Notes under the pieces: model-generated
What the model was told of the DNA's origin: nothing
Database searches by the model: none
The model's input: the letters and a program-made list of their open reading frames with translations, nothing else
Shown: piece after piece, positions 1 through 33,506 of the stretch
How positions within the stretch are numbered: position 1 is the stretch's first letter
How the letters are laid out: every line of letters starts with the position of its first letter
Source: Pseudomonadota bacterium
GTDB taxonomy: Bacteria > Pseudomonadota > Alphaproteobacteria > Micavibrionales > Micavibrionaceae
Assembly: GCA_016198545.1 (NCBI GenBank)
Contig: JACQIJ010000060.1
Span: 1-33,506 of the forward strand
DNA: 33,506 bases
Direction of reading: 5' to 3'
Translations under genes and position numbers: made by a program

Positions 1-204
1 CTCTACTCGTTCCCTGGCGTTAAACTTGGATGTTTATACGCATCATGCCAGACAAGCTTTCGATTGGCATAATAATTATAGTTTTTAAATTATGTAATGA
101 GTAATAGAAAAGAATCTTTCCCGACGCAACAGTTTTTTGAAACAGAAGTGCTGCTATGCACAGACAAAATCTCTCCTATTTCCTAGGCAGCAAATAGGCC
201 TTGT

Positions 205-233
205 TTGGATATTTTTCGGAAAAACGATAGAAT
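205..233 (+). promoter_or_regulatory. Possible sigma70-type promoter upstream of the DUF484 gene (TTGGAT, 17 nt spacer, TAGAAT)
   Basis: -10 TAGAAT at 228-233 (5/6 to consensus), 17 nt from a weak -35 at 205-210; start codon at 273. Confidence 0.3.
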
Positions 234-272
234 TAAGCCAGTGAGCCCCGATTCTCGCGAAGGAAACCCCAA

Positions 273-986
273 ATGTCCGATACGCTGATAAAAACCAAAC
301 AGGTAAAATCGAAGCTGACCAAAGACGAAGTAATCGACTTTTTAACGGGCAATCCCGACTTCCTGAACCGCAATCCGGAACTTTACGACATCCTGACCCC
401 GCCGAAGGAAAAAACCCAAAGAGGTGTCGTCGATTTCCAGCATTATATGGTCAGACGGTTGAAAGAAGATCGCGACGACATCATCCAGTCGGCCCGTGAA
501 ATGATCGAAACAACCCGATCCAACACGCATAACCTGAGCCGCGTTCATACGGCCGTGCTGGCCCTGCTGGAAGCCGGAAATTTCGAGGATTTTATCCATA
601 CGATAACGATGGACACAGCGGGCATTCTAGGGGTGGACATTGTTACCCTTGTGATTGAAAACGATTCCGGCTCCATTCCCCATATAAACCTGACAGGCAT
701 CCGCATTGCCGCACCGGGCGTCGTAGCGGCGAAGATGGGCAAAAACCACGTTCTGCTGGAAACAGGCGTCAGCGGCTCCGAAGCATTATACGGCGCAGGC
801 GCGGCTATGGTGAAATCGCAAGCTCTGCTCCGTTTGAACATCGGTAAAGGCATTCCCTCCTCCCTTATAGCGTTCGGCAGCCGGGACCCGGACATGTTCC
901 TGCCTGACCATGCGACAGACCTCGTAACATTTCTGGGTGGCGTCATCGAACGCTGCTTCCGCGCATGGCTGGACGCGCCGCAATAG
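273..986 (+). CDS. DUF484 family protein
   Basis: 237 aa ORF; N-terminal 'VIDFLTGNPDFLNRNPELYDIL' is typical of DUF484; lies directly upstream of xerC, a common arrangement. Confidence 0.85.
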   Translation: MSDTLIKTKQVKSKLTKDEVIDFLTGNPDFLNRNPELYDILTPPKEKTQRGVVDFQHYMVRRLKEDRDDIIQSAREMIETTRSNTHNLSRVHTAVLALLEAGNFEDFIHTITMDTAGILGVDIVTLVIENDSGSIPHINLTGIRIAAPGVVAAKMGKNHVLLETGVSGSEALYGAGAAMVKSQALLRLNIGKGIPSSLIAFGSRDPDMFLPDHATDLVTFLGGVIERCFRAWLDAPQ

Positions 987-1933
987 TCAGCCCCGAAACG
1001 CTCGAAGTCTGCTCACCAGACCTCGCTGGCGCTTTTTCGGCATGGCTCAAATGGCTGCGGGTAGAGAAAAACATGTCGCGCCACACAGTACGCGCCTATG
1101 TCCACGACCTGTCGCAATTCATCTCCTTTCTGGCCCGGCATCACGCCTGCAGCGTCAGCATCGGAAGCCTGTCCGAAGCGAACATAAAAGATTTCCGCGC
1201 ATGGATGTCGCGCCGCGCGATGGACGGCGCAGGCAGCGCAACGCGCGCGCGCGGCCTGTCCGGGGTCAAGAATTTCCTGACATGGATGGACAGGCAGGGC
1301 ATCATGCACAATGCCCATATCAAAACCGTACGCAGCCCCAGGCTGCCGCATAAACTGCCGCGGCCCCTGTATGAGAAGCAGGCTCTCAATCTGGTGAAAG
1401 CCGCTCCCGACGATGACTGGATCGCCAAGCGCAACAAGGCATTATTCACACTCCTGTACGGCTGCGGGCTGCGGATAGACGAAGCATTGCAGCTGAATGT
1501 GGCAGATCTGCCCCGCGACGGATTCCTGCGCGTCATGGGAAAGGGCCGCAAGGAACGACAGGTTCCCGTCCTTGCCGTCGTCGAAAAAATACTGGGGAAT
1601 TATCAGGTGCACTGCCCCTTCGTCGAAACGCCGGACCGCCCCCTCTTCATGGGCAAAAAAGGCAAACGCCTGCATCAGGGTGTCGCCCAGAAGGAAATGC
1701 GTGACCTGCGTCGCGCCATAGGATTGCCTGAAAACGCCACGCCCCACGCGCTGCGCCACAGCTTCGCCACCCACCTTCTGCAAAACGGGGCCAATTTAAG
1801 GGAAATTCAGGAACTGCTAGGCCACACTTCCGTCCGCACGACGCAGCGTTACACGGAAGTGGATGGCAAGGAGCTCATGAAAGTCTATAATGCCTCTCAT
1901 CCGCGGCAATTAAAGAGCGAGGGAAAAAAGTGA
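965..1933 (+). CDS. xerC: Tyrosine recombinase XerC
   Basis: N-terminal SAM-like core-binding domain; catalytic motifs 'LYGCGLRIDEAL', 'HALRHSFATHLLQNGANLREIQELLGHTSVRTTQRYTEV'. Overlaps the DUF484 gene by 22 bp. Confidence 0.93.
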   Translation: MAGRAAIVSPETLEVCSPDLAGAFSAWLKWLRVEKNMSRHTVRAYVHDLSQFISFLARHHACSVSIGSLSEANIKDFRAWMSRRAMDGAGSATRARGLSGVKNFLTWMDRQGIMHNAHIKTVRSPRLPHKLPRPLYEKQALNLVKAAPDDDWIAKRNKALFTLLYGCGLRIDEALQLNVADLPRDGFLRVMGKGRKERQVPVLAVVEKILGNYQVHCPFVETPDRPLFMGKKGKRLHQGVAQKEMRDLRRAIGLPENATPHALRHSFATHLLQNGANLREIQELLGHTSVRTTQRYTEVDGKELMKVYNASHPRQLKSEGKK

Positions 1934-2445
1934 GAACAGGAAGGGCGACGGCGGTTATTGCTGGCATTTTTGGAGCTATGGCGCTGGGCATCGCTTTTCA
2001 TGCGGACGCTGCGAATGGAGTACGGCATGAAAAGCTTAAAAAAGCGGGGGTCCTGATCCCCATAAGCAACCCAAGACAACTTCCCGACGGCAAGCTTGAG
2101 TTCGACGTCTACGCCCAGGGCATAAGCAAATTTAATTATTTGTGGGCCAAAATGTGGGGAAATGATTTCGGATATTATCTGGAAGGTACCAGTAAAGATA
2201 AAAACCGGGTCTGCCCTTATTTTGAAAAGCGCGATAAAACGTACTTTAAAAACGAGGTCATCCAGAGCATGTTACATTATAAAGTCACTCTGGGTCTTCC
2301 GGATCATATGATGCGGGAAATAATAGACGCTCAATGCGCCATCAGCCCGGAACCCGATGACGATGCTGCGCCGCCGGCAGACAATGATAATAATCGCAAT
2401 GCAAGCGGCAAGGCACAGGAACCTCCAGTTTACAGGGCAGGATAA
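1930..2445 (+). CDS. Hypothetical secreted protein
   Basis: GTG start in a GTGA overlap with the xerC stop; N-terminal signal-peptide-like segment; Asp-rich C-terminus. No family recognised. Confidence 0.6.
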   Translation: MRTGRATAVIAGIFGAMALGIAFHADAANGVRHEKLKKAGVLIPISNPRQLPDGKLEFDVYAQGISKFNYLWAKMWGNDFGYYLEGTSKDKNRVCPYFEKRDKTYFKNEVIQSMLHYKVTLGLPDHMMREIIDAQCAISPEPDDDAAPPADNDNNRNASGKAQEPPVYRAG

Positions 2446-2452
2446 ACGACGC

Positions 2453-2764
2453 ATGGCAACTATCGAGAATTTAGTGGTCTTTTTATATGCCCTTGCCCCA
2501 CTTTCCAGCAGCATTGCCTATCTGCCGCAAATCAGAAAAATCCTGCGCGCCGCGCCGCACGAAGTAAGAGGCATTTCAATACAGGCGTGGTCTTTATGGC
2601 TCTGCAATGCGCTTATAGCCGTTTTCTACGGCGTGCTGCGCATTCACGATCCCCTGTTCATTACGGTATCGACCGTTAGCGCCCTCTGGTGCGCGCTGCT
2701 GATAGGCCTGACGCTGTGGAAACAGGCGCAGAAGCCACATGCCTGCGCCGAAATAAACAAATAG
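2453..2764 (+). CDS. SemiSWEET / PQ-loop family small membrane transporter
   Basis: About 104 aa from the internal ATG at 2453; three hydrophobic segments and the motif 'SSSIAYLPQIRKIL'. Confidence 0.75.
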   Translation: MATIENLVVFLYALAPLSSSIAYLPQIRKILRAAPHEVRGISIQAWSLWLCNALIAVFYGVLRIHDPLFITVSTVSALWCALLIGLTLWKQAQKPHACAEINK

Positions 2765-2777
2765 AACAACCTGCCCG

Positions 2778-3257
2778 TTATTGCTTTGAAGGCGGTGCGC
2801 TCTGCTGGGGCCCCGGAACGGATGATCCGGTGCGCGCCGACATCATGGCGGCATCCACCATCTTGGCAATTTCCGGCTGCACTATGCTTTGGTATACCGG
2901 CATTTTTTGGGAAATGGATGCCGCTTCGGCCGAACCGAAATAACCGACCATTCTTTCCAGTTCCGGAGCCGTGAAAACTTCAGCCATCGTTTCGACCGAG
3001 AGCTTGTCCAGCTTCTCGAAATCCATCGACTTCATCATGATATCCTTGAACCGCGGGCGGTCCGGCGGCGGAATGCGCTGCGATAATTGTTCAACCGCCG
3101 CTTCAATCTGAACTTTGGCGGGTCTGATTTCATGCATCTTTTTGGCAAGATCCAGGCGTTGCGCCATATCCACCGGCTTGCCTGCCGAATCCTGCGCCAT
3201 CGCCGGAAACGCAAGCATAATCACAATAACGCACCACACCCGTATGATTTGTCTCAT
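2778..3257 (-). CDS. DUF2059 domain-containing secreted protein
   Basis: Signal peptide 'VWCVIVIMLAFPAMA|QDS'; 'EVFTAPELERMVGYFGSAEAASISQKMPV' is typical of DUF2059. Confidence 0.75.
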   Translation of the reverse strand: MRQIIRVWCVIVIMLAFPAMAQDSAGKPVDMAQRLDLAKKMHEIRPAKVQIEAAVEQLSQRIPPPDRPRFKDIMMKSMDFEKLDKLSVETMAEVFTAPELERMVGYFGSAEAASISQKMPVYQSIVQPEIAKMVDAAMMSARTGSSVPGPQQSAPPSKQ

Positions 3258-3279
3258 TTTTTCTTCTTTCTATTTATTT

Positions 3280-3762
3280 CTAGAACGGAATTTCATCTTC
3301 CAGCTCATCAACACGCTGCTGCTGGTTGGCTGGCGCGGACTGGGCGGGGCCGCCATACGCCGCTGCCCCCTGCCCGGCATTATCCTGCTGATACCCGCCG
3401 GCTGAACCGCCTTTTGAATCAAGCATCGTCAGCTCGCCGCGGAACGGGCGCAGCACGACTTCGGTCGTGTATTTTTCCTGACCGCTCTGGTCCGTCCATT
3501 TGCGCGTTTCCAGTTGGCCCTCGATATAAACTTTAGCGCCCTTCTTCAGGAAACGTTCGGCCACGCCGACAATCCCCTGATTGAATATCACGATACGGTG
3601 CCATTGCGTGCGTTCCTGCCGCTCACCGGAGTTCTTGTCTTTCCAGCTTTCCGACGTTGCCACGGATAAATTGGCGACCTTATCGCCAGACTGCATTGTG
3701 CGGACATCCGGATCCGCCCCCAGATTGCCTACCAAGATTACCTTGTTAACGCTGCCTGCCAC
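3280..3762 (-). CDS. ssb: Single-stranded DNA-binding protein
   Basis: 'MAGSVNKVILVGNLGADPDVRTMQSG...WHRIVIF' OB fold; acidic C-terminal tip 'DELEDEIPF'. Confidence 0.96.
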   Translation of the reverse strand: MAGSVNKVILVGNLGADPDVRTMQSGDKVANLSVATSESWKDKNSGERQERTQWHRIVIFNQGIVGVAERFLKKGAKVYIEGQLETRKWTDQSGQEKYTTEVVLRPFRGELTMLDSKGGSAGGYQQDNAGQGAAAYGGPAQSAPANQQQRVDELEDEIPF

Positions 3763-3874
3763 GGTTTTCCCCCGCTGTTATGGTTTAGGATAAATAAATA
3801 TGACTGAGCTGCTTCACTATAGTCCAGTTTTCAGGCTTGTAAATGCTTTCCTGTTAAAAACACGAAACTCTTGC

Positions 3875-3903
3875 TTGAAACAATCTTGCATTTCTGCTCT
3901 AGT
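3875..3903 (+). promoter_or_regulatory. Possible promoter of the Lon-like gene (TTGAAA, 17 nt, TCTAGT); the -35 lies within CTTGAAA
   Basis: TTGAAA at 3875-3880 and TCTAGT at 3898-3903. CTTGAA also resembles the -35 of heat-shock (sigma32) promoters, but no convincing heat-shock -10 is present. Confidence 0.3.
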
Positions 3904-3971
3904 TTTCTGAAATAAAAATAGCGGGAAAGAAAGTCCGCATAATAAACATAAAAAGAACAGGGGAGAAAATA

Positions 3972-6374
3972 ATGAGTTATTGCGAAGAATTTCGCCGCGC
4001 GGCTCCAGTCGTATTCAACGAACTTTTGCAAACCAGCCGCTACTTCGAACGAGAACAGGAAGTTTCCAATGGCATCGCGGCAGCGGATGCCGATCTCGTG
4101 AAAGGCCGGACCTTCAGCGAAATCTTTATCGACGACCTGATTTCCTCGTTTGAATACAACATGCAGGACGTATCGGAAAAAAATGTTCCAAAAGACTTTT
4201 ATCATACGCTTCTGACCGCAAAAACCAAAAAGAAAGAAAACCCGCCGCTGCGCCGGGAGTCGGATGAACGCCTGATGGCGGCACTGGAAGAAAAGCGAAG
4301 CGCAGGAAAGGAACTGAACACACAACGTGTTCCTCTATGCATCCGGGCCCTGATAGGGCACGCCCCCCCGCAGGCGGTAGCGCATTTCGCCAACAAATGG
4401 CTGGAGCTTCATCAGCGGATGCTGAGAATGGTTTACAATGAAGATGCGCACATAATGGAAGAAGACTTTCTGCGCCATTTGCCATCCATCGGCGCCGTCA
4501 TCCAGCAGGAAATCAACAAGGACATCAAGGCGAAGGGCGGCCAGCCTCTGTTCGATGATGATGATGACGGCGGCGGCGGCGATGATGATGATCTTGCTGA
4601 ACTGAAGAAAAAAATCAAGGAAGAACCGCTTACCGAAGAAGGCCGCAAGAAGGCGGAGAAAACATTGCGCCGCCTTAAGAAAATACCCCCGATGGCATCG
4701 GAATACGACACCCAGCTTACCTATCTCGATACGCTCATGTCGCTGCCCTGGGGGAAAAACTCGGAAATTGGGCATGATATCAACCGCGCGAAAGAAGTGC
4801 TGGACGAGGATCACTACGGGCTCAAGAAAGTCAAGGATGCCACCCTGGAACACCTTGCGGTGCAGCTACATACAAAAAGCAATAAAAGGAAGCCTCTGTG
4901 CTTTGTCGGCCCGCCGGGCGTAGGCAAAACATCCATAGGCGAGTCCATTGCAAGGGCATCGGGGCGCGTTTACGCGCGCGTGGCTTTGGGCGGCCTGCAT
5001 GACGAAGCGGAGCTGCGCGGGCACCGCCTGACATACGTAGGCGCCATGCCGGGACGCATCACGCAAAGCATCATAAATGCGGGCGTCATGAATCCTTTGA
5101 TAATGCTGGATGAAATTGATAAACTGGGCGGCAAACAGTTCAACGGAGATCCCGCCGCGGCCATGCTGGAAATTCTTGACCCGGCGCAAAACCACACATT
5201 CAGGGATAATTATCTGGGCGTCGCTCTTGATCTTTCGAATGTACAGTTCATCTGCACGGCGAATAAAATCGAGGATATTCCGCCTCCTCTGCTGGACAGG
5301 ATGGAGGTCATCGCGCTTCCCGGCTACAACAGGGAAGAAAAGCTGCAGATCGCGAAACGCTATCTGGTCCCAAAACAAATGAAGGATAAGGGGCTGACGG
5401 CGGAAACTTTCTCCATCGATGACGGCGCCCTGGACAAACTTATCAGCGAATACACGCGGGAACCGGGCGTGCGCCAGTTGGAAATGCAGATCGCAAGACA
5501 GTGCAGAAAAACCGTTCTGGCCATAGCGGAAGGCAAGATACAGAATAGATCCGTTACAATCGACAACCTTCTGGAGTATGCTGGCAAGCCGAATATCCGC
5601 GCTTCGATTATTGAACAAAAGGATGGCATTGGCATCGTAACCGGCTTGGCCTATATGGACGAGGCAGGCGGCGACATCCTGCCCATCGAGGCCGTAATCA
5701 GGAAAGACGGAACGGATGAATTCACCATACTGGCAACCGGCCAGCTGGGCGACGTCATGGATGAATCCGCGCTCAACGCCCGAACGGTGGTAGAAACGCG
5801 CGCGGCCGATTTCGGCATAGACCCCGAAACCCTGTGGGATAAATCCATCCATCTCCATGCGCTGGACGGTGCCACGCCGAAGGACGGCCCGTCGGCCGGC
5901 GCGGCCATCACGACAGCCATCGTATCTGCGCTGAGCGGCATCCCGATTCGACGAGATCTTGCGATGACGGGGGAAATTTCCTTGAACGGAAAGATAAAAG
6001 CCATCGGCGGATTGCCACAAAAACTGCAAGGCGCTGTCGATGCGGGCGTTAAAATCGTCCTGGTACCGAAAGACAATGAAAGAGACCTGGAAGAGGTTCC
6101 GGACAATGTTAAAAACGCGCTGACGATCATAAAAGTCTCTACGATAGACGACGTTCTCAAGGAATCTCTTACAAAACCGCTCATCCCGTTCAGGGCGGTC
6201 GACAGAGCCAGCGCGCCTGAAATCACCGTTTCTGCCGAACCTACGCTGATGGGGCTTCTATCCCATTACGCAACCAAAATTTTCAGAAGGCTTGGAGAAG
6301 ACAGAAGCAACGATAACCGCCCCGACGACGGCAAGCGGTCTGCGCGCCGCGACGGACCTTCTCCTCGCCAGTGA
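3972..6374 (+). CDS. Lon-family ATP-dependent serine protease with atypical N-terminal region
   Basis: Walker A 'GPPGVGKTS', Walker B '[12 protein letters not shown]', proteolytic Ser in 'PKDGPSAG' and Lys in '[10 protein letters not shown]'. First ~190 aa do not resemble the usual Lon N-terminal domain. Confidence 0.93.
4554..4592 (+). repeat. In-frame trinucleotide repeat (GAT)4-GAC-(GGC)4-(GAT)4 encoding D5G4D4
   Basis: Directly visible: gatgatgatgatgacggcggcggcggcgatgatgatgat inside the Lon-like ORF. Confidence 0.95.
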
Positions 6375-6389
6375 ACCGGGCTTTCAAGA

Positions 6390-6421
6390 AAAAAACCGGT
6401 CCCGCGAAGGGCCGGTTTTTT
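6390..6421 (+). terminator. Rho-independent terminator between the lon-like gene and uvrA
   Basis: aaaaaccggtcccgcgaagggccggttttttt-type hairpin: CCGG(T)CCC / GGGCCGG stem followed by a T-run, 16 bp after the stop codon. Confidence 0.8.
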
Positions 6422-6452
6422 CTGGCCTTTTGAAAGGCCCGGCCTTATATAT

Positions 6453-9308
6453 ATGCGCATGCTCAAGACCATATCCGTGCGCGGAGCGCGGGAACATAAC
6501 CTGAAGAATATAGATATCGACATGCCTCGGGATTCGCTGGTCGTGATCACCGGGCTTTCCGGCTCCGGCAAGTCATCTCTTGCTTTCGACACGATCTACG
6601 CCGAAGGACAGCGGCGGTATGTCGAAAGCCTCTCCGCCTATGCCCGGCAATTCCTCGAGCTGATGAGCAAGCCGGACGTGGATTCCATCGAGGGTCTGTC
6701 TCCGGCCATCTCCATCGAACAAAAGACAACCAGCCGGAACCCCCGCTCCACCGTCGCAACGGTAACGGAGATTTACGATTACATGCGCCTGCTCTGGGCG
6801 CGCGTCGGCGTTCCCTATTCCCCCGCTACCGGCAAACCCATCGAAAGCCAGACGGTTTCGCAGATGGTAGACCGCATCATGGATATGGGCGACGGAATGA
6901 AGCTTTATATCCTCGCCCCCATCGTGCGCGGGCGCAAAGGCGAATACCGCAAGGAATTCAAGGAGCTTCAGGCCAAGGGATTCCAGCGCGTCAAAGTCGA
7001 TGGCAAACTTCATGAAATCGCCGACGTGCCGGAACTGAACAAAAAGCTGAAGCACGATATCGAAGTCGTCGTCGACCGCATCGTCGTACGCGGGGACATC
7101 AAAACGCGCCTTGCGGATTCCATCGAAACCGCGCTGCGGCTGGCCGAAGGACTCGTCATCACCGAAAATGCCGGAAACGGAGAGCGGACGGTTTTCAGCG
7201 AAAAATTCGCCTGCCCCGTATCAGGCTTTACCATCCCGGAAATCGAGCCGCGGTTGTTTTCATTCAATTCCCCCCACGGCGCATGCCCGGCCTGCGACGG
7301 GTTGGGCGTAAAAATGCATTTCGACGAAGGGCTGGTCGTTCCCGATCCGTCCCTGACGCTGGAAGAAGGGGCTATCGCACCGTGGGCGGGAAGTTTTTCA
7401 TTTTATTACAAGCAGGCTCTGGAGGCGGTCGCAAAATATTACGGCGCAGACATGGAAACGCCTTTCAGGAAACTGCCTAAAAAGGCGCAACAGGCTTTGC
7501 TGCATGGCTCGGGCGAGGACTCAATCGCCATCACTTACGAAGACGCCAAGCACACTTACCGCAGCGACAAGCCATTCGAGGGCGTCATCCCGTCCATGAA
7601 ACGCCGCCTGCTGGAAACAGACAGCGCGGGACTGCGCGAGGGTCTGGAACAATATCAGACTAGCTCTCCCTGCACGGAATGCAATGGCCACCGCCTGAAA
7701 CCCGAAGCGCTGGCCGTGAAGATCGGCGGCAGGCATATCAGCGAAGTGGCGGGCATGGGGATTGCGGAAGCGCAGGGATGGTTCTCGTCTCTGAAATCTC
7801 TTACAAAACAGCAGTCCCAGATCGCCGAGAAAATCCTGAAGGAAATCAACGAACGCCTGACTTTCCTGATGAATGTGGGTCTGGAGTATTTAAGCCTGTC
7901 GCGTGCATCGGGTACGCTGTCCGGCGGGGAAAGCCAGCGCATCCGCCTTGCCTCGCAGATTGGATCCGGCCTGACCGGCGTATTGTATGTTCTGGACGAA
8001 CCCTCCATCGGCCTGCACCAGCGCGACAACAACCGCCTGCTGGAAACGCTGCGCCGCCTGCGCGACCTTGGCAACACAGTCATCGTCGTAGAGCATGACG
8101 AAGACGCCATCCGCGCCGCCGACTACCTTATTGACATGGGGCCGGGCGCGGGCCGTCACGGCGGCAATCTCGTCGCCGCCGGAAAGCCGGCGGATGTGAT
8201 GAAGAACAAGGACAGCGTCACCGGGCAGTATCTGACGGGAAAGAAATCGATTCCCGTCCCCTCCCGCCGCCGCGCCGGAAAGCCGAAGCAATTCATCGAA
8301 ATTATCGGCGCCACCGGCCACAACCTGAAAAACGTCAGCGCAAAAATCCCGCTCGGCACATTCTCCTGCATCACCGGCGTATCGGGCAGCGGGAAGTCGA
8401 CCTTCACGATAGAAACCTTCTACAAGGCCATAAACCAGCGCCTGAACGGCGCGAAGGATGCGCCCCTGCCCCACAAGGAAATCCGCGGCCTTGAATATAT
8501 AGACAAAGTCATCGACATAGATCAGAGCCCCATCGGCAGGACGCCGCGCTCCAACCCCGCAACCTATACCGGGGCATTCTCGCCGATACGCGAATGGTTC
8601 GCGGGGCTTCCCGAAGCGAAAGCGCGCGGCTACGCGCCGGGAAGATTTTCATTCAACGTCAAGGGCGGGCGTTGCGAGGCATGCCAGGGTGACGGCGTTA
8701 TAAAAATCGAGATGCATTTCCTCCCCGATGTCTATGTGACCTGCGAGCAATGCAAGGGCAAGCGTTACAACCGCGAGACGCTGGACGTAAGGTTCAAGGA
8801 AAAATCCATCGCCGACGTTCTGGACATGACCGTTGAGGAAGGCGCGGAATTTTTCAAGGCCGTTCCCGCGATCCGCGACAAGCTGGAGACTCTAAAGGCC
8901 GTCGGCCTCGGCTACATTCATATCGGGCAGAACGCCACTACGTTATCAGGCGGCGAGGCGCAGCGCGTTAAACTGTCGAAGGAATTGTCGCGCCGCTCCA
9001 CGGGCAAGACGCTCTACATCCTCGACGAACCGACCACGGGCCTGCATTTCGAGGACGTCAAAAACCTGCTGCATGTCCTCCATACCCTCGTCGATCAGGG
9101 CAACACCGTGGTGGTTATCGAACACAACCTCGAAGTCATCAAGACGGCCGACCACATCATCGACATCGGCCCGGAAGGCGGCGACAAGGGCGGTGAAATC
9201 GTGGCCGCCGGCACGCCGGAAGACATCGTAAGGGCGAAAAAAAGCTATACGGGGCAATATCTTGAACTGGCGCTGAATGCTCCGGTGAAAGCCAAAAAAA
9301 CCGCATAG
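6453..9308 (+). CDS. uvrA: Excinuclease ABC subunit A
   Basis: 951 aa; '[37 protein letters not shown]', Cys zinc-finger motifs 'CPACDGLG' and '[29 protein letters not shown]', two ABC signature motifs. Confidence 0.98.
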
Positions 9309-9359
9309 AGCATTATATTTGTTGAATTCCATAATGTTCTATGCTAGTTTTCTCTCGCT

Positions 9360-10013
9360 ATGCCGAAAATCGACAGGAAAAAAGCATTCAAACTGGCCGC
9401 GGCTGGACTTGCGCTCGCGGGCGCAATCTACGGCGGCAACTACCTCTCCGACAGCGTTCATGACTATAGGAAATACAGGGGGGAATACATGACGGGCGCG
9501 GACGTCATAGACTACCCCGTTTTTTTGGGATTCAAGATATTCGGCGATGTCCGGAATGGAGGCGCCTATATTGCAGAGTCGATCGACCGGTACGGCGCAT
9601 GGCGCAAAGGCGAAGAATATATCGACTGGGAAAATCATATAATGTTCTGCGTCCCGCCGGCCATATCGATGGACGGGTGGGATAATCCCGAACCTGGCAG
9701 CCTCATGGAGACTTTCAAGGCAAAAGCCATTCAGCAAATCAAGAATGTTGCTTTCGGCCGTACGATGCCGGGCAGCATGTACCGCGACGGCAAGCCGTAC
9801 AAAAACAGAAATATCGTCATTTATATTGATGAACTGACTTACAGGGAATTTCAGCGTGGCCAAACCATCGAAAACCACATCAGCGTAGAATCGCACACAG
9901 GCCCAGGTACAAACACTTCATGCGGAAATCAGGAAGGTCATATGGGCGGCGGCTACCAGTCCTACGCCGTTTCCGTCAGCAAAAAGCCGGAAATCATTCC
10001 CGTTCCGAAATAA
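9360..10013 (+). CDS. Hypothetical membrane-anchored or secreted protein
   Basis: 217 aa; N-terminal hydrophobic segment 'LAAAGLALAGAIYGG'. No family recognised. Confidence 0.6.
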   Translation: MPKIDRKKAFKLAAAGLALAGAIYGGNYLSDSVHDYRKYRGEYMTGADVIDYPVFLGFKIFGDVRNGGAYIAESIDRYGAWRKGEEYIDWENHIMFCVPPAISMDGWDNPEPGSLMETFKAKAIQQIKNVAFGRTMPGSMYRDGKPYKNRNIVIYIDELTYREFQRGQTIENHISVESHTGPGTNTSCGNQEGHMGGGYQSYAVSVSKKPEIIPVPK

Positions 10014-10019
10014 CCGGCC

Positions 10020-10487
10020 TTAATCCCTGAACCTGTCGATGAAATACTGCCAGACGCCGCCCTTTGGTTGTTCATGTTTCATGTCTTCCCGCAGCCAGTC
10101 TTTCTGCTCTTCCTCAAGCGTCAGCCCCATATTCTTATAGACCTCATCGATATTCGCCGTTTCCAGATGCACCTTTTCCAGCGCGGTCATGATTTCCTGT
10201 TCCTGCCTCGCGAAATCGCCGTCGCTCCACAACAACATCCTCGCAAAGTAGAAAAACTGCGTCCGGTCGCTCTGATCCGATACGCGCGTAAAAATACGCG
10301 CGGGATCCTGCGCAATGCGCATGTCCTGTTCAAGAATCTCCTTCTGCGCGCTCGAAAAATCTTCCGACGCCAGAGCGCGGAACATGAACTTCTGCTCCTC
10401 ATCCGTAACGACGTGATCCGCGTGAGACAACGCGAACACGGCCCGCCACATATTAAATCTGCTTTCGCTGACGCCTTTTGCGCTCAT
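10020..10487 (-). CDS. TerB-like / tellurite-resistance-type helical domain protein
   Basis: 'RAVFALSHADHVVTDEEQKFMFRAL...MLLWSDGDFARQEQEIM' repeats the TerB-like acidic helix pattern. Confidence 0.55.
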   Translation of the reverse strand: MSAKGVSESRFNMWRAVFALSHADHVVTDEEQKFMFRALASEDFSSAQKEILEQDMRIAQDPARIFTRVSDQSDRTQFFYFARMLLWSDGDFARQEQEIMTALEKVHLETANIDEVYKNMGLTLEEEQKDWLREDMKHEQPKGGVWQYFIDRFRD

Positions 10488-11323
10488 TTCCGCTCTCCCG
10501 TGATTTCCAGTGCTTCAAAACGGCCCTTGCTGTCAGTCAGGGCTCCGACCAGATACGTTCCGATTTTACGCGCTCTGTCCGTCAGCGTCCACGGCGGATT
10601 GATAACGGCCAGCCCGCTGCCGGAAAACGTTCCCTCGGCCGCAGGCCCGCGCAAAAACTCCATGACCGTTATATCCGGTATGCCCGAAGCGGCAAGAGCG
10701 GCATGAAACTTCCTGACTGCCCTTGTGTCTTTTACAGGATACCACAGCATATAAACGCCGCCGGCCCACCGTTTATATCCCTCCTTCAACCCCTGATCCA
10801 TCCGTTCAAATTCATCCTCAACCTCGAACGGCGGGTCGCACAGAACAAGCCCGCGCCGCTCATGCGGCGGCAGCGCCGATTTCAACGCCGTGTAACCATC
10901 CATATTTTCCATGCGCAAACGCGCATCATGCCCGAGATTCCCGCGAAGCGCCTTGTAATCTTCCGGATGCTTCTCGTTCAAAATGGCCCTATCGCCATTG
11001 CGCAGCATTTCACGGATGATGAGGGGGGATCCTGGATAAAACCGCAAAGTCTTTCCGTTGTTCAGTTTTCCGACCAGAGACATGTACTCCGCCGCTTCTT
11101 CGGGGACATCATTCCTCCCCCACAGGCGACCGATGCCCTGCTCACATTCCTTCGTCTTCTGCGCCTCGGCGGACTGTAAATCGTACGATCCGAGGCCCGC
11201 ATGCGTATCCAGAACGAAAAAGGGTTTCTCCTTTTGCCGCAAATAGCCTATCGCCAGCGTCAGCATTATGTGCTTGAACACATCGGCGAAATTGCCTGCG
11301 TGGTATATATGGCGGTAATTCAT
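10484..11323 (-). CDS. rlmJ: 23S rRNA (adenine(2030)-N6)-methyltransferase RlmJ
   Basis: 'MNYRHIYHAGNFADVFKHIML', 'LDTHAGLGSYDL', catalytic 'LCDPPFEVEDEF'. Start taken at the internal ATG, not the longer ORF. Confidence 0.92.
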   Translation of the reverse strand: MNYRHIYHAGNFADVFKHIMLTLAIGYLRQKEKPFFVLDTHAGLGSYDLQSAEAQKTKECEQGIGRLWGRNDVPEEAAEYMSLVGKLNNGKTLRFYPGSPLIIREMLRNGDRAILNEKHPEDYKALRGNLGHDARLRMENMDGYTALKSALPPHERRGLVLCDPPFEVEDEFERMDQGLKEGYKRWAGGVYMLWYPVKDTRAVRKFHAALAASGIPDITVMEFLRGPAAEGTFSGSGLAVINPPWTLTDRARKIGTYLVGALTDSKGRFEALEITGERK

Positions 11324-11380
11324 AAGAACTCCTGGCGACGCCATTATAGCACAAATTTTTTCATATCTCTATTTCGCGCA

Positions 11381-11409
11381 TTGTTCTTGTTAAGACAAAA
11401 TCGTACACT
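11381..11409 (+). promoter_or_regulatory. Possible promoter of trkH (TTGTTC, 17 nt, TACACT)
   Basis: Hexamers with 17 nt spacing in the rlmJ/trkH divergent intergenic region. Confidence 0.25.
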
Positions 11410-11443
11410 AACTACGCTTTTTCGGGACGAGAAGGAGACAGCC

Positions 11444-12886
11444 TTGGAACTACGGCCTGTTCTGTACATACTTGGAATATTGCTCTCCGTCCTTGCGCTC
11501 AGCATGACGATCCCTATGATTGCCGACCTGTATGTGGGCCATGAAGACTGGAAAGTCTTTTTCCTCTGCATGGTTTTTACGGCCTTTTTCGGCGGAGCGC
11601 TGACGCTCAGCAATTCCGGTCACAATTTGCGTATCACGCACCGTCAGGGTTTCCTGATGATAACCCTGACATGGGTGGCTCTGTGCTTTTTTTCCGCCAC
11701 CCCGCTGTGGATGTCCGGCCTTGGCATATCCTTTACAGACGCTTTTTTCGAAGCAACGTCAGGAATAACGACGACGGGTGCAACCGTCCTGACAGACCTT
11801 GACAATATGCCGCGCGGCATACTTCTCTGGCGGGCGCTGCTGCAATGGCTGGGGGGGATCGGGATCGTCCTGATGGCCATGTCCATTCTTCCTTTCCTGA
11901 AAGTCGGCGGAATGCAGCTTTTTCAGACGGAGCTTTCCGAGAATGAAAAGGCCATTCCCCGCACGGCAAAGTTTGCCAGCTCCATCGGTTCCATCTATCT
12001 GGCGCTTACAATCGTCAACATTGTATGTTACCGGCTGGCCGGCATGGAATTTTTTGACGCTACGGCCCATGCCCTTAGCACAATTTCAACAGGGGGCTTT
12101 TCAACACGGGATTCTTCCTTTACCCAATTCGAAGGCGCAGCCATTGAGATCATCGCCATAACCTTCATGATTCTCGGCGGCCTGCCCTTTATCCTTTATA
12201 TGAAAGCACTTGGCGGCGACTGGAAAGCCCTCTTCCGGGACTCGCAGGTGCGCTGGTTCCTGTCGATTGTACTGATCGTTACAATCATTATGACGGCATA
12301 CCTGCTGCTCTCATCCCATGCGGGTTTCGGCACATCCCTTCTCCATGCGCTTTTCAATATCGTCTCAGTCATAACGGGAACAGGGTATACAAATGAGGAT
12401 TACGGCCGCTGGGGCGGCCTGCCAGTCTCCATATTCTTCTTCCTGATGGTCGTCGGGGCCTGCGCCGGATCCACAACATGCGGAATCAAGATTTTCCGCT
12501 TCCAGGTATTGTACGCCGTAACCGATGTTCAGATAAAAAAACTCATCTTTCCGAACGGCGTATTCATACCCCACTACAACGGCCGCCCCATCCCGGAAAG
12601 CGTTCCTATTTCGGTGATGAGCTTCTTTTTTCTCTTCGCCCTGATTTTTGCCCTTGTGGCTGTTATATTGTCGATGATGGGGCTGGATTTCATGACTTCC
12701 ATGTCCGCATCGGCGACGGCCCTCTCAAATGTCGGTCCCGGACTGGGTGAAGTCATCGGCCCCGCCGGAACTTTCAAGCCCCTGTCGGACGGGGCAAAAT
12801 GGATTCTTTCCGTCACCATGATTCTGGGACGCCTTGAACTCTTTCCGCTTCTGGTTATGCTGTCGCCGCAATTCTGGCGCAAGTAG
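11444..12886 (+). CDS. trkH: TrkH-family potassium uptake protein
   Basis: TTG start at 11444 preceded by AAGGAG. Selectivity-filter-like motifs 'ATSGITTTGATV', 'ALSTISTGGFST', 'VSVITGTGYTNEDYG', 'TALSNVGPGLG'. Confidence 0.88.
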   Translation: MELRPVLYILGILLSVLALSMTIPMIADLYVGHEDWKVFFLCMVFTAFFGGALTLSNSGHNLRITHRQGFLMITLTWVALCFFSATPLWMSGLGISFTDAFFEATSGITTTGATVLTDLDNMPRGILLWRALLQWLGGIGIVLMAMSILPFLKVGGMQLFQTELSENEKAIPRTAKFASSIGSIYLALTIVNIVCYRLAGMEFFDATAHALSTISTGGFSTRDSSFTQFEGAAIEIIAITFMILGGLPFILYMKALGGDWKALFRDSQVRWFLSIVLIVTIIMTAYLLLSSHAGFGTSLLHALFNIVSVITGTGYTNEDYGRWGGLPVSIFFFLMVVGACAGSTTCGIKIFRFQVLYAVTDVQIKKLIFPNGVFIPHYNGRPIPESVPISVMSFFFLFALIFALVAVILSMMGLDFMTSMSASATALSNVGPGLGEVIGPAGTFKPLSDGAKWILSVTMILGRLELFPLLVMLSPQFWRK

Positions 12887-12891
12887 CCTCC

Positions 12892-13461
12892 ATGACAAAA
12901 AGAAAAAAATCAGCAAAGAAAATAACAGAAACATACCTGCATAACGCGGGCCTCCATTACTTGCAAAGATTTTCCTCCAGCGCGGGACAATTCCGGACCG
13001 TCATGGGAAAAAAGATTGCGCGCTCCTGCACCGAGAATGCCGATCAGGATATAAACGAATGCAGCCTTATGCTCGAAACGTTGATTCAAAAATTTTTACG
13101 GGCAGGCCTTCTGAACGATGAAATATACGCGCAACAGACCGTCGCCAGCCTGAGGCGACGCGGCGCATCATCTTCTGCCATTAAATCCAACCTGCGGAAA
13201 AAGGGGGTAGATCCCGCAAAAGCTCACGCAGCTATCCGGCAGCATGACGAGATGACGGGCACGGAAAACAGCGAACTTCTGGCCGCCATCCGCTTCGCTA
13301 AAAGAAAAAAACTGGGCCCTTTCTCGGCCGGAGAAAAAACGCGGGAGAAAAGCATGTCTGCCTATGCCCGAGGCGGGTTTAACTATGAGACCGCACGCCG
13401 GGTTTTGAACATGGACGCAAAAGAGGCCCTGAAAATCACTGAAGGTTTCGAGGAGGGATAG
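12892..13461 (+). CDS. recX: RecX family regulatory protein
   Basis: 'YLHNAGLHYLQRFSSSAGQFRTVM...LNDEIYAQQTVASLRRRGASSSAIKSNLRKKGVD' RecX three-helix repeats. Confidence 0.75.
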   Translation: MTKRKKSAKKITETYLHNAGLHYLQRFSSSAGQFRTVMGKKIARSCTENADQDINECSLMLETLIQKFLRAGLLNDEIYAQQTVASLRRRGASSSAIKSNLRKKGVDPAKAHAAIRQHDEMTGTENSELLAAIRFAKRKKLGPFSAGEKTREKSMSAYARGGFNYETARRVLNMDAKEALKITEGFEEG

Positions 13462-16126
13462 TATCCCAATCCACATTACCGCTTTCTGACGTAAACCGAT
13501 TGTCTCCGGCCTCACCCCCCGCCTTCTCCTTGGCAGCAACGCGCTTTGCGGGAATAATGATTGTCGCAGTCGTGCCTATGCCCTTTTGCGAAAAGAGTTC
13601 CAGCCGCCCGCCGTGGAGTTTTATCAATGCATTGACAAGAGTCAGACCGAGGCCGGCGCCGGATCCACTGCGCGCGAAGGAGGACTCAACCTGCCCGAAT
13701 GGAGACAAAGCTTTTTCGATCTCCTCCTCGCTCAAGCCAATGCCTGTGTCTGTCACGGAAAGCCTCAGATTTCCTTCCGCATCAACTTCATATGAAATCG
13801 TAATACGTCCACCCTCGGGCGTAAATTTTACCGCATTCGACAGAAGATTAAGAACAATCTGCTTCAGGGCCACATCTTCGCCAATCACCAGCGGCGCTTT
13901 ACGATCCACCAGATTGATGACCGTTTTCTGCGATTCTTGCACCTTGGGCATCATAAGATCGACGCATATCTTGACGGTTTTTTCCAAATTCACGGAGGAT
14001 TCATTAAGCTGGCGCTCGCCCGCGTCAATCTTCGATATATCGAGAATCTCATTGATAATGGCCAGAAGACGTTTTCCGCTATTGAAAATGTCGCAAGCAT
14101 ATTCCCAGTATTGCTTGTTTTCCACCGGGCCCAGCACCTGATTCTTGATAATCTCGGAGAAACCAATGATGGCATTCAGCGGCGTACGCAGTTCATGGCT
14201 CATGTTCGCCAAAAATTCGGATTTCGCGCGGCTGGCCATATCCGACTGAATTTTCGCCTCCCGAAGCTTCAACTCCACATCCTTCCTTTTAGTTATATTC
14301 TCTACGCTCCCTTCATAGTATAAAACCCTGCCGTCCTCTCCCTTGACGACGCGCGCATTTTCATTGATCCATATCCTCTGCCCGTCCTTGCGGATAATCT
14401 GCGCTTCAAACCCCCTGATGAAATCAGCGCTCTTGACGCTTTTTAAAAACTGCATTCGATCTTTTACGTTTTCGTACAGCTGCTCATGCGCGTTATAAAC
14501 GCCATGAATCAGATCATCAGCCGAATCATAGCCCAGTATGTCCGCCATAGCCGGATTGGCGCTGACGAATTTTCCTTCCGGCGAAAGCTGATAAAGACCG
14601 TCTGCGGCATGCTCAACAATGGTACGGTACTTCTTTTCCGCTTCGCTCAACGCTTTTTCGGCTTTTCTGCGGTCCTCAATATCAGACAGCGTTCCTATAA
14701 TCCTCATATTCTTGTTTTCATCCTGACGCACTATGGAAACATGAAGATCCACATACCTGTAGATATCGGAATATGTTCTGAGCCGTACAAAGGAATGATA
14801 TGAATTTTTCTGTCCTTTCACCATTTGCAGGAAACTGTTTCTCTGCTCTTCCTTGTCCTGAGGATGCAGAAAATCAAAAATATTCATGCCGATCGTTTCC
14901 TGCACGTCAAACCCTGTGATATTTTTCCATGACTCGTTGAGAAAAATGACGATTCCATCCGCGGAGACCTCGAAGATGATGTCGCTGACGGCGCCTATGA
15001 TAGCCTTATATTCGCGCTCCGTCTTTCTGAGAACCTGATCGAGGCGCTCCCGTTCCGTAACTTCAACACTAAAATCAAAGTTTCTTTGCGCCAGAACATT
15101 CCCCATCGTCAGAAGCCTGGTCGACTGATCGTTATAATTCCTTACATAGACGGCCCCCACGACCGTCAGGCCCAACCCAAGCACGAGAACAAAAAAGTAT
15201 GCGTTCCTCAGCAGACCGCCGTGCGCCCGCCGATTTGTTTTTATCATCACTTCCCATCTTATAGTTCCAAACGATAGAATTCGGTCTCCGGTGGAATAAG
15301 GATCGGCATAGTCCCTTCTTGGAAGCCCGTTGCGACTCATAAAAAATACAGGCCTTCCTGAGCCGATATCGCGTACCGTTATCTCGTCTACCGACAATTC
15401 CGCATTACGCCGGATATCATCAAGAAGGCGCGTAAACCGGGTCACGCCGACGATAATGCCTGTCCCCGCGGCGCCGCGGTCGACAACCCGAGCAACAGCG
15501 AAAGAGCGGCTTTTAATCAACGGATCGGAAGATTCCTCAATATACTTCGTCCCCGGCATGTCGGTTGTGACGATTGTCTCGCTAACACCTTCCAGCCTGT
15601 TGTAGAGAAAGTAGTTTACAAGACTTTGTGCGGATTCAGGCATGAGTATTTCGAGATTGTACGCTTCGCCCCGGGGGTGAATGACGTCCTGTGATATCCA
15701 CCCGGATCCCGCCTGCGTGATCCACATCAGGCGGTCAAGTGATCCCAGCCCGGGTATGCTTGCAATTTTCTTGTCTTCAGCCAGGACAGTCCTGCCGCTG
15801 CGCTGGTCCGAGAGCGACAAAACAGTTCCCGCAACCTTCATTGAATCTTCAATCCCGGCCAGCCGATCCCTGATCCTGTTCTCTATGGAATTGATTGTTA
15901 TGGATTCCTGCGACGACAATGCTTCCCGCGCCGCCATACTCACAAGCATGGATGTTATGAAGGTCATAAAAATACCCGTCACAAGAACAATCCATAATGA
16001 ACGGGTTCCGGAAAAAAAACGCGCGCCGCCGCCGGACATACTGCTTCCGTCTCCTGGCGCTTGCTCTTCCTGTCTTTCCTTAACAAATTCTTCCAGCAAC
16101 AACGTTTTCCTTGCGTCGTGTAACAA
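13436..16126 (-). CDS. PAS-domain hybrid-less sensor histidine kinase, membrane-bound
   Basis: Two TM segments flank a ~260 aa extracytoplasmic region; two PAS/PAC units; HisKA 'SHELRTPLNAIIGFSEIIK'; HATPase 'NLLSNAVKFT', 'DTGIGL', 'GAGLGLTLV'. Confidence 0.9.
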   Translation of the reverse strand: MLHDARKTLLLEEFVKERQEEQAPGDGSSMSGGGARFFSGTRSLWIVLVTGIFMTFITSMLVSMAAREALSSQESITINSIENRIRDRLAGIEDSMKVAGTVLSLSDQRSGRTVLAEDKKIASIPGLGSLDRLMWITQAGSGWISQDVIHPRGEAYNLEILMPESAQSLVNYFLYNRLEGVSETIVTTDMPGTKYIEESSDPLIKSRSFAVARVVDRGAAGTGIIVGVTRFTRLLDDIRRNAELSVDEITVRDIGSGRPVFFMSRNGLPRRDYADPYSTGDRILSFGTIRWEVMIKTNRRAHGGLLRNAYFFVLVLGLGLTVVGAVYVRNYNDQSTRLLTMGNVLAQRNFDFSVEVTERERLDQVLRKTEREYKAIIGAVSDIIFEVSADGIVIFLNESWKNITGFDVQETIGMNIFDFLHPQDKEEQRNSFLQMVKGQKNSYHSFVRLRTYSDIYRYVDLHVSIVRQDENKNMRIIGTLSDIEDRRKAEKALSEAEKKYRTIVEHAADGLYQLSPEGKFVSANPAMADILGYDSADDLIHGVYNAHEQLYENVKDRMQFLKSVKSADFIRGFEAQIIRKDGQRIWINENARVVKGEDGRVLYYEGSVENITKRKDVELKLREAKIQSDMASRAKSEFLANMSHELRTPLNAIIGFSEIIKNQVLGPVENKQYWEYACDIFNSGKRLLAIINEILDISKIDAGERQLNESSVNLEKTVKICVDLMMPKVQESQKTVINLVDRKAPLVIGEDVALKQIVLNLLSNAVKFTPEGGRITISYEVDAEGNLRLSVTDTGIGLSEEEIEKALSPFGQVESSFARSGSGAGLGLTLVNALIKLHGGRLELFSQKGIGTTATIIIPAKRVAAKEKAGGEAGDNRFTSESGNVDWDTIPPRNLQ

Positions 16127-16234
16127 AATAACAACAAATCCCCACGCTATTCTGACGGAAGGGCGTTAAGTATTTGCTAAAATCAGGACAAATGTATTTG
16201 TTACGGAAATAGTTGCGTCAGAGTTAAAAGAAAA

Positions 16235-17401
16235 CTACCGGGTTTCCTCGAACAACTCCCGGCCGATCAGCATGCGGCGGATTTCGGACGTGCCAGCGCC
16301 TATCTCATATAGCTTCGCATCGCGCAGAAGACGGCCCGTGGGGTATTCGTTGATATAGCCGTTGCCGCCGAGGGACTGAATCGCCTGCAGTGCCATCTGC
16401 GTTGCGGCCTCGGCGCTCATCAGGATGCAACCGGCGGCGTCCTTGCGCGTAGTCTCGCCGCGGTCGCAGGCCTGCGCCACCGCATAGACATAGGCGCGCA
16501 TAGCGGAAAGTGTCGCGTACATATCCGCCAGCTTGCCCTGCATCAGCTCAAACTCTCCGACGCTCTGACCGAACTGCTTGCGTTCATGCACGTAAGGCAC
16601 GACAACATCCATGCAGGCCTGCATGATGCCCAGCGGCCCGCCCGACAGAACGACACGCTCGTAATCAAGGCCGGACATCAGGACGCGCACGCCTTTGCCA
16701 ACTTCGCCCAGCACGTTTTCGGCAGGAACTTCGCAATCCTGGAATACCAGTTCGCAGGTGTTGGAACCGCGCATGCCCAGCTTGTCCAGCTTCTGCGCCG
16801 TCGAAAACCCCTTGAAACCCTTCTCGGTGATGAAGGCCGTAATGCCCTTCGGCCCCGCGTTTATATCCGTCTTCGCGTAAACGACGAGCGTCTGCGCCTC
16901 CGGCCCGTTGGTGATCCACATTTTATTGCCGTTCAGGATGTAGCGATCGCCCTTTCTATCCGCGCGCAGATTCATCGACACGACGTCCGAACCGCTGCCC
17001 GGCTCGCTCATGGCCAGCGCGCCGGGGTGTTCACCGCTGATGAGCTTCGGAAGGTATTTTTTGCGCTGCGCGTCGCTGCCGTTGCGGTAGATCTGGTTCA
17101 CGCACAAATTCGAATGCGCCCCGTAGGACAGCGCGACGGATGCGCTGGCGCGGCTCAGTTCCTCCATCGCGATGACGTGCGCGAGGTAGCCCATATCCGC
17201 CCCGCCGTATTCTTCGGACACGGTCATGCCCAGCAGGCCCATGCCGCCCAGCTTGCGCCACACATCCTGCGGGAATTCATTCCTGTGATCTATTTCCGCA
17301 GCGCGCGGCGCCAGTTCCTTCTGCGCGAGCTTGTACACCTCCTCGCGCATCGCCTCGATTTCTTCCGGATGTCCGAATTTCAGCGTGGGATAGGGAATCA
17401 T
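16235..17401 (-). CDS. Acyl-CoA dehydrogenase, probably isovaleryl-CoA dehydrogenase
   Basis: '[17 protein letters not shown]', '[14 protein letters not shown]', '[20 protein letters not shown]', '[35 protein letters not shown]' are IVD-like. Start at the internal ATG (17401). Confidence 0.9.
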
Positions 17402-17427
17402 TTTATTTTTCTCCTTTAATCGACTCG

Positions 17428-18414
17428 TCACCGGGAAAGAATTAAATCATGCTTTTGTGTTGCAGGCTCGACGCCTTCCCATCCCTGAACGACAAGGTGA
17501 CCCGTTTTTGCGTTCGCTTCAAAAGCCAGACGCGTTTCATCGTTCAGAACCGGTGGCACCAGCCACTTGAAATCTCTTTTATCCAGAGACAGATTATCAT
17601 TCATGCGTACGACCCGTTCATAGCTCGTAGCGTTCTGTTCCCTTCCGCGCCACTTTCCGGGTAACCAGTGATTTCCGGTGCAGCCCGTGCCTTCGTGAAC
17701 CACAGCATCTGTCCGCTGCCGCTCAATAATGCATTGCTCGTTTTTATCAATGCCCGTAACAGAGAAAATAGCGGAAATGCATAAAGGCTTGCTCGCAAGC
17801 ATATCCACCGCCTGCTTGTAATTCGCACATTGCTCAAACACCTGACGAAGCAGAATCGTTGGTTGCACATCATCGCTCTGCCACATACGGACCATATCCA
17901 GAGACCAGTCGCCGAAACGGCTCAAACCTTTATAAGGAATGGGGGCCTGATTGATCGCCACGGCGAAACGGCCCGGCGCAACCCCCTGTACCACGCCCAC
18001 ATAACCGGGATAAGCAATATTCCAATAAGCACCTTGTTCCGTTTCATGCCGCGCCAAAATCACCTTGTTACCCATACCGTCTGGTGGCCAATCCATCGAG
18101 CGGTACATGACTGGACCTTCATCCTGCTGCTCTCCGCCAATAACAGCCGTCGTGCACCCCCACTCATAGCTGAGATTGAGAAGATGTAAATTCTCAATAC
18201 CTGTTTCATCAGCGATTTTCTGCACTTCCTCTTTGTAGGGTGCATTTGTCCTCTCCAGCCATTGCTGCGCTTTCCGGTCCATAAACCCGGCCTTCCATTT
18301 GGGCAAGGAACCGAAAAAATCTTGAATCATGCCCGCCGTCATCCCCGGCTTATGCATGGCAATATCGACGGCGTTTTTTGTACCGAAAAGAACTGGAATC
18401 CGCGGCAAACCCAT
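17428..18414 (-). CDS. Acid ceramidase / N-acylethanolamine amidase-like (Ntn, linear amide C-N) hydrolase
   Basis: '[31 protein letters not shown]' matches the 'NL.YE...CTS...G...RNLDW' pattern with candidate nucleophile Cys. Start at MGLPRIP (18414). Confidence 0.7.
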
Positions 18415-18481
18415 ATATCCCCCTACTCGTTCAGATAGCTGTCCTCTACTATCACAGACCATAGCATATTGCAAAAACCTG

Positions 18482-20056
18482 CTACTTCGTCGCCTGAAAC
18501 CGGATCGCCGGGTTGTTGGTCTGCGCGTCGTCGAGGTGCCAGGCGTTGCGCGCCAGAAAGACGGGGTCGCCATCATGATCATTGGCGACGGCTCCGCGGT
18601 TGCGATCAATGAAATCCTTCAGCACCGATGAATCGTCCGCCGCCAGCCAGCGCGCGGTGTGCAGGGCCGTTTCCTCAAACTTCACCGGCACGCTGTATTC
18701 GGTGCGGATGCGGTCGGCCAGAATCTCGAATTGCAACGCGCCGACAACGCCGACGACCCAGCTTGAATCCGTCAGCGGCCTGAACACACGGGCCGCACCC
18801 TCCTCCGCCAGCTGCTCCAGCGCCTCGCCAAGGTGCTTGGCCTTCATCGGGTCTTCCGCGCGGGCTTTCTGCATGTATTCCGGCGCGAAGCTGGGGATGC
18901 CCGTAAAATTCAGGTCTTCGCCTTCGGTCAGCGCGTCGCCGATCCGCAGGTTCCCGTGGTTCGGCAGGCCTATGATGTCGCCCGCAAAGGCTTCTTCGGC
19001 GGCATTCCGCTCCTGCGCGAAGAACATCAGCGGGTTGTGCATCGGGATCACCTTCCCGCTGCGCACGTGCTTCAGTTTCATGCCTTTTTTGAAAGGGCCG
19101 GAGCAGATGCGCGCGAAAGCGATGCGGTCGCGGTGCTTCGGATCCATATTGGCCTGTATCTTGAAAACAAAGGCAGAGACTTTCGGTTCATCCGGCAAAA
19201 CTTCGCGTTCCAATGCTTTTTGCGACCGCGGCGCGGGCGCGAATTTACCGAGGCCCTGCAGCAGTTCGCGCACGCCAAAATTATTCACCGCGCTGCCAAA
19301 ATAGACGGGCGTCATGTGACCTTCCAGATAGGCCTGATGATCGAGCGGCTTGCAGGCGCCACGCAGCATTTCCACGTCTTCGCGCAACTTCGCTGCCTGA
19401 TCCGCGGGCAGGCGTTGGTCGATTTTCGGGTCATCGAGGCCCGCGCATTCGATGCCTTCGGCGATTTCCTCGCCCTTCGTGCGCTCCATCAGAACAAGCT
19501 TGTCGTTCAGGATGTCGTAACAGCCCCGGAAATCCCGGCCCATGCCGATTGGCCAGCTGGCGGGGGTGACATCGAGCTGCAGCTTGCTTTCGATCTCATC
19601 CAGCAGATCGATGGGATCAAGCGAATCGCGGTCCATTTTGTTCACGAAGGTGATGATGGGAATGTCGCGCATCCGGCACACTTCAAACAATTTCAGCGTC
19701 TGCGACTGAATGCCGCGCGCACCATCAAGCACCATCACCGCGCTGTCCACGGCGGTCAGAACGCGGTAAGTATCCTCGGAGAAATCCTCGTGCCCCGGCG
19801 TATCGAGCAGGTTGAAAGTATGATCGCCGTATTCGAACGTCATCACGGCGGAAGTGACGGAAATCCCCCGTTCCTGCTCCACCTTCATCCAGTCGGAACG
19901 CGCACGGCGGCGTTCGCCCTTCGCCTTCACCATCCCGGCCATCTGGATCGCGCCGCCGAACAGCAGCAGCTTTTCGGTAAGCGTCGTCTTCCCGGCGTCC
20001 GGATGGGCGATGATGGCGAACGTGCGCCGCTTTTGACTCTGATCCTGCAGGCTCAT
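18482..20056 (-). CDS. prfC: Peptide chain release factor 3
   Basis: 'RRTFAIIAHPDAGKTTLTEKLLLFGGAIQMAGMVKAKGERRRARSDWMKVEQERGISVTSAVM' GTPase; 'ITFVNKMDRD'. Confidence 0.97.
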   Translation of the reverse strand: MSLQDQSQKRRTFAIIAHPDAGKTTLTEKLLLFGGAIQMAGMVKAKGERRRARSDWMKVEQERGISVTSAVMTFEYGDHTFNLLDTPGHEDFSEDTYRVLTAVDSAVMVLDGARGIQSQTLKLFEVCRMRDIPIITFVNKMDRDSLDPIDLLDEIESKLQLDVTPASWPIGMGRDFRGCYDILNDKLVLMERTKGEEIAEGIECAGLDDPKIDQRLPADQAAKLREDVEMLRGACKPLDHQAYLEGHMTPVYFGSAVNNFGVRELLQGLGKFAPAPRSQKALEREVLPDEPKVSAFVFKIQANMDPKHRDRIAFARICSGPFKKGMKLKHVRSGKVIPMHNPLMFFAQERNAAEEAFAGDIIGLPNHGNLRIGDALTEGEDLNFTGIPSFAPEYMQKARAEDPMKAKHLGEALEQLAEEGAARVFRPLTDSSWVVGVVGALQFEILADRIRTEYSVPVKFEETALHTARWLAADDSSVLKDFIDRNRGAVANDHDGDPVFLARNAWHLDDAQTNNPAIRFQATK

Positions 20057-20079
20057 TTTTCTTCTTCAGGGTGTTTGAA

Positions 20080-20508
20080 CTACTTAGCGCGGCCTTTCGT
20101 GCCGAGGCCTATTTCCTTGGCAAGGCTGCTGCGCCGCTTGGCGTAATTCGGCGCCACCATCGGGTAATCGGCAGACAAGCCCCAGCGTTCGCGGTATTGC
20201 TCCGGCGTCATGGAATAGGCCGTTTGCAGGTGGCGCTTGAGCATTTTCAGTTTTTTGCCGTCTTCGAGGCAGACGATATAATCGGGCGTCACGGATTTTT
20301 TAATCGGCACGGCGGGCTGAGGCCTGTCGGCCATCATCGCGGACGCGCCGCCTTCGCCCGTCAGGCCTGCCAGCGTACGGTAGACCTTCTGGATGACATT
20401 GGGAATTTCATCGGCGGCGACCTGCGTCGCCGACAAATGCGCGGAGACGATTTCCGTTGTCAGAGTCAAAAGGTAATCGTATTTACCATTGCCGTCATCG
20501 CCAGTCAT
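20080..20508 (-). CDS. mucR: MucR/Ros family transcriptional regulator
   Basis: 'ADEIPNVIQKVYRTLAGL...PDYIVCLEDGKKLKMLKRHLQTAYSMTPEQYRERWGLSADYPMVAPNYAKRRSSLAKEIGLG'. Confidence 0.93.
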   Translation of the reverse strand: MTGDDGNGKYDYLLTLTTEIVSAHLSATQVAADEIPNVIQKVYRTLAGLTGEGGASAMMADRPQPAVPIKKSVTPDYIVCLEDGKKLKMLKRHLQTAYSMTPEQYRERWGLSADYPMVAPNYAKRRSSLAKEIGLGTKGRAK

Positions 20509-20587
20509 GAATAAAGCCTTTCGTTACGAAGTATAAATGCATATCGGCGGAAAATCCGCAAGTATTCGCGCAAATAAAATACTTACT

Positions 20588-21460
20588 ATGCATGAAAAAT
20601 CTGCCATAGTCGCAGACATGAATATCGATGCCCGAACCGTGGAAAACGCCATAAAACGCGCACTGGCCGAAGACCTCGGCGGCGGCAGGGACATCACGAC
20701 GGCGGCCGCCATCCCCCCCGGCGCGGCAATGAAGGCCGTCATGCGCGCACGGCGGGAAGGCATATTGTGCGGCGGGGAAATCGCCGCCGCTGCGTTCCGC
20801 GCCGTCGACCCGTCCCTGAAAATCACGGCACACATCAGGGATGGCGGCAAAATCGCGCCGGGGCAGGATATACTGAGCATCGAAGGGCCGGCGGCTTCGA
20901 TCCTGACAGCGGAACGGACGGCGCTGAATTTCGCCACGCATCTTTCGGGCATCTCCACGATGACAGGAAAGTATGTTGAGGCCGTCGCGGGAACGAAGGC
21001 CTCCATTATGTGCACGCGCAAGACGCTGCCCGGCCTGCGCATCTTTCAGAAATACGCGGTCAGATGCGGCGGCGGCCGAAACCACCGCTTCGGGCTTTAC
21101 GATGCAGTTCTTATCAAGGACAACCATATCGCCGCCGCGGGAGGCGTGGGAACAGCCATCGAAAAAGCATTATCCTTCACAGAAAAAAAAGTGAAAATCG
21201 AAGTCGAAGTGGACACAATGGATCAGCTCAAAGAGGCGCTGCAGCACGACATAGACGTTGTTCTTCTGGACAATATGCCCGCCGATATGCTGCGGCTGGC
21301 GGTGAAAATGGCGAAAGGAAAATGCCTGACCGAAGCTTCGGGCGGGATTACCCTTCGAAATGTCCGCGCCGCGGCGCAAACAGGCGTTGACATGATTTCC
21401 ATTGGCGCCCTGACCCACAGCGCGCCCGCGCTCGACATCGGACTGGACACGATCCTTTAG
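20588..21460 (+). CDS. nadC: Nicotinate-nucleotide pyrophosphorylase (carboxylating)
   Basis: 'ILSIEGPAASILTAERTALNFATHLSGIST', 'CTRKTLPGLRIFQKYAVRCGGGRNHRFGLYDAVLIKDNH'. Start ambiguous (20537, 20588 or 20618). Confidence 0.94.
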   Translation: MHEKSAIVADMNIDARTVENAIKRALAEDLGGGRDITTAAAIPPGAAMKAVMRARREGILCGGEIAAAAFRAVDPSLKITAHIRDGGKIAPGQDILSIEGPAASILTAERTALNFATHLSGISTMTGKYVEAVAGTKASIMCTRKTLPGLRIFQKYAVRCGGGRNHRFGLYDAVLIKDNHIAAAGGVGTAIEKALSFTEKKVKIEVEVDTMDQLKEALQHDIDVVLLDNMPADMLRLAVKMAKGKCLTEASGGITLRNVRAAAQTGVDMISIGALTHSAPALDIGLDTIL

Positions 21461-22803
21461 ACCGGCAATTCTATGACAACGCGCAGGCCGCCGCGCGGGC
21501 TGCGTGCCAGGCCGATCCGCCCGCCGTGGCCGTGAACAATATCCTGCGCGATCGGCAGACCCAGCCCCACGCCGCCGGTCGCCGGGTTGCGTGACGGTTC
21601 CCCTCGCACGAAAGGCTTGAAGACTTCCTCATATTGATCCTCAGGGATGCCGGGTCCGTCATCGTCGATGGCAATGGCAATTCCGCTTTCCGTCCGCCGC
21701 GCATTGATCCATGCATGCCGGGCGTATTTGCGCGCATTGCCTGTAATATTCACCAGGCAGCGCTCGAACGCCACGGGCCGCAACTGGATGGATAAATCTC
21801 CCTCAACGGTCAGCTCAACATCCATTCCCTGCCGCCGGGATTTCAGCGCAATATCTTCCATCATCTCGCGCAGATCGGTGCGCACAGCCTGTTCGCCGCC
21901 CTGCCCGCGCGCGAAATCGAGATAGGCATCTATCATACGCTCCATGTCGGCAATGTCCGATTTCAGCGCATCGATATCCGGGCTGTCGCCCATCATGGAC
22001 GCCTGCAGCTTCATACGCGTCAGCGGCGTACGCAAATCGTGGGAGACGCCGGCAAGCATCGCCGTGCGCTGCTGCATCTGGCGGCGGATACGCTCGCGCA
22101 TCTCGAGGAAAGAACGCGCAGCCTGGCGCACCTCCCATGCGCCTTCGGGCTTGAAGGTTGCCGGCACGTCCATTCCGCGCCCGAAGCGGTCGGCGGCGAC
22201 TGCAAGCCGCCGTATCGGCCTTATCTGATTGCGCATGAACAGGATGGCAATCGCCAAAAGAACGATGGATATGCCTATCATCCACAAAAGGAAAATATAG
22301 CCTGAAGAAGAGTACATGCGCCTCTGCGGCATGGAAACATGCAATACGCCGTCTTCAAGCTGTACCGACACCTCCACCCATTTCTCCTGCATGTCGGCAT
22401 GGATTTCGTAAGGGCGGCGCAACTGGGAATCGAGAGCGCGCGCCAAACCTTCGGCCACCCCGGACTTCAGTTTATTGGCGCCGCCCTCCCTGACTCTATC
22501 CTCCAGCAGCTTGCCTTTTTCAAAACTAATTAGAAGGTCAAGCCGGCGGGCGGCATAGCCCGAAACAAGTTTTAGCTCTTTCTCATCGGCATCCCCCTGC
22601 TCTATCTGATCGGCGATGACAGCAATCTCCCCCGCAGCGGCGAAGGAAAGGCGGCTTGTCATCTTGTCCCAGTGCCGGTCGAAGAAGATATAGGTAGAAG
22701 TGACCTGTATAAGCAAAACCGGCGTGATAAGGATCATCAGGGAGCGGCCAAGAAGCGTCCGCGGCATGACTTTTTTCAGCGAAAATCCCATACCGCGCCT
22801 CAA
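21457..22803 (-). CDS. EnvZ-like sensor histidine kinase
   Basis: HAMP plus 'AGVSHDLRTPLTRMKLQASMM', 'GNARKYA', 'IDDDGPGIPEDQYEEVFKPF', 'GVGLGLPIAQDI'. 4 bp ATGA-type overlap with the response regulator. Confidence 0.92.
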   Translation of the reverse strand: MRRGMGFSLKKVMPRTLLGRSLMILITPVLLIQVTSTYIFFDRHWDKMTSRLSFAAAGEIAVIADQIEQGDADEKELKLVSGYAARRLDLLISFEKGKLLEDRVREGGANKLKSGVAEGLARALDSQLRRPYEIHADMQEKWVEVSVQLEDGVLHVSMPQRRMYSSSGYIFLLWMIGISIVLLAIAILFMRNQIRPIRRLAVAADRFGRGMDVPATFKPEGAWEVRQAARSFLEMRERIRRQMQQRTAMLAGVSHDLRTPLTRMKLQASMMGDSPDIDALKSDIADMERMIDAYLDFARGQGGEQAVRTDLREMMEDIALKSRRQGMDVELTVEGDLSIQLRPVAFERCLVNITGNARKYARHAWINARRTESGIAIAIDDDGPGIPEDQYEEVFKPFVRGEPSRNPATGGVGLGLPIAQDIVHGHGGRIGLARSPRGGLRVVIELPV

Positions 22804-23525
22804 ACGCTTTCCACGACAAGGCGGTAGCCCTTGCCGCGCACGGTCTGAAGCCAGCGCGGCTCCCGCGGATTGTCCTCGACCTTACGGCGAAGACGGACAA
22901 CCTGCACATCGATGGTACGCGCGCCAACATCCTCCATTCCGCACAAAACAGCCAGCTTTTCGCGGGTCACTATCCGCCCCGGGCAACTGCCCAGCGCGCG
23001 CAGGAGATTGGCCTCTACCGTCGTCAGGCGCAGGATTTTCCCGCCACGGTCCCGCAACTCATTCAATCCGGGATCGAACAACCAGCCGCCAAACCGGAAC
23101 GGGAGCATCTCTTCCTCGACAACGGGCGGCGGACGCCGTTTCATAATGGAGTGAATCCGCAAGACCAGTTCGCGCGGCTCAAACGGCTTCGGCAGATAGT
23201 CATCAGCCCCCGTTTCAAGGCCGCTTACCCGATCTTCCGCTTCGCCCAGCGCGGTCAGCAACAGCACGGGTACATCGTTCCCTGCCTTGCGAATGGATTT
23301 TGTAAAATCAAGACCGTTTTCTCCTGGCATCATGATATCGACGACCAGCGCATCAAAGGCCAGGCGTTTCATAATTTCCCGCGCGTTTCCGGCATCGGCG
23401 GCCTCGCAGGCGACCATGCCGTTTTCGCCCAGAAAACGGGTCACCAGCGCACGTATCCGATCATCATCGTCGATGACAAGGATATGCGGCGCGCCGGTCA
23501 GATTTCTGTTTTCAAGAGCCTTCAT
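22800..23525 (-). CDS. OmpR-family response regulator
   Basis: Receiver 'ILVIDDDDRIRALV...DALVVDIMMPGENGLD...KPF' and winged-helix 'TIDVQVVRLRRKVEDNPREPRWLQTVRGKGYRLV'. Confidence 0.94.
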   Translation of the reverse strand: MKALENRNLTGAPHILVIDDDDRIRALVTRFLGENGMVACEAADAGNAREIMKRLAFDALVVDIMMPGENGLDFTKSIRKAGNDVPVLLLTALGEAEDRVSGLETGADDYLPKPFEPRELVLRIHSIMKRRPPPVVEEEMLPFRFGGWLFDPGLNELRDRGGKILRLTTVEANLLRALGSCPGRIVTREKLAVLCGMEDVGARTIDVQVVRLRRKVEDNPREPRWLQTVRGKGYRLVVESV

Positions 23526-23574
23526 TTCTGCTTTTATTCATACGACTTTATCATTGCAATAAAAAGAGGTTTTC

Positions 23575-24486
23575 ATGGCTGCGCCCACCCCCCTTATCCC
23601 GTTTGACGACCGCGACGGATACATCTGGCTGGACGGTAAAATGCTGCCCTGGCGCGATGCGAAGCTGCACGTTCTGTCGCACGGGCTGCACTATGGGGGA
23701 AGCGTCTTCGAGGGCGAACGATCCTACGGCGGCAACATCTTCAAACTGCGCGAACACTCGGAAAGGTTTATACGCTCCGGCGACCTGATAGATATGAAAA
23801 TACAAATGAGCGTAAAGGAGATCGAAAACGCCTCACGCGAGGTGCTGGAAGCGAACGAAATCATAGACGGGTATATTCGCCCGATCGCATGGCGCGGCAC
23901 GGAACAGCTCGCCATTTCCGGTCAGCAATGCAAGGTTCATGTCGCCTTCGCCTGCTGGCCGTGGCCAAAATACTTCTTCCCCAAGGGTGGCGAAGGGAAA
24001 GGCATCGCGCTAAAAACATCGAAATGGGTACGGCCCGATCCGCGCTCCATGCCGGTGCAGAGCAAAGCCGCCGGGATCTATATGGTCGGCACGATGGCCA
24101 AGCACGCGGCAGAGCGCGACGGATACGACGACGTGCTGATGCACGATTATAAGGGACGCGTCGCCGAATCATCGGGCTCCAATCTTTTTATCGTAAAAAA
24201 TGGCGCGATGAAGACGCCCGTGCCCGAATGCTTTCTGAACGGCATCACGCGGCAGACGATCATGCAGATGGCAAAGGACATGAAAATCCCGCTTGAGGAA
24301 GGCACAATCATGCCGGAAGACCTGAAAAGCGTTGATGAAATCTTTGTTACCGGAACAGCCGCGGAAGTCACGCCGGTTGGAAAAATAGACGACCGCGAAT
24401 ACGAAACCGGCCCCGTGACCAAACGCCTGATGGAAGCGTATTCGGATCTCGTCCGCGGCAAGGGCGCGAGCACGGCCGCGGCGTAA
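23575..24486 (+). CDS. ilvE: Branched-chain amino acid aminotransferase
   Basis: 'HGLHYGGSVFEGERSYGG', 'SKAAGIYMVGTMAKHAAERDGYDDVLMHD', 'VAESSGSNLFIVKNG', 'EIFVTGTAAEVTPV'. Confidence 0.93.
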   Translation: MAAPTPLIPFDDRDGYIWLDGKMLPWRDAKLHVLSHGLHYGGSVFEGERSYGGNIFKLREHSERFIRSGDLIDMKIQMSVKEIENASREVLEANEIIDGYIRPIAWRGTEQLAISGQQCKVHVAFACWPWPKYFFPKGGEGKGIALKTSKWVRPDPRSMPVQSKAAGIYMVGTMAKHAAERDGYDDVLMHDYKGRVAESSGSNLFIVKNGAMKTPVPECFLNGITRQTIMQMAKDMKIPLEEGTIMPEDLKSVDEIFVTGTAAEVTPVGKIDDREYETGPVTKRLMEAYSDLVRGKGASTAAA

Positions 24487-24533
24487 TTTATCCGGATTGC
24501 TCCGCCGATTCACTTCTCACAGTGACGGGAAGA

Positions 24534-24598
24534 AAAAACCACAGATAGACGCAGATGAGTACGGATAAGCCGTTTATCTGTGTTCATCCGTGGTTTTT
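24534..24598 (+). repeat. Decamer-phased imperfect inverted repeat, likely ilvE (possibly bidirectional) terminator or short mobile repeat
   Basis: AAAAACCACAGATAGACGCAGATGAGT-acggataagcc-GTTTATCTGTGTTCATCCGTGGTTTTT: 27-position stem (20 Watson-Crick, 5 G.U, 2 A.C), 11 nt loop, A-tract and T-tract at the ends; lies between convergent stop codons. Confidence 0.8.
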
Positions 24599-24614
24599 AA
24601 TCGTTTATGTTTTT

Positions 24615-24633
24615 AACGCGGAGAAGCGGAGTG
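24615..24633 (+). repeat. Short purine-rich motif AACGCGGAGAAGCGGAGTG next to the hairpin
   Basis: Directly visible; two near copies of GCGGAG (gcggagaa / gcggagtg). Confidence 0.5.
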
Positions 24634-24656
24634 ATAGAGAAATATGGATTTTTCTT

Positions 24657-25265
24657 TTATTCTTCCCCGCCCGCCTCATCGCCCCAGACGGCTTTTAAAC
24701 GGCCGTCGCGCCCGCACCCGCCGCGGTAATATTTATACTTCCACGGATTTTTGATGTAATAATCCTGGTGGTATTCTTCCGCCGGCCAGAATTTCGCGGC
24801 GGGCAGGATTTTCGTCACTGTTTCTTTTCCAAGCCGCGATTCAATTGCCGCCTTCGACTCTGCGGCAAAACGCTTTTCTTCATCATCCGCGGCAAAAATT
24901 GCGGACGCATATTGATTTCCCTTATCGCAAAACTGCCCTTCGGCATCGAACGGGTCGATGTTGCGCCAAAAAACCTCCAGCAACCGGGCATAGGATATCT
25001 TCGACGAGTCGTACGTTACCTGCACGACTTCCTTGTGCCCCGTGCCACCATCGGACACTTCTTTATAAGTGGGATTTTCCACCCCGCCGCCCGCATAGCC
25101 GGACTGCACATCCGTCACGCCGTCAAGCCGGTCGAACGGATACTCCATGCACCAGAAACAGCCACCGGCGAAAATTGCGGTTTTTAAAGCCGGGCTTTCG
25201 GCGCGCGCTGCCGGCGACAACAGAAAAACCGCCGCCAGAAACATCATGATCAAACGCATAAGCAT
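24657..25265 (-). CDS. msrA: Peptide-methionine (S)-S-oxide reductase MsrA, exported
   Basis: 'AIFAGGCFWCMEYPFDRLDGVTDVQSGYAGG', 'GHKEVVQVTYD', 'EEYHQDYYIKNP'; N-terminal signal peptide. Confidence 0.95.
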   Translation of the reverse strand: MLMRLIMMFLAAVFLLSPAARAESPALKTAIFAGGCFWCMEYPFDRLDGVTDVQSGYAGGGVENPTYKEVSDGGTGHKEVVQVTYDSSKISYARLLEVFWRNIDPFDAEGQFCDKGNQYASAIFAADDEEKRFAAESKAAIESRLGKETVTKILPAAKFWPAEEYHQDYYIKNPWKYKYYRGGCGRDGRLKAVWGDEAGGEE

Positions 25266-25305
25266 GTCCTTTCATTGGAAGCATTCGCGCACAGTTCCCG
25301 GATGG

Positions 25306-25671
25306 TTACCATTTTTTGAATATGAAGAATGCGGCGGCGATGATAAGCCCAAAGCCGACCAGATGGTTCCAGCGCACCGGTTCATGCAGATACCAGACGG
25401 AAAACCCGACAAAAACGATCAGCGTTATGATTTCCTGGATGGTCTTGAGCTGCGCCGCGCTAAACACCGCATGACCGTAACGGTTCGCGGGAACCTGCAG
25501 ACAGTATTCAAAAAATGCGATGCCCCAGCTGATGAGAATGACGATCAGAAGAGGCGCGGCCTTGAATTTCAAATGGCCATACCACGCGAATGTCATGAAA
25601 ACATTCGAACAAACCAGAAGACCGATGGTCATCAGGGGAACAAAAAACGATGACGGCAGCATAAAAAACAC
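25306..25671 (-). CDS. DMT family / DUF486 small membrane protein
   Basis: 'NVFMTFAWYGHLKFK', 'SWGIAFFEYCLQVPANRYGHAVFSAAQLKTIQEIITLIVFVGFSVWYLHEPVRWNHLVGFGLIIAAAFFIFKK'. Confidence 0.88.
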   Translation of the reverse strand: MFFMLPSSFFVPLMTIGLLVCSNVFMTFAWYGHLKFKAAPLLIVILISWGIAFFEYCLQVPANRYGHAVFSAAQLKTIQEIITLIVFVGFSVWYLHEPVRWNHLVGFGLIIAAAFFIFKKW

Positions 25672-25687
25672 CCCCTGGACTCAACGT

Positions 25688-25709
25688 GCGGCATTGTCCC
25701 GAATGCCGC
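25688..25709. promoter_or_regulatory. Perfect inverted repeat GCGGCATT-N6-AATGCCGC, candidate operator
   Basis: 8 bp perfect arms with 6 nt spacer in a divergent intergenic region; overlaps a candidate -35. Confidence 0.55.
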
Positions 25710-25722
25710 CTCTGGATATAAA
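25694..25722 (+). promoter_or_regulatory. Candidate sigma70 promoter (TTGTCC, 17 nt, TATAAA) for the DUF2946-like gene
   Basis: TTGTCC at 25694-25699, 17 nt spacer, TATAAA at 25717-25722; start codon at 25749. Confidence 0.45.
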
Positions 25723-25748
25723 TACTACCAGAATCGATTCGGAGACAT

Positions 25749-26129
25749 ATGCCCGCTATCGTAACGAACAGATTTATTATTCATGCTTTCCTTATAGCCG
25801 CTCTGCTGACGGGCGCGATTTCCCCCGCCTGCAAATTTATCAGGGGGGAAGTAAAATCCGTTATCGAAATATGCACGCTCTACGGCCTGAAAAAAATAGA
25901 ATGGCGCGCCCCCGGCCCTGTCCCGCAAAAAGACGAACAGCATAAGGCCGCGAGTGACTGCGCTTTTTGTTTCGCCTTTGCCAAAATCAAATTCCTTGGC
26001 GCAAAGATTCCGGATGCCACAGCGCCCACGCACGATTACCGCGTTTCTGAACCGGCAGCACGTCCGGAAATCATAAAACTCTATGCTCTGCGGCCCCTGC
26101 CGCCGCGCGGGCCGCCGATCCTCTCCTGA
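25749..26129 (+). CDS. DUF2946-like small cysteine-containing secreted protein
   Basis: N-terminal hydrophobic segment, 'SPACKF', 'EICT', 'DCAFCFAF', C-terminal 'PPRGPP', as I recall for DUF2946-type proteins. Confidence 0.55.
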   Translation: MPAIVTNRFIIHAFLIAALLTGAISPACKFIRGEVKSVIEICTLYGLKKIEWRAPGPVPQKDEQHKAASDCAFCFAFAKIKFLGAKIPDATAPTHDYRVSEPAARPEIIKLYALRPLPPRGPPILS

Positions 26130-26202
26130 TACGCATCTGAAATTTTTTGTTTCAACGGCGGCGCATGCGCGTCAGCCATCACGATCATCATGGAGAGACA
26201 CA

Positions 26203-27012
26203 ATGAAAAAAACTGTAATTTCGCTGGCCGCTATCGCAGCCCTTCTTCCCCTTCCGGCATCGGCGCACAAGGACGAAGCGTTGCATTTCAACCACCCCCT
26301 GACGGCTGAATCCCCGGAAACGGACACGAAACTGCGCGTGGATTACATCTGGCAGAACGCCCCCGGCCATCACGAGGACGACGGCAAGGTCAAGACCCAT
26401 ACGGCGCGGCTGACCGGCGAGTATGCCTTCAGCAGATCGGCGGGAATAGAGGTTTCCGTTCCTTATGTCTGGCGCAGCGAGGAAAGCGGCCCCGACGACA
26501 ATCACACCGGAAACATTCATGCCGCCGTCAAGTTTGTCAGTCATTCGCTGGCGAGCCGGGGCGTTCTGATAGGCGGCGGACTGGAAGTCGGTCTTCCTTC
26601 CGGCGACGAGGAAAAAGGCATAGGATCCGACCATGAAATGGAGGTCGCGCCTTTCCTGATTGGCGGATACAAAACCGGGCGGTTTCAGGCCGTCGCCGCG
26701 GCTGAACTCGGCTTTCCCGTCAACGAAAAAGACGACAACGCCGCGAACAATGAAATCGGCTGGAACATTGCGCTGGGCTGGAGCGCAACGGACGATTTAA
26801 ACCTTTTGCTGGAAGCCGGCGGAGAAAAAGTCAGCGGCGGGGAAGAAGACGGCCATAACGGCGCGAACCTGACCGCCGGCCTGACATGGACTCCGCCCGG
26901 ACACAAAAACCTGATGATCGGGGCCGGGGTCAGTTTTCCCGTTACGGAGGACAAGGAATTCTACGTGCAGCCGATGGTTTCTCTGTTTTACCACTTCCCT
27001 GTAAAACGATAA
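26203..27012 (+). CDS. Putative outer-membrane beta-barrel (MetA-pathway-of-phenol-degradation-like) protein
   Basis: Signal peptide 'LLPLPASA|HKDE'; alternating amphipathic strands; 'GGGLEVGLPSGDEEKGIG', terminal 'VQPMVSLFYHFPVKR'. Start at ATG 26203. Confidence 0.6.
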   Translation: MKKTVISLAAIAALLPLPASAHKDEALHFNHPLTAESPETDTKLRVDYIWQNAPGHHEDDGKVKTHTARLTGEYAFSRSAGIEVSVPYVWRSEESGPDDNHTGNIHAAVKFVSHSLASRGVLIGGGLEVGLPSGDEEKGIGSDHEMEVAPFLIGGYKTGRFQAVAAAELGFPVNEKDDNAANNEIGWNIALGWSATDDLNLLLEAGGEKVSGGEEDGHNGANLTAGLTWTPPGHKNLMIGAGVSFPVTEDKEFYVQPMVSLFYHFPVKR

Positions 27013-27140
27013 TCCGAAAAGACCACCACTCTGCCCGAAAAATTTGGAATCGCAGGGTGGCGGCATCCCGGACGCACATAAGTTGACAGAATTGCGGACG
27101 GCCTCTATGGTACGGGATACGGAAACAGGGGGAGAACGGC

Positions 27141-27578
27141 ATGTTTAAAAAAGCAGCAGAAAGAGGCCTTCTCGCAGCCGGACTGGCCATCGTGTTTACA
27201 GCGACAGCACATGCGGCGCCGGGCATGGAACTTCCGCCGCCCTTTACCTTTGATGGCGCAAACAGGACGTATTTCCTTACGAATTCAAACACGGTAGAGG
27301 AACTCGTTATCCCCGAAACGGAGCATGCGCCGATCAATCTGACACGGTACGATTTCTCAAAAGGCAATGTCGCCTATTTCAAGATCCATAATAACGGAAA
27401 TGAAGTCGATATGGTCCAGATCGCCTCCAAGGGCTTTAACGAAGTCGCTTCCGAATCCGTCCTTCACGCGCTGGTCATGGGCTGCAAAGCCGCGATGGAA
27501 AAAGGCGGAGGCGGCGACAATCCGCACAGGGAAATGTCTGAGAAGTACATTCAGACTCATTGCCAGGGCTTCCACTGA
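27141..27578 (+). CDS. Hypothetical secreted protein
   Basis: 145 aa; signal peptide 'GLAIVFTATAHA|APG'; upstream 'agggggaga' Shine-Dalgarno-like sequence; no family recognised. Confidence 0.6.
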   Translation: MFKKAAERGLLAAGLAIVFTATAHAAPGMELPPPFTFDGANRTYFLTNSNTVEELVIPETEHAPINLTRYDFSKGNVAYFKIHNNGNEVDMVQIASKGFNEVASESVLHALVMGCKAAMEKGGGGDNPHREMSEKYIQTHCQGFH

Positions 27579-27626
27579 GATCATTTGACCATTGATTTTC
27601 AGATGCAGGACTTTTAGGTTCTAGCG

Positions 27627-28922
27627 ATGATACCGCGCTATTCACGCCCCGAAATGACCGCTATATGGGAACCGGAAAACCGGTTCAAAATCTGGCTGGA
27701 AATCGAAACGCTGGCCGCCGAGAAAATGGCGGAGATGGGGACGATCCCGGAAGACGCGCCGAAGGCCTTACGCGCGCGCGGCGGGTTCGACATCGCCCGC
27801 ATCGACGAAATCGAGCGGGAAGTGAAGCACGACGTCATCGCTTTCCTGACCAGCGTCGCGGAGAAGGTTGGTCCGAAAGCGCGGTTCATGCATCAGGGCA
27901 TGACGTCGTCGGACGTTCTGGACACCGCCTTCGCCATGCAGCTGACGCAGGCGGCCGACCTTCTGATAAAGGGCATCGATACGCTGTGCGGCGCGCTTAA
28001 AAAACAGGCGCATGACCACAAGGACACGCTGTGCATCGGGCGCAGCCACGGCATCCACGCGGAGCCGACGACGTTCGGCCTTAAAATGGCCGGACATTAC
28101 GCCGCCTTCCACAGGGCGCGCAAAAGGCTGGAGGCCGCCCGCGCGGATATCGCCACCTGCAAAATCTCGGGCGCGGTCGGGACATATGCCACCGTCGACC
28201 CGTCCGTGGAGGAATATGTCGCGAAGAATCTGGACCTGACACCGGAGACGGCGGCGACGCAAATCATTCCCCGCGACCGGCACGCCATGTTCTTTGCCAC
28301 GCTGGGCGTCATCGCCGCATCCGTCGAAAACCTGGCCACGGAAATCCGCCACCTGCAGCGCACGGAAGTGCGGGAGGCGGAGGAACATTTCGGCAAGGGG
28401 CAAAAAGGATCGTCGGCCATGCCGCACAAGCGCAACCCCGTGCTGTCCGAAAACCTGACGGGCCTGTCGCGCATCGTGCGCGCCGCCGTAACGCCCGCGC
28501 TGGAAAATGTAACGCTGTGGCATGAGCGCGACATATCGCATTCGTCGGTGGAACGCGTGATGGCCCCCGACGCCTGCATCGCGCTGGACTTTGCCCTGAT
28601 GCGCATGGCCAGCGTCATCAACCATCTTCTGGTCTACCCGGATGCGATGAAAGAAAATCTCGAGCGCACCGGCGGCCTCGTCTTTTCCCAGCGGGTCATG
28701 CTGGCCCTGACTCAGACAGGCATCGCGCGCGAAACCGCCTACAAAATCGTCCAGAGCAACGCGATGGAAGTCTGGGAAAGCAACGGCAAAAAGCAATTCC
28801 TTGCCGTTCTCAAAAAGGATGGCGACGTGACGAAGGCACTAGGCAGGGCGCTGGATGAAATTTTCAACTACGACCATTATATCCGCCACGCCGACGCAAT
28901 ATTCGGCAGAGTATTCCGTTGA
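27627..28922 (+). CDS. purB: Adenylosuccinate lyase
   Basis: 'GMTSSDVLDTAFAMQL', 'GRSHGIHAEPTTFGLKM', 'GSSAMPHKRNPVLSENLTGL'. Confidence 0.96.
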   Translation: MIPRYSRPEMTAIWEPENRFKIWLEIETLAAEKMAEMGTIPEDAPKALRARGGFDIARIDEIEREVKHDVIAFLTSVAEKVGPKARFMHQGMTSSDVLDTAFAMQLTQAADLLIKGIDTLCGALKKQAHDHKDTLCIGRSHGIHAEPTTFGLKMAGHYAAFHRARKRLEAARADIATCKISGAVGTYATVDPSVEEYVAKNLDLTPETAATQIIPRDRHAMFFATLGVIAASVENLATEIRHLQRTEVREAEEHFGKGQKGSSAMPHKRNPVLSENLTGLSRIVRAAVTPALENVTLWHERDISHSSVERVMAPDACIALDFALMRMASVINHLLVYPDAMKENLERTGGLVFSQRVMLALTQTGIARETAYKIVQSNAMEVWESNGKKQFLAVLKKDGDVTKALGRALDEIFNYDHYIRHADAIFGRVFR

Positions 28923-29977
28923 AAATCATCCTGTCCTGCGCGATGTCCGCAGACGGATATCTCGACGATTCATCGCCGCGGCGGCTTATCCTTTCCAGCC
29001 CCGAAGATCTGGCGGAGATTCAAAAACTGCGCGCATCATGCGACGCCATCCTCGTGGGCGCGGAAACCGTGCGCAAGGACAACCCCTCTCTTTGCACGCG
29101 CGATGAACAAGCCCGTCAGGAACGGATTGACAGGGGACTGCCACCAGACCCCGTCAAGGTTGTCCTGACTTCCTCGGGAGACATGGATCCGTCATCGCGG
29201 TTTTTCATGAAAGGAAACGGGAAAAAGATCGTCTATCATACCAAAAAGAAAAATAATCTGTTGCTACCCCAAGCAACGCCGGTTCATGTGGACAGCCTTA
29301 TCGGCTTAATAGCAGACTTGGAAAACCGCAACATGGGAAGGCTTCTCGTTGAAGGGGGCGCGCGCACCCTGACGCAGTTTCTGGAAGCCGGACTGTTCGA
29401 TGAAGCGCGTGTTGCCGTCGCACCCATAAAGCTCGGAAGCAAAGGCGCAGCGCACCTGCCCTTGCAGGATTTCAAGGATCGTCTGAAGCTTAGAAAAACG
29501 GAACGTCACGGTGAAACGGACGTTTTCTGGTATAACCCCGCGGACAAAGCCCTGCTGGCCCGCGCGACGGAACTGGCGTTTCTGTGCCCGCCGACGGACA
29601 GGGCATATTGCGTGGGCGCATTAATTGCGTCAAAGGACGGCGCCGTCCTCTCGACCGGCTACAGCCGCGAGTGGGAAGGAAACTGGCACGCCGAGGAAAT
29701 CGCCATCGAAAAAGCGCGGCGTGCGGGAACGGATTTGACGGGGGCCGCTATTTATTCATCTATGGAGCCGTGCCACCCGCGCCTTTCGGGAAAAAAATCG
29801 TGCACGGAGCATATTGCCGACAGCGACATCGCGCGCGTCATCTTCTGCCTGAAAGAGCCGCTGCATTTCGTACAGTGCCGCGGCGAGGAACGCCTGCGCG
29901 CAGCAGGGCTGGAAGTTTTCCACGATCTCTCTTCCGCTCCCCGCGCAAGAACGGCAAACGCCGCTTTTTTCCCATAG
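28919..29977 (+). CDS. RibD-like bifunctional protein: N-terminal reductase (RibD_C/DHFR-like), C-terminal cytidine-deaminase-like domain
   Basis: N-terminal 'LSCAMSADGYLDD...CDAILVGAETVRKDNPSL...GRLLVEGGARTL'; C-terminal 'NWHAEEIAIEKA' and 'SMEPCHPRLSGKKSCTEHI'. TTG start overlapping the purB TGA. Confidence 0.82.
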   Translation: MKIILSCAMSADGYLDDSSPRRLILSSPEDLAEIQKLRASCDAILVGAETVRKDNPSLCTRDEQARQERIDRGLPPDPVKVVLTSSGDMDPSSRFFMKGNGKKIVYHTKKKNNLLLPQATPVHVDSLIGLIADLENRNMGRLLVEGGARTLTQFLEAGLFDEARVAVAPIKLGSKGAAHLPLQDFKDRLKLRKTERHGETDVFWYNPADKALLARATELAFLCPPTDRAYCVGALIASKDGAVLSTGYSREWEGNWHAEEIAIEKARRAGTDLTGAAIYSSMEPCHPRLSGKKSCTEHIADSDIARVIFCLKEPLHFVQCRGEERLRAAGLEVFHDLSSAPRARTANAAFFP

Positions 29978-30044
29978 CCGCTTGAAAATAGAAACGACTC
30001 ACCTAATATGGGAGCAAATCAGTACTCTTTAGAGGCGGGTTAAA

Positions 30045-30260
30045 ATGATTGTTTGCAGCTGTAATGCATTCGGAGATGATGAAATAAACGCCTTTCTTTC
30101 AGGCATCCCCGACAAGAGAACTTCCGTAAAAGAGACGTACAAAGCCTGCTCCAACGGAAAAAAGCCGCATTGCGGCGCCTGCACACAACATACGCTGAAG
30201 GATATGGTCGATGAGCATAATAAAGGTATAAAAGCGCCCGACGACCCGCCGGCGCCTTGA
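30045..30260 (+). CDS. Bacterioferritin-associated ferredoxin-like [2Fe-2S] protein
   Basis: 'MIVCSCNAFGDDEINAFL...KKPHCGACTQHTL': CxC near the N-terminus and CxxC later, Bfd-like. Confidence 0.72.
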   Translation: MIVCSCNAFGDDEINAFLSGIPDKRTSVKETYKACSNGKKPHCGACTQHTLKDMVDEHNKGIKAPDDPPAP

Positions 30261-30317
30261 AATAGCCTCAAACATATGGCACGACTCGGTACAGCAGTAA
30301 TCAACCGGAGTCACAGC

Positions 30318-30860
30318 ATGTTGAGATCTTTTTTTCTTTTAATCGGGAGCGTAGCCATTATGACAGCCTCTACCCTTGCAGGCGCGGAAGAGCAGCCTGT
30401 GGACAAAAGCAACCTTCTTTATCTCGACCTGAAGGACGGGCGTGTCACGATACAGATGATGCCCGACATCGCCCCGCAGCATGTGGATCGCATCAAGACA
30501 CTGGTCAAGGAAGGATTTTATGACGGTGTGGTATTTCACCGCGTCATCGACGGGTTCATGGCGCAGACGGGCGACCCCACCGGCACGGGCACGGGCGGAT
30601 CGTCATACCCGGACCTTCCAGCGGAGTTCAGCAAATACGAATACCGCCGCGGTACGATCGGCGCAGCGCGCACAATGGACCCGAACAGCGCAAACTCGCA
30701 GTTCTTCATATGCTTCACCGATGACGGCTGCTCCTTCCTGACGGGACAGTACACCGTCTGGGGACAAGTGACGGAAGGCATGGAACACGTCGATAAAATC
30801 GTCCGCGGCGAGCCGCCGGCCAATCCCGACAAAGTAGTAAAAATGTCTATTGGTGAGTAA
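30318..30860 (+). CDS. Peptidyl-prolyl cis-trans isomerase, cyclophilin type, exported
   Basis: 'FYDGVVFHRVIDGFMAQTGDPTGTGTGGSSYPDLPAEF', 'NSQFFICF', 'LTGQYTVWGQVTEGMEHVDKI'; signal peptide. Start at ATG 30318. Confidence 0.92.
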   Translation: MLRSFFLLIGSVAIMTASTLAGAEEQPVDKSNLLYLDLKDGRVTIQMMPDIAPQHVDRIKTLVKEGFYDGVVFHRVIDGFMAQTGDPTGTGTGGSSYPDLPAEFSKYEYRRGTIGAARTMDPNSANSQFFICFTDDGCSFLTGQYTVWGQVTEGMEHVDKIVRGEPPANPDKVVKMSIGE

Positions 30861-32499
30861 TAACTCTTCCAGCAAGGACTGGTGGCGCGGCGCGGTCGTA
30901 TACCAGATATACCCGCGCAGTTTCGCTGATTCCAACGATGACGGCATCGGCGACCTGAGGGGGATCACGGATAAACTTGATTACGTGACATCGCTGGGCG
31001 TGGACGCCATCTGGCTGTCTCCTTTCTATAAATCGCCAATGAAGGACTACGGCTACGACGTCGCGGATTACTGCGATGTCGACCCGATGTTTGGAACGCT
31101 CGATGATTTCAGGAAACTTCTGGCGAAAGCGCATAAGCTGGGCCTGAAAATCATCATCGACTTCGTCCTAACGCACAGCTCCGATCAGCACAAGTGGTTC
31201 CAGGAAAGCCGCAGCAGCCGCGACAACCCGAAGGCGGACTGGTACATATGGGCCGACGCAAAGCCGGACGGCAGCCCGCCGAACAACTGGCAGGCGCATT
31301 TCGGCGGCCCGTCATGGACATTCGACGTGCGGCGTGGGCAGTATTACTTCCACAACTTCCTGCCGGAGCAGCCGGATATCAACCTGCGCAGCCCCGGCGC
31401 GCGCAAGGCGATTTTCGACGCGGCGCGGTTCTGGCTCGACATGGGCGTGGACGGGTTCCGGCTGGACGCGGCATTGCATTATTTCTGCGACCCGTCCCTA
31501 AAAGACAACCCGTCCAATCCAAATCCATCCTCATCATGGCTTGAACACCAGACGCCGTTTTCGATGCAAAAGCACGAAAACGACATCCACATCCCCGACA
31601 CGCTGGCATTTATGGAAGAACTGCGCGCCCTGATGGACAAGTATGACGGACGCATGGGCGTTGCGGAAATCGGCGGCGAGCGCGGCATCATATTGGCAGC
31701 CCAGTACACGGACGGCCCCAAACGCATCCACACCGCCTACAATTTCAGCCTTATCACCGGCGACACGGCCAGCGCATCCCGAATCCACGGCGCGCTGGGG
31801 GAATTCATGGACCAGCCGGGCGACGGATGGCCGTCATGGGCCTTTTCAAACCATGACGTGCCGCGCATCGCCAGCCGGTGGTTCTCCGACAAATCCCCGT
31901 GCGCGCACAACCCGCGTTTTTCAAAAATGCTGATAGCCCTGCTGTGTTCCCTGTATGGATCCGTCTTCATCTATCAGGGCGAAGAACTGGGCCTGCCCGA
32001 AGCGCAGATCGCATTCGAGGACATACAGGACCCGTGGGGCAAGTTCCTGTATCCCCTTTGGCAGGGGCGCGACGGATGCCGTACGCCGATGCCGTGGCAG
32101 GCCGGGAAAAAGAACGGCGGTTTCTGCAAGACAAAGCCGTGGCTGCCCGTGCCTGGCGCGCATACAAAGCTTGCTGTGGACAGGCAGGAAAAAGAAAAGG
32201 ATTCCACCCTGCGCTTCACGCGCGAATTCCTGAAATGGAGAAAAACGCAGCCCGCCCTTGTCAGGGGCGATATCGACTTTCTCGAAACAGGCAATGACGA
32301 TATCCTGGTCTATACGCGCACGCTGGGTGGATCGTCCATCCTGTGCCTTTTCAACCTGTCAGGAGAAACAAAAATCCTGAAAAAAAGCGCAGGCGCAGCC
32401 CTGTTCAACGCCGGGGAACAAACCGGAATGCCGACCGGCGGCACGGTAACCCTGCCGCCTTACGGGTTTTCTTTCTCCCCGGTTGTTTCAGAGAACTGA
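30850..32499 (+). CDS. GH13 alpha-glucosidase / oligo-1,6-glucosidase-like
   Basis: 'AVVYQIYPRSFADSNDDGIGDLRGI', 'DFVLTHSSDQHKWF', 'GVDGFRLDAALHYF', 'GVAEIGGE', 'FSNHDVPRIASR'. TTG or GTG start overlapping the PPIase stop. Confidence 0.93.
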   Translation: MVSNNSSSKDWWRGAVVYQIYPRSFADSNDDGIGDLRGITDKLDYVTSLGVDAIWLSPFYKSPMKDYGYDVADYCDVDPMFGTLDDFRKLLAKAHKLGLKIIIDFVLTHSSDQHKWFQESRSSRDNPKADWYIWADAKPDGSPPNNWQAHFGGPSWTFDVRRGQYYFHNFLPEQPDINLRSPGARKAIFDAARFWLDMGVDGFRLDAALHYFCDPSLKDNPSNPNPSSSWLEHQTPFSMQKHENDIHIPDTLAFMEELRALMDKYDGRMGVAEIGGERGIILAAQYTDGPKRIHTAYNFSLITGDTASASRIHGALGEFMDQPGDGWPSWAFSNHDVPRIASRWFSDKSPCAHNPRFSKMLIALLCSLYGSVFIYQGEELGLPEAQIAFEDIQDPWGKFLYPLWQGRDGCRTPMPWQAGKKNGGFCKTKPWLPVPGAHTKLAVDRQEKEKDSTLRFTREFLKWRKTQPALVRGDIDFLETGNDDILVYTRTLGGSSILCLFNLSGETKILKKSAGAALFNAGEQTGMPTGGTVTLPPYGFSFSPVVSEN

Positions 32500-33125
32500 C
32501 TTCCCTTGGCCGCCTGCGGCGGTCTCAGCTTATCGGCAAGACCAATCAACTGCGACGTTATCTTTTCCATGTGTTCCGGATTGCGAAGGGGATCGGACGT
32601 TTCGATCCGCAGAACGGACTGATTTTCATCAAAAAATAAAAGGGAAATGGAGTTTTTCTTCGCGAAAAGAACTTTCAGGACTTTCAGTCTTTCCGGCGTC
32701 AGGTATGTCACGAGACGTTCAGCGCTCCTGGTCTTGATAACGTGACTGGCCGCCCAATCCTTGTCATCCGACGACCATGTCTCATCCAGATCGAGCGTGG
32801 AAATGAAGGCGGCATATTCCTTTGTCGCAATCGCGGCTGCCGTCGGCATGCCTGCTCCCATTTCAATTTCCACGACCGTTACAAAACGCTGACCGCGCAC
32901 ATCGTTAGTGCGCTGGGCATCCGTGAACAACGATATCTTGTAATTGCCGAGTTTTCCCGTCAGCAGGGGCGGGCCGGTCATTTTTCCCGCATGATATTCC
33001 ATGCCGTGCTTTTTGCCGAATGCGGCCCATGCCTTTTTCTGCTGGTAAAGGATGACCATGGACCACCCGAAAACCGTCAACAGAAAAGCAGAAAGCAATA
33101 TCCAGATTATCAGCCAGAACCACAT
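32460..33125 (-). CDS. Hypothetical membrane-anchored protein
   Basis: 221 aa with one N-terminal TM segment; convergent 40 bp overlap with the GH13 gene; strong coding-like composition. Confidence 0.65.
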   Translation of the reverse strand: MWFWLIIWILLSAFLLTVFGWSMVILYQQKKAWAAFGKKHGMEYHAGKMTGPPLLTGKLGNYKISLFTDAQRTNDVRGQRFVTVVEIEMGAGMPTAAAIATKEYAAFISTLDLDETWSSDDKDWAASHVIKTRSAERLVTYLTPERLKVLKVLFAKKNSISLLFFDENQSVLRIETSDPLRNPEHMEKITSQLIGLADKLRPPQAAKGSQFSETTGEKENP

Positions 33126-33264
33126 CGGCGGAAAAACCTCCCCTTCCCGGATATTCTAACTTTTACCGGGCCACAAGACCATAGCCGCAAAGAAAAATCC
33201 GGCAACCGTTCCGTCGAACAGTTTACCGGATACATGCTAACAATAAATTCAGAAGATCGTAATT

Positions 33265-33492
33265 CTAGCCGCTTTCAGCGCACCCCTGCCGCAGCAGGGA
33301 TTCGCTTATGCTTATTTCATGCTCAAGGCCCGAAATCACAGCCTGCACAGCCGTTTCCGAGGGTAAAGTCCCCGGCGTCAGCAAATGCAGGATAGCCTTC
33401 AGGTGAGAAAGATAAACGCCGCATCTCTCCAAAGACAGCCTGCAGCAGAGGAAAACCGGTTTCCCGGTTCCATTCATAAAGTCCATATCCAT
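33265..33492 (-). CDS. Hypothetical small protein
   Basis: 75 aa from ATG 33492 with GGGAG upstream; no family recognised. Confidence 0.45.
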   Translation of the reverse strand: MDMDFMNGTGKPVFLCCRLSLERCGVYLSHLKAILHLLTPGTLPSETAVQAVISGLEHEISISESLLRQGCAESG

Positions 33493-33506
33493 GATAACTC
33501 CCACAC

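Follow-up and report, generated by a model that had tools for sequence, protein, structure and literature searches.

An intergenic hairpin between ilvE- and msrA-like genes is probably a small relic of a GxxExxY-linked, mobile-element-like repeat family

The window, that is, the whole stretch of 33,506 nucleotides analysed here (contig JACQIJ010000060.1 of assembly GCA_016198545.1, from a bacterium of the Micavibrionaceae), contains a hairpin in the gap between two convergent genes (Table 1), a setting that had been read from the letters alone and is borne out by the profile matches PF01063 on the + strand and PF01625 on the - strand. The original prediction described GAT triplets starting at 24544, 24554 and 24564, followed by ATC at 24576 and 24586, in units of 10 bp, and all five positions are as claimed. 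The recount of the pairing between the arms (24534-24560 with 24572-24598) is also identical to the earlier one: 27 pairs, composed of 20 Watson-Crick, 5 G.U and 2 A.C, with no other mismatch. The + strand folds at -32.1 kcal/mol (z -5.95) and the - strand at -28.0 kcal/mol (z -6.39), values reached by no shuffle on either strand; that is to say, the fold lies far above chance on both strands, and the bias towards one strand that had been claimed is slight, since the two are about equal when set against shuffles. The two-unit arm was absent from 200 first-order Markov simulations of the window, and no Rfam family exceeded its gathering score in the window. As in an intrinsic terminator, a stable hairpin is followed by a T run; its stem is long and of moderate G+C, and the left A tract is the equivalent possible terminator tail for - strand transcripts.

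Table 1. Features of the ilvE-msrA gap and its flanking genes (positions in the window).
Feature	Position	Strand	Basis
Class IV (branched-chain) aminotransferase, ilvE-like, upstream convergent neighbour	23575-24486	+	PF01063 E 8e-49
Probable small hairpin copy (MITE-like), AT-type GxxExxY-linked repeat	24534-24598		pair count, folds, other copies
Left A tract, pairing with right T tract	24534-24538		sequence, pair count
Left arm CCACAGAT-AG-ACGCAGAT-GA-GTACGGAT, third unit degenerate	24539-24566	+	sequence; pattern match C211:24539-24556
Centre between arms, AAGCCGTTT	24567-24575		sequence
Right arm, inverted, CCACGGAT-GA-ACACAGAT on - strand	24576-24593	-	pattern match C211:24576-24593:-
Right T tract, possible terminator tail for + strand transcripts	24594-24598		sequence; terminator-like scan match 24554-24588
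Solitary arm, other subtype (GGAG type), AACGCGGAG-AA-GCGGAG	24615-24631	+	lone match within window
msrA, peptide methionine sulfoxide reductase, downstream convergent neighbour	24657-25265	-	PF01625 E 4e-61

A solitary arm of the GGAG subtype, AACGCGGAGAAGCGGAG, is located 17 bp downstream of the hairpin and ahead of the msrA stop. Arms of this type had 0 occurrences in the Markov simulations of the window, and they also surround GxxExxY genes (the protein family described below) at three other loci, L226, L254 and L280. The solitary arm is probably the remnant of a second element, and it points to repeated arrivals of such elements in the gap between ilvE and msrA.

The hairpin had been proposed to belong to a widespread repeat family that is poorly explained, and this proposal stands, with further copies in the same genome, in relatives and in other phyla. 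The shared architecture is CCACAGAT-NN-ACACAGAT...ATCTGTGT-NN-ATCTGTGG; the copies in the window's own genome share the form CCACRGAT-NN-ACRCRGAT followed by its inverted copy, with variants, and their centres range from about 10 to 120 bp. At least three further places were found in this genome, namely C169:4305-4379, which came from the suggested BLAST search, C152:10037-10193 and a degenerate one at C86, the last two and the other C169 arm being added by pattern search. The C152 copy (L025 1031-1210), located between recN-like and ligA-like genes, holds an unrelated CGTCATTGCGAGG...GCAATGAC palindrome, and the C169 copy (L002 1405-1565) sits inside the arms of another palindrome, of the CGTCATTCCGGCG type (CGTCATTCCGGCGCAGG...GCGCCGGGATGGCGG). 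Such nesting in and around unrelated palindromes is a mark of insertion. The repeats nested in or around these two copies resemble CGTC REPs and Rickettsia palindromic elements.

With one mismatch allowed, the arm occurs in 53 of 143 relatives, at 0 to 90 matches per genome, and a reversed control pattern gives 0 or 1 per genome; the counts are very patchy, with sharp differences within one genus. A scan of 84,980 species genomes, in which both arms were required with exact octamers, returned at least 119 two-arm stretches from at least 9 phyla. Among the matches listed are Cyanobacteria (Scytonema, Nostoc, Chlorogloeopsis), Planctomycetes, Acidobacteria, Proteobacteria, Chlamydiae, Chloroflexi, Spirochaetes, Verrucomicrobia, Bacteroidetes and others. 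The repeat is also carried by plasmids of Thiodictyon, Aulosira, Scytonema and Anabaena, and it was absent from annotated phages. Like MITEs, the small copies have inverted terminal repeats, contain no ORF and occur several times per genome. Small hairpins of the AG type are rare among the relatives (3 of 143 with the exact pattern), and bursts of small copies seem strongest for the AT type.

The anatomy of the family was compared over 122 copies, in which the octamers are fixed by the search and the dinucleotides between them are left free. The spacer dinucleotides pair between the arms in 51% against 43%, and in 54% against 37%, in shuffles, so that the covariation check intended to back an RNA hairpin comes out barely above chance. 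Immediately beyond the arms, the flanking base matches in 90% of copies against 40% expected, being A, G or T according to lineage and hardly ever C; stem covariation is therefore weak in the spacers and strong solely at this flanking base, which itself varies with lineage. On this pattern, separate recognition of each arm fits better than a helix maintained by compensatory substitutions. Called ORFs of at least 100 codons contain none of the 122 copies.

In full-size versions of the repeat, AGAT-type arms lie 400-420 bp apart and enclose a gene for a GxxExxY protein, whose start codon can fall within the arm (ATGAACACAGAT = MNTD). The protein is a full member of its family by profile scores (TIGR04256, E 2e-36 and 1.5e-37; PF13366 PDDEXK_3, E about 1e-35). 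There is thus, outside the window's own genome, a full-size relative with the same ends plus a gene, as for MITEs and their parents; this gene inside the full-size forms is the main point of the analysis and lay beyond the view of the original prediction. In the reverse test, 120 GxxExxY genes were collected, 4 of them chosen by their arms and the rest taken, irrespective of repeats, by protein profile in the relatives and in 25 repeat-bearing genomes of other phyla, and the upstream flank was locally aligned with the inverted downstream flank. At z>4, inverted arms bound 94 of the 120 genes, as against 1 of 63 control ORFs of the same loci; the other 26 genes fall below this threshold, 3 of them having direct arms. 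Named records with an arm-bounded gene include Bacteroides finegoldii, Bernardetia and Sphingomonas parapaucimobilis, and in 5 of 8 plasmid records the same test gave weak or no inverted arms. With genomes taken as independent, GxxExxY is present in 23 of 29 relatives with at least two arm matches and in 30 of 114 others (p 4e-7). At the level of sequence, the association between arms and GxxExxY is strong and reproducible.

Other ORFs also lie in or beside arm-bounded units (L364 591-947, L382 2452-2811, L386 357-926 and L400 593-970), one of them a T5orf172/MUG113 protein; it is as though cargo genes could travel between the arms. On a viral contig from IMG/VR (L412 1949-2440), a GxxExxY module with AAAG-type inverted arms overlaps the start of a phage-like ORF on the opposite strand. 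This was the one GxxExxY locus in the viral searches, and annotated phages gave none, so that phages as the main vehicle were rejected.

The window's own genome has a single GxxExxY gene (L211 1434-1960, on C187), which is divergent (168 aa, 63 bits), lacks recognisable arms and sits between sdhA-like and sdhD-like genes. An active source of the element was not seen in this assembly, which is 90% complete in 234 contigs, and the source copy may be missing from it or extinct. Three relatives, G011, G065 and G051, have many hairpins and no GxxExxY match; most of the relatives' genomes are draft assemblies, which may break at repeats.

As for the protein itself, 22 diverse GxxExxY proteins share an invariant set of positions: GxGxxExxY, D71, E81-x-K83, Q95-xxx-Y99, N112-F113 and R122. 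The combination of D...ExK with QxxxY constitutes the active-site motifs of RecB/Cas4-type PD-(D/E)XK nucleases, and Cas4 profiles match GxxExxY weakly (best E 2e-4). Sequence search gave no solved structural homologue, and the single-sequence AlphaFold model (pLDDT 41) was too poor for a fold search. By its motifs, GxxExxY is a small protein of the Cas4/RecB-like PD-(D/E)XK family, and it is likely to be an active DNA nuclease. In the open-access literature, no description was found of the repeat or of its link with GxxExxY, nor of any function or repeat association of GxxExxY, PF13366 or TIGR04256.

The arms around GxxExxY genes are arrays of short units whose general pattern is C[AG]C-NN-A[T/G] or close to it; 2-4 such units follow AACC or one of its variants. 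The units found are CACAGAT, CACGAAT and CACGGAT; CACCAAG, CACGAAG, CACTAAG, CACAAAG, CACAGAG and CGCGGAG; and CACAACG and others, so that besides the CCACAGAT type there are further arm motifs such as CCACCAAG, CCACGAAG and CCACAGAG. Mapped onto a 94-protein tree, the arm class (AT, AG or CG) requires 8 changes, as against a mean of 30.9 when shuffled (minimum 25 of 2000), and the finer subtypes require 33 against 59; for the AT/AG class among the relatives alone, the figures are 2 and 12.7. By these counts, arm type follows the GxxExxY protein tree. The spacing of the units differs as well, being 10 bp (56) or 9 bp (10) in the AT type and 8 (66), 9 (61) or 10 bp (22) in the AG type. Helical phasing, which the original prediction had called compatible with a protein-binding array, is accordingly lost as a principle, because the 10-bp spacing of the hairpin belongs to AT-type arms and related arms are spaced at 8 or 9 bp. 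Small and full-size copies also agree at their borders: in 8 of 8 genomes with both forms of AGAT type, these being the cases that could be paired by hand rather than a random sample, the base outside the arms is the same in the hairpin and in the GxxExxY copy at one end at least. Agreement often extends to the next bases, as with TCGA in Chlorogloeopsis, CAGT in an Anaerolineae genome and TTAT in a Victivallales genome.

Occupied and empty gene junctions can be compared at several places. Between fabD and fabG, a GxxExxY module is present in S. parapaucimobilis, while the two genes are about 25-35 bp apart in S. paeninsulae and S. meliloti; between radA and an FAD-dependent gene, B. finegoldii has the module and Parabacteroides distasonis a gap of 13 bp. 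Between atpD and atpC, an arm-bounded GxxExxY gene is found in G047, G036 and G028, accompanied by one further ORF each in G047 and G028 and by a T5orf172/MUG113 ORF in G036, and the junction without GxxExxY measures 87 bp in G011 (of the same genus as G047), 9 bp in G012 and 17 bp in G021. Moreover, one hairpin of G011 is absent from the matching place in its congeners G075 and G065. Judged by the relatives that lack the insert, GxxExxY modules were inserted at operon junctions. No target-site duplication was identified, the empty sites being too diverged to tell; no orthologous empty site was obtained for the window copy, msrA not being beside the IlvE gene in the loci read (IlvE was sought in 38 genomes).

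The atpD-atpC junction (L382-L411) spans 9-87 bp in some relatives and holds assorted small inserted ORFs in many others, which makes it look like a hotspot for insertions within an essential operon. The G011 gap (L383), which has no GxxExxY, contains AGTTA-type 8-bp inverted repeats (AGTTATAAGTTAATAGTTAAAAG...CTTGTAACTATTAACTACTAACT), perhaps yet another arm type.

The reading preferred here, to which a probability of roughly 70% is given, places the hairpin in a family of GxxExxY-linked, mobile-element-like repeats, as a small, MITE-like copy that is non-autonomous, mobilised by the nuclease and perhaps serving as a terminator at this place; in short, a little-known mobile element has probably left a stripped-down relic here. 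The full-size form would consist of two inverted arms of 8-10-bp units around a GxxExxY gene, whose nuclease would recognise the iterated units, or a cruciform made from them, and cut at the arms, so that the unit is copied or moved into intergenic DNA. The nuclease would serve its own gene in cis and gene-less copies in trans. The window copy may in addition double as a bidirectional transcription terminator, a weaker part of the proposal, made because the genes are convergent and A or T tracts lie on both sides; such a role is plausible as a by-product. The odds are about even for a wider reading, in which these repeats form an undescribed class of mobile elements in many bacterial phyla, whose sole protein, GxxExxY, would recognise its own lineage-specific arrays of 8-10 bp, move or copy its own gene and cargo genes between the genes of operons and spread hairpins in trans, the ilvE-msrA hairpin being one copy.

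Alternatively, GxxExxY may be a mere passenger, or a maintenance or defence gene, and other machinery, e.g., host repair at hairpins or an unlinked recombinase, would move the arm-bounded units in which it lies. This would suit the AGAT arms around another ORF in a genome without GxxExxY (L364 591-947), the cargo ORFs in the arm-bounded units of G047, G036 and G028, and the 17 exact arm matches in G011 and 15 in G065, genomes that yet have no GxxExxY match. It is nevertheless considered unlikely, for the gene recurs inside arms across unrelated phyla, no other common gene was noticed in the arm-bounded units examined, and a passenger would not need the agreement between protein phylogeny and arm sequence.

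A far smaller chance is left to the hairpin being just an intrinsic bidirectional terminator for the convergent pair. The strong hairpin, the flanking A and T tracts and the convergent genes all fit a terminator, and so do two features of the family: 27% of flanks of the 122 copies have 5 or more T among the first 8 nt beyond the stem, versus 7% further out, and divergent gene pairs are under-represented around the copies (8 of 95 versus 19% of background pairs). However, the majority of copies have no T run, and the cross-phylum sequence, the patchy copy number, the nested copies and the GxxExxY link are left unexplained; as a sole account, a terminator is already contradicted by the spread of the family and by the arm-bounded GxxExxY genes (94 of 120). 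The plausible terminator of the original prediction therefore survives in its local setting and falls as a whole account at a single locus, and a terminating role is compatible with the mobile-element reading as a side effect.

It is more doubtful still that a RAYT (Y1 tyrosine transposase) mobilises the hairpin as a REP sequence. The repeat is short, palindromic, intergenic and multi-copy, and Y1_Tnp occurs in 14 of 29 relatives with at least two arm matches versus 24 of 114 others (p 0.005, genomes taken as independent). But there is no Y1_Tnp match in the window's genome, of the 12 genomes with 10 or more arm matches only 5 have one, and among genomes without GxxExxY the relation to the repeat vanishes (1 of 6 versus 17 of 84, p 1), whereas GxxExxY stays associated with the repeat where Y1_Tnp is lacking (p 0.005). 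A GTAG tetranucleotide at one end is the mark of GTAG REPs (PMC3733652), and the present repeat has no such end; with no Y1 association once GxxExxY is accounted for, this candidate was set aside. The least probable reading is a regulatory array of phased sites bound by a transcription factor or a nucleoid protein of the host, which would account for the iterated, evenly spaced units and, as separate binding sites, for the weak spacer covariation between the arms, but not for a scatter over phyla with no common neighbour gene, absence from most close relatives, spacings of 8, 9 and 10 bp in sister subtypes, or a position around a nuclease gene.

If the nuclease-linked reading is correct, the family resembles several known systems in part. 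GTAG REPs with their RAYT/TIRYT tyrosine transposases (REPtrons and TIRtrons; Di Nocera et al. 2013, PMC3733652) are likewise short multi-copy intergenic palindromes, in which a full-size unit has the same ends flanking one small nuclease-type gene and the small copies are presumably moved in trans; the differences are that the gene here is of the PD-(D/E)XK, Cas4-like kind instead of an HUH/Y1 transposase, and that the ends are built from 2-4 arrayed units, each of 8-10 bp. CGTC REPs and Rickettsia palindromic elements (PMC3733652) are also widespread palindromic intergenic repeats with no known transposase, but they have another sequence and architecture and no partner gene has been reported for them. 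The MITEs of insertion sequences share the inverted terminal repeats, the lack of a gene and the origin by internal deletion of a same-ended parent, while the parent here has no DDE or other known transposase and no target duplication was identified. Homing endonuclease genes and other nuclease-driven selfish genes are comparable in having a small nuclease gene as the sole common gene, in insertion at gene junctions and in patchiness; unlike them, the arms here are multi-copy repeats that also occur without the gene, and 0 of 122 lie inside host ORFs. The multicopy sequences of Geobacter genomes (PMC2700814, PMC2996986; 2009, 2010) are reported as unexplained intergenic repeats too, some palindromic and some made of short direct repeats, and might include relatives of this family.

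In summary, the link joins intergenic repeats of the CACAGA, CACCAAG and CACGAAG types, which are found across phyla and unexplained, with GxxExxY, a family known by its motif alone. It gives a testable hypothesis, namely a nuclease that recognises its own arms, together with a classification of the repeats by arm motif, and it is a candidate new route by which genes enter operons, among them atp, fab, pdh and rpsP. It may be speculated that a Cas4-like nuclease acting on repeat arrays, if true, would bear on the origin of Cas4-type enzymes.
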